DNA from: an uncultured Rhodospirillaceae bacterium
Lineage (GTDB): Bacteria; Pseudomonadota; Alphaproteobacteria; Rhodospirillales; Casp-alpha2
Reading direction: 5' to 3'
DNA length: 64,000 bases
NCBI GenBank assembly: GCA_913030825.1
Contig: CAJWCU010000011.1
Coordinates: 62,001-126,000, forward strand
Positions 1 to 64,000 of the stretch are shown here, piece by piece. The first letter of the stretch is position 1. Every line of letters begins with the position of its first letter. The notes beneath the pieces are model-generated. The model did not search any database. It had not been told where the DNA came from and worked only from the letters and a program-made list of their open reading frames with translations. Both the position numbers and the translations under genes were made by a program.

Positions 1-23
1 AAAGCCGGTGCCACCGGCTTTTT
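1..23 (+). terminator. Terminator-shaped hairpin at left edge
   Basis: Bases 1-8 (AAAGCCGG) and 14-21 (CCGGCTTT) form a perfect stem with a five-base loop, followed by Ts on the plus strand. It lies inside the minus-strand regulator reading frame, so it may terminate a plus-strand gene left of the window that converges on the regulator. Confidence 0.4.
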
Positions 24-624
24 CCTTCAGGGAATTTGGCAGGCGAAACAGATAAACGTCGCCGGACGCCTTGGGCCGACGGACACGGTCGGACGAATAG
101 ATGACGGTCGCGTCCTTTTCCGTCTTCACGCGGCGGTCGGGCCCGCTGGGAAGATCGTTATGGCGATGCCGGTCCGGGCCGAAATATTCGCGCGTTGCGA
201 TGAATTGACGCGGATAATCGATGACTTCGAGAATCCGGTTGCTGACCGTCGCGGCCGAGAACGGCTTGGCGAGGAACTCATTGGCGCCGCCGTCGCGGGC
301 TTTCTCCACGTGTTCGGTGTCGGCCGCGCCGGACATCATGATGAAGGGCATGAAGCGGTTCGGTGAGTCGCGGCCCTGACGGACCCATTTCAACAGCAGA
401 TGACCGTCGATCGGCGCCATGACCAGATCGGAAATGACCATGTCGATGGATTTCCCATAGACGTTGCCGCTGGCAGTCAGAATTTCGATCGCTTCGACGC
501 CGTTCTCGGCCGTCATGACCTGTCCCGCCCCGAGGGTCTTCAGCACCTCTTGCAGAATCTTGACGACGAACCGGTTGTCATCGACCAGAAGGAAGGTCAG
601 ACGTTCTAAATTATAGACACCCAT
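1..624 (-). CDS. CheY-like response regulator, 3' end cut by window edge
   Basis: The reading frame is open from an ATG at 624 down to base 1 (208 codons) with no stop, so the C-terminus lies outside the window. Residues 8-130 form a receiver domain: the acidic pair D15-D16 follows a hydrophobic strand, D66 in SDLVM is the expected phosphoacceptor, S98 in MMSGA is the switch serine/threonine position, and K120 in AKPF is the conserved lysine. About 80 residues follow without a recognisable output domain; they are polar and Arg-rich, so this is probably a single-domain regulator with a short extension rather than a transcription factor. No partner histidine kinase is visible. The ribosome site before the ATG is weak. 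Receiver identity is firm; the signalling pathway is unknown. Confidence 0.85.
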   Translation of the reverse strand, partial: MGVYNLERLTFLLVDDNRFVVKILQEVLKTLGAGQVMTAENGVEAIEILTASGNVYGKSIDMVISDLVMAPIDGHLLLKWVRQGRDSPNRFMPFIMMSGAADTEHVEKARDGGANEFLAKPFSAATVSNRILEVIDYPRQFIATREYFGPDRHRHNDLPSGPDRRVKTEKDATVIYSSDRVRRPKASGDVYLFRLPNSLKEKAGGTGF

Positions 625-700
625 GGGTCCCCATTCACCCGCGGCCTCTTGTCTACGGCCGTCTTATTCGTTTCCTTCACCGTATAATATAATATTTTTT

Positions 701-717
701 GCATGTATTTTTCATGC
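701..717. promoter_or_regulatory. AT-rich leader with small inverted repeat upstream of the response regulator
   Basis: GCATG at 701-705 and CATGC at 713-717 are inverted around an A/T spacer. They sit beside a run of TATAAT-like sequence (682-700) that could supply the -10 box of the minus-strand regulator starting at 624. Which protein would bind is unknown. Confidence 0.3.
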
Positions 718-736
718 TGTTCCCCATTCATAGTAG

Positions 737-780
737 AAAAAGGCCGGTTCCGTAAAGCCCGGAGGCACTGGAAACCGGCC
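737..780 (-). terminator. Intrinsic terminator of the rhodanese/DsrE pair
   Basis: On the minus strand GGCCGGTTTCC (780-770) pairs with GGAACCGGCC (751-742) and is followed by five Ts (741-737). It lies about 65 bases beyond the DsrE-like stop codon. Confidence 0.7.
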
Positions 781-844
781 CGATTCGTCTGGAATTAGCT
801 GGGAAGGAAGGCGCCGACCCGTTAGTCGCGCCCCGGAGTAGAAG

Positions 845-1294
845 TCAGAAGGTCGCCAAGCGGGTGCCCGGCGCCGTCATTTCGGCGGCGATGACGGGCG
901 GTTTGGCGATGCCGATGCCACCGGCCAGGGCCTCGGCGCCCAACTTGCGGTTCGGCAGAAAGATCGCGCAGACGTCGACCTTCCCACCCTTGGCTTTCAA
1001 AGCGCCCAGCAGCGACAACACGGTCATGCCCTTGGGCGTGACGACCTTGCCTGCCGCGTCGGGCGGAGTGCGCAGGGCGATATCGCCCGCCGGCCCGCAG
1101 AGCAGCAGGTTCACCGGCGTGCCCGCCTTGGCGGCCTGATTGGCGAGGACCAGGGCCATGGCCTGGGTTTCCGTTTCGGGCGACGTCAGGATGACCAGCA
1201 TGGATTTCACCGGGTCGGCGGCTTTTGCGGCGCCGGTGCTAATGGTGAGGGCGAGGGCGACCAGCAGGCCGCCGAGAAAGCGGGACGGATACAT
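845..1294 (-). CDS. Exported DsrE-like family protein
   Basis: This 149-residue protein has an N-terminal signal sequence (hydrophobic residues 7-20, AKA-A cleavage site near 25), then a compact alpha/beta domain. The strand 'SMLVILTSPETETQAMALVLANQAAKAG' region and the 'VNLLLCGPAG' segment resemble the DsrE/DsrF/YchN fold, in which a cysteine after the second strand can carry sulfur; here that cysteine is in LLLCGP. A second cysteine occurs in VDVCAIFLPNR. It lies 46 bases after the rhodanese-like gene on the same strand and ahead of a terminator, so the two are probably co-transcribed. Export of both suggests a periplasmic sulfur-handling pair. That role is inference from fold and neighbourhood; DsrE-like folds also occur in proteins without sulfur transfer activity. 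Confidence 0.65.
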   Translation of the reverse strand: MYPSRFLGGLLVALALTISTGAAKAADPVKSMLVILTSPETETQAMALVLANQAAKAGTPVNLLLCGPAGDIALRTPPDAAGKVVTPKGMTVLSLLGALKAKGGKVDVCAIFLPNRKLGAEALAGGIGIAKPPVIAAEMTAPGTRLATF

Positions 1295-1340
1295 CGGTTT
1301 GACTCCGGTTGGTGGCGTGGAACGAAGGGAGTGATGGGCG

Positions 1341-1949
1341 TCAATCCAGCCCGTACATCTTGTCCTTGTTGAGTTTGTAGCTCCACGGCAGGCCCGAGTT
1401 CTTCCAGCCGTTTTTCAGGCGCCAGCCTTTCTTGGGCCCGTCCTTCAGGGTGCCGCCTTCAAAGCCGTCGACGACGACGTAGACCTTGGCGTAGCCCTTG
1501 CCGTCCAACATTTTGGCCGAAGGGGCGCCACGCGTGCCGCCTGACCGGCACATCAGGATCACCGGGGCGTCCTTGGTCAGCCCGGCCTTCTTCAAGGCCC
1601 GCTCGATCCCCGGTTCGAAATCGGAGTTCTTGGCCATCAGGAACACCGGCTTCTTGGCGTGCCATTTGGTGCGGTCGGCAAGCATGAACGGCACGTTGAC
1701 ATCGACCACATCTGTGAAGCCGGTGAACATGATTTCGATCGGGTCGCGGACGTCGACGAACAGAACCTTGCCGCCTTCGGCGACCTTCATGTCGTGGGCT
1801 TCCTGGGAGGTCAGATAGAGACCCCAGGGTGTCTGTTTCTTGGGATCCTTCGGCTCCGGCGCGGCGCTGGCGGCCATGGGCAGGGCCAGCGCGAAACTCA
1901 GGATCAGAACGGCGGCGAATGCCTGAGCGAGGGAACGGCGGTTGGGCAT
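1341..1949 (-). CDS. Exported rhodanese-like sulfurtransferase domain protein
   Basis: The 202-residue product has a Sec signal peptide (hydrophobic 8-25, cleavage after ASA-A near 30) and one rhodanese domain. FVDVRDP (64-70) is the usual strand-turn of the fold, and the active-site loop MCRSGGTRGAP places the persulfide-forming cysteine at C134 with an Arg beside it, as in catalytically active members. An insertion around 80-110 (MFTGFTDVVDVNVPFML) and a Lys-rich C-terminus distinguish it from minimal rhodaneses. It is the first gene of a probable operon with the exported DsrE-like protein. The likely job is periplasmic sulfane-sulfur transfer; donor and acceptor cannot be read from the sequence. 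Confidence 0.75.
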   Translation of the reverse strand: MPNRRSLAQAFAAVLILSFALALPMAASAAPEPKDPKKQTPWGLYLTSQEAHDMKVAEGGKVLFVDVRDPIEIMFTGFTDVVDVNVPFMLADRTKWHAKKPVFLMAKNSDFEPGIERALKKAGLTKDAPVILMCRSGGTRGAPSAKMLDGKGYAKVYVVVDGFEGGTLKDGPKKGWRLKNGWKNSGLPWSYKLNKDKMYGLD

Positions 1950-2077
1950 GGGGTATCTCCTTGGTCGCGAAGGCCCGACCGTATCCGGGCCGGCCGAGGC
2001 TTGAGTTTGAAATGTTGGAGATACTCTATGGAGGCGCCGTGGACGTGTCGGTGACTAGATCACCCGTTTGTGGCCGC

Positions 2078-2749
2078 TCACATGCCCTTGGCGATCATCT
2101 CGATTTCCCGCATCACCAGATCAAGTGCCGGATTGATCGGGAAGCGTGCCTGATAGTCGAGCGCCGCCTCCAGCCGCTTTTGATAGTCGCGGGCGGGGAT
2201 TTCCTCGCAGCCGAAAGTCTTCAGATGATCGGTCACGAATTGCGTGTCGAGCAGGCGAAACCCGCCCATGCGCAGGCGCGCCACCAAATGACAAAGCGCC
2301 ACCTTCGACGCGTTCGTCGTGCGCGAAAACATGCTTTCGCCGAAGAAGGCGCCACGCAATGCCACGCCGTATAGGCCGCCGACCAACTTGCCGTCCTTCC
2401 AGGTTTCCACCGAATGGGCGAACCCCAAGTGGTGCAGCTCAATCACCGCCTCGCGGATCGGCTCGTTGATCCAGGTGTCGCGGCGGCCGGGCCCGGGCGC
2501 GGCGCATTCGTCCAGCACCCTCTCGAACGCAGAATTGGCGCGGACCAGGAACTCGCCCTTCCTCAGGATCTTGTGCAGGCTTTTGGAAATGTGAAAGCGG
2601 TCGAGCGGCAGGACGCCGCGCTGTTTCGGGTCGACCCAGAAGACCTGCGGGTCGTCGCGGCTTTCGGCCATGGGGAAGATGCCGGCGGCATAGGCGCGCA
2701 GCAGAAGTTCGGCGGGCAGGCTTTCCTGGGTGTCGTTGCGACGGCTCAT
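2078..2749 (-). CDS. aat: Leucyl/phenylalanyl-tRNA--protein transferase
   Basis: Aat moves Leu or Phe from aminoacyl-tRNA to the N-terminal Arg or Lys of proteins, creating destabilising N-degrons read by ClpS/ClpAP in the cytoplasm. The 223-residue length is normal. Family landmarks are '[10 protein letters not shown]' (20-29), '[21 protein letters not shown]' region (38-58), '[11 protein letters not shown]' (92-102) and the core signature [19 protein letters not shown] from residue 124. The gene follows accC by 48 bases on the same strand; aroQ-accB-accC-aat is a common alphaproteobacterial order, so co-transcription is likely although the functions are unrelated. Confidence 0.95.
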
Positions 2750-2797
2750 GAGCAGGGGGCTCCGAAAGAGCGGTCAGTTGCCTTGCCGGTCGCCGTC

Positions 2798-4156
<1,359 letters not shown>

Positions 4157-4161
4157 GCCTC

Positions 4162-4611
4162 CTATTCGAGGATCAGCAGGGGTTCGCCGAATTCAACGGG
4201 CGTGCCGCTTTCGACAAGGATCTTCTTCACCGTACCGGCGCGGGGGGCGTTGATCTGGTTGAAGACCTTCATGGCCTCGACCAGCATCAAGGTATCGCCT
4301 TCCTTGACCGTGTCGCCTTCCTTGACGAAAGCGGGGCTGTCCGGATCGGGCGAGGTATAGGCGACGCCGACCATGGGCGAGGTAACGGCCCCTTGGGGCA
4401 CGCCCTGTTCGCCGGTGCCGGCATCGGCGATGGCGGCGGGCAGGGGGGCCGCAGGCACTTGCGCCGCGACGGCGGTGGCGCCTTTGGACACCCGTAGCGC
4501 CCATCCGTCGTGCGAATATTCGATTTCCGTCAGACCGGTTTCTTCCAGAAGTTCGGCCAGCTTGCGGACGGCGTCCGCGTCGATGTCGGTGGCTTTGGGG
4601 CTTTTCGCCAT
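4162..4611 (-). CDS. accB: Acetyl-CoA carboxylase, biotin carboxyl carrier protein
   Basis: AccB carries biotin between the biotin carboxylase and the carboxyltransferase. The 149-residue protein has a short helical N-terminus, an Ala/Pro-rich flexible linker (about 45-75) and the biotinyl domain (76-149). The biotinylated lysine is K115 in [17 protein letters not shown] direct repeat just before it is part of the hammerhead hairpin, not a duplication artefact. The gene lies between aroQ (19 bases upstream) and accC (5 bases downstream). Confidence 0.96.
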
Positions 4612-4630
4612 GTGTCCTACCCGTTGTTGG

Positions 4631-5080
4631 TCAGTTTTTCAGACGCTTTGCCAGCGCCTCCAGGGCCAATTCATAGCCCTGTCCGCCGAGGCCGCAGATC
4701 ATACCGTCCGCCGCCTTGGAGACGAAGGAATGATGCCGGAACTCTTCGCGCCTGTGAATGTTGGAAAGATGAACCTCGATGATCGGCAGGTCGATGGCGC
4801 TCAGCGCATCCAACAACGCGACCGAGGTATGCGTATAGGCGCCCGCGTTGATGACGATCCCGGCATGGCTCTTGGGGGCTTCCTGAATCCAGGTCACCAG
4901 CTGGCCTTCGTCGTTGGATTGGCGGAAATCCACGTCCATATCCAGGTCCGCCGCGCGGTTGCGGCAGGCGGCCTCGATGGTCTCCAGGGTCTCGCGCCCG
5001 TAGATATCGGGCTCGCGCGTTCCCAAAAGATTCAAATTCGGGCCGTTGAGGATCAGAATCGTGGCAGCCATGGCGCGCAT
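4631..5080 (-). CDS. aroQ: Type II 3-dehydroquinate dehydratase
   Basis: AroQ dehydrates 3-dehydroquinate to 3-dehydroshikimate in the shikimate pathway. The 149-residue length and the motifs fit type II enzymes: GPNLNLLG at 13-20, the catalytic tyrosine in REPDIYG (Y27), NAGAYTHTS for substrate binding, and the His-containing [17 protein letters not shown] segment. Translation could start at either of two nearby ATGs (MRAMAATI), three codons apart. It is the promoter-proximal gene of the aroQ-accB-accC-aat cluster. Confidence 0.95.
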
Positions 5081-5224
5081 CCGTTAATAAGATGGCGGCT
5101 TATAACACGCGCTTGGCCGTTATAAACATCCCGTTTGCACCCATCCGGGCGTTGAAAGCGACCAGCGGCACCCCCATACTCCGCTTAAGGCCAGACCATA
5201 CAAGGCTCCGAGGAACAAATTCAG

Positions 5225-6220
5225 ATGCAAGTCCAGATCAACGGCGAAACCCATTCCTTAGACGCGCCCCTGTCCGTTCAGGAGCTTCTGACCCGAATCG
5301 GCCTGGATCCGGCCAAGGTCGCGGTCGAACGCAATCTGGAGATCGTGCCCAAATCCGGCTACGGCCAGATCGGGCTCGAGGACGGCGACCGGTTGGAGAT
5401 CGTTCATTTCATCGGCGGCGGCGCACCCGATTCCGCCGGCGCGGCCGGGGACGACGATGTGTTGGAAGTCGCCGGGCACAAATTCAATTCGCGCCTGATC
5501 ATCGGCACCGGCAAGTACAAGGACTATGACCTGAACCGCCAGGCGGCCGAGGCGGCCGAGGCCGAAATGATCACCGTCGCCGTGCGCCGGGTGAACCTGA
5601 CCGATCAAAGCCAACCGCTGCTGGTTGATTACCTGGATCCCAAGAAATACACGTATCTTCCGAACACGGCGGGCTGCTTCACCACCGACGACGCCGTGCG
5701 CACCCTCCGCCTGGCGCGCGAGGCCGGCGGCTGGACCTTGGTGAAACTGGAAATCCTGGGCGAACAGCGCACCCTCTATCCGATGATGCCGGAAACCATC
5801 GAAGCCACGGCGGCCCTGACCGAGGAAGGCTTCCAGGTCATGGCCTATTGTTCGGACGATCCGATCCTCTGCAAGCGCGTGGAAGAGGCGGGCGCCGTCT
5901 CCATCATGCCGTTGGGGGCGCCCATTGGTTCCGGCCTGGGCATTCAGAACCCGGTCAACATCCGCCTGATTAAGGAACAGTCCGAGGTGCCGGTGATCGT
6001 CGATGCCGGCGTCGGCACGGCGTCGGACGCGACCATCGCCATGGAGCTGGGCTGCGACGGCGTGCTGATGAACACGGCCATCGCCGAAGCGAAGGATCCG
6101 GTGATGATGGCCCGCGCCATGAAGCACGCGGTCCGGGCCGGGCGCGAGGCCTATCTGGCGGGCCGCATGCCGCGCAAGATGTACGCCGATCCGTCGTCGC
6201 CGCTGTCGGGGTTGATCTGA
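5225..6220 (+). CDS. thiG: Fused sulfur carrier ThiS - thiazole synthase ThiG
   Basis: One 331-residue chain joins two thiamine-pathway proteins. Residues 1-66 are a ThiS beta-grasp domain ending in the tail HFIGGG. Residues 67-79 are an Ala/Asp/Gly linker. Residues 80-331 are ThiG, which builds the thiazole phosphate from deoxyxylulose phosphate, dehydroglycine and ThiS thiocarboxylate. The Schiff-base lysine is K174 in TLVKLEILG, and the phosphate-binding barrel loops [13 protein letters not shown] and [13 protein letters not shown] are intact. The unusual point is that the ThiS Gly-Gly is internal, whereas stand-alone ThiS needs a free C-terminus. No other thi gene and no TPP riboswitch is near. 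Such fusions are annotated in related bacteria; how they are activated is not evident from the sequence. Confidence 0.93.
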
Positions 6221-6248
6221 TCTGGGCTGTCCGGCGGCCGTCCGCCGC

Positions 6249-6920
6249 CTAGTTCACGTGCCGCCACCAGTTCTTTTCGTTGATCGAAAAGACGGGTTGG
6301 TAATGGCGGATCGACGACGCCTTCACCACATCGGGAATCTGGTTGTCCAGCAGCAGCGGGATACGCGCGCCCGACTTGGCCGTCATGTAGACGATCAGAA
6401 CGGCATGGCCGACCTTCAGGTTCAAATCCTTGACCGCGACGACGCGCAGATCCTGTTCGTCCCAGCCCAGCATGCGCAGGGATAGGTATTTGATGATCGC
6501 GTAGTCCTCGCAATCGCCGAACCGGGCCATGAATTCATAGGGCGTTTCCCAATAGTCGCTTTGGCCCCAGTTGCTTTGGTCCTGGATGTACTTCGCCTTG
6601 TTCATGCGGGCGTTGATCAGGCGCACCTGGTCCAGGCGGTTGTGCGGTTTGACCTCTTTCAGGAAGGCCAGCCATTCGGGGTCGCCGCATATTTTCACCT
6701 CGCCCGGCCCGGGGCCGCAGACCAGCGGCTTCTTGGATTTACGGAATTCGGCGAAGCGGGCGAGGGCGCCGGTCCATTTGGTGAAAGCCTTGAGGTCCGA
6801 CGACTGCAGTTCCTTGGTGTTGAAGAAACTGGGGACGGGGGCGGAGGCATGCGTGGCAGCGGCGCCCATCAATAACGCCGCGCCGACCAGCAGGCCAGGG
6901 ATATGCCGTCCTTGGATCAC
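6249..6920 (-). CDS. LapG-type periplasmic transglutaminase-like cysteine protease (BTLCP)
   Basis: The 223-residue precursor carries a signal peptide (hydrophobic 8-22, cleavage near THASA) and one BTLCP domain. The Cys-His-Asp triad is visible: C137 in FGDCEDYAI, H172 in GHAVLIVY and D192 in LLLDNQ. Characterised relatives (LapG) cleave large surface adhesins at a double alanine and are held by the c-di-GMP receptor LapD. Neither a LapD-like receptor nor a repeat adhesin is within this window, so the substrate is unknown. It is convergent with thiSG, 28 bases away. Confidence 0.85.
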   Translation of the reverse strand: MIQGRHIPGLLVGAALLMGAAATHASAPVPSFFNTKELQSSDLKAFTKWTGALARFAEFRKSKKPLVCGPGPGEVKICGDPEWLAFLKEVKPHNRLDQVRLINARMNKAKYIQDQSNWGQSDYWETPYEFMARFGDCEDYAIIKYLSLRMLGWDEQDLRVVAVKDLNLKVGHAVLIVYMTAKSGARIPLLLDNQIPDVVKASSIRHYQPVFSINEKNWWRHVN

Positions 6921-7054
6921 CGTTTGCCGCCCCCGATTGGACCTCTGACACCGGCCGATCGCGGGGCATGGGCATACGACGCCCCACGTCGAACTCTCTC
7001 AACCCCGGACGGTAAAAGTCCGCCGTATCGCCGTCAATCCAGCCGAAAGGGATA

Positions 7055-7074
7055 ACGGGCCCGAAGGGGCCCGT
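7055..7074 (-). terminator. Hairpin after the RNA helicase gene
   Basis: ACGGGCCC (7055-7062) and GGGCCCGT (7067-7074) form a perfect eight-pair stem with a four-base loop about 40 bases beyond the helicase stop. The minus strand reads TTATCCCTTT afterwards, so the T-tract is poor. Confidence 0.55.
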
Positions 7075-7112
7075 CAGGAAAAGGCGCGGAGGTGCCTGTT
7101 TAAGCTACGAAG

Positions 7113-8699
7113 TCAGGGGAAGTTCTTGAGGAACGCCGGAACCTGATCTGACTGGCCGAAGACGACGTCGTCTTTCTTGTCCTGCCTGCCCGGTTTCTCT
7201 TGCTTATCCGTATCGTCGCGGTCACGGCTGCGGTCTTTACCGCGGCTACCGCCACGACTCCGGCCACGGGACGGTTTGGCGTCCTGCTTGTCGCCTTGGT
7301 TGTCCGGTTGGTCGTCCGGTGACGAGTCCGGCTGGGCGTCCTGGGCTTTGGCGTCCTCAGCATCCGCATCCTGGTCCGGGGCGGTCTCGGCCGCCGCGTC
7401 GACAGGTGCCTCGGTCTTTTCGGACCGTCCGCCGCGTCCACGTCCTCGGCCGCGTCCCCGGGAGCTGCCGCCGGAGCGGCTCTCGTCCGATCCGCCGTCC
7501 GTATCGGCATCTTTGCCGTCCTTCGCTGCGGCATCGCTGGGCCCACCGCCGCTGCTCATCTCGTCGCGCGGGATCGGTTTGGTCATCAGCTTTTCGATGC
7601 CGTCGATGTATTTACCGTCGGCCGGCACAGCGATGGAGATCGCCACGCCGTCGCGCCCGGCACGGCCGGTGCGGCCGATACGGTGCACGTAGTCGTCGGA
7701 ATGGGTCGGCACGTCGAAGTTGAAGACGTGGCTCATGGCGGGAATGTCCAGGCCGCGCGCAGCGACGTCGGAGCAGACCAGCAGGTTCACCTCGCCGGCC
7801 TTGAACTTGGCCAGGGTCTCCATGCGCACCGATTGCACCATGTCGCCGTGCAGACGGGCGGCCATGTCGTAGCCATGACGCTGCAATGAGCGGTAGACCA
7901 CATCGACGTCGCGCTTACGGTTGCAGAAGATGATGGCGTTCTTCGGCTGTTCGCGTTCGATCAGCTTGCGCAGAATTTCGCGTTTGCGCTTGGCGACGGA
8001 GGCCTGATCGCGCCCCGCACCCGTCACCATGACCAGGCTCTGCTTGATCGTCTCGGCCGCCGTCGCCGGCTTGGAAACGGTGATTTCCTTCGGGTTCATC
8101 AGGAACTTGTCGGCCAGCCGCTTGATTTCCGGCGGCATGGTCGCCGAGAACAGCAGCGTCGTCTTCATCGGCGGCAGCAGGGAGACGATTTTTTCGACGT
8201 CGGGAATGAAGCCCATGTCGAGCATGCGGTCGCTTTCGTCGATCACCAGGATCTTGACGTCGCGCAGCAGCAGGTGGCCGCGGTCGAATACGTCCATCAG
8301 GCGGCCCGGCGTCGCGATCAGCACGTCGGCGCCTTTCTCCAGGACCTTCAACTGCTCGCTCATGTTTTCGCCGCCGATCAGCAGCGCATGGTTCAGCTTG
8401 TGATACTTGCCGTAGATTTCGAAGTTTTCCGCGACCTGGGCGGCCAACTCGCGGGTCGGCTCCAGGATCAGCGAGCGCGGCATCCGCGCCTTGGCCTTGC
8501 CCGAGGCCAGGATGTCGATCATCGGCAGGGTGAAGGAGGCTGTCTTGCCTGTGCCCGTCTGCGCGCAGCCGAGGATGTCGCGGCCCATGAGGACATAGGG
8601 GATGGCTTGCGCCTGAATGGGGGTCGGTTCGGTGTAGCCTGCGTCGGAAATCGCGTTGAGGAGTTCGTCGCTGAGGCCGAGATCGTTAAAGGAGGACAT
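7113..8699 (-). CDS. DEAD-box RNA helicase, RhlE-like, with RGG-rich tail
   Basis: An ATP-dependent RNA helicase for ribosome assembly or RNA turnover. From the chosen ATG (MSSFNDLGLSDELL) the chain is 528 residues; a start 22 codons earlier is open but lacks a ribosome site, whereas GTGGAG precedes this one. Motifs: Q-motif GYTEPTPIQ (21-29), motif I AQTGTGKT (46-53), motif Ia EPTRELA, motif II reads DESD rather than the textbook DEAD, motif III SAT, and motif VI HRIGRTGRAG. After about residue 400 the chain becomes low complexity: Arg-Gly repeats, an acidic Asp/Gln stretch and a second Arg/Ser/Gly block, ending VPAFLKNFP. Such tails bind RNA and can promote condensate formation in relatives. 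Confidence 0.93.
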   Translation of the reverse strand: MSSFNDLGLSDELLNAISDAGYTEPTPIQAQAIPYVLMGRDILGCAQTGTGKTASFTLPMIDILASGKAKARMPRSLILEPTRELAAQVAENFEIYGKYHKLNHALLIGGENMSEQLKVLEKGADVLIATPGRLMDVFDRGHLLLRDVKILVIDESDRMLDMGFIPDVEKIVSLLPPMKTTLLFSATMPPEIKRLADKFLMNPKEITVSKPATAAETIKQSLVMVTGAGRDQASVAKRKREILRKLIEREQPKNAIIFCNRKRDVDVVYRSLQRHGYDMAARLHGDMVQSVRMETLAKFKAGEVNLLVCSDVAARGLDIPAMSHVFNFDVPTHSDDYVHRIGRTGRAGRDGVAISIAVPADGKYIDGIEKLMTKPIPRDEMSSGGGPSDAAAKDGKDADTDGGSDESRSGGSSRGRGRGRGRGGRSEKTEAPVDAAAETAPDQDADAEDAKAQDAQPDSSPDDQPDNQGDKQDAKPSRGRSRGGSRGKDRSRDRDDTDKQEKPGRQDKKDDVVFGQSDQVPAFLKNFP

Positions 8700-8927
8700 A
8701 CTGCTCCACTTCGGGAGTTGCGCCGCCTGAACACCCATATGCCGGAAAGGAGGCGCGGACATCATTTGGCGGTGTTGATTGGGCCCTTGGGGGCTTCCCT
8801 GGGCCGTGTGGGCGGGATATTAGGTGTTCCCCGCCCGAAGTCAATGATAAGCCAGGGGCAAGCGGCGGATTTCTGCCCGCTGTTGCCATTTGGCCTCATC
8901 CGCGCGGGGGCACGAGGAGGAAATTTC

Positions 8928-9629
8928 ATGACCGACAAGACACCGCTTCTTTTCATGCCCGGATTGCTCTGCGATGCCGCGCTTTGGCGCCACCAGTTGG
9001 CGAGCCTGGGCGACCTCGCAGACATGACCGTCACCGACATGTCGCAGGACGACACGATCGACGGAATGGCGCGCCGCGCGTTGGACGCGGCACCCGAGAA
9101 ATTCGCGCTCTGCGGACTGTCCATGGGCGGCTATACGGCGCAGGCCCTGATGCGCATCGCACCGGAACGGGTGACTCGCCTGGCGCTGCTGGACACCGCC
9201 GCCGGGCCGGACACGCCGGAACGCACGGCCGGGCGCCGCGAGTTGATGGCCCAGGCCGCCGGCGGCGATCTCGCCGGCGTCATCGATCATCACATGACAG
9301 CCTTCATCGCCGACGATCACCAGAACGACGCCGAATTGACCGCGACGATCCGGGCCTCGGCCATGAACGTCGGCGCGGCGGCTTATCAGCGCCAACAGGA
9401 AGCCATCATCGCCCGCGCAGACAGCCGCCCGGGGCTCGGCGCCATTTCCTGCCCGACCTTGGTGCTGTGCGGCCGTCAGGACGTGTTGACGCCGGTTGCG
9501 GTGCACGAAGAAATGGCCTCGGCCATTCCGGATGCTAAACTGGTGATCGTCGAAAACAGCGGCCATCTGGCGCCCCTTGAACAACCCGAAGCCGTCACCG
9601 CCGTGCTGCGTTACTGGCTTCAGGGTTAA
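8928..9629 (+). CDS. Alpha/beta-fold hydrolase
   Basis: A 233-residue alpha/beta hydrolase, start fixed by GAGGAGG seven bases before the ATG at 8928. The nucleophile elbow GLSMGG has S65; the acid is the Asp in CGRQDVLTP and the histidine is in NSGHLAPLE, giving a complete Ser-Asp-His triad. The oxyanion loop FMPGLLCD follows the first strand. The lid domain (about 100-160) is short and gives no substrate clue. It is followed 37 bases later by an isochorismatase-fold hydrolase on the same strand. No signal peptide, so cytoplasmic. Substrate unknown. Confidence 0.85.
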   Translation: MTDKTPLLFMPGLLCDAALWRHQLASLGDLADMTVTDMSQDDTIDGMARRALDAAPEKFALCGLSMGGYTAQALMRIAPERVTRLALLDTAAGPDTPERTAGRRELMAQAAGGDLAGVIDHHMTAFIADDHQNDAELTATIRASAMNVGAAAYQRQQEAIIARADSRPGLGAISCPTLVLCGRQDVLTPVAVHEEMASAIPDAKLVIVENSGHLAPLEQPEAVTAVLRYWLQG

Positions 9630-9666
9630 CCGAGGCGGCCAGGAAGCCAGGGAAAAGGAACCCCGG

Positions 9667-10215
9667 ATGCTCATCAAACCCGAACAGTCCTGTCTGGTCG
9701 TTATCGACATCCAGGAAAAGCTGGTGCCCGCCATGCAGGCGCCCGCCAAGGTGATCCGCAACACGGCGCTGATGATGCGCGTCGCCGATCGCTTGGGCAT
9801 TCCCATTCTGATGACGGAACAGTACCCGAAGGGCCTGGGCCGCATCGTGCCGCAGCTCCAGGGCATCGCCCCGGATGCCCAGGTCATCGAGAAGATCCAT
9901 TTCTCTTGCATGAACGAAGACACCTTTCAAAAGGCGTTCGAGGCAACCGGCCGCCGGCAGGCGGTCATCACCGGGATGGAGGCCCATATCTGCGTCATGC
10001 AGACGGGCGTCGACCTGATGGACAAGGGCTATGAAATCTTCGTCGTCACCGACGCCACGTCGTCCCGCACCCTGGAAAGCGAGAAGGCCTGCCTGGACCG
10101 CCTGGGGGCTGCCGGGGCGGGCATCGTGACGTCGGAAATGGTGATCTACGAATGGCTCGGCCGGGCCGGAACGGAGGCTTTCAAGGAAGTTCTTCCGTTC
10201 ATTAAACAGTCATAA
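9667..10215 (+). CDS. Isochorismatase-fold cysteine hydrolase
   Basis: A 182-residue member of the isochorismatase-like superfamily. The start at 9667 (MLIKPEQSCLVVIDIQEKL) follows GGAA-rich sequence; a longer open frame upstream lacks family similarity. The catalytic Asp-Lys-Cys set is present: D14 in VVIDIQ, K76 in EKIHFS and C109 in AHICVMQ, with the cis-peptide segment ITGMEAHIC. A cysteine nucleophile points to amide or thioester-like hydrolysis rather than true isochorismatase activity, which needs no Cys. Related proteins of this length are often called YcaC-like. Substrate cannot be assigned. Confidence 0.85.
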   Translation: MLIKPEQSCLVVIDIQEKLVPAMQAPAKVIRNTALMMRVADRLGIPILMTEQYPKGLGRIVPQLQGIAPDAQVIEKIHFSCMNEDTFQKAFEATGRRQAVITGMEAHICVMQTGVDLMDKGYEIFVVTDATSSRTLESEKACLDRLGAAGAGIVTSEMVIYEWLGRAGTEAFKEVLPFIKQS

Positions 10216-10255
10216 GAAACAATTAGTTAAACGGAAAACTTAAGGTGAAACCATA

Positions 10256-10843
10256 ATGACTTCCCTGCGCGAGCCCGCCGGCGTGATCCTGCCTTACCGG
10301 GACAAGACGCCGCAAATCGATTCCAGTGCCTTCATCGCCGAAAACGCAGTCATCATCGGCGACGTAACGATCGGGGCGAATTCCTCGGTCTGGTACAACT
10401 GCGTCCTGCGCGGCGACATGAATTTCATTCGGATCGGTGCCGACACGAACATTCAGGACGGCACCGTCGTGCATATCGATTCAAAGGGCTTTCCGACGAC
10501 CCTGGGCGACCGGGTGACGGTCGGCCATATGTGCCTGCTGCACGCCTGCGAGTTGCGTGACGACGTCATGATCGGCATGCAGGCTTGCGTCATGGACGGC
10601 GCCGTGGTCGGCGAAGGATCGTTGATCGCCGCAGGTGCGCTGGTCACTCCGGGCAAACAAATCGGCCCCGGCGAGGTCTGGGCCGGGCGGCCCGCCAAAT
10701 ACTTGCGCAAGGTCGGCGAGGGTGATCAGAAGATGCTCGATTACATCTGGCCCGTTTACGACAAACTGGGCGCCGAATACCGCGATGCGGGGCTGGATTT
10801 GCGCAAATTGCAGGTCAACCGCCGTCAACCGCCAAGCGACTGA
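10256..10843 (+). CDS. Gamma-carbonic-anhydrase-like left-handed beta-helix protein
   Basis: The 195-residue protein folds as a trimeric left-handed beta helix of hexapeptide repeats (for example IGDVTIGANSSVW and IRIGADTNIQDGTVVH). The three zinc ligands of gamma-carbonic anhydrases are conserved: H73 in VVHID, H91 and H96 in VGHMCLLHAC. A C-terminal helix (LDYIWPVYDKLGAEYRD) packs against the helix in such proteins. Many YrdA-type relatives keep the metal site without measurable anhydrase activity, so bicarbonate chemistry is likely but not proven. It is followed 8 bases later by meaB. Confidence 0.85.
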   Translation: MTSLREPAGVILPYRDKTPQIDSSAFIAENAVIIGDVTIGANSSVWYNCVLRGDMNFIRIGADTNIQDGTVVHIDSKGFPTTLGDRVTVGHMCLLHACELRDDVMIGMQACVMDGAVVGEGSLIAAGALVTPGKQIGPGEVWAGRPAKYLRKVGEGDQKMLDYIWPVYDKLGAEYRDAGLDLRKLQVNRRQPPSD

Positions 10844-10851
10844 GCCCGCCC

Positions 10852-11859
10852 ATGGTCCTTGCCAAAGCGGACAGCGAAATCGACCTGTTGAGCGCCGGAC
10901 AATCGGGCGACCGGCGGGCCGTGGCGCGGCTGCTGTCCCTGGCTGAGACCTCGGGCGGCCGCGCCGCCGCCGACACCGGTGCGGATGAGTTGATGGCCCG
11001 CGTCTATCAGGCCGCCGGATCGGCCCATGTCATCGGCGTGACAGGGCCGCCGGGGGCGGGGAAATCGTCACTGGTCAACGCCTTGGTCAAGGAACTGCGC
11101 CGCGCCGGTGTGACCGTCGGGATCATCGCCATCGACCCGTCCAGCCCGTTCTCGGGGGGCGCGATCCTGGGCGACCGGGTGCGCATGGGCGACCTGGGCG
11201 AGGACGATGGGGTGTTTATCCGCTCCCTCGCGACCCAAGGGGCGATGGGCGGCCTGGCCCGCCCGGCGTTGGACAGCGTCGACGTGCTGGACGCCTGCGG
11301 CTACGGCGCCGTCATCATCGAGACCGTCGGCGTCGGCCAGGACGAGGTCGATGTTGCCGCCGCTGCCCATACGGTCATCGTCGCTTCGCCGCCGGGCCTG
11401 GGCGACGGGGTGCAGGCGATGAAGGCGGGCATTCTGGAAATCGCGGATATCCATGTCGTCACCAAAGGCGACCGGCCCGACGCCGACAAGACCGCGGCGG
11501 ACCTCGCAGGCGCCCAGGACCTGGGCCTGACCGGGCGGCAGGGCAGAAGCGACGACGGCACGGGGTGGACCGTCCCGGTCATCGCGACCAGCGCCCATGA
11601 CGGGCGCGGCTTGGACAAACTGGCCCGGGCGGTTTTCGATCACCGCGCCCATCTCAAGGCGAGCGGCGAGGACAAGGAACGGCGCCGCCGGATCGCGAAA
11701 ATGCGCCTGGAAACGGCGGCGCTGGACAGCATGCGCCGCGCCTTCAAACGGCTTTCGGGCGAAATGGCGGGGATGATCGACGATCTGGCCGACCGCCGGG
11801 CCGACCCGCGCGAGGCGGCCAAGGCATTGGTCGCGAAAGCCTTGAAGGACGCCGAATAG
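10852..11859 (+). CDS. meaB: MeaB/ArgK-family P-loop GTPase
   Basis: MeaB is a G3E-type GTPase that protects and gates cofactor loading of adenosylcobalamin-dependent methylmalonyl-CoA mutase or related mutases. The 335-residue protein has Walker A GPPGAGKSS (65-73), switch region IAIDPSSPFSGGAILGDRVRM, the hallmark ETVGVGQDEVDVA, and a C-terminal helical dimerisation arm. No mutase subunit or cobalamin gene is in the window, so its client must be encoded elsewhere. It is probably co-transcribed with the carbonic-anhydrase-like gene just upstream. Confidence 0.9.
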   Translation: MVLAKADSEIDLLSAGQSGDRRAVARLLSLAETSGGRAAADTGADELMARVYQAAGSAHVIGVTGPPGAGKSSLVNALVKELRRAGVTVGIIAIDPSSPFSGGAILGDRVRMGDLGEDDGVFIRSLATQGAMGGLARPALDSVDVLDACGYGAVIIETVGVGQDEVDVAAAAHTVIVASPPGLGDGVQAMKAGILEIADIHVVTKGDRPDADKTAADLAGAQDLGLTGRQGRSDDGTGWTVPVIATSAHDGRGLDKLARAVFDHRAHLKASGEDKERRRRIAKMRLETAALDSMRRAFKRLSGEMAGMIDDLADRRADPREAAKALVAKALKDAE

Positions 11860-11877
11860 TCGGCGGCGCCCCGATCC

Positions 11878-12600
11878 CTATTTGACGATCAGCAACAGGG
11901 CGCTGATGGCGGCGATGCTCAGGATCGCGACGCGTAAGCGTTCGCGATCGACGTAGCGCCGGGTGATCGGGGCAAGCGCCAATCCAATGGCAACGCCGGG
12001 CAACAGGATTAGGGTGCGCCCCAACTCGGGCATGCCGAAGGCGCCGATCATGTAGAGCGCCGCCGCCGCCAGCAGGTAGGCGACGGTGAAATATCCGCCC
12101 AGCATGGCGCGGGCGAACTTCGGGTCCGACCGCTGAAACGCCAGGGCGATGGCCGGGCCGTGGATGCCCGCCATGACCCCCATGATGCCTGAGACGGCGG
12201 AGGCCGCCAGCAGGTTGCGTAGGTTCGCGGCGACCGGCACCCCGGCCATGCTGATGCCGACGGCAAGCAAAATCATGACCCCGAACACCCGTTGCAGGTC
12301 GGTGCCGCCGAAGGCCTGCAGAGCCACGGTTCCGATAACCGTGCCCGCGGCCAGGCCGATCAGGCAGACCGACAACAGGGGGCGGTCGATGGCCGCCCGT
12401 TCGTTATGGGCCATGATCGCGGCCAGCGCGGCCCCCGCCAGCAGCAACGGCCCGGGCACGAACTGGGGGTCGACCAAAGCGAGGATGGGGGCCGCCACCA
12501 GGGCGAAGCCCAGACCGACCGCGGCCTGAAACGCGCAGCCGACGGTCATCGCGCCGGCGGCGATCAAGATGGTGGGCAGGGTCAGGCCGTCAAACAACAT
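11878..12600 (-). CDS. TauE/SafE-family membrane permease
   Basis: A 240-residue integral membrane protein with about seven or eight hydrophobic segments. The start is taken at the ATG at 12600 (MLFDGLTLPTIL); the open frame extends far upstream but there it only shadows the neighbouring gene. The two similar halves, with loops such as AAVGLGFALVAAPILALVDP and VMAGIHGPAIALAF, are typical of TauE/SafE permeases, which are thought to export or import sulfonates, sulfite or other organic anions. It lies 17 bases after the FMN-binding protein gene on the same strand, so the pair may share the MocR-controlled promoter. Substrate unknown. Confidence 0.75.
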   Translation of the reverse strand: MLFDGLTLPTILIAAGAMTVGCAFQAAVGLGFALVAAPILALVDPQFVPGPLLLAGAALAAIMAHNERAAIDRPLLSVCLIGLAAGTVIGTVALQAFGGTDLQRVFGVMILLAVGISMAGVPVAANLRNLLAASAVSGIMGVMAGIHGPAIALAFQRSDPKFARAMLGGYFTVAYLLAAAALYMIGAFGMPELGRTLILLPGVAIGLALAPITRRYVDRERLRVAILSIAAISALLLIVK

Positions 12601-12617
12601 GACGGCAATATAACGAT

Positions 12618-13295
12618 TTACGGCTTCGGCGCTCGGCCGATCGAAATCTCCCGCAAATAGGCGGGTTCCGCGATACCGGGTTTCAGCCGGGTGTCGGGAA
12701 TCGGGGCGCCGAGAACCGTAGTCACGGGAACCACGCCGGCCCAGACGTCCAGGTCGTAGTCTTCTTCGTCGTCCACGGGCCCGCCGGCCCGGACCTTGGC
12801 CGATCCTTCGTCGATTTCCAGGGCGCAGATGGTCGTGCCCTTCATTTCCTGATCGTTGACGGGGCGCAGTTCCTCCCACCGGCCGGGCGTCAGGCGGTCG
12901 GACAGGTCCTTCAGCGCCGCCAGTTTTTCGGCTTCGTCCTCGATCTTCACAGCCTCGCCGAACAGGGTCACGCCCCGGTAATTGACGGAATGATGGAATC
13001 CGGAGCGCGCCAGCACGATCCCATCCAGATGGGAGACCGTGAAACAGACCGGGACGCCGCTGGTGACCGTGCGCAGCATGCGGCTGGCGGCGGACCCGTG
13101 CCAATAGACCCGGTCGCCCTTGCGCCAATGACAGGTCGCCGTGACGTAGGGCGCGCCGTCGATGACGTAGCCGACATGGCACAGCAGACCTGCGTCCAGG
13201 ATCGCGTCGACCGTGGCTCGGTCATAAACGGCGCGGGTCGGGGCCCGCTTGATCCGCGATTTTTCGGTGATCCGCATCTCGTTCTCGGCAGTCAT
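12618..13295 (-). CDS. Pyridoxamine 5'-phosphate oxidase-like flavin-binding protein
   Basis: The 225-residue product has the split beta-barrel of FMN-binding pyridoxamine phosphate oxidase-related proteins (Nim/HugZ-like group): the conserved stretch LLCHVGYVIDGAPYVTATCHW near 37-58, WHGSAASRML for flavin phosphate contact, and SFHHSVNYRGV-like segment near 100. True PdxH catalytic residues are not evident, so it is not called pdxH. It is divergent from a MocR regulator gene with 129 bases between the starts, an arrangement common in proteobacteria, suggesting the regulator controls it. The exact reaction (nitro-reduction, B6 or flavin chemistry) is unknown. Confidence 0.75.
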   Translation of the reverse strand: MTAENEMRITEKSRIKRAPTRAVYDRATVDAILDAGLLCHVGYVIDGAPYVTATCHWRKGDRVYWHGSAASRMLRTVTSGVPVCFTVSHLDGIVLARSGFHHSVNYRGVTLFGEAVKIEDEAEKLAALKDLSDRLTPGRWEELRPVNDQEMKGTTICALEIDEGSAKVRAGGPVDDEEDYDLDVWAGVVPVTTVLGAPIPDTRLKPGIAEPAYLREISIGRAPKP

Positions 13296-13377
13296 GGCAT
13301 TTTCCTTGGTTAGGGGCGGTCAAATGGTATCGGCGGCCGGCTCTCTTCGGCCTGTTCCTCTCTATACCGACCATATT

Positions 13378-13399
13378 GGTTCTGATAAAAGGTCCATAA
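13378..13399. promoter_or_regulatory. Direct repeat in the MocR/flavoprotein divergent region
   Basis: GGTTCTGATAA at 13378-13388 is followed by GGTCCATAA at 13391-13399, an imperfect head-to-tail repeat 25-45 bases before the MocR start. MocR dimers commonly bind direct repeats close to their own promoter, so this is a candidate operator. Confidence 0.35.
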
Positions 13400-13424
13400 A
13401 ATTGAATATAAAGGAGCCATTTGG

Positions 13425-14942
13425 ATGGCCGCGCCGAACCTTCGCAAACGGGGCCGGGATTCCGCCCTGATCGATCTGCATCTGGATCGTGCCTCGGGCC
13501 AGCCCTTGAACGAGCAACTCTACAAGGGCCTGAAAAGCTTGATCTTGAATGGCGTTTTGCGGTCTGGGGTTCGCTTGCCGGCAACCCGTATTCTGGCGGG
13601 CGAGTTGGATGTTTCGCGCAACACGGTGCTCGCCGCGTATGACCAGTTGCTGGCCGAAGGCTTCACCGAAGCCCGTCCGGGCGCAGGCACGCGGGTCTCC
13701 GCGGATTTGCCAGATTTGTCGGAAGACCACCGCGCCGCCGATCCGTTGCCTCAAGGGGCGGCGACGCCCGACCTTCCGGCGCGGGTGCTCGACCTGATCT
13801 CCCGTCATCAGCCCGGGACGACGCAGCATCGCGCCTTTCTGCCGGGCACGCCGGATGTCTCGGCCTTTCCGTTCGAAGAATGGGGCCGTGCCGCCGGAAG
13901 GTTCTGGCGCCGGCCGCCCCGCGATCTGTTGGAAGACCGGGACGGGCGGGGGCACGGGCCGCTGCGCCGCGCCATCGCCGATTACCTGGTGGCCGTGCGC
14001 GGGGCCAAATGCACCGCCGACCAGATCATCATTACCTCCGGTGCCCAGCAGGGCATTGACCTTTGCGTCCGCGTATTGCTGGAACCGGGCGATCCGGTGG
14101 TCATGGAGAACCCGGGATACCGGGGGCTGATGTCGGCATTTTCCACGGCGGGGGTCGCGGTCGTCCAGGCACCGGTCGATGGCGAGGGCCTGAACGTCGC
14201 CCGCGCGCGGGCGCTGGCGCCACGTCCGCGCCTGTTGGCGGTGACGCCGTCGCATCAGTTTCCGTTGGGCGAGACGATGAGCCTGGCGCGCCGCCTGGAC
14301 CTGCTGGCCTGGGCGCGGGACGCCGGGTTCTGGGTGCTGGAAGACGACTACGACAGCGAATACCGCTATCGCGGGCGACCCCTGGCGGCGCTCCAGGGCT
14401 TGGATGGGGGCGACCGGGTGATCTATGCGGGCACCTTTTCCAAGGTCATGTTTCCGGCCCTGCGGCTTGGCTATCTGGTGGTGCCCGAACCTTTGATCGA
14501 AGCGTTCCTGCGTCTGCGCGGTGCCGTTGACGATTTCCCCGCATTGGCGATGCAGCCGGTCTTGGCCGAATTCATGGAAACGGGACGGTTCGGCGCCCAT
14601 GTGCGGCGAATGCGCCAGATTTACGGCGAACGCCAATCGATTTTGCGGGATGAATTGACCCGGCGGTTCAGCGGTTTGTTCACGGTGCCCGACGACGACG
14701 CGGGCATGCACCTGACCGTCGGGCTAAGCGACGACGCCTTTCACCGGGGGCTTCGCGACGGCGCGATCAGTCGCGAGGCGGCGAACCTGGATGTCACCGC
14801 CCGGGCGCTATCCGGATACTACGCCGGGTCCGAGAAGCGGCACGGGCTGGTGCTTGGCTATACCGCCCATCCGGAGGAAACCTTGCGGGCGGCCGCGGCG
14901 CGCCTGGAACAGGCGACGGCGCGTGCCGTCAAGAGCGACTAG
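13425..14942 (+). CDS. MocR-family (GntR-aminotransferase) transcriptional regulator
   Basis: A 505-residue PLP-dependent regulator. Residues about 20-90 are a GntR winged helix (QPLNEQLYKGLKSLIL, then GVRLPATRILAGELDVSRNTV). Residues about 125-500 are a fold-type I aminotransferase domain; the PLP lysine is K340 in AGTFSKVMFP, and DDYDSEY and SHQFPLGETM are the usual cofactor-pocket motifs. AAGGAG lies eight bases before the ATG. It is divergent from the flavoprotein gene and probably controls it and itself. Its final 14 bases overlap the end of the convergent phaC gene. The effector (PLP, GABA or another amine) cannot be told from sequence. Confidence 0.88.
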   Translation: MAAPNLRKRGRDSALIDLHLDRASGQPLNEQLYKGLKSLILNGVLRSGVRLPATRILAGELDVSRNTVLAAYDQLLAEGFTEARPGAGTRVSADLPDLSEDHRAADPLPQGAATPDLPARVLDLISRHQPGTTQHRAFLPGTPDVSAFPFEEWGRAAGRFWRRPPRDLLEDRDGRGHGPLRRAIADYLVAVRGAKCTADQIIITSGAQQGIDLCVRVLLEPGDPVVMENPGYRGLMSAFSTAGVAVVQAPVDGEGLNVARARALAPRPRLLAVTPSHQFPLGETMSLARRLDLLAWARDAGFWVLEDDYDSEYRYRGRPLAALQGLDGGDRVIYAGTFSKVMFPALRLGYLVVPEPLIEAFLRLRGAVDDFPALAMQPVLAEFMETGRFGAHVRRMRQIYGERQSILRDELTRRFSGLFTVPDDDAGMHLTVGLSDDAFHRGLRDGAISREAANLDVTARALSGYYAGSEKRHGLVLGYTAHPEETLRAAAARLEQATARAVKSD

Positions 14943-16911
14943 GGGCGCGCTTGGCGGCGGTGCCGGATTTCGCGGGATTCTTCGCTGCGGGCTTCTTTGC
15001 AGTCGGCTTTTTGGCCGGTCCGGGCTTTGCCGCCTTCGTGCCTTGGGCCGGCTTGGCCGGTTTGGGTTTTTCAGGGGCATTGGCGGCATGCATGTCGTCG
15101 GCGTCCAGACGGATCTTCACATAGGTGCCCGGCGCGTCGTCCAAAGCTTTCAGGTTGCCGTCGCCGGGAACCCGGGCAGGCACAGTCTCCGCGCCGGCAT
15201 TCTCGCGGACCCAGGCGTCCCAATCCGGCCACCAGGACCCGTCATGCTGCTCTGCCCCGGCCAGCCAGGCTTCGGGATCGGCGGGCGTGTCCGCGTTGGT
15301 CCAGAAACAATACTTATTCGCCGACGGTGGATTGATAACCCCCGCGATATGGCCCGACGCCGACAGGACGAAGCGCATCGGTCCCTGGTAGATCTGGGTC
15401 GAGGCGTAGGTCGCCTTCCACGGTGCGATATGGTCCTCGCGGGCGGAAATCGCATAGGTCGGCCCGGAAATCTTGCCGAGGTCGATGGCCACGCCGCCCA
15501 GCGTGATGCCGCCCGGTTTGGCGAGGTTGTTCTCAAGGTACATCTTGCGCAGGTAGAACGAATGCATCGCCGCGGGCATGCGGGTGGAATCGGAATTCCA
15601 GAACAACAAATCGAAGGGGAAGGGATCCTTGCCCAGGAGATAGTTGTTCACCACGAAGGACCAGATCAGATCGTTGGCGCGCAGCATGTTGAAGGTCGTC
15701 GCCATTTCCGAACCTTCCAGGTAGCCGCGTTCGTTCATCTTGGCTTCCATGGTCTCGACCTGGGCCTCGTCAATGAAAACGGTCAGGTCGCCGGCTTCGG
15801 CGAAATCGACCATCGTCGTGAAGAACGTCTGGCTCTTGATCCGGTTCTTCCAGCGTTTCGACTTTTGCGTGGCGATCCAGGCCAGGGTGGCCGCAGACAA
15901 CGTACCGCCCAGGCAATAACCGATCAGATTGACCGCGCGTTCGCCGGTCGCCTGTTCGACGGCTTCCAGGGCGGCCAGGGGGCCTTCGAACATGTAATCG
16001 TCGAAGGTCTTCTTGGCCAATTTGGCGTTCGGATTGACCCAGGAAATGATGAAGACCGTATGGCCCTGTTCCGTGGCCCAGCGGATGAACGAGTTTTCCG
16101 GGCGCAGGTCCAGGATGTAGTACTTGTTGATCCAGGGCGGCACGATCAAAAGCGGCGTGCGCAGAACGTCGTCGGTCAACGGATCGAACTGAATCAGTTC
16201 CATCAGGTCATTGCGGAAAACGACCTTGCCTTGCGCCGTGGCGACGTTCTTGCCGATCTCGAAGGCTTCCATGTCGGTCATGCTGATGGCCAGCTTGCCG
16301 TCGCCGCGCTCCAGATCGTCCAACAGGTTGTTGAGCCCGTGAATCAGGTTCTCACCCCGCGTTTCGACCGTAGCGCGCAACGCCTCCGGATTGGTCAGCA
16401 GGAAGTTGGTCGGAGAGACGGCATCGACGAATTGCTTGGTGTAGAAATCGACCTTGTGCCGGGTGTGGTTGTCCAGACCGTCAACGTCATGGACGGTCGA
16501 CTGCAGCCACATGGCGGTCAGCAGGTAGGATTGCTTGATGAAATCGAAGACCTGGTTGTCGGACCAGGCTTCGTCGCGGAAGCGGCGGTCGCCGCGTTCC
16601 GGTTCGGCCACCGGTTCGGCCTCGGCGCCCATCATGCGAAGCGCCGTCGATTGCCAAAGCTCCATGTAGGCCTGCCAGAGGGTCAGCCCCGATTCCATCA
16701 TTTTCGCCGGATTCGACATCATGTGGCGGGTCATTTCGAGAAATGCCTCGCCGATGTTCAGCGGATCGACGTCCTGCGATGGGATTTCGTCGCCATGCCG
16801 GGCGAGCCACTCGGTAACGATGCGCTGGCTGCGTTCCGCGATTTCGACCATGGAGGTCGAGAACTCCGTCGCTGACTCCAGAGGGTTGGTTTCGGTAGGC
16901 TTGTTGTCCAT
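14929..16911 (-). CDS. phaC: Class I poly(3-hydroxyalkanoate) synthase with histone-like tail
   Basis: PhaC polymerises hydroxyacyl-CoA into storage polyester on cytoplasmic granules. The 660-residue chain is slightly long for class I. The lipase-like box GYCLGG has catalytic C333, with D493 in REDHIAPW and H521 in SGHIAGVINPP completing the triad, and ALPWxNKYYILDL-type sequence lies near 257-268 (VPPWINKYYILDL). The last 48 residues (613-660) are an added tail of Ala, Lys and Pro repeats such as AAKPGPAKKPTAKKPAAK, ending SRS. Similar tails occur in the phasin PhaF and in histone H1-like proteins that bind DNA. No phaA, phaB, phaP or phaR is adjacent. The upstream 16912-17167 region shows no clear regulator site. 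Confidence 0.95.
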   Translation of the reverse strand: MDNKPTETNPLESATEFSTSMVEIAERSQRIVTEWLARHGDEIPSQDVDPLNIGEAFLEMTRHMMSNPAKMMESGLTLWQAYMELWQSTALRMMGAEAEPVAEPERGDRRFRDEAWSDNQVFDFIKQSYLLTAMWLQSTVHDVDGLDNHTRHKVDFYTKQFVDAVSPTNFLLTNPEALRATVETRGENLIHGLNNLLDDLERGDGKLAISMTDMEAFEIGKNVATAQGKVVFRNDLMELIQFDPLTDDVLRTPLLIVPPWINKYYILDLRPENSFIRWATEQGHTVFIISWVNPNAKLAKKTFDDYMFEGPLAALEAVEQATGERAVNLIGYCLGGTLSAATLAWIATQKSKRWKNRIKSQTFFTTMVDFAEAGDLTVFIDEAQVETMEAKMNERGYLEGSEMATTFNMLRANDLIWSFVVNNYLLGKDPFPFDLLFWNSDSTRMPAAMHSFYLRKMYLENNLAKPGGITLGGVAIDLGKISGPTYAISAREDHIAPWKATYASTQIYQGPMRFVLSASGHIAGVINPPSANKYCFWTNADTPADPEAWLAGAEQHDGSWWPDWDAWVRENAGAETVPARVPGDGNLKALDDAPGTYVKIRLDADDMHAANAPEKPKPAKPAQGTKAAKPGPAKKPTAKKPAAKNPAKSGTAAKRAPSRS

Positions 16912-17167
16912 CGGGCGTTGCGTCCTTTGCTCCGACTAGGCGATTAGGGCAAAATATGGTACCGGATTGCGGTGATGCCGGAGAGCCTGAAAGTCAATAA
17001 AGTGAGGGCGTTAATCTTCGATGACATCAATCTGGGGCGATAGCGGTTTTTTCGCGATCGCAAGATGGCCGGGTTTTAGCTCGCCATCTGATGAATTTCA
17101 AGGCGGGGCGCCCCCGAAAGGCTAGATTCCGCAAGGGATTTCGGGGCGACAAGCGAATAAGGGAGTT

Positions 17168-18412
17168 ATGCGGCATATGGGCGGGATTGAAGGCGCGAGC
17201 CAAGGGAATCGAACGCAAGGCCAGGACGGAAACGTTTGGCAAACGACCGGAGCGCCGTGCGGCATCCGTCGTCTGCGTCTCCCGATCGGGGTGTCATTCG
17301 CCGTGTTGATGGCGACGGCGCTGACCGGATGTTCCTCCGTCCCAGACGCGGTGAACCCGGCCGAGTGGTACAAGAGCACCGTGGATCTGTTCTCCTCCGA
17401 CAACACGGGCGATCCCGAGGAGGAGGCGCGCCGCGCCCGCGAACAGCAGGTCGCCGAGGTCGCCGGTCAGGAACAGACCGAACAGGCGTTCCCCAAGGTG
17501 TCGGACGTCGACAGGCAGCGCGAGGAACGCAACTTGGGTCTGTCCGCCGACCCGGACCGGCCGCGCTACGCGCCCGCGATTACCCGCCAGGATCAGTCGC
17601 CCGCCGCCAACCCCATGCGCGCCGCGCCGGCGGCACCGCCGCCCGCGACCCCCATGGCCGCCGCGCCGGAACCCGAGGCGCCCGCCGCCGAGGCCCCCAA
17701 GACGGCCGAAGCGCCGAAGCTGACGGAACCCAAGGAGCCGTCGGCGAATAGCGAAGAGATCGCCAAGACGGTGCCTGGCGTGCCGCAATTCTCAATCCCG
17801 ACCCAGCAAGAGCAGGAAGCCGAGTTTGCCGACCTGCAGAACCGCATGCAGAAGCAGTTGGCTGAAATCCTGGCCGCGGCCGGGGAAGAGCCCAAGTTCG
17901 TCCGCCCGACCGGGATGCCTGCGGGCCTCGGTGTCGGTGAGACCGTCGTCATTTCCGGTGAAGGCGTGTTGAACGCTTCCGGGCCGGACCTGCCCGCCAG
18001 CTTGACCACTGCGGCCGGTGAGCCCGCGACTGCCGTGTCTCAGCCTTTGCCGCCGGGGGCGACGCGGGTTGCGACCATCGTCTTCCCCAATGGTTCGGCC
18101 AAGTTGACGTCACGAGACCGCCAAATTCTGTCTCAGGTCGTCGCTTTGCAGAAAGAGCAGGGCGGCACCCTGCACGTCGTCGGGCATTCGTCGTCACGGA
18201 CCCGCAACCTGAGCCCGGAAAAGCACCGCCTCGTGAATTACAAGGTTTCGGCGCTGCGGGCCAAGACCGTGGCCAACGAGTTGATCCGGCGGGGGGCCAA
18301 CCGGCGCACCGTGGCGACGGCGGCTTTGGCCGACTCGCAGCCGCTCTACCAGGAGATCATGCCCAACGGTGAGGCCGGAAACCGGCGTGCGGAAATCTTT
18401 TTGACCCGCTAG
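17168..18412 (+). CDS. OmpA-like domain lipoprotein with Pro/Ala-rich linker
   Basis: The chain of up to 414 residues contains a lipobox LTGC (lipidated C55) after the basic stretch IRRLRLP and a hydrophobic core, so it should be an anchored lipoprotein. The signal would be unusually long from the ATG at 17168 (GGGAG just before it); the in-frame ATG at 17177 is an alternative. After a Glu/Arg helix (80-110) comes a Pro/Ala/Glu linker (145-195) and, from about 300, an OmpA-type peptidoglycan-binding domain (TIVFPNGSAKLTSRDRQIL, then VVGHSSSRT and NRRAEIFLTR). The canonical Asp/Arg-peptidoglycan contacts are only partly clear. Probable role: linking membrane and cell wall. Confidence 0.7.
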   Translation: MRHMGGIEGASQGNRTQGQDGNVWQTTGAPCGIRRLRLPIGVSFAVLMATALTGCSSVPDAVNPAEWYKSTVDLFSSDNTGDPEEEARRAREQQVAEVAGQEQTEQAFPKVSDVDRQREERNLGLSADPDRPRYAPAITRQDQSPAANPMRAAPAAPPPATPMAAAPEPEAPAAEAPKTAEAPKLTEPKEPSANSEEIAKTVPGVPQFSIPTQQEQEAEFADLQNRMQKQLAEILAAAGEEPKFVRPTGMPAGLGVGETVVISGEGVLNASGPDLPASLTTAAGEPATAVSQPLPPGATRVATIVFPNGSAKLTSRDRQILSQVVALQKEQGGTLHVVGHSSSRTRNLSPEKHRLVNYKVSALRAKTVANELIRRGANRRTVATAALADSQPLYQEIMPNGEAGNRRAEIFLTR

Positions 18413-18569
18413 CCGCTTTCCAAGTAAACGGAAGGCCGTCGGACGGGACCGGCTCCGCCGACCCAGCGACTGTCCGGTCTCCGCGCCGTCGTATTACCGT
18501 AATTGTCCGGCTGATATGGCTGCCGGGCAGAATTTTGGCACCTATTGAAACACGAATGACGAACCCGCG

Positions 18570-19796
18570 ATGAAACAGGAATTCCACCGTATCCGACGTC
18601 TGCCGCCTTATGTGTTCGCGGAAGTGAACGCCATGAAGGCGCGCGCGCGCGCCGACGGCGAGGACATCATCGATTTTGGCATGGGTAACCCGGATTTACC
18701 GACCCCGCCGCATATCGTCGAAAAGATGATTGAGGCGGCGCAGGATCCCAAGACCCACCGCTATTCCAATTCGCGCGGCATTCCGGGCCTGCGCAAGGCT
18801 CTGTCGGCCTATTACGAGCGCCGTTTCAACGTCGCCGTTGATCCGGAACACGAAGCCATCGTGACCCTGGGGTCCAAGGAAGGCCTGGCCAACTTGTCGG
18901 CCGCCATCACCAGCCCGGGCGACGTGATCCTGGTGCCGAACCCGAGCTACCCGATCCATCAGTTCGGCTTCATTATCGCCGGTGCCGCCGTGCGCAATAT
19001 CCCCGTGACGCCGGACGAGACCTTTTTCCAGGCGCTTGAGCGCGCGGTGCAGCACAGCGTGCCGAAGCCGACGGCGATCGTTCTCAATTACCCGAACAAC
19101 CCGACGGCCGAGCTGGTCGATCTGGCGTTCTACGAACAAGTCGTCGATTTCTGCCTGTTCCACGGGATCTACATTCTGTCGGACCTGGCCTATTCGGAGG
19201 TCTATTTCGATAACAACCCGCCGCCCTCGATCCTGCAGATCCAGAAGGCGTGGGACATCGCCGTCGAGTTCACCTCCATGTCCAAGACCTATTCCATGCC
19301 CGGTTGGCGCATCGGCTTCGCCGCCGGCAACCGCGACATGATCGCCGCACTCGCGCGGGTGAAGTCGTACCTCGATTACGGCGCCTTCACGCCGATCCAG
19401 GTCGCCGCCGCCGCCGCCCTGAACGGGCCGCAGGATTGCGTCGATGAAATGCGCGCGGTCTACAAGGAACGACGCGACGTGCTGATTTCGGGCCTGGGGG
19501 CCGCCGGTTGGGACGTTCCCGCACCCCCCGCGACGATGTTCGCCTGGGCGCCGATTCCGCCCGACATGGCGCATCTCGGCTCACTTGAGTTTTCCAAGCT
19601 GCTGCTGTCCGAGGCCCAGGTCGCCGTGGCGCCCGGCGTCGGCTTCGGCGAACACGGCGACGGTTTCGTGCGGATCGCGGTGGTCGAGAACGTCCACCGC
19701 ACGCGTCAGGCCCTGCGCTCCATTAAGTCTTTCCTGCAGCGCTATCGCGCCGGCTCGTTGGATAATTTGGACCCCGGACAACGGGCGCTCGGCTGA
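18570..19796 (+). CDS. Class I/II PLP aminotransferase, AlaC-like
   Basis: A 408-residue fold-type I aminotransferase. Motifs include DFGMGNPDLPTP (55-66) for substrate, HRYSNSRGIPGLR, LNYPNNPTA, and the PLP lysine in SMSKTYSMPGWRIGF. It resembles glutamate-pyruvate transaminase AlaC and the LL-diaminopimelate aminotransferase family. The stop codon overlaps the start of hom (TGATG at 19794-19798), so translation is coupled; a role feeding aspartate-family amino acids would fit but alanine synthesis is equally compatible. It heads the unit aminotransferase-hom-glpX-recJ. Confidence 0.85.
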   Translation: MKQEFHRIRRLPPYVFAEVNAMKARARADGEDIIDFGMGNPDLPTPPHIVEKMIEAAQDPKTHRYSNSRGIPGLRKALSAYYERRFNVAVDPEHEAIVTLGSKEGLANLSAAITSPGDVILVPNPSYPIHQFGFIIAGAAVRNIPVTPDETFFQALERAVQHSVPKPTAIVLNYPNNPTAELVDLAFYEQVVDFCLFHGIYILSDLAYSEVYFDNNPPPSILQIQKAWDIAVEFTSMSKTYSMPGWRIGFAAGNRDMIAALARVKSYLDYGAFTPIQVAAAAALNGPQDCVDEMRAVYKERRDVLISGLGAAGWDVPAPPATMFAWAPIPPDMAHLGSLEFSKLLLSEAQVAVAPGVGFGEHGDGFVRIAVVENVHRTRQALRSIKSFLQRYRAGSLDNLDPGQRALG

Positions 19797-21088
19797 TGGT
19801 TTCTCCTTTGCGTGTAGGTATCGCCGGGCTCGGCACGGTCGGCGCGGGTACGATCCAGGTTCTGGCGACACATCGGGACGAGATCGCCCGCCGTTCCGGT
19901 CGAGCCATCGAAGTCACCGCGGTTTCCGCCCGGGATAAATCGAAGGACCGGGGTGTCGATTTGTCGGGCGCGGCCTGGGCCGATGATCCCGTTGCGCTGG
20001 CGAGCGACCCCAACGTTGATGTGGTGGTCGAATTGATCGGCGGCTCCGAAGGAACGGCCAAGGATTTGTGCGAGGCTGCCCTCAAGAACGGCAAGCACGT
20101 CGTCACCGCCAACAAGGCGCTGATCGCCCATCATGGGCAGGCCTTGGCCGAAGCGGCGGAAAACGCCGGCGTGGCGCTGACTTTCGAGGCAGCCGTCGCT
20201 GGCGGCATTCCGATCCTCAAGGGCCTGCGCGAGGGCCTTGCGGCCAACGCCATCGGCCGCGTCTACGGCATTCTCAACGGTACCTGCAATTACATCTTGT
20301 CGGAAATGCGCGACACCGGTCGTGAATTCGATGACATCCTGGCCGACGCCCAGGCCGAAGGCTATGCCGAGGCCGACCCCAGTTTCGACGTCGACGGCAT
20401 CGACGCGGCGCACAAGCTGGCGATCCTGGCCTCCCTGGCGTTCGGCACGCAGATCGATTTCTCTTCGGTGCATGTCGAAGGCATCCGTCATGTCTCGCCG
20501 GCCGATCAGGATTTCGCCAGCGAACTCGGCTACGGCATCAAGCTGCTGGGTATCGCCACGGAAACCGAAGGCGGTATCGAACAGCGGGTGCATCCCTGCA
20601 TGGTGCCGATCGACGCCCCCATCAACCATGTCGGCGGGGTGTTCAACGCCGTGGTCGCCGAAGGCGATTTCGTCGATCGGGTGATGATGGAAGGACGCGG
20701 CGCCGGGGCGGGGCCGACGGCCTCCGCCGTGGTTGCCGATATTATCGATATCGCGCGCGGCAACATGGTGCCCGGCTTCGCCCGCCCGGCGACGGAACTG
20801 ACGCCGCCCAGGCCCGTTTCCGTGGCCGCCCATCGGGGCTGCTATTACATGCGCTTCGAAGTCGTGGACGAACCGGGGGTCTTCGCCGGGATCGCCCAGG
20901 CGCTGGGCGCGCACAACGTTTCCATGGAATCGATCCTACAGCGCGCCCGCGACCCCGGAGAGCCGGTGCCCGTGGTGATGACGACCCACGACACGCTGGA
21001 GGCCGACATGACCGCCGCCGTGGCCGCCATCGCCGCCCTTGACGCCGTGGTCATGACGCCGCGTATCATTCGGATCGAAAATCTATAA
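19796..21088 (+). CDS. hom: Homoserine dehydrogenase
   Basis: Hom reduces aspartate semialdehyde to homoserine, the branch toward threonine and methionine. The 430-residue protein has an N-terminal Rossmann motif (VGIAGLGTVGAGTIQVL), the catalytic region ANKALIAHHG and AAVAGGIPILKGLREGL, the hallmark ILNGTCNYILSEM, and a C-terminal ACT domain (about 350-430, RFEVVDEPGVFAGIAQALG), which in this family mediates feedback by threonine. Its start overlaps the aminotransferase stop by one base. metY and a MetX-like gene, the downstream methionine steps, occur elsewhere in the window. Confidence 0.96.
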   Translation: MVSPLRVGIAGLGTVGAGTIQVLATHRDEIARRSGRAIEVTAVSARDKSKDRGVDLSGAAWADDPVALASDPNVDVVVELIGGSEGTAKDLCEAALKNGKHVVTANKALIAHHGQALAEAAENAGVALTFEAAVAGGIPILKGLREGLAANAIGRVYGILNGTCNYILSEMRDTGREFDDILADAQAEGYAEADPSFDVDGIDAAHKLAILASLAFGTQIDFSSVHVEGIRHVSPADQDFASELGYGIKLLGIATETEGGIEQRVHPCMVPIDAPINHVGGVFNAVVAEGDFVDRVMMEGRGAGAGPTASAVVADIIDIARGNMVPGFARPATELTPPRPVSVAAHRGCYYMRFEVVDEPGVFAGIAQALGAHNVSMESILQRARDPGEPVPVVMTTHDTLEADMTAAVAAIAALDAVVMTPRIIRIENL

Positions 21089-21126
21089 GGCGAAAACCCG
21101 CCGACCGAACCTGAGAGGACCCGCCA

Positions 21127-22104
21127 GTGACCGACGCCGCAATCGACCGCAATCTGGCCCTGGAAGCCGTCCGTGTGACCGAATCCGCCGCCATGGCCGC
21201 ACTCGCCTATCTGGGCGGGGGGGATGAGCGTGCCGCGGACGAAGCCGCCGTAAAAGCCATGATGAACCGCCTGGGCACGTTGATCCTGGACGGTACCGTG
21301 CGCATGGGCGAAGGCGAGGAAGGCGAGGTCGAGGATTTGTATACCGGCCAAACCATCGGCACCGGTGGGGCGCCCAAGGCCGATGTCGCGGTCCTGGCGC
21401 TGGAAGGCAAGTCGATCATCGCCCGCGGCGGCTATAACGCGCTGTCGGTGATCGCCCTGGCCGAGGACGGCGGCTTCATGTCCGTGCCCAATATCTACAT
21501 GGAAAAGATCGCCGTCGGCCCGGACCTGCCGGACGGCGTGGTCGATCTGGACGCCGAGCCGGCGGACAACCTGAAGGCGCTGGCCAAGGCCAAGAAGGTC
21601 AAGGTCTCGGACCTGATCGTTTGCATGCTCGACCGGCCGCGCCATGCCCAATTGGTGACCAAGGTACGCGATGCCGGGGCCCGCATCCGTCTGATCCTGG
21701 ACGGTGACGTGTCGGGCGCCGTGGCGCCGGCGCTGCCCGGTTCCGGCGTCGATATCTTTCTCGGCAGCGGCCGGGCGACCCAAGGCGTGCTCGCCGCCGC
21801 CGCGCTGCGCGGCCTTGGCGGCCAGATGCAGAGCCGCCTGATCGTTCGCAACGAGGACGAGGCGGCGCGCCTGCGCAAGGCCGGGGTCGAGGACGCGGCC
21901 AAGAAATACGATCTGACCGACATGGCGGCGGGCAACGTGACCTTCGCCGCCACGGGCGTCACCGCCGGCCCCATGCTGTCCGGCGTGCAGACCGAGAACG
22001 ACGGCTGGTCGACCACCCATTCCATGGTCGTGCGCTCCAAGACGCGCACGCTGCGTTACATCGAAGGGCACCATCATGTGTCCAAGCTCGCTCAAGGGGG
22101 CTGA
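21127..22104 (+). CDS. glpX: Class II fructose-1,6-bisphosphatase
   Basis: GlpX-type FBPase removes the C1 phosphate of fructose-1,6-bisphosphate (some also act on sedoheptulose bisphosphate). The 325-residue protein starts at GTG (21127) with GAGAGGA upstream. Signatures are GTVRMGEGEEGE, the metal-binding region after GTGGAPKADVAVLALEG, LILDGDVSGAV and IFLGSGRATQGVLAAAALRGLGGQMQ-type motif near 215-240. A class I enzyme (fbp) lies 2.8 kb downstream, so the genome has both classes. recJ starts inside its last 29 bases, so the two are translationally linked. Confidence 0.95.
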   Translation: MTDAAIDRNLALEAVRVTESAAMAALAYLGGGDERAADEAAVKAMMNRLGTLILDGTVRMGEGEEGEVEDLYTGQTIGTGGAPKADVAVLALEGKSIIARGGYNALSVIALAEDGGFMSVPNIYMEKIAVGPDLPDGVVDLDAEPADNLKALAKAKKVKVSDLIVCMLDRPRHAQLVTKVRDAGARIRLILDGDVSGAVAPALPGSGVDIFLGSGRATQGVLAAAALRGLGGQMQSRLIVRNEDEAARLRKAGVEDAAKKYDLTDMAAGNVTFAATGVTAGPMLSGVQTENDGWSTTHSMVVRSKTRTLRYIEGHHHVSKLAQGG

Positions 22105-23953
22105 GGCCCCGCCAAACCCCTCGTCACGGGACGATAGCGCCCGGGCCCCCGCGGCCCGCGTGCTGGGTGTCGAACGGTCGCTGACGGGCCGAACCTGGCT
22201 GGAACGGCCCGTCGATCCGCGCGCCGTGCAGGTGCTTTGCCAGCGTTGGGAGCTTTCCGAACTGACCGCCCGCGTCCTTGCCGGGCGCGGTGTCGATCTG
22301 GACGACGTGCCGGGCTTCCTGGCGCCGACCCTCCGCGATCTGCTGCCTGACCCAGACCGGTTCCTCGACATGCTGGCGGGGGCGGAACGGCTGGCGGGGG
22401 CGATCATGCAGAACGAATGCATCGGCATCTTCGGCGATTACGACGTCGACGGGGCGACCTCCTCGGCCCTGCTGGCGCGTTTCATCGCGGCGGCCGGCGG
22501 CCGGTCGGCCGTCCACATCCCCGACCGCATCAAGGAAGGCTACGGCCCCAACCGCGAGGCCATGCTGGGCCTGCGCGAACGCCACGGGGCCTCGGTCGTG
22601 GTCACCGTCGACTGCGGGACCCTGGCGTTCGAGCCCCTGGCCGCCGCCCGGGACGCGGGCATCGACGTCGTCGTCGTCGACCACCACACGGCGGAGGCCG
22701 AATTGCCCCAGGCCCAGGCGGTGATCAATCCCAACCGACTGGACGAGACGGCGGGGCATGGGCAGATGGCGGCCGTCGGCGTCACTTTCCTTGTCGTCGT
22801 CGCGGTCAACCGAGTGCTGCGCGGGGCGGGCTGGTACAAATCGCGGCCCGAGCCGGATTTGATGCAATGGCTCGACTTGGTGGCTTTGGGAACGGTCTGT
22901 GATGTGGTGCCGTTGACGGGAATTAACCGTGCTTTGGTTACGCAAGGTCTCAAGGTCATGGCCGGGCGCCGGAATCTTGGCCTGCGCGCCTTGGCCGACG
23001 TGGCCGGCGTGGACGAAACGCCGACGGCCTATCACTTGGGCTTCGTCATGGGGCCGCGGGTCAATGCGGGCGGACGGGTCGGGGAATCGGACCTGGGATA
23101 CCGCTTGATGACGACCGAGCACGAGGACGAGGCCTGGCATCTGGCGCGCAAGCTCGACGGCTTCAACCGCGAACGCCAGGCCATCGAGGCGGAGGTTCTG
23201 GCCGGCTCCATCGGCCAATTGGAAGACCTCGGCGGCGCCAGCCCCAATGCCATGGGGGCGGTCGCTTTGGCCCATGGCGAGGGCTGGCATCCGGGTGTCA
23301 TCGGCATTGTCGCTTCGCGCCTGCGCGAACGGTACAACCGGCCTGCCTGCGTCGTCGCCTTCGGGGGCGCGGCAGGGGATGGGTCGGGTGATTTCGGCGT
23401 CGGATCGGGGCGCTCGGTCAAGGGCGTGGACCTCGGGTCCGCAATCATCGCCGCTCGTCAGGCCGGATTGATCGTGAAGGGCGGGGGCCACGCGATGGCC
23501 GCCGGTTTCACCGTGGCGCGGGAAAAACTGTCGGATTTTCAGGCATTTCTGGACGAACGGGTGGCAGTCCACATGGCCGAAAGCGGTATTCAGCCGACGC
23601 TTTATCTGGACGGCGGCCTGCGCCCCGACGCGGCGACCGAGGAATTGGTCGAGGAGATCGCCAAGTTGGGCCCCTTCGGATCGGGAAATCCGGAACCGCG
23701 GTTCGTAATGCCGCATGCGCAGCTGACCTTTGCCGACCGGGTCGGGGAGAATCATGTCAAATGCGCGGTCGCCAAGGACGGCAAGGGGAGTCTCGGGGGC
23801 ATCGCTTTTCGCGCGTTGGACTCGGACTTGGGTGCGGCTTTGTTGAACCATGGCGGGCGTCCGCTGCACCTCGCGGGGCGGCTTCGGCTCAACAAATGGA
23901 ACGGCCGGACGACGGTCCAGTTCCAGATCGAAGACGCCCAACCGACCGATTGA
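22076..23953 (+). CDS. recJ: Single-stranded-DNA-specific exonuclease RecJ
   Basis: RecJ degrades single-stranded DNA 5' to 3' in RecF-pathway and mismatch repair. The 625-residue protein has the DHH-family motifs: DYDVDG at 121-126, VTVDCGT, DHH at 202-204, and the DHHA1 region KGGGHAMAAGFTV, followed by an OB-fold domain (about 520-625). The start overlaps the end of glpX by 29 bases in another frame. It ends about 90 bases before tRNA-Glu. In alphaproteobacteria recJ commonly sits next to glpX and hom, as here. Confidence 0.95.
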   Translation: MCPSSLKGAEAPPNPSSRDDSARAPAARVLGVERSLTGRTWLERPVDPRAVQVLCQRWELSELTARVLAGRGVDLDDVPGFLAPTLRDLLPDPDRFLDMLAGAERLAGAIMQNECIGIFGDYDVDGATSSALLARFIAAAGGRSAVHIPDRIKEGYGPNREAMLGLRERHGASVVVTVDCGTLAFEPLAAARDAGIDVVVVDHHTAEAELPQAQAVINPNRLDETAGHGQMAAVGVTFLVVVAVNRVLRGAGWYKSRPEPDLMQWLDLVALGTVCDVVPLTGINRALVTQGLKVMAGRRNLGLRALADVAGVDETPTAYHLGFVMGPRVNAGGRVGESDLGYRLMTTEHEDEAWHLARKLDGFNRERQAIEAEVLAGSIGQLEDLGGASPNAMGAVALAHGEGWHPGVIGIVASRLRERYNRPACVVAFGGAAGDGSGDFGVGSGRSVKGVDLGSAIIAARQAGLIVKGGGHAMAAGFTVAREKLSDFQAFLDERVAVHMAESGIQPTLYLDGGLRPDAATEELVEEIAKLGPFGSGNPEPRFVMPHAQLTFADRVGENHVKCAVAKDGKGSLGGIAFRALDSDLGAALLNHGGRPLHLAGRLRLNKWNGRTTVQFQIEDAQPTD

Positions 23954-23976
23954 GTAAATTTCTTGAAAAAGTCCCC

Positions 23977-24003
23977 TTGATTTTGCCGACGGGGGCGTAT
24001 ACC
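23977..24003 (+). promoter_or_regulatory. Probable promoter of tRNA-Glu
   Basis: TTGATT at 23977-23982 and TATACC at 23998-24003, spaced 15 bases, lie 41 bases before the tRNA. The spacing is short, so the exact -35 hexamer is uncertain (CTTGAT gives 16). Confidence 0.45.
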
Positions 24004-24044
24004 AAGTGCGCCTTCGGACGACAGGGCCCTTTCGGGTTCTCGCA

Positions 24045-24119
24045 GTCCCCATCGTCTAGCCCGGCCTAGGACACCTCCCTTTCACGGAGGAGACAGGGGT
24101 TCGAATCCCCTTGGGGACG
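24045..24119 (+). tRNA. tRNA-Glu (anticodon UUC)
   Basis: The acceptor stem pairs GTCCCCA (24045-24051) with TGGGGAC (24112-24118), discriminator G at 24119, and CCA is encoded at 24120-24122. The anticodon arm is CCTCC-CTTTCAC-GGAGG, giving anticodon TTC. The T arm is AGGGG-TTCGAAT-CCCCT. All arms pair well. Confidence 0.97.
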
Positions 24120-24218
24120 CCATTTCTTTTTACTTTCCCGACTCGTAAACGATTGCGCCATTGCCCGGTTTCCGGTTGCAATGGTGTGCGTCGTTTACCG
24201 CGCGTGGGGAGGGAATTC

Positions 24219-24737
24219 GTGGTCGATCGCTTCAGCGCTGCAGAATTGCCGGTCGATCCGGATACGTTAACGGGGGATTTCGCCTGGCTGCACGGCTATT
24301 GCGCGGAGCGCTCGGGCCCGACCGGCATGGCGCAATGGTCGGATATCCGGCTCGTCGACTTTCCTTCAAGCCTGTTGCCTGTGTTGGTCATCATGGATGT
24401 GGTGGACGACGCGAGGGCCTTTGTCTTCCGCTATTGGGGCACGGAGCGGACCAATCTCCAGGGCGTGGATATGACAGGCAAGTCTGTCATGGACCTGGCG
24501 ATCCCGGGACTGGCGGAAGGCATGCTGGAACAGAATCTCCGGGCCGTGGAGGCGCGGGGGCCCATTCTCTACCGAAACTGTTTCAGGTCGCCTTCGGGGA
24601 GGGTCGTCGAATACGACGCCCTGCGCCTGCCGGTGCTCGACGGTTCGGACATCAGCAAGGTCTTCGCGGTCAGTCAATTCATCGCCGGGCATGAGGTTTC
24701 ACCGCCCGGATCCAGGGACCATCCGACGCCCGTTTGA
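24219..24737 (+). CDS. PAS_5-type sensory domain protein
   Basis: The start is taken at GTG 24219 because GGGGAGGG precedes it and the longer open frame would begin inside the tRNA. The 172-residue product has one PAS-like fold: a helical lead-in (TLTGDFAWLHGYCAERSG), the strand SLLPVLVIMDVVDDARAFVFRYWGT and the helix GVDMTGKSVMDL. These resemble the PAS_5 family, frequent in Rhodospirillales as stand-alone proteins. No output domain or kinase is attached. A second member is encoded at 53410. Ligand and partner are unknown; it may be a scaffold or light/redox/metabolite sensor. Confidence 0.7.
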   Translation: MVDRFSAAELPVDPDTLTGDFAWLHGYCAERSGPTGMAQWSDIRLVDFPSSLLPVLVIMDVVDDARAFVFRYWGTERTNLQGVDMTGKSVMDLAIPGLAEGMLEQNLRAVEARGPILYRNCFRSPSGRVVEYDALRLPVLDGSDISKVFAVSQFIAGHEVSPPGSRDHPTPV

Positions 24738-24868
24738 CGCCCACTCCATGGGTGTTCAGAAGGTCGGAAAACCCTGGCTTTGTGCGGTTCCGTCTGGCAT
24801 ACGTGTCCGACCGGCCGGCTCCCCGATAAAAGAGACCAACAAGAACCAGATCAGCTTAGGGGAACATC

Positions 24869-25912
24869 ATGGGTAGCGATAAACTGACACTCGCCCATTT
24901 TCTGTACGAAGACGTCCGCAACGAACCGCAGGCGACGGGCGAACTCGCGTCCTTGATCAACGATATCGCGGCGGCGTGCAAAGCCGTCGCCAAATTGGTC
25001 AATCACGGTGACCTTGCCGGGAACCTGGGCGGTGCCGTGGGCCAGAACGTTCAGGATGAAACCCAGAAGGAACTGGACGTTCTCGCCAACGATACCTTCC
25101 TGACCTGGACGCGCCGCGGCGGACAGTTGACCGCGCTGGCCTCCGAGGAAATGGAAGAACCCCATATCATCCCGATGGATGAGCCGCGCGGCAAATACCT
25201 GCTGGTCTTCGATCCGCTGGACGGGTCCTCCAACATCGAAATCAACGGCCCGGTCGGCACGATCTTCTCGATCCTGCGTTCGCCCGATCCCTCGCGCCTA
25301 GCGTGCAAGGAAGACTTCCTTCAGCCCGGCCGCAATCAGATCGCCGCAGGGTATGTGCTCTATTCGGCCTCGACGACCATGCTGCTGACCCTGGAAGGCA
25401 AAGGGGTGTCGAAATTCACCCTGGACCCGGGCGTCGGCGAATTCGTGCTGACCGAACGCAATATCCAGATCCCGGCCCAGGCCAAGGAGTTTGCCATCAA
25501 CGCCTCGAACCAGCGGTTCTGGGAGCCGCCGGTGAGCCGCTATATCTCGGAATGCCTGGCCGGCAAGACCGGCCCCCGCGGCCGCGATTTCAACATGCGC
25601 TGGGTCGCCGCCATGGTCGCCGACGTGCACCGGGCGATTTCGCGCGGTGGGGTGTTCATGTATCCGGTCGACGACAAATGCCGCGAGAAGGGCGGGCGTT
25701 TGCGCCTGCTTTATGAAGCGGCGCCCATGGCGATGTTGATGGAGCACGCAGGTGGCCGTGCTTCGACCGGGCTCATGCCCATTCTCGACGTCGTGCCGAC
25801 GGACATTCACCAACGAATTCCGGTGATGATGGGATCGACGGAGGAGGTCGAAGTTCTCGACCGCTATCACGCCGAGGCCATGCCCGCCAGCCGCGTCGGT
25901 GCGGCCGAGTAA
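24869..25912 (+). CDS. fbp: Class I fructose-1,6-bisphosphatase
   Basis: Fbp hydrolyses fructose-1,6-bisphosphate in gluconeogenesis or the Calvin cycle. The 347-residue protein starts after AGGGGAAC. The metal site ASEEMEE and FDPLDGSSNIE, the loop GKTGPRGRDFNMRWVAAMVADVHR and LYEAAPMAMLMEHAGG match class I. It is monocistronic, between the PAS gene and a convergent His-rich protein gene. With glpX nearby the cell holds two FBPase classes, perhaps with different regulation or with one serving as sedoheptulose bisphosphatase. Confidence 0.96.
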   Translation: MGSDKLTLAHFLYEDVRNEPQATGELASLINDIAAACKAVAKLVNHGDLAGNLGGAVGQNVQDETQKELDVLANDTFLTWTRRGGQLTALASEEMEEPHIIPMDEPRGKYLLVFDPLDGSSNIEINGPVGTIFSILRSPDPSRLACKEDFLQPGRNQIAAGYVLYSASTTMLLTLEGKGVSKFTLDPGVGEFVLTERNIQIPAQAKEFAINASNQRFWEPPVSRYISECLAGKTGPRGRDFNMRWVAAMVADVHRAISRGGVFMYPVDDKCREKGGRLRLLYEAAPMAMLMEHAGGRASTGLMPILDVVPTDIHQRIPVMMGSTEEVEVLDRYHAEAMPASRVGAAE

Positions 25913-25949
25913 CGCGCTCGCGTCTACCTCGGGGAAAAGCCCCCTCTAA

Positions 25950-26348
25950 TCAGAACTCGTCTTTGACCTGATTGACCAGCTGATGCAGGCCCGTCGGCGT
26001 CTGCTGTTCCTGCGGCGGGCCGCCGTGGACCTGGGCGTAGTATTCCAGCATGTGCTGAAATTCCTCGAGTAGGCGGCCGTCCGAGATGGCTTCCGGGTCC
26101 ATGTGATAGGCCACAAAGGCCGAGAAATTGGCCGCCGCATGGCGCATGCCCTCGGCGATGGCTTCGGGCGCCAGGCCGCTCTCTAGCCGCGTATTGGCGA
26201 CATTGATGATCTGATTGGCGATCTGGACGCTCAGGGTGTGGTCGTCGTCGCCGTGGCCGTGATCGTGGCCGCAATCGGGCCCATGGACATGATCGTGGTC
26301 ATGGTGATGCCGGTGATTGTGGTCGTGGGAGTCGTCGTGATCGGCCAT
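25950..26348 (-). CDS. His-rich metal-binding protein of unknown function
   Basis: The start is placed at MADHDD (26348), giving 132 residues; an upstream ATG-like extension is Arg-rich and looks spurious. Residues 4-37 hold 14 histidines, many as His-Asp or His-Gly pairs, plus one cysteine (C26), as in metal-storage tails of nickel or zinc proteins. The rest (40-132) is a predicted all-helical domain (IANQIINVANTRLESGLAPEA, then GRLLEEFQHMLEYY) that loosely resembles DUF3144. It has no signal peptide. The likely role is metal binding in the cytoplasm; which metal and why are unknown. It is convergent with fbp. Confidence 0.65.
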   Translation of the reverse strand: MADHDDSHDHNHRHHHDHDHVHGPDCGHDHGHGDDDHTLSVQIANQIINVANTRLESGLAPEAIAEGMRHAAANFSAFVAYHMDPEAISDGRLLEEFQHMLEYYAQVHGGPPQEQQTPTGLHQLVNQVKDEF

Positions 26349-26560
26349 GGCTTGGCGTTCCTTCGTTGCTGCCGTTGTGAGGCGATTTGGCCTTGCTATA
26401 GCACATCGTCTGGGTCTCGGGGACTCCGTTCCCCTGTCTTGGTCGGAGTGCCGTGCCGGCATTCAAATATGGACCTCCGTTCATGTTGCCAACGCATGAA
26501 GTTAGGCAGTACCTTCGCGATAACGAAGACCGAACCGGAACGGGCGAGGAAGCGGGCAGT

Positions 26561-27493
26561 ATGAGCACGGAAACGGGGACCTATCGGCTGATTACTCGGC
26601 CGGATTTCGATGGCGTCGTCTGCGGCGCGCTATTCATGGAGCAGGACATGATCGATGCCGTCATGTTCGCCCATCCCCGCGATATGCAGCATGGCCAGAT
26701 CGAGGTCTCCGGCAACGACATCACGACCAACCTTCCCTACGTTTCGGGTGTGCATCTGTGCTTCGACCACCATGTCAGCGAGTCCGAACGCATCGGACCC
26801 ATGGAGAACCACGTCATCGACCCCAAGGCGCCCTCGGCGGCGCGGGTGGTCTTTGATCATTACGGGGGAAAGAAGGCGTTTCCCCTGGTCGACCCGGCCT
26901 TGATCGACGCCGTGGACAAGGCCGATTCCGCCGCCTTCAACGAAGAAGAGATTCTGGCGCCCGACGGCTACACGATGCTCAACTTCATTCTCGACGGCCG
27001 CACGGGGTTGTCGCGGCTGCGCGATTTCGCGATCTCGGAAGAGCAGTTGATGATCGATATGATGACCTATTGCCGCCATCATCCGGTCGATGAAATCCTG
27101 CAAATTCCCGACGTCGCGGAACGGGTGCGGACCTATATCCTGAACGAGGAATTCGCCGAACTGCAGATCAAGCGCTGTGCCGAGGTCAACGACAACGTCG
27201 TCACGGTCGATCTACGTGGCGAGGACACGCTCTACACGGTCAATCGGTTCCTGGTCTATGCGCTGTATCCGAAGTGCAATATCTCAATCCACCTGACCAA
27301 TCTGGCCGACAAGGGCCGGGTCGAGATCGCCGTCGGCAAATCGATCCTCGACCGTTCCAACAAGGTCAATATCGGCTCGTTGTTGCTGCAATACGGCGGC
27401 GGCGGGCATGCGGCGGTCGGGACCTGTCAGGTCGCCCCCGACGACGCCGACCGCATCGCGCGGGAAATTCTAACGGCGGTACGTGGCGAATAG
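26561..27493 (+). CDS. DHH-family phosphoesterase
   Basis: From the ATG at 26561 (GAGGA ten bases upstream) the product is 310 residues. Motifs: RPDFDGVVCGALF (13-25), DHH at 69-71 in CFDHHVS, VDKADSAAF, and the DHHA1 signature GGGGHAAVGTC near the C-terminus. These define manganese-dependent DHH phosphoesterases related to exopolyphosphatase and nanoRNase/pAp phosphatase. The pattern 'RPDFDGV' with an internal helical insert is seen in uncharacterised exopolyphosphatase-like proteins. Substrate could be oligoribonucleotide, pAp or polyphosphate; not resolvable here. Confidence 0.8.
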   Translation: MSTETGTYRLITRPDFDGVVCGALFMEQDMIDAVMFAHPRDMQHGQIEVSGNDITTNLPYVSGVHLCFDHHVSESERIGPMENHVIDPKAPSAARVVFDHYGGKKAFPLVDPALIDAVDKADSAAFNEEEILAPDGYTMLNFILDGRTGLSRLRDFAISEEQLMIDMMTYCRHHPVDEILQIPDVAERVRTYILNEEFAELQIKRCAEVNDNVVTVDLRGEDTLYTVNRFLVYALYPKCNISIHLTNLADKGRVEIAVGKSILDRSNKVNIGSLLLQYGGGGHAAVGTCQVAPDDADRIAREILTAVRGE

Positions 27494-27555
27494 CCAAAAT
27501 CCTCGCCGTCACAATCACTCACTCACTCAAACAATAAAATCTCCGGGAGACTTCC

Positions 27556-27960
27556 ATGACCGCGCCTTTTTCCATCGACCGCATCGACCATTTCGTCATC
27601 ACCGTGGCGGACGTGGACAAGACCTGTGAGTTCTACGAGAAGGCGCTGGGCATGAAGCGGGAAGATTTCGAAGCACGGCCCGGAGATATCCGCTCGGCCC
27701 TGCTGTTCGGGCGCAACAAGATCAATCTGCACCCGTACCCCAGCCCCTATGAGCCCAAGGGCGTCAACCCGGTGACGGGGGCGGGGGACTTCTGCCTGAT
27801 CACCGAGACCCCGATCACCGAGGTCATGGCCCACCTGGAAGGCCTGGGCATCGAAATCGAGGTCAAGCCCTCCAAGCGCACGGGGGCGCTGGGCGAACTC
27901 GATTCGATCTACTTCCGCGATCCCGACGGCAATCTGGTGGAAGTTTCCAACTACGTCTGA
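27556..27960 (+). CDS. VOC-family (glyoxalase/bleomycin resistance) protein
   Basis: The 134-residue protein has two beta-alpha-beta-beta-beta modules of the vicinal oxygen chelate fold. Metal ligand candidates are H12 in IDHFVITVAD, the His in KINLHPYP, and the Glu in GNLVEVSNYV, with the family pattern YFRDPDGNLVE. GGGAG lies before the ATG. Members include glyoxalase I, dioxygenases and resistance proteins; the sequence resembles virulence-associated YetH/YwbC-like single-domain forms. Substrate unknown. Confidence 0.85.
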   Translation: MTAPFSIDRIDHFVITVADVDKTCEFYEKALGMKREDFEARPGDIRSALLFGRNKINLHPYPSPYEPKGVNPVTGAGDFCLITETPITEVMAHLEGLGIEIEVKPSKRTGALGELDSIYFRDPDGNLVEVSNYV

Positions 27961-27979
27961 GGGCCGGGAGATTCCGTCC

Positions 27980-28186
27980 TCAGACCTCCGTCACACCGCT
28001 GATCACGAAGCCCTGGTTCGCCGGATAACGGCGTTCCGCGCGGGCACGGGCTTCGTTGACGTCGCTGCCTGAGAATTCGATGAAATGGGTGTCCGCCCAT
28101 TCATCCTTGAATATCTTGTGGCTGGTCCCGTCTTTCAGGGCGTCCAGCACGTCGCTGTTGTGAATTTCGAACTCGAAGACCGGCAT
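27980..28186 (-). CDS. Small conserved-looking hypothetical protein
   Basis: A 68-residue soluble protein (begins MPVFEFEIHNSD, ends VISGVTEV). It has mixed beta/alpha character, no signal peptide and no recognised motif; the central 'SGSDVNEARARAERRYP' looks like an alternating helix. An exact CRP-type palindrome lies 127-142 bases upstream of its ATG and has no other obvious target, so the gene may be cyclic-nucleotide regulated. Codon use matches the neighbours. Function unknown. Confidence 0.6.
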   Translation of the reverse strand: MPVFEFEIHNSDVLDALKDGTSHKIFKDEWADTHFIEFSGSDVNEARARAERRYPANQGFVISGVTEV

Positions 28187-28312
28187 TGATCACTCTCACC
28201 CATTGAATGTGGCAACCGACCTGTTGCGGGACCGGCGCCCGATCCATGGGCATCCCGGACCCTGGTCTGATTATTGTCCGAACCCTATGTACGGATAAGT
28301 GACGGTGATGAA

Positions 28313-28328
28313 TGTGACCTATGTCACA
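28313..28328. promoter_or_regulatory. Perfect CRP-type palindrome
   Basis: TGTGACCTATGTCACA fits the CRP/FNR-family consensus TGTGA-N6-TCACA exactly and lies in a 207-base intergenic region upstream of the 68-residue minus-strand gene and downstream of the metY stop. Confidence 0.6.
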
Positions 28329-28393
28329 AAGACTATGCCCGTTCCCGGCCGGAAAAACTGAAAATCACATAAAACGTTGAGAAATAACGATAA

Positions 28394-29704
28394 TTAGGCG
28401 TTTAGCGCCTTTTCCAGATCGCGGATCAGGTCGTCCGCTGTCTCGATGCCGATGGACAGGCGCACCACGTCGGGCCCTGCGCCGGCGGCGATCTGCTGGT
28501 CTTCCGTCAGTTGCCGGTGGGTCGTCGAGGCTGGATGGATGATCAGCGACCGCGTGTCGCCGACGTTGGCGAGGTGGGAGAACAACTCCACCGTCTCCAC
28601 GCATTTGATCCCGGCCTCGTAGCCGCCCTTGAGCCCGAAGGTGAAAACCGAACCCGGCCCCTTCGGCAGGTATTTCTTGGCGAGATCATGGAACGGGCTG
28701 GATTTCAGACCCGCGTAGGACACCCAGGCGACGGCCGGATGGCTTTCCAGGAATTCCGCGACTTTCTGTGCGTTCTGGACGTGGCGGTCCATACGCAGGC
28801 CCAGGGTCTCCGTGCCGGTGATGGTCAGGAAGGCGTTCATCGGCGCCATGGACGGGCCGAAATCGCGCAGCGCCACGGCCCGCGCCTTCATGGTGAAGCC
28901 GAAATCGCCGAAGGTCTCGTAGAAGGTGAGGCCGTGATAGGCCGGGTCCGGCGTGCACATGCCGGGAAACTTGCCCGACGCCGCCCAATCGAATTTGCCG
29001 CTTTCAATGACCGCACCCCCCATGGAATTGGCATGGCCCGACAGGAACTTGGTCGTCGAGTGAACGACGATGTCGGCGCCCCATTCGAAGGGCCGCAGCA
29101 GGTACGGCGTCGCCAAGGTGTTGTCGACGATCAGCGGCACGCCGGCCTCATGGGCGACCTCGGCGACCGGCTCCAGGTCGACAATCAGGCCGCCGGGATT
29201 GGCGAGGGCTTCCAGGAACACGCCCTTGGCTTCCGGATGGTCCTTGAGGGCTTGGCGGAAGTTTTCCGGGTCCGTCGGGTCGACGAAATGACAATCCCAG
29301 CCCAGGCGTTTGAACGAATGGCCGAACTGGGTGATCGAACCGCCGTAGAGGTTCTTCGACGCGATGAAGCAGTCGCCCGGCTCCAGCAGGGTGAAGAAGG
29401 TCAGGAACTGTGCCGCATGGCCGGAGGAGGCACAGACGGCGGCGCGTCCGCCTTCCAGGTTGGCGAGCCGTTCCTCCAGCACCGAGACGGTCGGGTTGGT
29501 TAGCCGCGAATAGATGAAGCCGAAGGTCTGCAGGTTGAACAGGTCGGCGGCGTGTTCGGCATCTTCGAAAACGTAAGACGTATTCTGATGGATCGGCGTG
29601 ACGCGGGCCCCCGTTTCCGCGTCGGGCCGGGCCCCCGCATGGATGGCGCGCGTCTCGAATCCGAATTCATGCGGGCCGTCGGGCTTTTTGCTGTCGTCGG
29701 TCAT
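28394..29704 (-). CDS. metY: O-acetylhomoserine (thiol)-lyase family enzyme
   Basis: A PLP enzyme of the Cys/Met metabolism family; O-acetylhomoserine sulfhydrylase makes homocysteine directly from sulfide. The 436-residue length and the sequence GFETRAIHAGARPDAETGARVTPIHQNTSYVF are typical. The PLP lysine is in HSTTKFLSGHANSMGG, and TLATPYLLRPFEWGADIV is the cofactor-phosphate region. It is last in an operon after the CoA-binding protein (7 bases upstream). That position beside fatty-acid-type genes is not obviously related. Cystathionine-lyase activity is less likely given length and the long C-terminal domain. Confidence 0.9.
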   Translation of the reverse strand: MTDDSKKPDGPHEFGFETRAIHAGARPDAETGARVTPIHQNTSYVFEDAEHAADLFNLQTFGFIYSRLTNPTVSVLEERLANLEGGRAAVCASSGHAAQFLTFFTLLEPGDCFIASKNLYGGSITQFGHSFKRLGWDCHFVDPTDPENFRQALKDHPEAKGVFLEALANPGGLIVDLEPVAEVAHEAGVPLIVDNTLATPYLLRPFEWGADIVVHSTTKFLSGHANSMGGAVIESGKFDWAASGKFPGMCTPDPAYHGLTFYETFGDFGFTMKARAVALRDFGPSMAPMNAFLTITGTETLGLRMDRHVQNAQKVAEFLESHPAVAWVSYAGLKSSPFHDLAKKYLPKGPGSVFTFGLKGGYEAGIKCVETVELFSHLANVGDTRSLIIHPASTTHRQLTEDQQIAAGAGPDVVRLSIGIETADDLIRDLEKALNA

Positions 29705-29711
29705 GGCTGCG

Positions 29712-30233
29712 TCACCGTTTCGGCCGTTTGGATGAGATGACCCCGGAATTCACGCCGCTCCAGCCCAGTTCTCCGAACAGGCGGCCGTATTCGATCTTGG
29801 GGCAGCGATCCATAATGACGGTCAGGCCCGCGGCCTCGGCCCGCGCCGCCGCGTCGTCGTCGCGCACGCCCAATTGCAGCCAGATCACCTTGATCGCCTT
29901 TTCGTCCTTCAATTCGATGGCGCGGTCGATGATGCCGCCGGCGTCCTTCGACGCGCGGAACACATCGACCATGTCGATCGGGCCGGGCACGTCGCCGAGT
30001 TCCGCATAGGTCATCTGGTCCCAGATTTCCTTGCCCGCATGACCGGGGTTCACGGGAATAACCGAATAGCCTTTGCCCAACAGGTACTTCATGGCGAAGT
30101 TCGACGGTCGCACCCAGTTGGGCGAGGCCCCGACAATGGCGATGGTGCGTACGTCCTTGAGGATCCCGGCGACCAGCTTGTCGTCGTAGACCAGGGGTGG
30201 GGGGGCGGCGTCGGCGAGGGTGGGCTCGGTCAT
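29712..30233 (-). CDS. CoA-binding domain protein (YccU-like)
   Basis: The 173-residue protein is a single Rossmann-like CoA_binding domain: TIAIVGASPNWVRPSN (29-44) for the nucleotide, GYSVIPVNPGHAGKEI, and a conserved cysteine-containing end VIMDRCPKIEYGRL. Stand-alone YccU-type proteins bind CoA in structures but have no established reaction. Its start overlaps the enoyl-CoA hydratase stop by four bases (ATGA), implying coupled translation, and metY follows 7 bases downstream. Confidence 0.88.
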   Translation of the reverse strand: MTEPTLADAAPPPLVYDDKLVAGILKDVRTIAIVGASPNWVRPSNFAMKYLLGKGYSVIPVNPGHAGKEIWDQMTYAELGDVPGPIDMVDVFRASKDAGGIIDRAIELKDEKAIKVIWLQLGVRDDDAAARAEAAGLTVIMDRCPKIEYGRLFGELGWSGVNSGVISSKRPKR

Positions 30234-31066
30234 TTGGGGTCCTTGGGGTCGAACAGGTCTTCGCCCGGCAGCCAGTCGGGCATGGGCTCTTTTTCCAGGA
30301 AGGCGCCGACGCCATGCTGCGCATCGTCGTGCAGCATGTTGCGCACAATGGTTTCCGTCGCCAGGTCGTAGGCGGCGTCCAGCCCTTCCTCGATCTGCTT
30401 GTAGAACAAGGATTTACCGGCCTGTACGGCGGTCGGCGACTTGCCGGCGATGGTCTCGGCCAGGTCGTGAACGGCGGCGTCCAGCGCCTCGGCCGTGACG
30501 ACCCGGTTGACCAGGCCGTATTGCCGCGCCGTCTCGGCGGAAATGAATTCTCCGGTATAGAGCAATTCCAACGCCTGTTTGCGCGGCAGGTTGCGGGTCA
30601 CCGCGACCATCGGGGTGGAGCAGAAGAGGCCCAGGTTGATGCCCGAGGTCGCGAAGCGCACACCCTCGGCCGCGACGGCCAGATCGCATTGCGCGACCAT
30701 CTGACAGCCAGCGGCGGTCGCCACGCCGTGGACCTTGGCGATCACCGGCTGCGGAATGCGGGTGAGGGAGGTCATCATCTTGGAGCACTGCTTGAACAGG
30801 CCCTCCAACGCGTCTCGGCCTTGCAGGCCTTTCATTTCCTGAAGGTCATGCCCGGCGCAGAACGCGCGCCCGTTGGCGGCGATGACGACGACGCGGGTGT
30901 CGCGGTCGTCCATCAGGGCGTCCAGCTGCGCCTGGATCGCGGCCATCAGGTCGCCGGACAGCGCATTGAACTTGTCGGGCCGGTTCAGCGTCAGGGTCGC
31001 GATGCCGTCGCGGTCGTCGCGTAGCAGCAAGGCTTCATTGCCGCCGGTCGTCTTGGTCTCGGGCAT
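30230..31066 (-). CDS. Enoyl-CoA hydratase/isomerase family protein
   Basis: A 278-residue crotonase-fold protein. The oxyanion-hole sequences are visible: GRAFCAGHDLQEMKGL (first loop) and GVATAAGCQMVAQCDLAVA (second loop). The helical trimerisation C-terminus is complete. One of the two glutamates typical of classical hydratases is not evident in the second loop, so isomerase or another crotonase reaction is possible. It leads a minus-strand operon with the CoA-binding protein and metY, and its upstream region holds a LiuR-like palindrome at 31148. Confidence 0.85.
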   Translation of the reverse strand: MPETKTTGGNEALLLRDDRDGIATLTLNRPDKFNALSGDLMAAIQAQLDALMDDRDTRVVVIAANGRAFCAGHDLQEMKGLQGRDALEGLFKQCSKMMTSLTRIPQPVIAKVHGVATAAGCQMVAQCDLAVAAEGVRFATSGINLGLFCSTPMVAVTRNLPRKQALELLYTGEFISAETARQYGLVNRVVTAEALDAAVHDLAETIAGKSPTAVQAGKSLFYKQIEEGLDAAYDLATETIVRNMLHDDAQHGVGAFLEKEPMPDWLPGEDLFDPKDPK

Positions 31067-31147
31067 GGGTGTTGGTCTCCTCCTGCCTTCGTTTCTAAGG
31101 CTCCCGGGGCAGGTAAGGCAAGCCCGCCCGGCGATGGAAGGTTCGCG

Positions 31148-31162
31148 TTGACGTTAACGTAA
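31148..31162. promoter_or_regulatory. Palindrome resembling LiuR/MerR acyl-CoA regulator sites
   Basis: TTGACGTTAACGTAA contains the perfect core ACGTTAACGT. It lies between the divergent enoyl-CoA hydratase (82 bases) and PaaI thioesterase (66 bases) starts. Sites of this type are bound by MerR-family regulators of branched-chain amino acid and fatty acid breakdown in proteobacteria; the match is from memory of that pattern. Confidence 0.45.
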
Positions 31163-31227
31163 ACGGTAAGTACCGTCTGCCCCTCCCGCAAGACTTAGAA
31201 AGAAAATCAAGACGGAGTCCGCCGCAA

Positions 31228-31647
31228 ATGACGCGCTTCACCGCCGAACAGTTCAACACGATCATGGAAGATGAATTGCCTTTCGCCCATGAGGTCGGCA
31301 TGCGGGCCGAGACGATCGAGGAACGCAAGGCCGTCTTGCGTATGCCGACGGATGAACGGCAGCTGCGCCCGGGCGGCACCGTTTCCGGCCCGGCCATGAT
31401 GGCGCTGGCCGATGCGGCGATGTACGCGGTGCTGCTGGGCGCCATCGGGCCGGTGAAACTGGCCGTGACGACCAGCTTCAACGCCAACTTCCTGAGCAAG
31501 CCGCAGCCGGGGGACCTCGTCGCCGAGGCGGAAATCCTCAAGCTTGGCAAGCGCTTGGCGGTGATCGAGGTGGCATTGCATTCCGACGGTTTCGACGCAC
31601 CCGTCGCTCATATGACCGGGACCTATTCGATCCCGCCCCGAGACTGA
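31228..31647 (+). CDS. PaaI-family hotdog thioesterase
   Basis: The 139-residue hotdog protein has the PaaI pattern: LPFAHEVGMRAE, RPGGTVSGPAMMALADAAMYAVLL with the catalytic Asp in the long helix, and LAVTTSFNANFLSKPQPGDLVAEAEILKLGKRL. PaaI-type enzymes hydrolyse aryl- or acyl-CoA thioesters, often rescuing CoA from dead-end products. It is divergent from the enoyl-CoA hydratase operon and may share its operator. Preferred substrate unknown. Confidence 0.87.
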   Translation: MTRFTAEQFNTIMEDELPFAHEVGMRAETIEERKAVLRMPTDERQLRPGGTVSGPAMMALADAAMYAVLLGAIGPVKLAVTTSFNANFLSKPQPGDLVAEAEILKLGKRLAVIEVALHSDGFDAPVAHMTGTYSIPPRD

Positions 31648-31671
31648 GCCCTGGGGCTTGTCGAAATGTGA

Positions 31672-31685
31672 GGTATTATAATACC
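31672..31685. promoter_or_regulatory. Perfect 14-base palindrome upstream of rplM promoter
   Basis: GGTATTATAATACC reads the same on both strands and sits about 40 bases before the -35 box of the ribosomal protein promoter. No factor is assigned. Confidence 0.4.
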
Positions 31686-31722
31686 GTCCATGTAAATGAC
31701 GGAAAATGTTGCGGTTTTCCGC

Positions 31723-31751
31723 TTGACTTCCCGTTCTTCTGTGGCATATTC
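31723..31751 (+). promoter_or_regulatory. Promoter of rplM-rpsI
   Basis: TTGACT (31723-31728) and ATATTC (31746-31751) with a 17-base spacer, about 70 bases before the rplM start in a leader that ends AAGGAACGTGACCC before the ATG. Confidence 0.65.
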
Positions 31752-31823
31752 CGCCGCCTCCGGCCACCCGTGCGCCTATTGATCTGTGCGGGGGCCGTGA
31801 TCGAATTTTAAGGAACGTGACCC

Positions 31824-32288
31824 ATGAAAACCTTCTCCGCGAAACCGTCGGACGTCGAAAAGGGTTGGTACGTTGTCGATGCCGAGGGCCTGGTCCTCGG
31901 TCGTCTGGCTTCTGCCATCGCCACCCGTCTGCGCGGCAAGCATAAGCCGATGTACACCCCGCATATCGATTGCGGCGACCACATCATCGTCATCAACGCC
32001 GATAAGGTGCGTCTGACCGGCAACAAGCTGCTGGACAAGAAGTATCACTATCACACCGGTTATCCGGGCGGCCTCAAGACCCGCACCGCCGGCGGCATCC
32101 TGAGCGGTGCGCATCCCGAGCGCGTCGTCTACAAGGCCGTCGAACGCATGATCAGCCGTAACCCCCTGGGTCGCGACCAAATGCGCAAGCTGCACGTCTA
32201 TGCCGGAACGGAACACCCCCATGCCGGTCAGCAGCCCCAGGTTCTGGACGTTGGCGCCATGAACCCGAAGAACAAGAGGAGCGCCTAA
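31824..32288 (+). CDS. rplM: 50S ribosomal protein L13
   Basis: L13 is an early-assembling protein of the large ribosomal subunit. The 154-residue protein starts [22 protein letters not shown] and contains [23 protein letters not shown], the family core, and the C-terminal [11 protein letters not shown]-like segment ([13 protein letters not shown]). It is followed 3 bases later by rpsI, the nearly universal bacterial arrangement. Confidence 0.98.
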
Positions 32289-32291
32289 TCC

Positions 32292-32777
32292 ATGTCCGAT
32301 GAAGTGAAAACGCTTGAAGACCTGGGCGAAGTCACGGGCATCGCGCCCCAGCCCGAGGAAACGGCGCCCGCCGAGCCGGTGATCGACGAACACGGCCGGT
32401 CCTACGCCACGGGCCGCCGCAAGGACGCCGTCGCCCGCGTCTGGATCAAACCCGGTCCGGGCAAGATCACTGTCAATGGCCGCGACGTCGATGTCTATTT
32501 CGCCCGTCCGGTTCTGCAGATGATGATCAAGCAGCCGTTCGAGACGGTCGAACGCTTGGGCCAGTACGACGTGATGTGCACGGTCAAGGGCGGTGGCCTG
32601 TCGGGTCAGGCCGGCGCCGTGCGCCACGGCATTTCCCGTGCGCTGACCTACTTCGAGCCGACCCTTCGGCCGAAGCTGAAGTCCGGCGGCTTCCTGACGC
32701 GCGACAGCCGCGCCGTGGAACGTAAGAAGTTCGGCCGCCGCAAGGCCCGTCGTAGCTTCCAGTTCTCGAAGCGTTAA
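32292..32777 (+). CDS. rpsI: 30S ribosomal protein S9
   Basis: S9 sits in the small-subunit head and its C-terminal tail reaches the P-site tRNA. The 161-residue form has an acidic N-terminal extension of about 35 residues ([16 protein letters not shown]..., Pro/Glu-rich) typical of alphaproteobacteria. The core begins [14 protein letters not shown] and ends with the conserved tail [14 protein letters not shown]. Confidence 0.98.
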
Positions 32778-32783
32778 TCTGCA

Positions 32784-32816
32784 GGGCGATGGGGATGGCC
32801 CGGTCGGCCATCGCCC
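32784..32816 (+). terminator. Hairpin after rpsI
   Basis: GGGCGATGG (32784-32792) pairs with CCATCGCCC (32808-32816) seven bases after the rpsI stop. It lacks a T-tract, so it may act with the next hairpin. Confidence 0.45.
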
Positions 32817-32846
32817 GTCTCCACGCAAGGTTTTGGAAAGGCCGTC

Positions 32847-32870
32847 CCGCCAGGGGCGGTCTTTTCGTTT
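32847..32870 (+). terminator. Possible intrinsic terminator after rpsI
   Basis: CCGCC (32847-32851) and GGCGG (32855-32859) form a short stem followed by TCTTTTCGTTT. Confidence 0.45.
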
Positions 32871-32941
32871 GCGCGCCTCATCCTGCGGGGGAGGGCGTTC
32901 TGTGCTATGATGGCGGGCAACCGATAGAGGGAGATCCCGTC

Positions 32942-33529
32942 ATGCAACGACGCCTGACAACGGTTTTGGCGGTCTGCGTTCTGGCCCTTTGGGCCCCCGC
33001 CGCCAAGGCCACGACCCTGGGCGACGACGGCCTGCACAAGCAGCCGTGGTTTGCCGAAACCTTCCTGATCCTGGGCGAAGACATTCATGAGGCGGCAGCC
33101 GACGGCAAGCGCGTCGCGGTGATCTTCGAACAGAAAGGCTGCCCTTATTGCCGAGAGATGCATACGGTGAATTTCGCCGAACCCGAAGTCGCCGAATACA
33201 TCAAGGCCAACTTCATGGTCGTGCAATTGAACATGTGGGGTGCCCGCGAGGTCACGGATCTGGACGGCAAGGCCATGGAAGAACGCGAACTGGCGCGGCG
33301 CTGGCGCGTTAATTTCACACCGACCGTCGTGTTCCTGCCGACGCCCGAAGAAATGAAGGCCGGGATGACCGAGGCGGCGCGCCTGCCCGGCTATTTCAAG
33401 CCGTTCCATTTCCTGCGCATGTTTGAATACGTGAAGGCGGGCGCTTACGCCGACCAGCCGTTCCAGCGCTATCTGCAGGATAAGTTCGAAGAAATGGACA
33501 AGGCCGGCGAAAAGCCCAAGGTCTGGTAG
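32942..33529 (+). CDS. Exported thioredoxin-like protein, SoxW type
   Basis: The chosen ATG (32942, GAGGGAG upstream) gives 195 residues with a clean signal peptide (hydrophobic 7-20, cleavage near AKA-T). A longer frame upstream is not a credible signal. The mature domain is thioredoxin-like: VAVIFEQKGCPYCREMH places the redox pair at C67 and C70, and the cis-proline loop reads NFTPTVVFLP. A long insertion and a helical tail follow. SoxW-like proteins reduce periplasmic partners in sulfur oxidation or thiol metabolism. With the exported rhodanese and DsrE-like pair at the start of the window, a periplasmic thiol/sulfur relay is conceivable, but no sox gene is present. Confidence 0.8.
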   Translation: MQRRLTTVLAVCVLALWAPAAKATTLGDDGLHKQPWFAETFLILGEDIHEAAADGKRVAVIFEQKGCPYCREMHTVNFAEPEVAEYIKANFMVVQLNMWGAREVTDLDGKAMEERELARRWRVNFTPTVVFLPTPEEMKAGMTEAARLPGYFKPFHFLRMFEYVKAGAYADQPFQRYLQDKFEEMDKAGEKPKVW

Positions 33530-33568
33530 ACGCGACCTTGGGCCTTGCCGTGACTTGAGTTGCCCGCG

Positions 33569-34594
33569 TCAGGGTGTGCGGTTGAGGAAGGCCCGCAGGC
33601 GATCTTCCCAAAGGTGGGCGTCGATCATTGGCCCGGCATGGCCGTACTTGGTCTTGATCTCGCAGAATTCCGCATCCAGGCCGTTTGATTTCAGAAGGTC
33701 CACCGTCGGCTGGCCCAGCGCCACGTCGACGATGTTGTCCGTATCGGCGAGCACGTTCAAAAGCGGCGCCCTGTACTTGTCGGCATGGGGCGTCATGTCC
33801 GATCCGATGCCCGCTTCGTAAAGCTGGTAAAGACAGTTGGCATCGAACTCCTGGGCCCAGGCTTCGCCGCGCTTCTTGATTTCGATCGCCGCCGCATCCT
33901 TGCCGCCCAGCGTGTCGGCCAGATAGTCGCCGATGCCGTAGTTGGTCAGCCGTTCGACGCGCGCCGCCGCCAGTTCCGCATAGACAGCACCCGCGTCCGG
34001 GTTGCCGACGTAATGGCCGCCGTTCCAGCCGGCGCATTTGGCATAGCGGCCGCGGATTTCCTCGACCTGAGCCTGGGTCGTTTCGCGTTTGATGACGCCC
34101 GCGATCGGTACCAGGGCGCGCATACGCTCGGGATAGGTGGCGCCCCAGCGATAGGTCAGGTGGCCGCCGTAGGAATAGCCGATGACGGCCTTCAACTGGC
34201 CGATTCCCAGGTGGTCGATCAGGGCGCGTTGCGTTTCGACCGTATCGGCGACCGTGAACTTCGGGAAATCGGGGCCCCAGAGCTTGCCGGTCGCCGGGTT
34301 GACCGTCGCGGCGCTGGAGGTGCCGTAGCTGGAGCCCAGGTTGTTGGCGCAGACGACAAAGTATTTGTCCGTGTCGATGCCCTTGCCCGGGCCGATCAGC
34401 TTGTAGGCCCAGCCGTTTTCGTCGCCGGCGGCATGGGGGAAATTGGTATAGCCGTGGCACAGCAGGATGGCGTTGTCGCCGGCGGCGTTGAGCGTCCCCC
34501 AGGTCTCGTAAGCGAGGGTCAGATCGGGCAGGGTTTCGCCCGTCGATAGGGAAAATTCGCCATGGGTGTAGGTCTGGGATGTCGGCAATAGCAT
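33569..34594 (-). CDS. MetX-like alpha/beta hydrolase
   Basis: The ATG at 34594 gives 341 residues; a TTG 12 codons earlier is open but lacks a ribosome site. The frame resembles homoserine O-acetyltransferases: LPDLTLAYETWGTL near the start, CANNLGSSYGTSSAAT, and GPDFPKFTVADTVETQRALIDHLGI. However, the nucleophile elbow reads GYSYGGH rather than the GGSMGG usual in MetX, and the oxyanion region differs. The acid-base pair is likely the Asp in VLADTDNIVD and the His in TKYGHAGP. It is therefore called a family member of uncertain acyl-transfer or hydrolase activity. It is divergent from argC. Confidence 0.7.
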   Translation of the reverse strand: MLLPTSQTYTHGEFSLSTGETLPDLTLAYETWGTLNAAGDNAILLCHGYTNFPHAAGDENGWAYKLIGPGKGIDTDKYFVVCANNLGSSYGTSSAATVNPATGKLWGPDFPKFTVADTVETQRALIDHLGIGQLKAVIGYSYGGHLTYRWGATYPERMRALVPIAGVIKRETTQAQVEEIRGRYAKCAGWNGGHYVGNPDAGAVYAELAAARVERLTNYGIGDYLADTLGGKDAAAIEIKKRGEAWAQEFDANCLYQLYEAGIGSDMTPHADKYRAPLLNVLADTDNIVDVALGQPTVDLLKSNGLDAEFCEIKTKYGHAGPMIDAHLWEDRLRAFLNRTP

Positions 34595-34769
34595 TGTTTT
34601 TGGGCCTTTTCGGGCTTGGATGTTTCGCAACGTAGCGAGAACTCTAGACCCGCGCCGGATTGCCGATCAATGCGCATTGTTGCGCCTAAGCGCGGGGGCG
34701 CTTATACCGTGGCCCATCCGATGGCTTGTCGGCCGTCGGCCCGACCATTCAGATTCAAGGACCAAGACC

Positions 34770-35741
34770 ATGACCGCCAAGGTGTTCATCGACGGAGAGG
34801 TAGGAACCACGGGGCTGCAGATCAGTGCGCGCCTGGAACGCCGCGCCGACGTCGAACTCCTCCGCCTGGCGGACGCGGTGCGGAAAGACCCCAAGGCTCG
34901 GGCTGAGGCCCTGAACGCTGCCGACGTGGCGATTTTGTGCTTGCCCGACGCGGCGGCCAAGGAAGCCGTGGCGATGATCGACAACCCCAACACGCGGGTG
35001 ATCGACGCTTCGACGGCGCACCGCACGGCGGAGGGCTGGACCTACGGTTTTCCGGAGTACGACAAGGGCCATGAGGCCAAGGTGGCGGCGGCCAAGCGGG
35101 TTGCCAACACGGGCTGCTACGCGGTTTCGTCGGTGGCATTGTTGCACCCGCTGGTCTCGGCGGGGTTGCTGCCGAAGAACTTTCCGGCGACGATCAACGC
35201 CGTCTCCGGCTATTCCGGCGGCGGGCGGCAGCTGATCGAGGCGTTCGAGGACCCGGGGGCGGAGGGCCATATCGAGGCCGCCGTGCGTGTCTACGCCCTG
35301 GGCCTCGCCCATAAGCACATTCCGGAAATGCACAAGTATTCGGGCCTCGACCATGCGCCGATCTTCGTGCCCTCCGTGGCGCGCTACATGCAGGGCATGA
35401 TCGTGCAGATCCCGGTGCCGTTGTGGTCCCTGCCGGGCACGCCCAAGGCCAAGGACCTGCAGGCGGCGCTCGCCGATCATTACGCCGGTCGCCGCTTCGT
35501 CACGGTCGCTGAATACGACGCGGCCCTGTCCTTGGGCCATCTGGAGCCCGAGGGCCTGAACGGCACGAACGAGTTGAAGTTGTTCGTCTTCGCCAATGAG
35601 GGCACGGGGCAGGCGGTGCTGACGGCGTTGCTCGACAATCTGGGCAAGGGGGCCTCGGGCCAGGCGGTGCAATGCCTGAACCTGATGCTGGGCGTCGATG
35701 AGGCGACGGGCCTGGACGCGCCGCAGGAATTACTCAACTAG
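34770..35741 (+). CDS. argC: N-acetyl-gamma-glutamyl-phosphate reductase, type 2
   Basis: ArgC reduces N-acetylglutamyl phosphate to the semialdehyde in arginine synthesis. The start at 34770 gives 323 residues (MTAKVFIDGEVGTTGLQI); the open frame upstream is not part of it. The NADP Rossmann motif is at 5-20 and the catalytic cysteine is C116 in ANTGCYAVS. The short length and N-terminal sequence place it in the type 2 (AGPR_2) group. It is convergent with parE. Confidence 0.95.
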   Translation: MTAKVFIDGEVGTTGLQISARLERRADVELLRLADAVRKDPKARAEALNAADVAILCLPDAAAKEAVAMIDNPNTRVIDASTAHRTAEGWTYGFPEYDKGHEAKVAAAKRVANTGCYAVSSVALLHPLVSAGLLPKNFPATINAVSGYSGGGRQLIEAFEDPGAEGHIEAAVRVYALGLAHKHIPEMHKYSGLDHAPIFVPSVARYMQGMIVQIPVPLWSLPGTPKAKDLQAALADHYAGRRFVTVAEYDAALSLGHLEPEGLNGTNELKLFVFANEGTGQAVLTALLDNLGKGASGQAVQCLNLMLGVDEATGLDAPQELLN

Positions 35742-35784
35742 ACTCCGGCGGGGCAGGCGCCCAAAGGCGACCTACAAGCGCGGC

Positions 35785-37857
35785 CTAGATGTCGATGTCT
35801 TCGACGAAGCGGGCGTGGTCCTGGATGTAGGCGAAGCGGAGTTCCGGTTTCCGGCCCATCAGGCTTTCCACCAGTTTGGCGGTCTTGCGTGCTTCCGTAC
35901 GGATTTCCGGCTCTTCGCCGGTCGGCACGGTGACCCGCAGCAGAACCCGTTTGGTCGGGTCCATGGTGGTTTCCTTCAACTGGGCCGGGGGCATTTCGCC
36001 CAGGCCCTTGAAGCGGCTGACCTCGACCTTGCCGCGGCCCTTGAACTCGGTCTCCATCAGGTGGTCCTTATGGGCGTCGTCACGGGCATAGGCGGATTTG
36101 CCGCCCTGGACCAGGCGGTAGAGCGGCGGTAGGGCCAGATAGAGGTGGCCGGTCTCGACCAGCTTGGGCATTTCCTGGAAGAAGAACGTCATCAAAAGCG
36201 ACGCGATATGGGCGCCGTCGACGTCGGCGTCGGTCATAATGATGACCCGCTCGTAACGCAGGTCGTCTTCCAGGAACTGATCGCCGGTGCCGCAGCCCAA
36301 GGCTTCCATCAGGTCGCTGAGTTCCTGATTGGCGCGCATCTTGTCGGCGGTCGCGCTGGCGACATTCAGAATCTTGCCGCGCAGCGGCAGGACGGCCTGG
36401 GTCTCGCGGTGGCGGGCCTGCTTGGCGGAGCCGCCGGCGCTGTCGCCCTCGACCAGGAAGATTTCCGTGCCGCCGGCCGTATTGCGCGTGCAATCGGAAA
36501 GCTTGCCGGGTAGGCGCACGCGGCGGGTCGCCGACTGGCGCTTGGTTTCCTTGGCGGCGCGGCGTTTGAGACGCATTTCCGCGCGCTCGATGGTGCGCTC
36601 CAACAGGGCACCCGCCTGGGCCGGATTGCCGGAAAGCCAATGATCGAAATGGTCGCGCACGGCGGTTTCGACCAGGCGGTGCGCCTCGGCAGTCGACAGC
36701 TTGTCCTTGGTCTGGCCCTGGAACTGTGGATCGCCGATGAACACGGACAGCATGATCGCCGCCCCACCGGTGATGTCGTCGGCCTGGATCTTGGCGGCTT
36801 CCTTGTTCTTCACCAACTCGCCGTAAGCCCGCAGGCCCCGCGACAGGGCCGATTTCAAACCCGTTTCATGGGTTCCGCCCTGGGCTGTCGGCACAGTATT
36901 GCAGTAGGAGGAACAGAAGCCTTCTTCGTCATAGGGCCAGGCGATGGCCCATTCGGCACGGCCGGAGCCGCCGTTGAGCTTGCTCTCTCCCACGAAAGGC
37001 TGATCGGTCAGGCATTTGCGCTTGTCCAACGTCGCCGCCAGGTAATCGCCGAGCCCGCCCGGGAAATGGAAGGTCGCTTCGGCCGGCGTCGTATCGTCGG
37101 CTTTCAGCAGCTTGGGATCGACGGACCAGCGGATTTCCACGCCCTTGAACAGATAGGCCTTGGAGCGCGCCAGTTTGTAGAGAGTTTGCGGCTTGAACAG
37201 AGCTCGGGCGCCGAAGATCTCGGGATCGGGCAGGAAAATAACGGTCGTGCCCCGCCGATTGTTGACGGCCCCCGCGTCCTCGAGCGCCGAGGTCGGGTGC
37301 CCGCGTTCGTAAGTCTGGCGCCAGAGTTTTTTATCGCGGGCGACCTCGACGACCAGCTTTTCCGACAACGCGTTGACCACGGAAATCCCGACGCCGTGCA
37401 GGCCGCCGGACGTTTCGTAGTTCTTGCCGGAAAACTTTCCGCCGGAATGCAGGGTCGTGAGAATGACCTCGAGCGCCGACTTGTCCTTGAACTTGGGGTG
37501 CGGATCCACCGGAATGCCACGACCGTTGTCGCGTACGGTCAGAGCCCCGTCCTCGCCCAGCGCGACCTCGATCCGCGACGCATGGCCGGCGACGGCCTCG
37601 TCCATGGAGTTGTCGATGATTTCCGCCGCCAGGTGATGCAGGGCGCGTTCATCCGTGCCGCCGATGTACATTCCGGGGCGGCGGCGGACAGGCTCCAGGC
37701 CCTCCAGGACCTCGATATCCTTGGCCGTATATTCGCCGTCGGCCGAGGCGACGGCCGATTTGGCCGGCTTCGCGGACTTCGAGGCCTTTGGCGGCGTCGG
37801 CGCGGGGGCCTTATCCGGTTGCTTTTTGTCTTCGGCGTGCTGAAATAGGTCGCTCAT
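35785..37857 (-). CDS. parE: DNA topoisomerase IV subunit B
   Basis: ParE is the ATPase subunit of topoisomerase IV, which unlinks daughter chromosomes. The 690-residue protein has a Lys/Ala/Pro-rich lead (1-40), the GHKL ATPase (EIIDNSMDEAVAGHASRIEV, then DNGRGIPVDPHP and GGLHGVGISVVNALSE), the QTK-type loop GQTKDKLS, and the TOPRIM motifs EGDSAGGSAKQARHRETQ and MTDADVDGAHIASLL. Length and absence of a GyrB-type insertion favour ParE over GyrB. A GTTC pair spaced five, not seven, bases apart lies upstream and does not make a standard LexA box. Confidence 0.94.
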   Translation of the reverse strand: MSDLFQHAEDKKQPDKAPAPTPPKASKSAKPAKSAVASADGEYTAKDIEVLEGLEPVRRRPGMYIGGTDERALHHLAAEIIDNSMDEAVAGHASRIEVALGEDGALTVRDNGRGIPVDPHPKFKDKSALEVILTTLHSGGKFSGKNYETSGGLHGVGISVVNALSEKLVVEVARDKKLWRQTYERGHPTSALEDAGAVNNRRGTTVIFLPDPEIFGARALFKPQTLYKLARSKAYLFKGVEIRWSVDPKLLKADDTTPAEATFHFPGGLGDYLAATLDKRKCLTDQPFVGESKLNGGSGRAEWAIAWPYDEEGFCSSYCNTVPTAQGGTHETGLKSALSRGLRAYGELVKNKEAAKIQADDITGGAAIMLSVFIGDPQFQGQTKDKLSTAEAHRLVETAVRDHFDHWLSGNPAQAGALLERTIERAEMRLKRRAAKETKRQSATRRVRLPGKLSDCTRNTAGGTEIFLVEGDSAGGSAKQARHRETQAVLPLRGKILNVASATADKMRANQELSDLMEALGCGTGDQFLEDDLRYERVIIMTDADVDGAHIASLLMTFFFQEMPKLVETGHLYLALPPLYRLVQGGKSAYARDDAHKDHLMETEFKGRGKVEVSRFKGLGEMPPAQLKETTMDPTKRVLLRVTVPTGEEPEIRTEARKTAKLVESLMGRKPELRFAYIQDHARFVEDIDI

Positions 37858-38025
37858 TCTCTTACCCGTGGGGGCGCTGTTCCGCTTGTTCTTAAGGTCC
37901 CGGCCGGGCGGCGCTGCGCTGGCGGTGATTGCTTCCCAAGATATACCATGATGGGGTAGGGGGGATGCAATGAATTACCATATATTGTGCTGATTTCGAC
38001 GTTTCAGAAATAGGAATTTTTCGTC

Positions 38026-38460
38026 ATGACAACCCCGGACGACATGCCCGACCCCTCCGAAACCGGCCCTGGCGGCGAAGAAGAGACGCCGCGCGGCGAA
38101 CTGGCGATCCGCACCCTGGCCATGCCGGCCGACACCAATCCGTCGGGCGATATCTTCGGCGGTTGGGTCATGGCGCAGATGGATGTCGCGGGCGGCATCG
38201 CGGCGGCCCAGCGAGCCGGTGGCCGGGTCGCGACGGTCGCCGTCGACGGGTTCATCTTCCACAAGCCGGTGAACGTGGGCGATGTCCTCTGCTGCTATGC
38301 CGAGGTCGTTCGCGTGGGCATCACCTCGATCGCTATTCGCATCGAGGCCTGGGCTCTGCGGCAACGGGTACGCAACAGACGGGTCAAGGTGACCGAGGGC
38401 ATCTTCACCTTCGTCGCCTTGGACGAAGCCGGGAAAAAGCGGCCCGTGCCGGAAGCCTAG
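38026..38460 (+). CDS. YciA-type acyl-CoA thioesterase
   Basis: The 144-residue hotdog-fold protein has the YciA/BACH pattern: MPADTNPSGDIFGGWVMAQMDVAGGIAA (35-62), with the catalytic Asp in NPSGDIFGG, and VDGFIFHKPVNVGDVLCCYAEV. An acidic N-terminus (1-27) is added. Such enzymes cleave fatty acyl-CoA in the cytoplasm. It ends 170 bases before the convergent 26-codon SOS-boxed gene, with a strong hairpin between them. Confidence 0.9.
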   Translation: MTTPDDMPDPSETGPGGEEETPRGELAIRTLAMPADTNPSGDIFGGWVMAQMDVAGGIAAAQRAGGRVATVAVDGFIFHKPVNVGDVLCCYAEVVRVGITSIAIRIEAWALRQRVRNRRVKVTEGIFTFVALDEAGKKRPVPEA

Positions 38461-38537
38461 GGGCGAATCCAGCCCCTGGCCGGGGCGGGATGAGTGCCAG
38501 CACGGAGGAGTCTTGCGGCCCGGGGGCGGCGGAGCCA

Positions 38538-38568
38538 TCGGCAGCCCCGATAGACCGAGGGCTGCCGA
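38538..38568. terminator. Strong hairpin between convergent genes
   Basis: TCGGCAGCCC (38538-38547) and GGGCTGCCGA (38559-38568) form a perfect ten-pair stem with an 11-base loop. There is no T-tract on either strand, so it may be a Rho-assisted or transcript-stabilising structure. Confidence 0.45.
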
Positions 38569-38597
38569 ATGTGGTCTCGCCGCCGACACCAGCCCGA

Positions 38598-38619
38598 GGG
38601 GCGCGCCAAGGGGCGCCCC
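38598..38619 (-). terminator. Hairpin just after the 26-codon ORF
   Basis: GGGGCGC (38598-38604) pairs with GCGCCCC (38613-38619), starting 11 bases beyond the small ORF stop on the minus strand. It is very GC-rich but lacks a T-tract. Confidence 0.45.
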
Positions 38620-38630
38620 GGCGGCCATCC

Positions 38631-38711
38631 TCAGCCGACCACCATGCAGGCATAGCCGGCGGTGAACATCAGGGCGAGGGCGGCGAGTTCGTTCAAACGG
38701 GACATCAGCAT
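38631..38711 (-). CDS. 26-residue putative membrane peptide under tandem LexA boxes
   Basis: Too short for ordinary gene finding, but the unit is complete. GGGGAG lies 8 bases before the ATG at 38711; a second ATG two codons on (MLM) is an alternative start. The peptide begins MLMSRLNELAAL and ends AGYACMVVG, with one basic residue near the start and then about 18 mostly hydrophobic residues, fitting a single inner-membrane helix. Two exact GAAC-N7-GAAC boxes lie 31-66 bases upstream, with TTGACA as -35 just beyond. A GC-rich hairpin follows the stop. GC-rich third positions match local genes. By analogy SidA of Caulobacter is a 29-residue SOS-induced membrane division inhibitor; shared function is inference. 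A longer minus-strand frame through this region only shadows the thioesterase gene. Confidence 0.6.
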   Translation of the reverse strand: MLMSRLNELAALALMFTAGYACMVVG

Positions 38712-38741
38712 GGGTCATCTCCCCAAGGGTTGAAAACAATG

Positions 38742-38756
38742 GAACATTGTGTGAAC
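38742..38756 (-). promoter_or_regulatory. LexA box 1
   Basis: GAACATTGTGTGAAC matches the alphaproteobacterial LexA site GAAC-N7-GAAC (GTTC-N7-GTTC on the minus strand) exactly. It lies 31 bases upstream of the 26-codon ORF, around or just past the transcription start. Confidence 0.75.
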
Positions 38757-38758
38757 GG

Positions 38759-38788
38759 AAAAGAACATAACAAGAACATGTGTGTCAA
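38759..38788 (-). promoter_or_regulatory. Promoter of the SOS-boxed small ORF
   Basis: On the minus strand a consensus -35 TTGACA occupies 38788-38783. At the normal 17-base spacing the -10 is weak (TTCTTT, 38765-38760). The two LexA boxes overlap this region. Confidence 0.5.
38763..38777 (-). promoter_or_regulatory. LexA box 2
   Basis: GAACATAACAAGAAC is a second exact GAAC-N7-GAAC site, 6 bases from the first. It falls within the -35/-10 spacer, so bound LexA would block polymerase. Confidence 0.75.
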
Positions 38789-38873
38789 CACAATTTCGTC
38801 ATCCCCTTTCGTCGCGTAGGAAAAGCGCAGTATTCTGCGGCTCGGAACTGAGAAAACGACGGGGGTGCGTTTC

Positions 38874-39260
38874 ATGACGGGATCGGCATTTAAGGCGGCG
38901 ACGGGCGTTCTGCTGTGCGGGCTGCTCTGGTCGACCGGATCGGTTCAGGCCGACCAGCCCCAGGTGATTGCCGCCGAGGCCTCGCCCAACGGCGACGGCA
39001 GCTACACCGTGTCGGCGACGATCCGTCACGGCGATACGGGATGGGATCATTACGCCGACAATTTCGAGGTACTGGGCCCGGACGGCACCGTGTTGGAACG
39101 CCGGGTGCTTTATCACCCCCATGTCGATGAACAGCCGTTCACGCGCTCTGTCGGTGGGGTGAACGTGCCGCCGGGTATCAAGCAGGTGATCGTGCGGGCC
39201 CATGACAAGGTTCACGGATACGGAAACGCGACCGTCACCGTCACGTTGCCCGACCGCTGA
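38874..39260 (+). CDS. Exported protein of unknown function
   Basis: The ATG at 38874 is preferred (GGGGG upstream); an in-frame GTG three codons earlier is possible. The 128-residue product has a signal peptide (hydrophobic 6-20, cleavage near VQA-D), then an all-beta domain: repeated strands such as DGSYTVSATIRHGDTGWDHYADNFEVLG and QVIVRAHDKVHGYGNATVTV. It resembles small periplasmic immunoglobulin-like proteins but no family is recognised. The His/Tyr-rich motifs might bind metal. It is divergent from the SOS-boxed small gene, with about 85 bases between the -35 box and this start. Confidence 0.65.
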   Translation: MTGSAFKAATGVLLCGLLWSTGSVQADQPQVIAAEASPNGDGSYTVSATIRHGDTGWDHYADNFEVLGPDGTVLERRVLYHPHVDEQPFTRSVGGVNVPPGIKQVIVRAHDKVHGYGNATVTVTLPDR

Positions 39261-39358
39261 GACACCGCGCCGTTCACGGAAATCCCTGTTACGGGCATCA
39301 TTCTTTCGTCATATTCACCGACGTAGACTGTTGTCCCGCCATCGAGAGGAGCCTTCCC

Positions 39359-39922
39359 ATGCGCCTGTCCGCCGCTCTTACCGCCGTCCTGATGACCGCC
39401 GTCCTGGTATTGGGCGCGCCGCGTCCCGCCGCGGCCGAGGACACCTATACCCAAGAAGAAATCGTGGCGAAGGCCAAAGGCTTCTTCGGTACCACGACCA
39501 AGGGCCTCGCCGATGCGATCCAGAAAGTCTTCGAGGAGCAGGGCAAGCCCAACGCGATCATCCTGGGCGAGGAAGCTTCGGGCGCCATCGGCATCGGGCT
39601 GCGCTACGGCAACGGCACGCTGGAGCGCAAATCAGGCACGACCCAGAAGGTCTATTGGCAGGGCCCGTCCATCGGATTCGATTTCGGCGGCAACGCGTCG
39701 AAGGTCTTCACCCTGATCTACAACCTGGACAACACGGAAGCTCTGTTCCAACGCTATCCTGGCGTCGACGGCAGTTTCTACGTGGTCGCCGGTCTGGGGA
39801 TCAATTATCAGCAGGCGGGCGACGTGATCCTGGCGCCGATCCGCACGGGCGTCGGCCTGCGCGCGGGGGCGAGCGTCGGCTACCTGCATTATTCCAAGGA
39901 ACATTCCTGGATCCCGTTCTAA
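39359..39922 (+). CDS. EipA-like (DUF1134) envelope protein
   Basis: The 187-residue precursor has a signal peptide (hydrophobic 6-20, cleavage near AAA-E) and one DUF1134 domain: ASGAIGIGLRYGNGTL, QKVYWQGPSIGFDFGGNASK, LIYNLDN, and the closing block GSFYVVAGLGINYQQAGDVILAPIRTGVGLRAGASVGYL in two parts. The family is restricted to Alphaproteobacteria; Brucella and Caulobacter EipA are periplasmic beta-barrel proteins needed for envelope integrity. GAGGAG precedes the ATG. Role by homology: cell-envelope maintenance. Confidence 0.88.
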   Translation: MRLSAALTAVLMTAVLVLGAPRPAAAEDTYTQEEIVAKAKGFFGTTTKGLADAIQKVFEEQGKPNAIILGEEASGAIGIGLRYGNGTLERKSGTTQKVYWQGPSIGFDFGGNASKVFTLIYNLDNTEALFQRYPGVDGSFYVVAGLGINYQQAGDVILAPIRTGVGLRAGASVGYLHYSKEHSWIPF

Positions 39923-39959
39923 GGACGGAATCCGCGATCGGGGCGCGACTGCCGTCCGG

Positions 39960-41693
39960 TCAGAGTTCTTCCAACGCCCGCTGATGTTCCAGGCGCCGAC
40001 GCACGGCTTCTTCCGTGGCGCCCAGGCCCGATAGAACGCGCCCCGCCAATTGCAGGCTGCCTTCGATGGTCTCCGGCACCGCCGTATTGGCGCCGGCGGC
40101 GCAAAGGCGTTCGGCATGGCCCTTGTCCCGGGCCCGGGCATAGACGCTGATCAGCGGCCAATGTTTGCGGATTTCACCGACGATGCGTTCGGCCGCGGCG
40201 GGATTGTCCATCGTCACCACGACGGCGGCGCAGGTCCCGATATGGGCCCGTTTCAGCATGTCGAGACGCGAGGCATCGCCGTAGAACACCGGCAGCTTGT
40301 CGGCCCGGCCCTGGGCGACATGCGTCGGGTCCATGTCCAAGGCGATGAAGGAAATGGATTCCGATTGCAGCGTATTCGCCAAGGTCCGCCCGAACCGCCC
40401 GAACCCGGCCAGGATGACATGGCCTTCGATGTCGTCTTCCGCTTCCAGGGTGCCCTGATGGGCACGGGTCGTGGCGTCCCTCTCCATTCGGCCGGCGACT
40501 TTCTGGGCGACGGCGGCCAGCGGCGGCGTGAACAGCATGGTCAGCCCCGCGACGATCAACATGAACTGGCCGACTTCGCCGGGGATCAGGTTCAAGGTCA
40601 TGGCGAGGCCGACGACGATAAAGGCGAATTCCCCGCCCTGGCCCAACAAAACGCCGGTTTCGAACGAGGTATGGCGGGGCAGGCCGAATGCCGTGCAAAG
40701 ACCCGCCGCGACGATGCCCTTGACCAGGAACAGCCCGACCACGGACAGCGGAATCCAGAGCGGCTCGTCCCCGACCACGCGCCAATCGATGCCCATGCCG
40801 ACGGACATGAAGAACAGGCCCAGCATCAGGCCCTTGAAGGGCTCGATGTCGACCTCGATCTCGTGGCTGTATTCCGTTTCGGCGAGCAACAGGCCCGCCA
40901 GGAACGCCCCCAATGCCATCGACAGACCGGCCGAGCCGGTGATCGCGGCGATCCCGATGACGGTCAGCAGGACCGCCGCCATGAACATTTCCGGGCTGCG
41001 GGTCTGGGCGACCAGGCGCAGGGCCGGACGCAGGACCAACCGCCCGACCGTGTAGATCACGGCGATGGTCAGGGCCGCCTTGCCCAGCGCCAGGGCCAAT
41101 TCCTTTCCGACGCCACCTTCGACCTCGACCCCCAGCACACCGACCACGAACAGGATCGGCACGACGGCCAGGTCCTGCATCAACAGGATCGAAAAGGCCG
41201 CCCGGCCGAGTGGCGTGCCGAGCCGTCCGCCACCCATCAGCAATTGCATGACGATGGCCGTGGACGACAGCGCGAGGCACGCGCCGAGGACGATTGAGGC
41301 TTCGATCGAATTGCCGAAGGCATGGGCGATGGCGCCGATGATCGCGCCGGTGATCAGAATTTGCAGGCTGCCCAACCCGAAGACCAGGCGCCGCATGGCC
41401 CAGAGCCGCTCCAGCGACAACTCCAACCCGATGGTGAACAACAGGAACACGACGCCCAGTTCGGCCAGCGCCTTGACGCCCTCGATATCGGAAATCACGA
41501 CATGGGACAGGGCCGGGAATTCGCCCGCCAGCAGGCCCAGGCCGAACGGACCGATCAGGCCGCCCAGCACCAGATAGCCGAGGACGGGGCTGACCTTGAT
41601 CCGGTGGAACAGGGGCACCATGACGCCGGCGGCGATCAGGAAGACGATGATCTCGCGCAGATGGGGCAGGGTCGCATGCGATCCCATGGGCAT
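39960..41693 (-). CDS. KefB/YbaL-type cation:proton antiporter (CPA2) with TrkA-N domain
   Basis: The 577-residue protein has about 12 membrane segments of the Na/H exchanger fold (7-390; LVLGGLIGPFGLG, then GLELSLERLWAM and LALSSTAIVMQLL) and a cytoplasmic RCK/TrkA-N domain (about 420-540) with the Rossmann motif VILAGFGRFGRTLANTL. Relatives are potassium efflux systems gated by NAD(H) or glutathione adducts. No KefF/KefG ancillary protein is nearby. A second antiporter of a different family lies just upstream on the same strand. Confidence 0.9.
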   Translation of the reverse strand: MPMGSHATLPHLREIIVFLIAAGVMVPLFHRIKVSPVLGYLVLGGLIGPFGLGLLAGEFPALSHVVISDIEGVKALAELGVVFLLFTIGLELSLERLWAMRRLVFGLGSLQILITGAIIGAIAHAFGNSIEASIVLGACLALSSTAIVMQLLMGGGRLGTPLGRAAFSILLMQDLAVVPILFVVGVLGVEVEGGVGKELALALGKAALTIAVIYTVGRLVLRPALRLVAQTRSPEMFMAAVLLTVIGIAAITGSAGLSMALGAFLAGLLLAETEYSHEIEVDIEPFKGLMLGLFFMSVGMGIDWRVVGDEPLWIPLSVVGLFLVKGIVAAGLCTAFGLPRHTSFETGVLLGQGGEFAFIVVGLAMTLNLIPGEVGQFMLIVAGLTMLFTPPLAAVAQKVAGRMERDATTRAHQGTLEAEDDIEGHVILAGFGRFGRTLANTLQSESISFIALDMDPTHVAQGRADKLPVFYGDASRLDMLKRAHIGTCAAVVVTMDNPAAAERIVGEIRKHWPLISVYARARDKGHAERLCAAGANTAVPETIEGSLQLAGRVLSGLGATEEAVRRRLEHQRALEEL

Positions 41694-41809
41694 CTCTTCT
41701 TTCGAGTATCCGGGGGATATTCCGACGATCAGGCGCTGCCCGACGGAACGGGATCAGGTTAGAGCCTTTTTCCCCCGGAATGAACCCTTTGCGGCACTGC
41801 AGCGAAACT

Positions 41810-43621
<1,812 letters not shown>

Positions 43622-43829
43622 GCCGATTGCCGCGAAGGTCCCAGAGTGCCGCCAAAGGGTAATCCATCATATTGGGATTCCAGGCGAAATTTAACAATAG
43701 AACCTGCTTGGTCGACGCGGAAAATCAGCGGTCGCTTGCGTCTTTCGGGTGGGACCGGCAATCTGCCTTCCAGATAACCTGAAACGAGCCGGCCGGACGG
43801 GCCGGGCACGAAATGGGAGGAAACCGTCA

Positions 43830-44819
43830 ATGGAATACAGACCTTTGGGCCGCACGGGCGTCAAGGTGTCGCAGCTCTGCTTCGGGACCATGTCCTTCGG
43901 GGCCGAAGCCGATCTGGCCGCCTCGCGGGCGATGTATAAGAAGGTCCGCGATCTGGGGATCAACTTCTTTGACTGCGCCGATGCCTATACCAAGGGCAAG
44001 GCCGAGACCATCCTGGGTCAGTTGATGAAGTCGGAGCGTGACAATCTGGTCATCACCTCGAAATGCTTCAACAACATCCGGGGCGACATCAATTCGGCCG
44101 GCGGCAACCGCCGGCACGTTTCCAAGGCCGTCGAGGATTCCCTGAAGCGATTGAAGACCGACCGGCTGGACGTTCTGTTCATGCATCGGTTCGAAAAGCT
44201 TGCGCCGCTGGAGGAAGTTCTGCGCGGGTTGGAAGACGTCGTGCGGTCCGGCAAGGTGCTCTACATCGGGGCGTCCAACTACGCCGCCTGGCAGGTCTCG
44301 AAGGCGCTGGGCATTTCGGAAAAGAACGGCTGGACCAAGTTCGATGTGATCCAGCCGATGTACAATCTGGTCAAACGCGCGGCCGAGGCGGAGATCTTCC
44401 CCCAGGCCATGGCCGAAGGCCTGGGCGTCATCACCTACAGCCCCGTTGGCGGCGGCCTGCTGTCGGGCAAGTACGGCCCGGACAAGCGCCCCAAGAAGGG
44501 CCGGATCATGGACCAGAAGAACTACAACACCCGCTATTCGGCGGAATGGGAGTTCGATACGGCCGGTAAGTTCACCGAATTCGCCAAGGAAATGGGCGTC
44601 CATCCGGTGTCGCTGTCCGTCGCCTGGACCGCGGCCCATCCGGCGGTCACTGCCCCCATCGTGGGGGCCCGTGACGTCAAGCAGCTGGCGCCCTCGCTGA
44701 AGTCGCTGGACATCAAGATGACCCAGGAACTTTGGGATCAGGTGGCGGCCCTGTCGCGCACGCCGGCCCCGGCGACCGACCGGGTCGAGGAGTACGAACC
44801 GGTTCAGGTTCGCGGCTGA
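43830..44819 (+). CDS. Aldo/keto reductase
   Basis: GGGAGG fixes the start at 43830 and gives 329 residues. The (beta/alpha)8 AKR tetrad is visible: the Asp and Tyr in FFDCADAYTKG, the Lys in VITSKCF and the His in DVLFMHRFE. NADPH-binding segments SLSVAWTAAHPAVTAPIVGAR near the C-terminus are intact. It resembles the potassium-channel-beta/YghZ-like branch. Substrate unknown. An ABC ATPase gene begins 10 bases downstream, so the two may be co-transcribed. Confidence 0.9.
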   Translation: MEYRPLGRTGVKVSQLCFGTMSFGAEADLAASRAMYKKVRDLGINFFDCADAYTKGKAETILGQLMKSERDNLVITSKCFNNIRGDINSAGGNRRHVSKAVEDSLKRLKTDRLDVLFMHRFEKLAPLEEVLRGLEDVVRSGKVLYIGASNYAAWQVSKALGISEKNGWTKFDVIQPMYNLVKRAAEAEIFPQAMAEGLGVITYSPVGGGLLSGKYGPDKRPKKGRIMDQKNYNTRYSAEWEFDTAGKFTEFAKEMGVHPVSLSVAWTAAHPAVTAPIVGARDVKQLAPSLKSLDIKMTQELWDQVAALSRTPAPATDRVEEYEPVQVRG

Positions 44820-44829
44820 GGGCCCGCCC

Positions 44830-45717
44830 GTGCCGGACGACACCACGACGATGGGAGACGATCCGGCAAAAGACGGGCCGACGCCGGTGGAAATCCAGAT
44901 CGACGGCCTGTGCAAGGCTTTCGGCGATCATCGCGTGCTATCGGGCATCGATGTGATGGTCCGGCGGGGCGAAATGCTGGCGATCGTCGGCGGGTCCGGT
45001 TGCGGCAAAACGGTCCTGCTGAACCATATTCTCGGTCGATTGGAGCCGGACCAAGGGCGGGTCCGGGTCGCCGACCACGACCTGGAAGACGCGCCGCTCG
45101 TCGACCTGGCGGACCTGGACACGGTCGAAGGCGACCGTTTGCATATCCATTGGGGAATGGTGTTCCAGCGCAATGCGCTGTTTTCCGGCTCTGTCCTGGA
45201 TAACCTGGCGCTCTGGCTGGTCGAGGTGCGGGGTTTGGGCGAGGCCGAGGTTCTGACCATCGCAAAGCGGGTTCTGGCCGACGTCGATCTGGAGACCACG
45301 GAGGCCTTCATGGCAACCGACGTCAACGAGTTGTCCGGCGGCATGGCCAAGCGTCTGGCGCTGGCGCGTGCGCTCGCCATGGATCCGGAGGTCTTGTTCT
45401 ATGACGAGCCGACCACGGGTCTCGACCCGACGACGGCGTCCAATATTCACGAACTGATCGCCCGGATGCATGTCGCGCCGACCCGCAGCGGCAAGGCGCG
45501 GACGACCCTGATCGTCACCCACGACAAAGACCTGCTGCGCCGCCTTCAGCCGCGCACGGTGATGCTCCATGAAGGACAGGTGTTCTTCGACGGGCCGTTC
45601 GCCGATTTCGAGGCGTCGGACTCGCCCATCATCCGGCCGTATTTCGACCTGATGCCCGTGCTGCACGGGCGCAGTCTCGATCCCCGCGACCTGCCGCCGC
45701 CGGGTCACGAGGGCTGA
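44830..45717 (+). CDS. MlaF/Mkl-like ABC transporter ATP-binding protein
   Basis: The 295-residue ATPase starts at GTG. It has Walker A GGSGCGKT (54-61), Q-loop near VFQRNALF, signature LSGGM at 167-171 followed by AKR, Walker B VLFYDE (187-192) and the switch His in VTHDKD. The LSGGMxxR form and FQxxALFxxxxVxDN pattern are those of ATPases serving MCE lipid transporters (MlaF). The stretch before the Q-loop is longer than usual. Normally MlaE and MlaD genes follow, but here the gene is followed by a terminator and glnA on the other strand, so its permease is elsewhere. Confidence 0.82.
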   Translation: MPDDTTTMGDDPAKDGPTPVEIQIDGLCKAFGDHRVLSGIDVMVRRGEMLAIVGGSGCGKTVLLNHILGRLEPDQGRVRVADHDLEDAPLVDLADLDTVEGDRLHIHWGMVFQRNALFSGSVLDNLALWLVEVRGLGEAEVLTIAKRVLADVDLETTEAFMATDVNELSGGMAKRLALARALAMDPEVLFYDEPTTGLDPTTASNIHELIARMHVAPTRSGKARTTLIVTHDKDLLRRLQPRTVMLHEGQVFFDGPFADFEASDSPIIRPYFDLMPVLHGRSLDPRDLPPPGHEG

Positions 45718-45769
45718 GCCCTCCGCCGGCTCGTTTGCCGGACTTTCCAATGAATCGGGCAAGAAAATT

Positions 45770-45803
45770 GGGGGCCTGCTTGTGAAAAGCAGAACCCCCA
45801 AGT
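45770..45803. terminator. Terminator after the ABC ATPase gene
   Basis: TTGGGGG (45770-45776) and CCCCCAA (45797-45803) are outer arms; TGCTT and AAGCA continue the stem inside. The minus strand reads TTTTCTTG after it, so it may serve both convergent genes. Confidence 0.65.
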
Positions 45804-45853
45804 TTGGCGCGTAAATTCTGTAGATGGCCGTTTCGGCCGTTCGAGATGTCTCG

Positions 45854-45890
45854 AAAAAGCGGGAGCGGGCAGGGCATTTGCCCCGCCCGC
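45854..45890 (-). terminator. Intrinsic terminator of glnA
   Basis: GCGGGC (45865-45870) pairs with GCCCGC (45885-45890), with further pairs inside, and the minus strand then reads TCCCGCTTTTT. It starts 12 bases after the glnA stop. Confidence 0.7.
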
Positions 45891-45901
45891 GTCCGGCGCA
45901 A

Positions 45902-47323
45902 TTACGAGGAGTAGTACATCATGAACTCGACCGGGTGCGGGGTGTGTTCGAAGTTGTAGACTTCTTCCCACTTGAGATCCATGTAGCCGTCGATGGCGTC
46001 GTCGGTGAGGACGTCGCCCTTCTTCAGGAACTCGCGGTCGGCGTCCAGGGCTTCCAGCGCTTCGCGGAGCGAGCCGGAAACCGTCGGCACGCCGGCCAGT
46101 TCTTCCGCCGGCAGGTCGTAGAGGTCCTTGTCCATCGGGTCGCCCGGATGGATCTTGTTCTGGATGCCGTCCAGGCCGGCCATCATCATGGCCGTGAAGG
46201 CCAGATACGGGTTGGCCGTGGCGTCCGGGAAGCGGATTTCGCACCGCTTGCCCTTCGGGCTGCCCGAGTACGGGATACGGCAGGAAGCGGAACGGTTACG
46301 GGCCGAGTAGGCCAGCAGGACCGGGGCTTCGAAGCCGGGGATCAGGCGCTTGTAGGAGTTGGTCGACGGGTTCGTGAAGGCGTTGATGGCCTTCGCGTGC
46401 TTGATGATGCCGCCGATGTAGTACAGGCAGGTTTCCGACAGATCGGCATAACCCGAACCGGCGAAGGTCGGCGCGCCGTCTTTCCAGATCGACTGGTGGG
46501 TGTGCATGCCCGTGCCGTTGTCGCCCGCGACCGGCTTCGGCATGAAGGTCGCCGACTTGCCGTAGGTATGGGCGACCATCTGGACGCAGTATTTGTAGAT
46601 CTGCACGTTGTCGGCAGCCTTCACCAGGGTGTCGAAGGCCATGCCCAGTTCGTGCTGGGACGGGGCGACTTCGTGGTGGTGCTTATCCATGGTCATGCCC
46701 ATTTCCTGCAGGACACTGACCATTTCACCGCGCAGGTCGTGGCAGGAATCCACCGGCGGGACGGGGAAGTAGCCGCCCTTGACGCCCGGGCGGTGGCCCA
46801 GGTTGCCTTCCTCGAAGATGGTGCCCGTGACGTAGGGACCTTCTTCCGAGGTAAATTCGTAGCCGCATTTGTTCATGCTGACGTCGTAGCGCACATCGTC
46901 GAACACGAAGAATTCCGGCTCGGCGCCGAAGTAGGCCGTGTCGCCGATGCCCGTGCTGCCCAGGTAGGCTTCCGCCCGCTTGGCGACCGAACGCGGGTCG
47001 CGCTCATAGCCCTGGCCGGTGACCGGATCCAGGACGTCGCAGTTGACGATCAGGCTCGGCTGGGCCGAGAACGGGTCCATGACGGCGGTCGAGGCGTCGG
47101 GGATCAGCGCCATGTCGGATTCGTTGATCGCTTTCCAGCCGGCGATGGACGAACCGTCGAACATGATGCCGTCTTCGAATTCGTCTTCGGTCACGAAGGA
47201 CGAAACCATGGTCAGGTGCTGCCACTTACCGCGGGAATCCGTGAAACGCAGGTCAACGTAGGGGATCTCGTTGTCCTTGACGTATTTGCAGAACTCCGCC
47301 GGTGTCTTGATATCCAAGCTCAT
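45902..47323 (-). CDS. glnA: Glutamine synthetase type I
   Basis: GlnA makes glutamine from glutamate, ammonium and ATP. The 473-residue subunit has the N-terminal beta-grasp, FDGSSIAGW (56-64), the catalytic helices with [12 protein letters not shown] (219-230), [18 protein letters not shown] (263-280), and the adenylylation tyrosine Y402 in [17 protein letters not shown] precedes the ATG. It follows glnB by 102 bases; transcription can come from the sigma-54-type promoter upstream of glnB. Activity should be controlled by PII and GlnE-type adenylylation. Confidence 0.98.
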
Positions 47324-47425
47324 ATTCGCTTCCTTTTCTTTACACTAATGTCCAGACGATGTTTTGAACGCGCGTTGTTGGTGCCTCCCTGGCGCGCCGG
47401 CCGCCGGCCGACGAAAACCGGACGG

Positions 47426-47809
<384 letters not shown>

Positions 47810-47866
47810 TTACGCGCGGAAGTGGCCCGTTGTGCCGCGGCCGACTTCCTTGTCCGCCCCTCTATA

Positions 47867-47881
47867 GCAGGAGGCGTGCCA
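47867..47881 (-). promoter_or_regulatory. Sigma-54 promoter of glnB-glnA
   Basis: On the minus strand TGGCACG-CCTC-CTGC (47881-47867) matches the -24/-12 consensus TGGCACG-N4-TTGC at 10 of 11 positions with correct spacing, about 103 bases before the glnB ATG. Confidence 0.8.
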
Positions 47882-47909
47882 GTTTCGGTCGGTTGAAAAT
47901 ATTCAATTA

Positions 47910-47922
47910 TATCAAATAATTA
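47910..47922 (+). promoter_or_regulatory. IHF-type site between enhancer and sigma-54 promoter
   Basis: TATCAAATAATTA fits the IHF consensus WATCAA-N4-TTR exactly, in an AT-rich stretch. This is the usual place for a DNA bend that brings NtrC to polymerase. Confidence 0.6.
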
Positions 47923-47965
47923 AGTGGCGTTGTTCAGGGCGTTCGGGCAGCCGGAAAGGCGCCAT

Positions 47966-47986
47966 TGTGCCTATCGAAAAGGCACA
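47966..47986. promoter_or_regulatory. Candidate NtrC enhancer
   Basis: TGTGCCT (47966-47972) and AGGCACA (47980-47986) are perfect inverted arms around seven bases, about 85 bases upstream of the -24 box. Shape and distance suit NtrC; the sequence is not the canonical TGCACC...GGTGCA. Confidence 0.5.
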
Positions 47987-48050
47987 TGCCTATTTTTTGG
48001 ACTGATGTGTGATGCGAGTCCGCGGCAGGGTGCTGGGTGGGTCCTACAAC

Positions 48051-49262
48051 CTAGTCGGCCAGGGTCTCGCGGATCCGCTGGGTGGCCTTCAGGATGTTCT
48101 CCGTCGAGTTGGCGTAGGAGAACCGAACGTAGCCTTCGCCGTAGACGCCGAAGCTGGTGCCGGCGATGATCGCCACGCCGGCGTCGTTGAGAAGTTTGTT
48201 CTGCAACTCCATGGCTGTCAGGCCCGTGCCCTCGATGTTCGGGAAGGCATAGAAAGCACCCCCGGGTTCGGCGCAGCGGAAGCCCGGAATCTGGTTCAAC
48301 TCGCGCAAGATCACTTTCCGGCGTTCGTCAAAAGCCTTGACCATTTCGTCGACCGCGTCCTGCGGTCCGTCCAGCGCCGCGATGCCCGCGAACTGGCTTG
48401 CCGCGTTGACGCAGGAATTGCAATTGATGGCCAGGCGGGTTACCGGCTCGACCATTGATTTCGGCCAAACGCCGTAGCCCATGCGCCAACCGGTCATGGC
48501 ATATGTCTTGGACCAGCCGTCCAGCAGGATCACCCGATCGCGCAGGTCTTCGTATTCCAGCAGGCTGACGTGCTCGCGTCCGTCGTAGAGCATCCGGCAA
48601 TAGATCTCGTCGGACATGATGGTGACCTGGGGCTGCTTCAACAGGCCCTCGACCAACTTGTCCATTTCCTCGCGCGGGACCGCACCGCCCGTCGGGTTGG
48701 CGGGGGAATTCAGGATAATCAGCCGCGTGTTCGGCGTGATCAGGCTCAGCACTTCCTCGGCCGAGAAGGCGAAGCCCTTGTCTTCGTGCAGCGGCATGGG
48801 AACCGGCGTGGCGCCGGTGAACTTGATGACGCTTTCGTAGATCGGGAAGCCCGGGTTGGGATAGATGATCTCCGCCCCCGGCTCACCCAGGGCCAGCACG
48901 GCGAAGAACATGGTGACCTTGCCGCCCGGCACGATGATGACGTCGGCGGGATCGACCTGGACCTTGCGGTATTTCTCGATGTCGCGGACCACGGCCTCGC
49001 GCAGCTCGGGGATGCCGTTGGCGGGGGTATAGCCGTGATGGCCGTCGCGCAGCGCCTTGATGGCGGCCTCGACGATATGGTCCGGCGTCTTGAAGTCCGG
49101 CTGGCCGATGCCGAGGTTGATGATGTCCTTGCCCTGGGCGGCAAGCGCGTTGGCGCGGGCGAGAACTTCGAAGGCACTTTCGGTGCCCAGCCGGGACATG
49201 GCGGCGGCCATTTGAACCATGGATGCAAACTCCGTTTGATGATCTTTATTGGGGGCGCTCAT
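48051..49262 (-). CDS. Aspartate-type class I aminotransferase (subclass Ib)
   Basis: A 403-residue PLP aminotransferase. It contains LGIGQPDFKTPDHIVEAAIKAL (49-70), NSPANPTGGAV, and the PLP lysine in DGWSKTYAMTGWRMGYG. These fit the Ib aspartate/prephenate aminotransferase group common in alphaproteobacteria. Two ATGs near the start (MSAPNKDHQTEFASMVQM) leave a 14-residue uncertainty. Probable substrates are aspartate or aromatic amino acids with 2-oxoglutarate. It is separated from glnB by about 286 bases carrying the nitrogen-control sites. Confidence 0.88.
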   Translation of the reverse strand: MSAPNKDHQTEFASMVQMAAAMSRLGTESAFEVLARANALAAQGKDIINLGIGQPDFKTPDHIVEAAIKALRDGHHGYTPANGIPELREAVVRDIEKYRKVQVDPADVIIVPGGKVTMFFAVLALGEPGAEIIYPNPGFPIYESVIKFTGATPVPMPLHEDKGFAFSAEEVLSLITPNTRLIILNSPANPTGGAVPREEMDKLVEGLLKQPQVTIMSDEIYCRMLYDGREHVSLLEYEDLRDRVILLDGWSKTYAMTGWRMGYGVWPKSMVEPVTRLAINCNSCVNAASQFAGIAALDGPQDAVDEMVKAFDERRKVILRELNQIPGFRCAEPGGAFYAFPNIEGTGLTAMELQNKLLNDAGVAIIAGTSFGVYGEGYVRFSYANSTENILKATQRIRETLAD

Positions 49263-49329
49263 GCCCGTTTTGTGGGCGGCACTCTATGGTAGACGGCGGG
49301 GAGGACGCAACGGAGATGAACGAGGGGCG

Positions 49330-49716
49330 ATGAACGACGGCAAATCAGGAAATGCGGCGCCACCGACCGCCAATCTGCTCGGCGATCTGCCCGCACGGCT
49401 GGACGCGGAGGATTTCGCGGCCCTGGCCGAAGGCGGGGCGTTTCGCTTGGTCCGCATCGTCTCGACCGGCCAGGCGACGCCCGACGGTGAATGGTACGAT
49501 CAGCCCGAGGACGAATGGGTCCTGGTGCTGCAGGGCGCGGCGGGTTTATCGATCGAAGGCGAGGCGGCGGTGCGGACCCTGGGGCCCGGCGATTACCTGC
49601 TGCTTCCGGCGCATTGCCGCCACCGCGTCGAATGGACGGCCCAGGACGGCCCGACCGTCTGGCTGGCCCTGCATTTCCAGCCCGGCGCGGCGCCCGAAAA
49701 CCGCCGCTTGACGTAG
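49330..49716 (+). CDS. Small cupin-domain protein
   Basis: The ATG at 49330 (GAGGGGC upstream) gives 128 residues with one cupin barrel: DEWVLVLQGAAGLSIEGEAAVRTLGPGDYLLLPAHCRHRVEWT carries cupin motif 1 to 2 elements (DEWVLVLQG; LLLPAHCRHRV). The metal ligands are Glu/His type, with the first His replaced by Trp/Glu. Related proteins are called cupin or phosphoribosylaminoimidazole carboxylase-like. Substrate unknown. It is divergent from the aminotransferase gene. Confidence 0.8.
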   Translation: MNDGKSGNAAPPTANLLGDLPARLDAEDFAALAEGGAFRLVRIVSTGQATPDGEWYDQPEDEWVLVLQGAAGLSIEGEAAVRTLGPGDYLLLPAHCRHRVEWTAQDGPTVWLALHFQPGAAPENRRLT

Positions 49717-49802
49717 GCCGGGCAGAGGATTACACAGGGCGCTCTTTCGCGGGCCGCATATGGGTAAACCAGCGGTCCAAGGGCTCGAAAATGGGTCCGA
49801 AT

Positions 49803-49877
49803 GGTGGCTGTAGCTCAGTCGGTTAGAGCATCGGCTTGTGGTGCCGAGGGTCGTGGGTTCGAATCCCATCAGCCACC
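49803..49877 (+). tRNA. tRNA-His (anticodon GUG)
   Basis: GTGGCTG (49804-49810) pairs with CAGCCAC (49870-49876), and the extra G at 49803 pairs with discriminator C at 49877, the special histidine identity pair. CCA is encoded at 49878-49880. The anticodon arm TCGGC-TTGTGGT-GCCGA gives GTG; the T loop is TTCGAAT. Confidence 0.97.
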
Positions 49878-49907
49878 CCATTCCTCCGAAATATCGTTGA
49901 ACGGTCC

Positions 49908-49933
49908 AACCGCCCCCTGCGGGGCAGGCGGTC
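49908..49933 (+). terminator. Hairpin after tRNA-His
   Basis: ACCGCC and CCTGC pair with GCAGG and CGGT around GGG; there is one bulge and no T-tract. Confidence 0.35.
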
Positions 49934-49953
49934 ACTATTGCGTCCAGGACGAC

Positions 49954-50490
49954 CTAATCCGCCGCCCGCGCAATCGCCTTCTTGATGCGGTAGACCATCA
50001 GCGAGGTCAGGACCACGCCCGCCGCGAAGGAATAGAGGCCGATGCCGACTTCGGCGTCGGCCAGGGCGGTGCTTTTGGCGATGACGACCAGCAATGCCAC
50101 GATCAGCACATCGGCCGCCGACCAGCGGGCGACCGCGTCGAGCAGGGTGACGGCGCGGCGGTGGCGTTCGGGCTCGAAGCTGATGTTCCGCCACAGGCCA
50201 TAGGCGACCAGGACCTTGGCCGCGGGAAAGATCACGGAAAAGATCAGGACGATGGCCGCGAGAAAGATTTCGTCGCTGCCGATCAGTTCCTGGATGGCGC
50301 TCCAGATCGAGATTTGGTCGGAGAAGATAAACAGCTTGGAGACCACCATCACCGGCAGGTAGATGCCCGCCGCGAGAAAGCCCGCTGCCGCCAGCAGGCC
50401 GAGCGTGATCAGCCGGTCCAGGCCCGCCGCCCGGCGCGCCAAAGCGTCTTCCGGCTTCTTGTTCAAAAGCGCGTTCCTGATCTCACCCAA
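49954..50490 (-). CDS. PqiA-family inner-membrane protein
   Basis: The 178-residue protein has four hydrophobic segments (LITLGLLAAAGFLAAGIYLP; IFLAAIVLIFSVIFPAAKVLVAYGLW; SAADVLIVALLVVIA; LYSFAAGVVLTSLMVYRIK). The pattern 'FSVIFPAAKVLVAY' and 'RWSAADVLIVALLV' matches paraquat-inducible protein A domains, here a single copy without the zinc-ribbon cysteines. In other bacteria PqiA works with MCE proteins in lipid transport between membranes. None is adjacent, though an MlaF-like ATPase is 5 kb upstream. Role inferred. Confidence 0.8.
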   Translation of the reverse strand: MGEIRNALLNKKPEDALARRAAGLDRLITLGLLAAAGFLAAGIYLPVMVVSKLFIFSDQISIWSAIQELIGSDEIFLAAIVLIFSVIFPAAKVLVAYGLWRNISFEPERHRRAVTLLDAVARWSAADVLIVALLVVIAKSTALADAEVGIGLYSFAAGVVLTSLMVYRIKKAIARAAD

Positions 50491-50673
50491 GGCCGGTTTC
50501 TCCCGCCGTCTCGCCTGTCACCGGCGTTTTGCCGATGACATAAGGTAGGACGCAGGCGGGCCCCTCGCAAATCTTCAAACTGGAAAGCCGGACTGCCAGC
50601 CGTTTATGGTGTTCGGCACAAACAGGGCGCGACGACGCGCCGCCGATAAAAGATCACCCAGAGGACATCATCC

Positions 50674-51486
50674 ATGACCACCGAACCGCAGGCCGCCGGC
50701 CTTTCCCCCGAGCTTGAAGACTTCGCCGCGCGCCTTCACGCCGCCAAACGCGACCGCACGGGCATCGACCTGAACACCGTGACCCTGCCGCCGACGCGCG
50801 AACTGGGCTATGCCGTGCAGGCCGAAGCCCTACGTCTGGCGGGCGATCCCATCGTCGGCTTCAAGATCGGATCGTCCAGCCGCGTCTCGCAGGAAAAGTT
50901 CGGCACGAACGAGCCCTGGTACGGCGGCGTGCCGGCGCCGGTCCTGGTGCCCGGCGGGTCGACCGTCAAACGCGCCCCGCATGCGACCAACGTCGAGGGT
51001 GAATTCGCCCTGCGCCTGGGCAAGGACCTGCCGGCGCGCGATACGGAATACACCGCGGATGAAGTCCGCGCGGCGGTCGACGCCGTGGCCGGGGCGATCG
51101 AGGTCGTTGGCCGCCACTTCGAAGGCGGGCCCTCGGGCGAGGGCATGCTGGGGCTGGTCATCGCCGATCATGGGGTCTGCGTTTCCCTGGTCCTGGGCGA
51201 CGCCAAGCCGTTCGGGCCGGAGACGGATCTGCGCGACCATGCCGTGACCATGCGCATCAACGGCGAGGTCGTCGGCGAGGGCGTCGGCTCCATGGCGCTG
51301 GGCGATCCGGTGAATTCACTGACCTGGCTGGTCAATTCGCTGTCCAAGGCCGGGCGCGGCATGCGCGCGGGCGAATGGGTGACGACCGGCACCTGTTCCG
51401 GCATCGTCGCGGTGGCGCCGGGCGACATCGCGGTCGCCGATTTCGGCGATCTGGGCAACGTCGAGGTGACCTTCGCCGCCGAATAA
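50674..51486 (+). CDS. 2-keto-4-pentenoate hydratase-family protein (MhpD-like), copy 1
   Basis: The 270-residue protein belongs to the MhpD/DmpE/DmpH family, which hydrates 2-hydroxypenta-2,4-dienoate or decarboxylates oxalocrotonate in aromatic catabolism. Family marks are YAVQAEALRLAGDPIVGFKIGSSSR in two parts, EGEFALRLGKDLPARD with metal-binding Glu, and GTCSGIVAVAPGDIAVADFGDLG. AGAGGAC precedes the ATG. A paralog follows 24 bases later. No ring-cleavage dioxygenase or aldolase is nearby, so the real substrate may be a different 2-oxo acid. Confidence 0.85.
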   Translation: MTTEPQAAGLSPELEDFAARLHAAKRDRTGIDLNTVTLPPTRELGYAVQAEALRLAGDPIVGFKIGSSSRVSQEKFGTNEPWYGGVPAPVLVPGGSTVKRAPHATNVEGEFALRLGKDLPARDTEYTADEVRAAVDAVAGAIEVVGRHFEGGPSGEGMLGLVIADHGVCVSLVLGDAKPFGPETDLRDHAVTMRINGEVVGEGVGSMALGDPVNSLTWLVNSLSKAGRGMRAGEWVTTGTCSGIVAVAPGDIAVADFGDLGNVEVTFAAE

Positions 51487-51510
51487 GAAACGCGGTCGGA
51501 GGCATCCGTC

Positions 51511-52332
51511 ATGACGTCCCATTCATCATCCGTCCCGGCAAAGGTTCTGTCGCCTGAATTGTCCGACCTCGCCGCCCGCTTGTGGGCGGCGCGGCAGGGC
51601 GGCGGGACCGTCGACGCGGATGCCGTCCCCGGCCCGCAATCGGCGGCGGAAGCCTACGGCGTTCAGCTGGAGATCATCCGACTGGCAGGCGGGGACGTTG
51701 CCGGTTTCAAGGTCGGCTCGACCAGCCGCGAGGCGCAAATGAAACTGGGCACGACCGAGCCCGGGTCCTGCCCGGTGCCGGCGGCCTTCATGTTACGGAG
51801 CCCCGCCATGTTCACTGGCGATGCGGCCCATCATCCGGCGGTTGAGGGAGAATTCGCCCTGCGCCTGGGGCGGGACTTGCCGCCCCGTTCGGCGGACTAC
51901 ACGATCGATGACGTGCGCGCCGCGGTGGACGGTGTCGCCGGTGCCATCGAATTGGTCGGCACGCGGTTCGCGGGCGGCCTGACGGATAAAGGCAGATTGC
52001 TGATCACCGCGGACTGCAGCGCCGATATGGCGCTGGTTCTGGGCGAGGTCCATGCGATGGCACCGGGTCTGGACCTGCGCGATCATGCCGTGACGATGCG
52101 GATCAACGGTGCCGCGCAGGGGGCCGGAACCGGGGCGCGCGCCTTGGGCGATCCGTTCAACGTTCTCGCCTGGCTGGCCAACCAGCAATCGCGTTGGGGC
52201 AGGGGCCTGAAACAGGGCGAATGGGTCGCCACCGGCACCTGCACGGGGCTCGATCCCGTCGCGCCCGGCGACCATGCGGTCGCGGACTTCGGCGATTTGG
52301 GCGTTGTCGAACTCACCCTGGATCGGGGATAA
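51511..52332 (+). CDS. 2-keto-4-pentenoate hydratase-family protein (MhpD-like), copy 2
   Basis: A 273-residue paralog of the preceding gene, with the same landmarks (VAGFKVGSTSREAQMKLG, EGEFALRLGRDLPPR, GTCTGLDPVAPGDHAVADFGDLG). The copies differ most in 65-95 and in the middle insertion, where this one has ALVLGEVHAMAP. Divergence shows the duplication is old and suggests distinct substrates or a heteromeric enzyme. It is followed 64 bases later by a hydroxyacid dehydrogenase. Confidence 0.85.
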   Translation: MTSHSSSVPAKVLSPELSDLAARLWAARQGGGTVDADAVPGPQSAAEAYGVQLEIIRLAGGDVAGFKVGSTSREAQMKLGTTEPGSCPVPAAFMLRSPAMFTGDAAHHPAVEGEFALRLGRDLPPRSADYTIDDVRAAVDGVAGAIELVGTRFAGGLTDKGRLLITADCSADMALVLGEVHAMAPGLDLRDHAVTMRINGAAQGAGTGARALGDPFNVLAWLANQQSRWGRGLKQGEWVATGTCTGLDPVAPGDHAVADFGDLGVVELTLDRG

Positions 52333-52396
52333 AGGCCGAAGCAGGCCCACCGAAGGCCGATCAAATGAACAAATTCATTCAAAGGAACATTCATCC

Positions 52397-53314
52397 ATGA
52401 CCATTTCCTCCGTCGGTTTCATCGGCCTCGGCACCATGGGCCGTGGCATGGCGCTCAACCTCGTGAAGGCGGCGGAGACCGTCTATGTCTACGATCCGTT
52501 CCCGGAGGCGGTGAAGACGCTGACCGACGCCGGCGCCGTGGCCTGCGCCAGCCCGGCGGAAGTCGCCGAAAAGGTCAGCACCATCGTCGTCTGCGTGCCC
52601 GACGCGCCGCAGGTCCGGGACGTCGTCTTCGGCCCGGGCGGCAACGGCCCCAAGGGCATTGCCGAAGCGGGGAAATCGGGCCTGACCGTGCTCGATGCGA
52701 CGACCATGGTCCGTGACAAGGCCATGGCGATCCATGACGAGGCGGCTGAGAAGGGCATCGATTACTGGGACTGCCCGATCTCCGGCCTTCCCAAGCGGGC
52801 CGCCGACGGCACCCTGACGATCATGTTCGGCGGCACCAAGGAAGCCTATGACGCCGCCCTGCCGATCCTGGAGCCCTGTGGATCGGACATCATCTATTGC
52901 GGGCCCGCGGGCGCCGGGCAGGCGATGAAGGGCCTGAACAACGTCATCTACAACATCAACATCATCGGTTTCTGCGAACTGCTGCCGATGGCGGTGAAAT
53001 GGGGCATGGACGTGGAGGCGTTGGAAAACCTGGTGCTGTCCGGCTCGTCCCGGTCCTTCGCGTCGGAACATTTCGTGCCGAAGATCCTGAAGGGCGACTT
53101 CACCGGCGATTTCCCGATGCAGGCTGCTTACAAGGATATCCTCAACGTCCGCCAGATGGCCGAGGACGTGGGCGCCGAGACGCCGGTCGCCGACGCCATG
53201 GCCAAGGTCTACGAGAAATGCCTGGAAACCGCCGGGCAGGGGCCGAAAAGCACGTTGATCAAGCTCTACGAAGACGCCTTGGGCGTGCAGTTCCGCAAGC
53301 CTGATGCGGAGTAG
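52397..53314 (+). CDS. Beta-hydroxyacid dehydrogenase (3-hydroxyisobutyrate dehydrogenase family)
   Basis: From ATG 52397 the chain is 305 residues. It has the Rossmann start VGFIGLGTMGRGMALNLVKA, the substrate loop DCPISGLPKRAADGTLTIMFGG, and the catalytic lysine in GQAMKGLNNVIYNINI. The family reduces or oxidises 3-hydroxyisobutyrate, tartronate semialdehyde or similar acids with NAD(P). Here the substrate loop reads SGLPKRA instead of the common SGGxxGA. It completes a three-gene unit with the two hydratases, so a short 2-oxo/3-hydroxy acid pathway is likely. Confidence 0.85.
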   Translation: MTISSVGFIGLGTMGRGMALNLVKAAETVYVYDPFPEAVKTLTDAGAVACASPAEVAEKVSTIVVCVPDAPQVRDVVFGPGGNGPKGIAEAGKSGLTVLDATTMVRDKAMAIHDEAAEKGIDYWDCPISGLPKRAADGTLTIMFGGTKEAYDAALPILEPCGSDIIYCGPAGAGQAMKGLNNVIYNINIIGFCELLPMAVKWGMDVEALENLVLSGSSRSFASEHFVPKILKGDFTGDFPMQAAYKDILNVRQMAEDVGAETPVADAMAKVYEKCLETAGQGPKSTLIKLYEDALGVQFRKPDAE

Positions 53315-53409
53315 GTCTCCCCGATCCGAGGGCGGGGCAGGCTATGGGTGACGGCGGGCCCGGGGGTCTTGTATGATCGCCTGGGGGTGGACAACCACGT
53401 GTTGGAACG

Positions 53410-53952
53410 GTGCGGGGCGAATGCGGCGTGGTCGATCCGAATAGCCATCTTCTGTATTCCCGGTTCGGTGTCGCCGACGACGCCGATTTCGTGTCGCCGA
53501 TCTGCACCCGTTTGTTTGCCTATTGGCGGGAAAAGACGGGCGACCGGTCCCACCCCGCCTGGGCCGATCTGAACCTGATGGATATCTACGGTGCGGCGCC
53601 CTACATCATGGTCCGCGACGCGGTCGACGGCGGCGCCGATTTCCACTGCCGCTTTTGCGGCACCGCCCTGGTATCCGTTTTGGGCAAGGACCCGACGGGT
53701 AAGGTGCTGAACGATGTCTATCAATCCAGCGGCCGGGACATGATGCTGGAGCGATACCGATACGTGATGTCGATGGACGCGCCGGTTCGGGTCGCCGGCT
53801 ACGTACTGGTCGTCGAGAAGAACCTGCCCACGGGGTTCGAGGGCATCATGCTGCCGTTGGGCAGCCAAGCCGGGCGCGTCGACAACATCCTTTTTGCGAT
53901 GGATTTCAGCTACGACCCCAGCCAGGACGGCCTGGCCAAGCCCGAGCGCTGA
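53410..53952 (+). CDS. PAS_5-type sensory domain protein, second copy
   Basis: The product of up to 180 residues starts at GTG (53410), with another GTG at 53428 as an alternative; neither has a strong ribosome site. It is one PAS-like domain: PICTRLFAYWREKTGD, then LNLMDIYGAAPYIMVRDAVDGGADFHCRFCGTALVSVLGKD in the core, and RVAGYVLVVEKNLPTGFEGIMLPL. It resembles PAS_5 proteins and the gene at 24219, with which it shares layout but low identity. Two cysteines in CRFCG could bind a metal. Partner unknown. Confidence 0.65.
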   Translation: MRGECGVVDPNSHLLYSRFGVADDADFVSPICTRLFAYWREKTGDRSHPAWADLNLMDIYGAAPYIMVRDAVDGGADFHCRFCGTALVSVLGKDPTGKVLNDVYQSSGRDMMLERYRYVMSMDAPVRVAGYVLVVEKNLPTGFEGIMLPLGSQAGRVDNILFAMDFSYDPSQDGLAKPER

Positions 53953-53976
53953 CGCGCCGGCCGGGGTGGCGGCGGC

Positions 53977-56900
53977 CTAGGCCGCCGTCTCGCCGCGGCC
54001 AAACAGCGCGCGCAATTTCTCGGACATCCAACGGCAGACCACATAGAACGTCGGCGTGAAGACCAGGCCGAAGAACGTCACCCCGACCATGCCCGAGAAC
54101 ACGGTGGTCCCCAGGGCCTGGCGCATTTCGGCACCCGCACCCTCGGCGATCATCAGGGGCAGAACCCCCAGGATGAAGGCGAAGGACGTCATCAGGATCG
54201 GGCGCAGTCGGGTCCGCGCGGCCTCGACCGCAGCATCGATGTAGTGCATGCCTTTCTCGTCTTCCGCCTGCTTGGCGAATTCGACGATCAGGATCGCGTT
54301 CTTGGCCGCCAGGGCGATCAATACGACGAAGCCGACCTGGGCCAGGATGTTGGAATCCATGCCCCGCATGTTGAGCCCGAGGATGGACGCCAACAGGCAC
54401 ATCGGCACGATCAGGATAACCGCGAGCGGCAGAGCCCAGCTTTCGTATAGGGCCGCCAACAGCAGGAACACGAAGATCACGGCCAGGCCGAAGGCGAACA
54501 TCGCCGTGTCGCCGGCCAATTTCTGCTGCAGGGCGATTTCCGTCCATTCGTAGCTGAACCCGTCCGGCAGGACCTTGTCGGCCAGGGCTTCGACCTTGGC
54601 CAGGCTTTCACCCGTGGAAATGGACGGCAGCTTGGCGCCCTGGACCTCGGCCGCCGGGTAGAGGTTATAACGCGGCATGCGGTGCGGGCCGGTAATGTCG
54701 TGGAAGGTGGCGATAGAGCCGATCGGCACCATGTCGCCGTTTTCCGACCGGGTCTTCAACTTGGCGACGTCGCCCGGGTCGTTCCGGTAGGGGCCGTCGG
54801 CCTGGGCGGTGACGCGGAAGGTCCTCCCTAAGAAGTTGAAGTCGTTGACGTAGGCGGAGCCGATATAGACCTCCAGCGTATCCAGCACCCGTTCGACGGG
54901 CACGTTGAGCATTTCCGCCTTCACGCGGTCGATATCGGCGTAGACCTTGGGCGTCGCCGAATTAAACAGCGAGAACACGCGGGTCAGGCCCGGTTCCTGG
55001 TTGGCGGCGGCGACCAGGGCCTGGGCGGCGCCCTGCAGGGCTTCGATCCCACGGCCGCGGCGATCCTGGACATAGAGCTTCCAGCCGCCGCCCCGGCCGA
55101 TGCCGCGCACAGGCGGCGGGGCGACCAGGAAGATCATCGCGTCTTCAATCTGGAACAGCTGACCCTGCAGCTCGCCCAGGACCTTTTGCACGGTCGAGCC
55201 ACGGGCGTCGCGTTCGGCGATCGGTTTCATCGGCACGAAGATCGCGCCGCCGTTTGGCGCGTTGGTGAAGGTCGCGGCGTCGAAGCCGGCGAAACCGACG
55301 GCATGTTCGACATCCGGGTGTTTCAGGATGATGTCGATGGCGCGGCGCACGACCTCGTCCGTACGGGCGAGGGATGAGCCCGCCGGCAATTGTACGACCG
55401 TGATCAGATAGCCTTGATCCTGTTCCGGGATGAAGCCGGTCGGCGTGGTCTTGAACTCATAGGCCGTCAGGCCGAGCAGCCCGCCGTAAACCACCAGGAC
55501 CATGGCCGTCATGCGGACCAGGCGCTTGGTGCCTTCGGTATAGGCAATGTTCAGGCGCTCGAACGCCCAGTTGAACCCGGCCGAAAACTTGTCGGTCGGC
55601 ATCATGATGATGCGCATGATGCCCGTGCGTTCGTGGCCGCCGTGATTGGCCTTGAGCAGCAGCGCGCAGAGGGCCGGCGACAGAGTCAATGAGACGATCA
55701 GCGAAATTACCGTCGTCGTCGCCACGGTCACCGCGAACTGGCGGTAGAACTGGCCGGAGATGCCTTCGATGAAGGCCGTCGGCAGGAACACCGCGACCAA
55801 CACCAGCGAGATGGCGATCAGGGCACCGCCGACCTCGTCCATGGTCTTATGGGCGGCTTCCCGGGCGGTCAGGCCGCGCGCCAGGTATCGTTCCACGTTC
55901 TCGACCACAACGATCGCATCGTCGACCACGATCCCGATGGCCAGGACGAGCCCGAACAGGGTCAGGTTGTTGATGGAATATCCGAAGGTGCCCATGACCA
56001 GGAACGTGCCGATCAGGGAGACCGGAATGGCGATGATCGGGACGATCGCGGCGCGCATGTTCTGCAGGAACACCAGGATAACCAGCACCACCAGTAACAC
56101 CGCCTCGGCGATGGTCGTATAGACGGCTTCGACCGAACGGGCGATGAATTCCGTCGGGTTGTAGACGATGGTATGGGCCAGGCCTTCGGGGAAGTCCTTG
56201 GCCAATTCGTCCATGGTGGCGATGACCTGTTCTGCCGTTTCCAAGGCGTTGGAGCCCGGGCGCTGCATGATCACGATGGGCAGCGCCGTGGTGCGGTCGA
56301 GATAGGCCGTGGTCTGATAGTCCTGGGCGCCCAGTTCGACCCGCGCGACGTCGCTGACGCGAACCACGCCCGTGCCGTCGCCGCGCTTGACGACGATATC
56401 CTCAAAAGCCTTCTCGGTGATCAGGCGGCCCTGGGTTTCGACGTTCAATTCGAAGGCCGACGGGTTTTCCATCGGTGCCCGGTTCAGGATGCCCGAGGCG
56501 ACCTGGACGTTGTTCGCGCGCAGGGCCGCGACGACCTCGCCGGCGGTCAGGCCATAACTGGCGACCCGTTCCGGGTCGAGCCAGATGCGCATGGAATAGG
56601 CGCGTTCGCCGAATACGCGGGCTTCGCCGACGCCGGGGATACGGGACAGGCGATCGAGAATCTGGGTCCGCGCATAGTTGGAGATATAAAGCTGATTGCG
56701 CGAGCCGTCCGGCGACAACAGGTGGATGACCATCATCAGGTCGGGCGAGCTTTTCTTCACCGTGACGCCCAACCGGCGGACTTCTTCCGGCAGACGCGCG
56801 GTGGCGATGGCGACGCGGTTCTGAACCTGGACCTGGGCGTCGTCCAGGTTAGTGCCCAGCTTGAAGGTTACCTGAAGGTTCAGGACGCCGTCGCCGGTGG

Positions 56901-57150
56901 CTTCCGACTTGGCGTAGAGCATGCCTTCGACGCCGTTGATTTCCTGTTCCAAAGGCGTCGCCACGGTCGCCGCGACGGTCTCCGCCGAGGCGCCGGGGTA
57001 GTTCGCCGTGACCTGAACGGTCGGCGGCGCGATTTCCGGATACTGGGCGACCGGCAGGCTCAGGTAGGCGATGGCGCCCAGCAGGGTGATGAGGATCGAG
57101 ACGACCGACGCGAAGATCGGGTGGTCGACGAAAAAGTGGGTAAATCTCAT
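53977..57150 (-). CDS. RND multidrug efflux pump, inner-membrane permease (AcrB/HAE1 type)
   Basis: The 1057-residue permease starts MRFTHFFVDHPIFASVVSILI; an upstream frame is Arg/Pro-rich and spurious. Twelve membrane helices and two large periplasmic loops are present. The proton-relay pair is in LAIGIVVDDAIVVVENVERYL, and both halves carry AcrB-like core motifs (SLTLSPALCALLLK, ALAAKNAILIVEFAKQAED). It pumps hydrophobic drugs or metabolites with the adaptor encoded 13 bases upstream and a TolC-type channel encoded elsewhere. Converges with the PAS gene. Confidence 0.95.
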   Translation of the reverse strand: MRFTHFFVDHPIFASVVSILITLLGAIAYLSLPVAQYPEIAPPTVQVTANYPGASAETVAATVATPLEQEINGVEGMLYAKSEATGDGVLNLQVTFKLGTNLDDAQVQVQNRVAIATARLPEEVRRLGVTVKKSSPDLMMVIHLLSPDGSRNQLYISNYARTQILDRLSRIPGVGEARVFGERAYSMRIWLDPERVASYGLTAGEVVAALRANNVQVASGILNRAPMENPSAFELNVETQGRLITEKAFEDIVVKRGDGTGVVRVSDVARVELGAQDYQTTAYLDRTTALPIVIMQRPGSNALETAEQVIATMDELAKDFPEGLAHTIVYNPTEFIARSVEAVYTTIAEAVLLVVLVILVFLQNMRAAIVPIIAIPVSLIGTFLVMGTFGYSINNLTLFGLVLAIGIVVDDAIVVVENVERYLARGLTAREAAHKTMDEVGGALIAISLVLVAVFLPTAFIEGISGQFYRQFAVTVATTTVISLIVSLTLSPALCALLLKANHGGHERTGIMRIIMMPTDKFSAGFNWAFERLNIAYTEGTKRLVRMTAMVLVVYGGLLGLTAYEFKTTPTGFIPEQDQGYLITVVQLPAGSSLARTDEVVRRAIDIILKHPDVEHAVGFAGFDAATFTNAPNGGAIFVPMKPIAERDARGSTVQKVLGELQGQLFQIEDAMIFLVAPPPVRGIGRGGGWKLYVQDRRGRGIEALQGAAQALVAAANQEPGLTRVFSLFNSATPKVYADIDRVKAEMLNVPVERVLDTLEVYIGSAYVNDFNFLGRTFRVTAQADGPYRNDPGDVAKLKTRSENGDMVPIGSIATFHDITGPHRMPRYNLYPAAEVQGAKLPSISTGESLAKVEALADKVLPDGFSYEWTEIALQQKLAGDTAMFAFGLAVIFVFLLLAALYESWALPLAVILIVPMCLLASILGLNMRGMDSNILAQVGFVVLIALAAKNAILIVEFAKQAEDEKGMHYIDAAVEAARTRLRPILMTSFAFILGVLPLMIAEGAGAEMRQALGTTVFSGMVGVTFFGLVFTPTFYVVCRWMSEKLRALFGRGETAA

Positions 57151-57163
57151 GACGTCGACTGCC

Positions 57164-58378
57164 TTACTTGGCCGGAGACTGGGCCGGAGACTGGGCCGGA
57201 GATTGGGATTGCGCCGGGGCCGGCGGCTCTTTGATCGTGCCGTCGGGCAGCAACTCGGCGATCTTGGGCACGACTTTGCCGCCCGGGCGGGCACGTTGGA
57301 TGCCGCGCACGACGATCATGTCGTCGCGCCCGACGCCGCCCCGCACGATGCGCAAGCCGTTATGCAGCGGGCCGAGATCGACCGGGGCCCCTTTGACGTT
57401 GCCTTCCTGATCGACGATCAGCACCAGCTTACGGCTTTGGTCCGAAACGACCGAGGCGTCGGGGATCAAGGTGGCTTCGTATTCCGGCGTTCCGGCCAGG
57501 CGCAGGCGCCCGAACACGCCGGGCGACAAAAAGCCGGAGGAGTTTTCGAACTTGGCGCGGAAGCGGATGGTGCCCGTGTTGGGGGACAGTTCGTTGTCGA
57601 CGAAGTTCATCGTGCCTTCGCGGCTGTATTCGTCTTCGTCCATCAGGCGGACCCAGACCGGGTTGGCCGTGTCGCGCGACGATTCCCGCTGGCCGGTGGC
57701 CTGCAGGCGCGCGTATTTCAGGAATTCGGCCTCTGATGCGGAGAAAGTAAAGAGGATCGGATCGATGGAGACCAGCGTGGTCAGCAGCGTCGACTGGGCC
57801 GAGCCCCCCTCGACCAGGTTGCCGACATCGACGCGGGCATCGGAAATGCGCCCGGTGATCGGCGCCTTCACCTGGGTGAACTCAAGGTTCAGCTTGGCGA
57901 TGCGCATCTGCGCCTGGGCCGACAACACGGTGGTCTGCGCGGTCTGCAATTCAGCCTGACGCTGGTCGAAGGTTTCGCGGGAGATGTTGTTACGCTTCAA
58001 CAGGCTTTCGGCGCGTTTGAATTCACCCAGGGCCAGATTGACCCGGGTCTTCGCGGCCTCCAGCGAGGCCTTGGCGACATCCAACTGAGCTTCGAAAGGG
58101 CGGGGGTCGATGACGAACAGCAGGTCGCCCTTCTGCACCAGGTCACCGTCCGTGAAATGAATGGACTCCAGGAAGCCCGAAACGCGGGCGCGGATTTCAA
58201 CGCGATCCTCGGCTTCGAACCGGCCGGTGTACTCATCCCATTCGACGACCTTCTTGATCACCGGCTTGGCAATCGTGACGGGCATCGGCCCCTGTTGGGC
58301 GACGGTGGTGCCGGGAGCAAGGAGGCTCAGGGACAGCAGAAGAATCGAAACGGCAGCGGCGAATCGGGACAAGCGCAT
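57164..58378 (-). CDS. RND efflux membrane-fusion protein (AcrA type)
   Basis: The ATG at 58378 gives 404 residues with a signal peptide (hydrophobic 9-23, near TVA-Q). The adaptor has lipoyl-type halves (VSGFLESIHFTDGDLVQKGDLLFVIDPRPFEAQL and ITGRISDARVDVGNLVEGG), a coiled-coil hairpin (about 100-150) and a beta-barrel domain. The end is a low-complexity tail AQSQSPAQSPAQSPAK encoded by three tandem 12-base repeats. It is the first gene of the operon with the AcrB-type permease. A palindromic operator candidate lies 34-51 bases upstream; no regulator gene is adjacent. Confidence 0.93.
   Translation of the reverse strand: MRLSRFAAAVSILLLSLSLLAPGTTVAQQGPMPVTIAKPVIKKVVEWDEYTGRFEAEDRVEIRARVSGFLESIHFTDGDLVQKGDLLFVIDPRPFEAQLDVAKASLEAAKTRVNLALGEFKRAESLLKRNNISRETFDQRQAELQTAQTTVLSAQAQMRIAKLNLEFTQVKAPITGRISDARVDVGNLVEGGSAQSTLLTTLVSIDPILFTFSASEAEFLKYARLQATGQRESSRDTANPVWVRLMDEDEYSREGTMNFVDNELSPNTGTIRFRAKFENSSGFLSPGVFGRLRLAGTPEYEATLIPDASVVSDQSRKLVLIVDQEGNVKGAPVDLGPLHNGLRIVRGGVGRDDMIVVRGIQRARPGGKVVPKIAELLPDGTIKEPPAPAQSQSPAQSPAQSPAK
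57170..57205 (-). repeat. Three tandem 12-base repeats in the adaptor C-terminus
   Basis: GGCCGGAGACTG occurs at 57170, 57182 and, with one change, 57194. It encodes AQSP repeats at the C-terminus and could vary in copy number. Confidence 0.7.
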
Positions 58379-58411
58379 GGATAACACCCCAAAATGCGAA
58401 AAACCCGAGTT

Positions 58412-58429
58412 CCAGAATGGCTATTCTGG
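58412..58429. promoter_or_regulatory. Palindromic operator candidate upstream of efflux operon
   Basis: CCAGAAT (58412-58418) and ATTCTGG (58423-58429) are perfect arms around GGCT, 34-51 bases before the adaptor start, where a TetR- or MarR-type repressor would block transcription. Confidence 0.5.
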
Positions 58430-58437
58430 ACGGGCTT

Positions 58438-58461
58438 AAAAAAAAGCGGGCGACCGCCCGG
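58438..58461 (-). terminator. Intrinsic terminator of bolA
   Basis: On the minus strand a GGGC-GGTC-GCCC hairpin is followed by GC and eight Ts (58445-58438). It lies about 140 bases beyond the bolA stop and before the efflux promoter. Confidence 0.7.
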
Positions 58462-58598
58462 TGGAATTCAGAAACCACAACATCGGCCCGCCACCGGAAA
58501 ATTTCAAGCAAGAATTTTGCATTGCAGCAAAATCAAGCGGATGTGGCTTGGATTTGTCGGGGGAGTCCCGTCCGGATGAAGAGAAAAGGGCGGGGGAA

Positions 58599-58922
58599 TT
58601 ACGCCTGGTCCGCCTTGGAGCCGCCCATGCACTGGGGTGAGGCGAGGGTGCGGCCACCGCGTGCCTGCCATTCCGGCGCGGTGTAGGTTTCCATCGATAA
58701 GGCATGGACCGGTCCGGCCAATTCGTCGGCCAACACGGCGTTGACCGCCTGATGGCGACGTACCCGGTTCAAGCCGTCGAACTGCGGCGAGACGACGATT
58801 ACCTTGAAATGGCTCTCCGATCCCGGCGGCACGGAATGCATGTGACTTTCGTTGACCACTTCGAGATGTTCGGGCGTCAAATTTTCCGCCAGTTTCGTTT
58901 CGATGGATCGTTGGATTTGCAC
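58599..58922 (-). CDS. bolA: BolA-family protein
   Basis: The 107-residue protein has the class II KH-like fold: IETKLAENLTPEHLEVVNESHMH, then ESHFKVIVVSPQFDGLNRVRRHQAVNAVL with the conserved His, and VHALSMETYTAPEW. BolA proteins bind monothiol glutaredoxins to handle [2Fe-2S] clusters and also influence cell shape under stress. The C-terminal RGGRTLASPQCMGG adds a cysteine. It is monocistronic with its own terminator. Confidence 0.93.
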   Translation of the reverse strand: MQIQRSIETKLAENLTPEHLEVVNESHMHSVPPGSESHFKVIVVSPQFDGLNRVRRHQAVNAVLADELAGPVHALSMETYTAPEWQARGGRTLASPQCMGGSKADQA

Positions 58923-59137
58923 GGCCGAGGGTCCTTATATGCGGTGTGGCGATGGGGCTAATTTAGGGACCGCCCCCGGGATCGACAAGTTTTCCCCGTT
59001 ACCCCCGATTTTTCCCCGTTTGGCGGCTTGCCCTGGGCAGATGTAGCGGGTATTCATGCCGCAGCCGCCCGGTCCCTGAAACCGGCCAGATTCCCTGGTC
59101 CGGCGGATCGCGGCACCGTCCTTTTCAGGAGACTTCC

Positions 59138-61162
59138 ATGACGGCTCCAGACACCGGTTCGAGCACGGCCCCCGAAACTGCGGCCGCCCCCGCCGCCGCT
59201 CACCAGGACATGGCCAACGCCATCCGATTCCTTTCCGCCGATGCGGTTCAGAAAGCCAATTCCGGCCACCCCGGCATGCCCATGGGCATGGCCGATGCGG
59301 CGACGGTTTTGTTTTCCCGCTTCCTCAAGTTCGATGCCGGCCAGCCCAATTGGCCGGACCGCGACCGCTTCGTGCTGTCCGCCGGTCATGGCTCGATGCT
59401 GCTCTACAGCCTGCTGCACCTGACCGGTTATCCGGGCATGCCGATGAGCGAACTGGAAAACTTCCGCCAGCTTGGCTCCAAGACCGCCGGCCATCCGGAA
59501 TACGGCCATGCGCCGGGGATCGAGACGACCACCGGGCCGCTCGGACAGGGGATCGCCACGGCGGTCGGCATGGCGATTGCCGAACGGTTGCAAAGCGCGC
59601 GCTACGGCGACGATCTGGTCGATCATTACACCTACGTCATCGCCGGTGACGGCTGCCTGATGGAAGGCATCAGCCACGAAGCCATTTCCATGGCCGGGCA
59701 TCTGAAACTCGGCAAGCTGATCGTGCTGTGGGACGACAACCGGATTTCCATCGACGGCGGTACGGACCTGTCCGTTTCCGACGATCAGATGACGCGTTTC
59801 AAGGCCTCGGGCTGGGACGTTCAGGCCGTCGACGGCCACGATCCCGAAGCCGTCGCCGCCGCCATCGAAACGGCGAAGGAGACCGGCACACCGTCGATGA
59901 TCGCCTGCCGGACCATTATCGGCTATGGCGCACCGACCAAGCAGGGGACCTCGGGCACCCATGGCGCGCCCCTCGGTGATGAGGAACTGGCCGCGGCCCG
60001 GGAAAAGATGGGTTGGCCCCATGCGCCGTTCGTCGTGCCCGACGAGATTCTGGCTGCCTGGCGCGCCGTCGGCAACCGGGGCTCGCAAGCCCGCGCCGCT
60101 TGGGAAGCGCGCCTCGACGGCTCGGCCGACAAGGCGACGTTCGAGCGTGGTGTCGCCGGTAATCTGCCGGACGGCTGGGAAAAAGCCGTGCTGGATTACA
60201 AGAAAATGGTTCTCGACGAGACGCCGAAATGGGCGACCCGTCAGGCCTCGGGCAAGTTCCTCGACTACCTCTGCGAAGCGGTGCCCGAATTGATCGGCGG
60301 TTCGGCCGACCTGACCGGGTCCGTCAATACCAAGGCCAAGGGGCTGGAGCCGGTCACGCCCGACGATTTCTCTGGCCGCTATATGTATTACGGCGTGCGC
60401 GAGCACGGCATGGCCGCTGCGATGAACGGCATGGCCCTGCACGGCGGGGTTATCCCTTACGGTGGCACCTTCCTGGTCTTCGCCGATTATATGCGGGGTG
60501 CGATCCGCCTGTCGGCGTTGATGGCGCAGCGGGTCGTTTACGTGCTGACCCACGATTCCATCGGCCTTGGCGAGGACGGCCCGACCCACCAGCCGGTGGA
60601 AACCCTGGCCAGCCTGCGCGCCATGCCGAATTTCGCCCTGTTCCGGCCCTGCGATCCGATCGAGACCGCGGAATGTTGGGAACTGGCGGTCAGCCGAAAG
60701 AACGGCCCCTCGGGTATGGTTCTGACGCGCCAGGGTGTGCCCTTGCTGCGCGGTGAGGCCGAAGCCGAGAACAAATCGGCCAAGGGTGCTTATGTGCTGG
60801 CCGAAGGCGAGGGCGGCGCCCGCCAGGTCACGCTGATGGCGACCGGCTCGGAAGTTTCCATCGCCATGGCGGCGCGCGAGGCGCTGCAGGCCGAGGGCAT
60901 CTCCACAGCGGTCGTTTCCATGCCGTCGTGGGAATTGTTCGAGGAACAGGATGCGGCCTACCGCGATGCGGTGCTCGGCCCCGGTACGGCAAAGGTCGCC
61001 GTCGAGGCGGCGGTACGTCAGGGGTGGGACCGCTATGTCGGCCCGGACGGCGGTTTCGTCGGGATGACGGGCTTTGGCGCCTCGGCACCGGCCGGCGAGT
61101 TGTACAAACATTTCGGCATCACGGCGGACGCCGTGGTGGCGGAGGCGAAAAAGCGGGTCTAA
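59138..61162 (+). CDS. tkt: Transketolase
   Basis: Transketolase moves two-carbon units between sugar phosphates in the pentose phosphate and Calvin pathways. The 674-residue protein starts after CAGGAGA. It has the thiamine-pyrophosphate region [31 protein letters not shown] for substrate, and the transketolase signature [18 protein letters not shown] and [16 protein letters not shown]. It is followed by fba (95 bases) and rpe, three enzymes that act together on the same sugar phosphates. Confidence 0.97.
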
Positions 61163-61257
61163 AAATCTAGGACCTGAACGAACCGAACGGACAGTCGTCC
61201 TTGAAGAGGCGAACGATCCGGGCAAGTCGAACAAGATAGAGGTTAGAGGAATCCGAG

Positions 61258-62322
61258 ATGGCATTGGTTTCGATGAGGCAGTTGCTCGATCACGCCGCCG
61301 AAAACAGCTACGGCGTGCCGGCCTTCAACATCAACAACATGGAACAGATGCTGGCCATCATGGCGGCGGCGGAAAAGACTGACGCTCCGGTCATCATGCA
61401 GGCCAGCCGGGGCGCCAGGAAGTACGCCAACGACATCGTCCTGCGCCACCTGATCCAGGCCGCGATCGAGATGTATCCCGACATCCCCGTCTGCATGCAC
61501 CAGGACCACGGCAATAATGCCGAAACCTGCCTGTCGGCCATGAGCTACGGCTTCTCCTCGGTGATGATGGACGGCTCCTTGGAAGAAGACGCCAAGACCC
61601 CGGCGTCCTATGACTACAACGTCGAGGTGACCAAGACGGTGACCGACATGGCCCACATGATCGGTGTTTCGGTCGAGGGTGAGTTGGGCTGTCTCGGCTC
61701 GCTGGAAACCGGCGAAGGCGATAAGGAAGACGGCCACGGCTTCGAAGGTAAACTGGACAAGGACATGTTGCTGACCGACCCGGATCAGGCCGCCGACTTC
61801 GTCGCCAAGACCAAGGTCGATGCCCTGGCCGTCGCCATCGGCACGTCCCACGGCGCCTACAAATTCACCCGCAAGCCGACCGGCGATATCCTGGCCATGG
61901 ACGTGGTCAAGAAGCTGCACGAACGGCTGCCGGATACACACCTGGTGATGCACGGCTCGTCCTCGGTTCCCCAGGAACTGCAGGACATTATCAACCAGTT
62001 CGGCGGTGAAATGCCGCAGACCTACGGCGTGCCTGTCGAGGAAATCGAAACCGGCATCAAGAACGGCGTGCGCAAGGTCAATATCGACACCGACAACCGC
62101 ATGGCCATCACCGGCCAGATCCGTAAGGTTCTGACGGAACAGAAGGCCGAGTTCGATCCGCGGACCTATCTGAAACCGGCCATCGCGGCGATGACCGAGG
62201 TCTGCATCGACCGGTTCGAACGTTTCGGCACAGCGGGCAACGCGTCCAAAATCAAGCCGATCCCGATGTCGGAAATGGCCGCGCGCTACAAGTCCGGCTC
62301 ACTCGATCCGAAGGTCGTCTGA
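61258..62322 (+). CDS. fba: Class II fructose-bisphosphate aldolase (Calvin-cycle subtype)
   Basis: Aldolase joins or splits fructose-1,6-bisphosphate (and can make sedoheptulose bisphosphate). The 354-residue enzyme has Zn ligands including H81 and H84 in [20 protein letters not shown], and the C-terminal [20 protein letters not shown]. This longer form with the insert [16 protein letters not shown] resembles the CbbA subtype found with Calvin-cycle genes. No RuBisCO or phosphoribulokinase gene is in the window, so an autotrophic role is not shown. GAGG precedes the ATG. Confidence 0.95.
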
Positions 62323-62364
62323 CCGGCAGCGCGCCTAGGCGGATAGGAAAGGGAACTGATCTCC

Positions 62365-63021
62365 ATGGCGACACCGATCAAGATTGCGCCGTCCATCCTG
62401 TCCGCCGATTTCGCCCGCCTGGGCGAAGAAATCCGCGCCATCGATACGGCCGGCTGCGATTACGTCCACGTCGATGTGATGGACGGCCATTTCGTGCCGA
62501 ACCTGACCATCGGGCCCATGGTGGTAAAGGCGATCCGCCCGCATACGGCAAAGCCGCTGGATGTCCACCTGATGATCGACCCGGCGCAGCCGTATTTGAA
62601 AGAATACGCCGACGCCGGGGCCGACATCATCACCGTCCACGCCGAGGCCGATAAGCACCTGGACCGGTCGCTTCAGGCGATAAAGGATCTGGGTAAGAAG
62701 GCAGGCGTCTCGCTGAACCCCGGAACGCCGGAAAGCGTCATCGAATATGTTTTGGACCGCCTCGACCTGATCCTGGTCATGTCGGTCAATCCGGGATTCG
62801 GCGGGCAGAGCTTCATGCCCTCGCAATTGCCCAAGATCGCGCGCATCCGCGAGATGATCGCAGGCCGCCCGATCGAGCTTGAAGTCGACGGCGGCGTGAA
62901 CACCGACACCATCAAATCCGTGGTCGATGCCGGTGCCGACGTGCTGGTCGCCGGCAGCGCCGTGTTCAAGGGCGACGACTACGCCGCGACCATCGGCGCG
63001 CTGCGCTCCGCCGCCGCCTGA
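62365..63021 (+). CDS. rpe: Ribulose-phosphate 3-epimerase
   Basis: Rpe interconverts ribulose-5-phosphate and xylulose-5-phosphate. The 218-residue TIM barrel has [32 protein letters not shown] (metal ligands H35, D37 and H42 region), HLMID, and the phosphate loops [10 protein letters not shown] and EVDGGVN. It is the last gene of the tkt-fba-rpe run, 42 bases after fba. Confidence 0.97.
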
Positions 63022-63030
63022 CCTCGGCCC

Positions 63031-63258
63031 TTACCGCAACAGCAACCCGCTTCGGACCCGCTTGATCGTGCGGCGCACGTCCGGCTCGCTCAGGTCGTCG
63101 TCGGCGATCAGTTGTTGGATGATCGGGTCCGACATGACCTCTTCCAAAAACGGCTCCTGCCGGGACCACAGCGGCGGGTCGCCCGCCAGCCGGCGAACGC
63201 GGTAGACGATATTGACGGCGGGAAAGGTCGCATTTCCCGGGGCGTTTCCATCCTTCAT
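63031..63258 (-). CDS. Small hypothetical protein
   Basis: The ATG at 63258 gives 75 residues, with GGAGGAGG ten bases upstream; a longer open frame exists but looks non-coding. The product is basic and soluble (MKDGNAPGNATFPAVNIVYRV, then VMSDPIIQQLIADDDLSE and RRTIKRVRSGLLLR). A helix-turn-helix is possible near the end but is not established. It is convergent with rpe. Function unknown. Confidence 0.5.
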   Translation of the reverse strand: MKDGNAPGNATFPAVNIVYRVRRLAGDPPLWSRQEPFLEEVMSDPIIQQLIADDDLSEPDVRRTIKRVRSGLLLR

Positions 63259-63451
63259 GATCGAGTCGCCTCCTCCTACGAGTGCCCAATCGCGCGTTCC
63301 TCGGACCACCCCATCTTTTCGACGGACGTGATGACGAACGGGCAGGTTTCGAGAGTTGCTTTGGAATGGGGCCAAAAAAAGTCGGCGGGATGATCTTAGG
63401 GCGGAATCTCTATGACCCCACGGGCGGAACTACGGGCCGTTCGCCATTGGG

Positions 63452-64000
63452 CTAGGATGGAATGCGGAACGTCAGTTTCTTGGCGGGGCCGGAGGGGCGG
63501 CCATCTTGGGTGGCCCTGACTTCCACCTCATGATTCCCGGGAGGGAAGGGGGGTGGGGCAATGACCCTGGAAACCTGGGTTCTTTCCCAACCCATTGGAA
63601 TTTTCTGCCAACTGTCGTCGCCATTCACCCGCCATTCCAATGCGGCGTCGAAACCCATGGCGTTGGCCCGGACGCCGATGGAGGCGCGGTCGGTCGCTGA
63701 AGACGAGCCAAGCGACAGGTCGTGAATAACCGGGGAGCTTCCGTCAGGAAGGCTTAACTCGGCGATATCGCCTTTGATGACGGTCTCTTCATCGACATGG
63801 CACAAGCGGTAATGGACCCGAGTTCCTTCGGCAAGATTGCCGATATCGGTCGATACGGTAACCGAGACCGGCTCGTCGGTTGCGCTGCATGATCCTTCGC
63901 CGAATGCCTCGAAGGCAGCCAATGCGATGCCGTCCGGCGTATGTCCGCTCAACAGATCAAGGCTGATGTTGGTGAACTTTTTCCCGCCCGGAAGCTGGAG
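63452..64000 (-). CDS. Unknown beta-rich protein, 5' end beyond window
   Basis: The frame stays open from the stop at 63452 to the window edge; the apparent start at 63952 is a TTG and 16 further in-frame codons (LQLPGGKKFT...) precede it, so the real start is to the right. The visible 182 residues contain two beta-sandwich-like parts: VSVTVSTDIGNLAEGTRVHYRLCHVD and VEVRATQDGRPSGPAKKLTF. A cysteine-bearing HYRLCHVDEE motif is conserved-looking. No family is recognised; immunoglobulin-like or FN3-like folds are possible. Codon use is normal for the region. Confidence 0.6.
   Translation of the reverse strand, partial: LQLPGGKKFTNISLDLLSGHTPDGIALAAFEAFGEGSCSATDEPVSVTVSTDIGNLAEGTRVHYRLCHVDEETVIKGDIAELSLPDGSSPVIHDLSLGSSSATDRASIGVRANAMGFDAALEWRVNGDDSWQKIPMGWERTQVSRVIAPPPFPPGNHEVEVRATQDGRPSGPAKKLTFRIPS

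What the first reader, a model, noticed from the sequence alone, without database searches (positions are those of the whole stretch)
38598..38788. SOS-controlled 26-residue membrane peptide gene
Seen: on the minus strand, TTGACA (38788-38783), two exact GAAC-N7-GAAC boxes (38763-38777 and 38742-38756), GGGGAG, an ATG at 38711, a 26-codon ORF with one hydrophobic stretch, a stop at 38631 and a GC-rich hairpin 11 bases on. Known: GTTC-N7-GTTC is the alphaproteobacterial LexA box, and Caulobacter SidA is a 29-residue SOS-induced inner-membrane inhibitor of cell division. Inference: this is a new SOS peptide, possibly a division brake. It is too short for standard gene calling.
Basis: partly seen in the sequence, partly recalled or inferred. 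Interest (0 to 1): 0.87.

Follow-up and report, generated by a model that had tools for sequence, protein, structure and literature searches.

The report
Conserved DNA-damage-controlled membrane micropeptide family
A 26-residue membrane peptide gene that annotation misses sits behind DNA-damage (LexA) operator sites and belongs to a new peptide family found in many Rhodospirillales-type bacteria and at least one other group, probably acting as a brake on cell division while DNA is repaired.

Summary
The gene is real. An order-wide profile search matches 141 of 317 genomes, at least five by chance. Of 138 members read from DNA (the window's own included, 134 genomes), 93 have an exact LexA-type box within 200 nt upstream in either orientation and 130 have one with at most one mismatch (random stretches: 8 and 332 of 2423). 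The ORF evolves as a protein (pN/pS 0.23; pS above pN in 143 of 143 pairs). 136 of 138 members have Glu/Asp 12 residues before a conserved Tyr, and none has K, R, D or E after it. A family outside the order carries it behind boxes too. No Pfam, NCBIfam or PDB match and no convincing PHROG match was found. Best reading: a new family of SOS-induced single-span peptides that works like Caulobacter SidA, a brake on septal wall synthesis. SOS control and coding are strongly supported; induction, target and division arrest are inferred. Homology to SidA could not be tested.

The parts
38631..38711 (-). 26-codon ORF, MLMSRLNELAALALMFTAGYACMVVG, single hydrophobic span; family hallmarks E8, A11, L12, F16, A18-G19-Y20
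38763..38777 (-). LexA-type box 1, GTTCTTGTTATGTTC (the box kept in the genus)
38742..38756 (-). LexA-type box 2, GTTCACACAATGTTC, 21 bp downstream of box 1; exact also in the closest relative G007, degenerate or absent in the other same-genus genomes
38783..38788 (-). TTGACA, -35-like hexamer just upstream of box 1; the consensus scan found no -35/-10 pair here
   Evidence: similar TTGAC or TTGC elements before the box in relatives, by eye
38719..38724 (-). Shine-Dalgarno, GGGGAG, 7 nt before the ATG
   Evidence: 110 of 138 members have 4 or more matched SD bases (starts were chosen partly by this score)
38441..38457 (-). terminator-like hairpin followed by a T run, inside the 3' end of the convergent thioesterase gene
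   Evidence: similar hairpin-plus-T sequences after the ORF in some relatives, by eye

Best explanation
The locus is a monocistronic LexA-repressed gene for a 26-residue inner-membrane peptide. In undamaged cells LexA sits on the GTTC-N7-GTTC box(es) just downstream of the -35 element and blocks transcription. After DNA damage RecA-triggered LexA cleavage frees the promoter, and an mRNA with a short leader and a good Shine-Dalgarno is translated. The peptide inserts as one helix, N-terminus in the cytoplasm (K/R before the acid, none after). It binds a membrane protein through conserved residues (Glu/Asp, Leu, Phe, small residues, Tyr). The likeliest target is the septal wall synthase FtsW/FtsI or a partner, as for SidA and YneA, so that division waits for repair. 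Shown here: operator, coding selection, family-wide conservation, motif. Inferred: LexA binding and induction (about 0.95 likely), membrane topology (about 0.9), protein target (about 0.75), division arrest via the septal synthase (about 0.55).
For: Box plus ORF co-conserved: 93 of 138 exact and 130 of 138 with at most one mismatch, against 8 and 332 of 2423 random stretches. Same genome: lexA, an ImuA-type gene and a tag-type gene follow exact boxes. lexA promoters could be parsed in 12 of 14 relatives: 9 of these carry an exact box and all 12 a box with one mismatch. Coding: pN/pS 0.23, pS above pN in 143 of 143 pairs, third positions change most. Motif: E or D 12 before Y in 136 of 138, no K/R/D/E after it in any of 138. 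The gene keeps its place near yciA and/or parE in 97 of 142 loci, yet is mostly still box-controlled where the neighbours differ (families f19, f81). Papers, passages seen: SidA is a 29-residue SOS-induced inner-membrane inhibitor that interacts with FtsW (PMC4211646). YneA binds TM7 of FtsW through its TM segment, and low-confidence models place SidA, SosA and ChiZ there too (PMC13396833).
Against: No expression, binding or phenotype data. The SidA sequence was not in any collection reachable here, so homology is untested. E. coli TisB and DinQ are SOS peptides of the same size class that are not known as division inhibitors, so size and regulation do not fix function; in YneA the TM segment alone binds FtsW but does not block division (PMC13396833). 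A one-sided helical conservation face was not significant (p 0.15 at 100 degrees). 176 of 317 genomes of the order gave no match. 8 of 138 members have no box within one mismatch, and 14 percent of random stretches have one.
Confidence: 0.6

Rival explanations
1. A TisB/DinQ-like SOS membrane peptide (type I toxin style): it lowers the membrane potential and slows growth or favours dormancy, held in check by LexA and perhaps an antisense RNA, without a specific divisome target.
For: Same size class, SOS control and single hydrophobic span; DinQ is 27 residues, LexA-controlled, inner-membrane and depolarising (PMC3567139, passages).
Against: The leader looks short: box end to start codon median 40 nt (the transcription start itself is unknown). 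Good Shine-Dalgarno, one match in most matched genomes, conserved chromosomal position in 97 of 142 loci, no match of the window peptide in phage or plasmid records (divergent members were not searched there). K/R/D/E lie only at the N-terminal end, whereas DinQ has Glu17 and Arg20 in its helix. Antisense RNA was not tested.
Confidence: 0.2
2. A regulatory micropeptide for another membrane enzyme (transporter, sensor kinase, respiratory complex, wall hydrolase) adjusted during the SOS response, not the divisome.
For: Conserved residues inside the span suggest a protein partner; box-less second copies in four f20 genomes next to an MFS-like gene (gene type by eye) suggest the family can be used outside SOS.
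Against: No conserved operon partner was seen: the nearest neighbours are convergent or divergent genes and differ between lineages.
Confidence: 0.22
3. Not a protein gene: the boxes drive a non-coding or antisense RNA (for example against the convergent yciA, or reading through to parE), and the ORF is incidental.
For: The transcript would run towards yciA and parE, which often lie downstream; no strong terminator directly after the stop.
Against: pN/pS 0.23 with pS above pN in all 143 pairs; conserved acid and Tyr; SD and ATG in most; the gene persists where yciA/parE are not in the fetched flank (f19, f81).
Confidence: 0.02

Closest known systems
SidA of Caulobacter crescentus
   Same: Alphaproteobacterial, SOS-controlled, 29-residue inner-membrane peptide (PMC4211646, passages); same size class, SOS control, one hydrophobic span.
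   Different: Sequence relation untested (SidA sequence not held). SidA is shown to interact with FtsW and block division; nothing of that kind is shown here.
YneA (Bacillus), ChiZ (mycobacteria), SosA (Staphylococcus)
   Same: DNA-damage-induced small membrane division inhibitors; YneA contacts FtsW TM7 by its TM segment (PMC13396833, passages).
   Different: They have further parts (LysM in YneA and ChiZ, an extended helix in SosA); the window peptide ends with its hydrophobic span and has no such part.
DinQ and TisB (E. coli type I toxin peptides)
   Same: LexA-controlled membrane peptides of 27 (DinQ: PMC3567139, passages) and 29 residues (TisB, recalled).
   Different: Those loci have antisense RNA control, and DinQ has charged residues inside the helix; here an apparently short leader, a conserved chromosomal locus, K/R/D/E only at the N-terminal end.
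DidA of Caulobacter
   Same: Small single-span division inhibitor induced by DNA damage (PMC4211646).
   Different: 71 residues, SOS-independent (DriD), interacts with FtsN.

Membership tests
   Two exact boxes in the window; 93 of 138 members exact within 200 nt, 130 of 138 with at most one mismatch
Alphaproteobacterial LexA (SOS) target genes | Genome has LexA using this operator on its own and other repair genes | tested here: met
   lexA in own genome behind an exact box; ImuA-type and tag-type genes behind boxes; in relatives 12 of 14 lexA promoters parsed, 9 with an exact box, 12 with one of one mismatch
Alphaproteobacterial LexA (SOS) target genes | RecA/LexA-dependent induction by DNA damage | not testable with these tools
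   needs RNA or protein data
SidA | About 29-residue single-span inner-membrane peptide under LexA | tested here: met
   26 aa, family median 27 (22-39 with script-chosen starts); hydropathy of the 18 residues after the acid 1.95 for the window, mean 2.05 for the family; membrane location itself is predicted
SidA | Sequence homology to Caulobacter SidA | not testable with these tools
   no SidA sequence or named Caulobacter genome could be read
SidA | Binds FtsW and blocks division without disturbing the Z ring | not testable with these tools
YneA / ChiZ | TM segment plus LysM domain | tested here: not met
   26 aa, no Pfam family for the window peptide
TisB / DinQ type I toxins | Antisense RNA antitoxin and regulated leader | not tested
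   leader looks short (median 40 nt from box end to start); no antisense RNA search beyond Rfam at gathering scores, which gave only two tRNAs in the window
TisB / DinQ type I toxins | Depolarises the membrane | not testable with these tools
   bench work

The most novel reading that the evidence does not exclude
This is an ancient, unannotated family of SOS micropeptides, present in many families of the Rhodospirillales-type order and in at least one family of another alphaproteobacterial order. It would be a general alphaproteobacterial DNA-damage checkpoint that docks on the septal wall synthase through a conserved acid and tyrosine in one membrane helix. Caulobacter SidA would be either a strongly diverged member or a convergent copy.
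Probability: 0.45. Interest if true: 0.85.

Novelty: new variant of a known kind. Interest (0 to 1): 0.74.

Why it matters
[quoted passage not shown] A family of about 27 residues with more than 130 readable members, a conserved acid and tyrosine and culturable hosts (Terasakiella pusilla, Magnetovibrio blakemorei) would give a natural mutagenesis set for how one membrane helix could stop the divisome. It also shows that operator-guided searches find conserved micropeptides that gene callers miss.

Tried and rejected
Rejected: (1) chance ORF: conservation and codon test. (2) Non-coding RNA only: codon test; Rfam at gathering scores finds only two tRNAs in the window. (4) Known family: for the 25 members of A1 no NCBIfam match and best Pfam E 0.28; for the 65 of A3 no Pfam match up to E 0.1 and PHROGs only phrog_10404 (3 members, best E 0.023) and phrog_28000 (1 member, 0.07), not convincing; no PDB sequence up to E 1. 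(5) Mobile element: no match of the window peptide in phages or plasmids. (6) Helical conservation face: not significant at 100 degrees (p 0.15-0.23 over three ranges), larger at 90 degrees only after looking. (7) My first conclusion "this order only" was wrong. Class-wide searches with A1 and A2 (385 genomes each) gave no hit that I recognised at the time; one search looked for boxes at 28 of those loci in one orientation only. The wider profile A3 (357 genomes) then showed three f81 genomes with boxes, and G202, already listed, has a reversed box. One search looked at 81 class-level loci in both orientations but only at matches with fewer than 30 codons to the stop, and so missed L288 and L366, which one search shows. 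(8) G248 and G435 peptides have no box and are left open. (9) 53 of 76 stretches of the genome contigs pattern scan were judged chance by ORF shape. (10) Literature: eight searches listed no title or abstract start that describes this peptide; some searches listed only 12 of 70, 12 of 45 and 8 of 12 papers. Most subscription papers are missing from the library, and the original SidA paper did not appear in any listing. Passages only were seen of PMC4211646, PMC12700426, PMC13396833, PMC13384398, PMC4211644 and PMC3567139.

Full report
Observation. The consensus scan finds no sigma-70 promoter pair. The GC-rich hairpin after the stop is no more stable than shuffled sequence; the terminator-like site on this strand downstream of the ORF is at 38457-38441. 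Boxes are not rare in themselves: 4 exact in the window, 2.4 expected; 55 with at most one mismatch, 53.8 expected; 117 exact in the genome against 69 for the backward control. So the case rests on conservation.

Operator. The genome gives one LexA match (Pfam and NCBIfam lexA) and its gene follows an exact box. An ImuA-type gene, a tag-type methyladenine glycosylase gene and a PA0069-type radical SAM gene also lie directly behind exact boxes. The ImuA and tag NCBIfam scores are below the curated cut-offs; tag passes in Pfam; the longest frame of the radical SAM gene begins inside its box, so its start is probably later. In 14 relatives chosen across families, the lexA start could be parsed in 12. 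Nine of these have an exact box on the opposite strand, and all 12 have GTTT-N7-GTTC (one mismatch) on the gene strand. This may explain why members in several families have GTTG-N7-GTTC instead of the exact form.

Relatives. The window peptide finds 35 of 200 genomes at E up to 1, eight of them of its own genus, its own included. Three of the loci from this search (L053, L054, L058) have no box and look like chance. A profile of 25 peptides (A1) finds 106 of 317 genomes of the order at E up to 0.1. A profile of 86 (A2) finds 141 of 317, 55 of 115 genera. Five of these (G129, G126, G073, G112, G637) match only in part and within frames of 188 residues or more and are taken as chance; G682 probably too. 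I fetched 74 weaker matches and 35 new ones. Two were dropped, L278 (long frame) and L266 (no start codon found). With 31 loci from the earlier searches this leaves 138 members in 134 genomes, the window's own included. They carry 17 family labels by my count.

Box and ORF together. In the first 103 members, 65 have an exact forward box within 130 nt upstream, 33 more one with a single mismatch, 5 none. The backward control motif is exact in 0 and one-off in 12; random 130-nt stretches of the same loci give 3 exact and 151 one-off of 3834. Over 138 members and 200 nt, either orientation, 93 are exact and 130 within one mismatch; random 200-nt stretches 8 and 332 of 2423. At one mismatch the background is thus 14 percent, so the exact figure is the stronger one. 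Members are related, so these are not independent observations.

Coding. 143 pairs of same-length members with at least 60 percent identity give pooled pN/pS 0.23, with pS above pN in all 143, and changes 754, 364 and 1628 at codon positions 1, 2 and 3. The pairs are not independent. 133 of 138 start with ATG and 110 of 138 have four or more Shine-Dalgarno bases, against 7 percent of random positions; the start codons were chosen partly by those two features, so these figures are inflated.

Anatomy. Lengths are 22 to 39, median 27. In A2 the Tyr is invariant, the acid 12 before it is Glu or Asp in 96 percent by weight, and A11, L12, F16, A18 and G/A19 are mostly kept. Over 138 members the acid position is E 96, D 40, G 1, N 1, and no member has K, R, D or E after it. 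Members were anchored on that Tyr, so its constancy there is by construction. Hydropathy and the N-terminal charges suggest one span with the N-terminus inside.

Context. 97 of 142 loci (the 138 members, three f81 loci and L288) have a YciA-type thioesterase gene and/or parE within the fetched stretch, usually the thioesterase convergent and parE on the same strand beyond it (window genes named). 25 members from family f19 are mostly 32 residues long; 22 have an exact box within 130 nt. None shows yciA or parE in the fetched stretch, though two of these stretches reach less than 180 nt downstream.

Beyond the order. Profile A3 (65 peptides) against 357 genomes of the class gives G467, G372 and G249 of family f81 with ORFs of 32 residues behind exact boxes. 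Of 20 genomes of that family, 16 match at E up to 0.5, two of them (G543, G710) only within long frames. I read 14 of the 19 listed places, leaving out four in frames over 360 residues and a second match of G249. 12 of the 14 have an exact box within 200 nt of the chosen start, one has a one-mismatch box, one none. In L387, L389, L390, L392 and L393 the start is uncertain, and L387 and L394 run on past the usual end. G202 of family f34 has a possible member lacking the Tyr behind a reversed box.

Names. From the named scan, members occur in Terasakiella pusilla DSM 6293, Terasakiella brassicae, Magnetovibrio blakemorei MV-1, four other Magnetovibrio records, a Thalassospiraceae MAG and various Rhodospirillales or unplaced alphaproteobacterial MAGs (NCBI lineage of two). 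Two MAGs labelled Methylocystaceae are also among them.

Function. The peptide is most like SidA in size, SOS control and class of bacteria (PMC4211646, passages), and recent work suggests that SOS membrane inhibitors converge on FtsW (PMC13396833, passages). The same paper warns that the TM segment of YneA alone binds FtsW without blocking division. TisB and DinQ show that similar size and regulation can serve another end (PMC3567139, passages). The apparently short leader, the conserved locus and the lack of a phage or plasmid match for the window peptide favour a chromosomal checkpoint peptide over a toxin module, but do not prove it. I could not obtain the SidA sequence, so I do not file this as SidA. 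Novelty: a new family of a known kind of thing.

Noticed in passing
L281, L348, L349, L350 (genomes G693, G184, G174, G690, family f20): Second copies of the peptide without an exact LexA box, beside an opposite-strand MFS-like gene (by eye): a possible SOS-independent paralogue, reminiscent of the SidA/DidA pair.
   Followed up: partly
L311-L324 (lexA promoters); L211, L249, L253, L261 and others of f20, f6, f11: Variant operators recur: GTTT-N7-GTTC in all 12 parsed lexA promoters and GTTG-N7-GTTC in peptide promoters of several families.
   Followed up: partly
L362, L363, L366, L387, L391-L394 (family f81): Two exact boxes in opposite orientation, 27-28 nt apart, precede the peptide.
   Followed up: no
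L172:1008-1325 (+), own genome C21: A 105-residue protein without Pfam or NCBIfam match starts 30 nt after the first base of GAACAAAATAAGAAC (an exact box in reverse): another candidate unknown SOS gene.
   Followed up: no
L167:1047-1427 (+) and L169:1-1014 (-), own genome C6 and C16: A glyoxalase-fold protein and a PA0069-family radical SAM protein lie directly behind exact boxes.
   Followed up: partly
window 38865-39260 (+): Divergent neighbour, 131 residues, apparently exported (by eye), no Pfam or NCBIfam family, yet matched in 47 of 142 peptide loci.
   Followed up: partly
L096, L143 (JABXIC01, JABXIG01): MAGs labelled Methylocystaceae carry the Terasakiella type of peptide; possibly mislabelled.
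   Followed up: no
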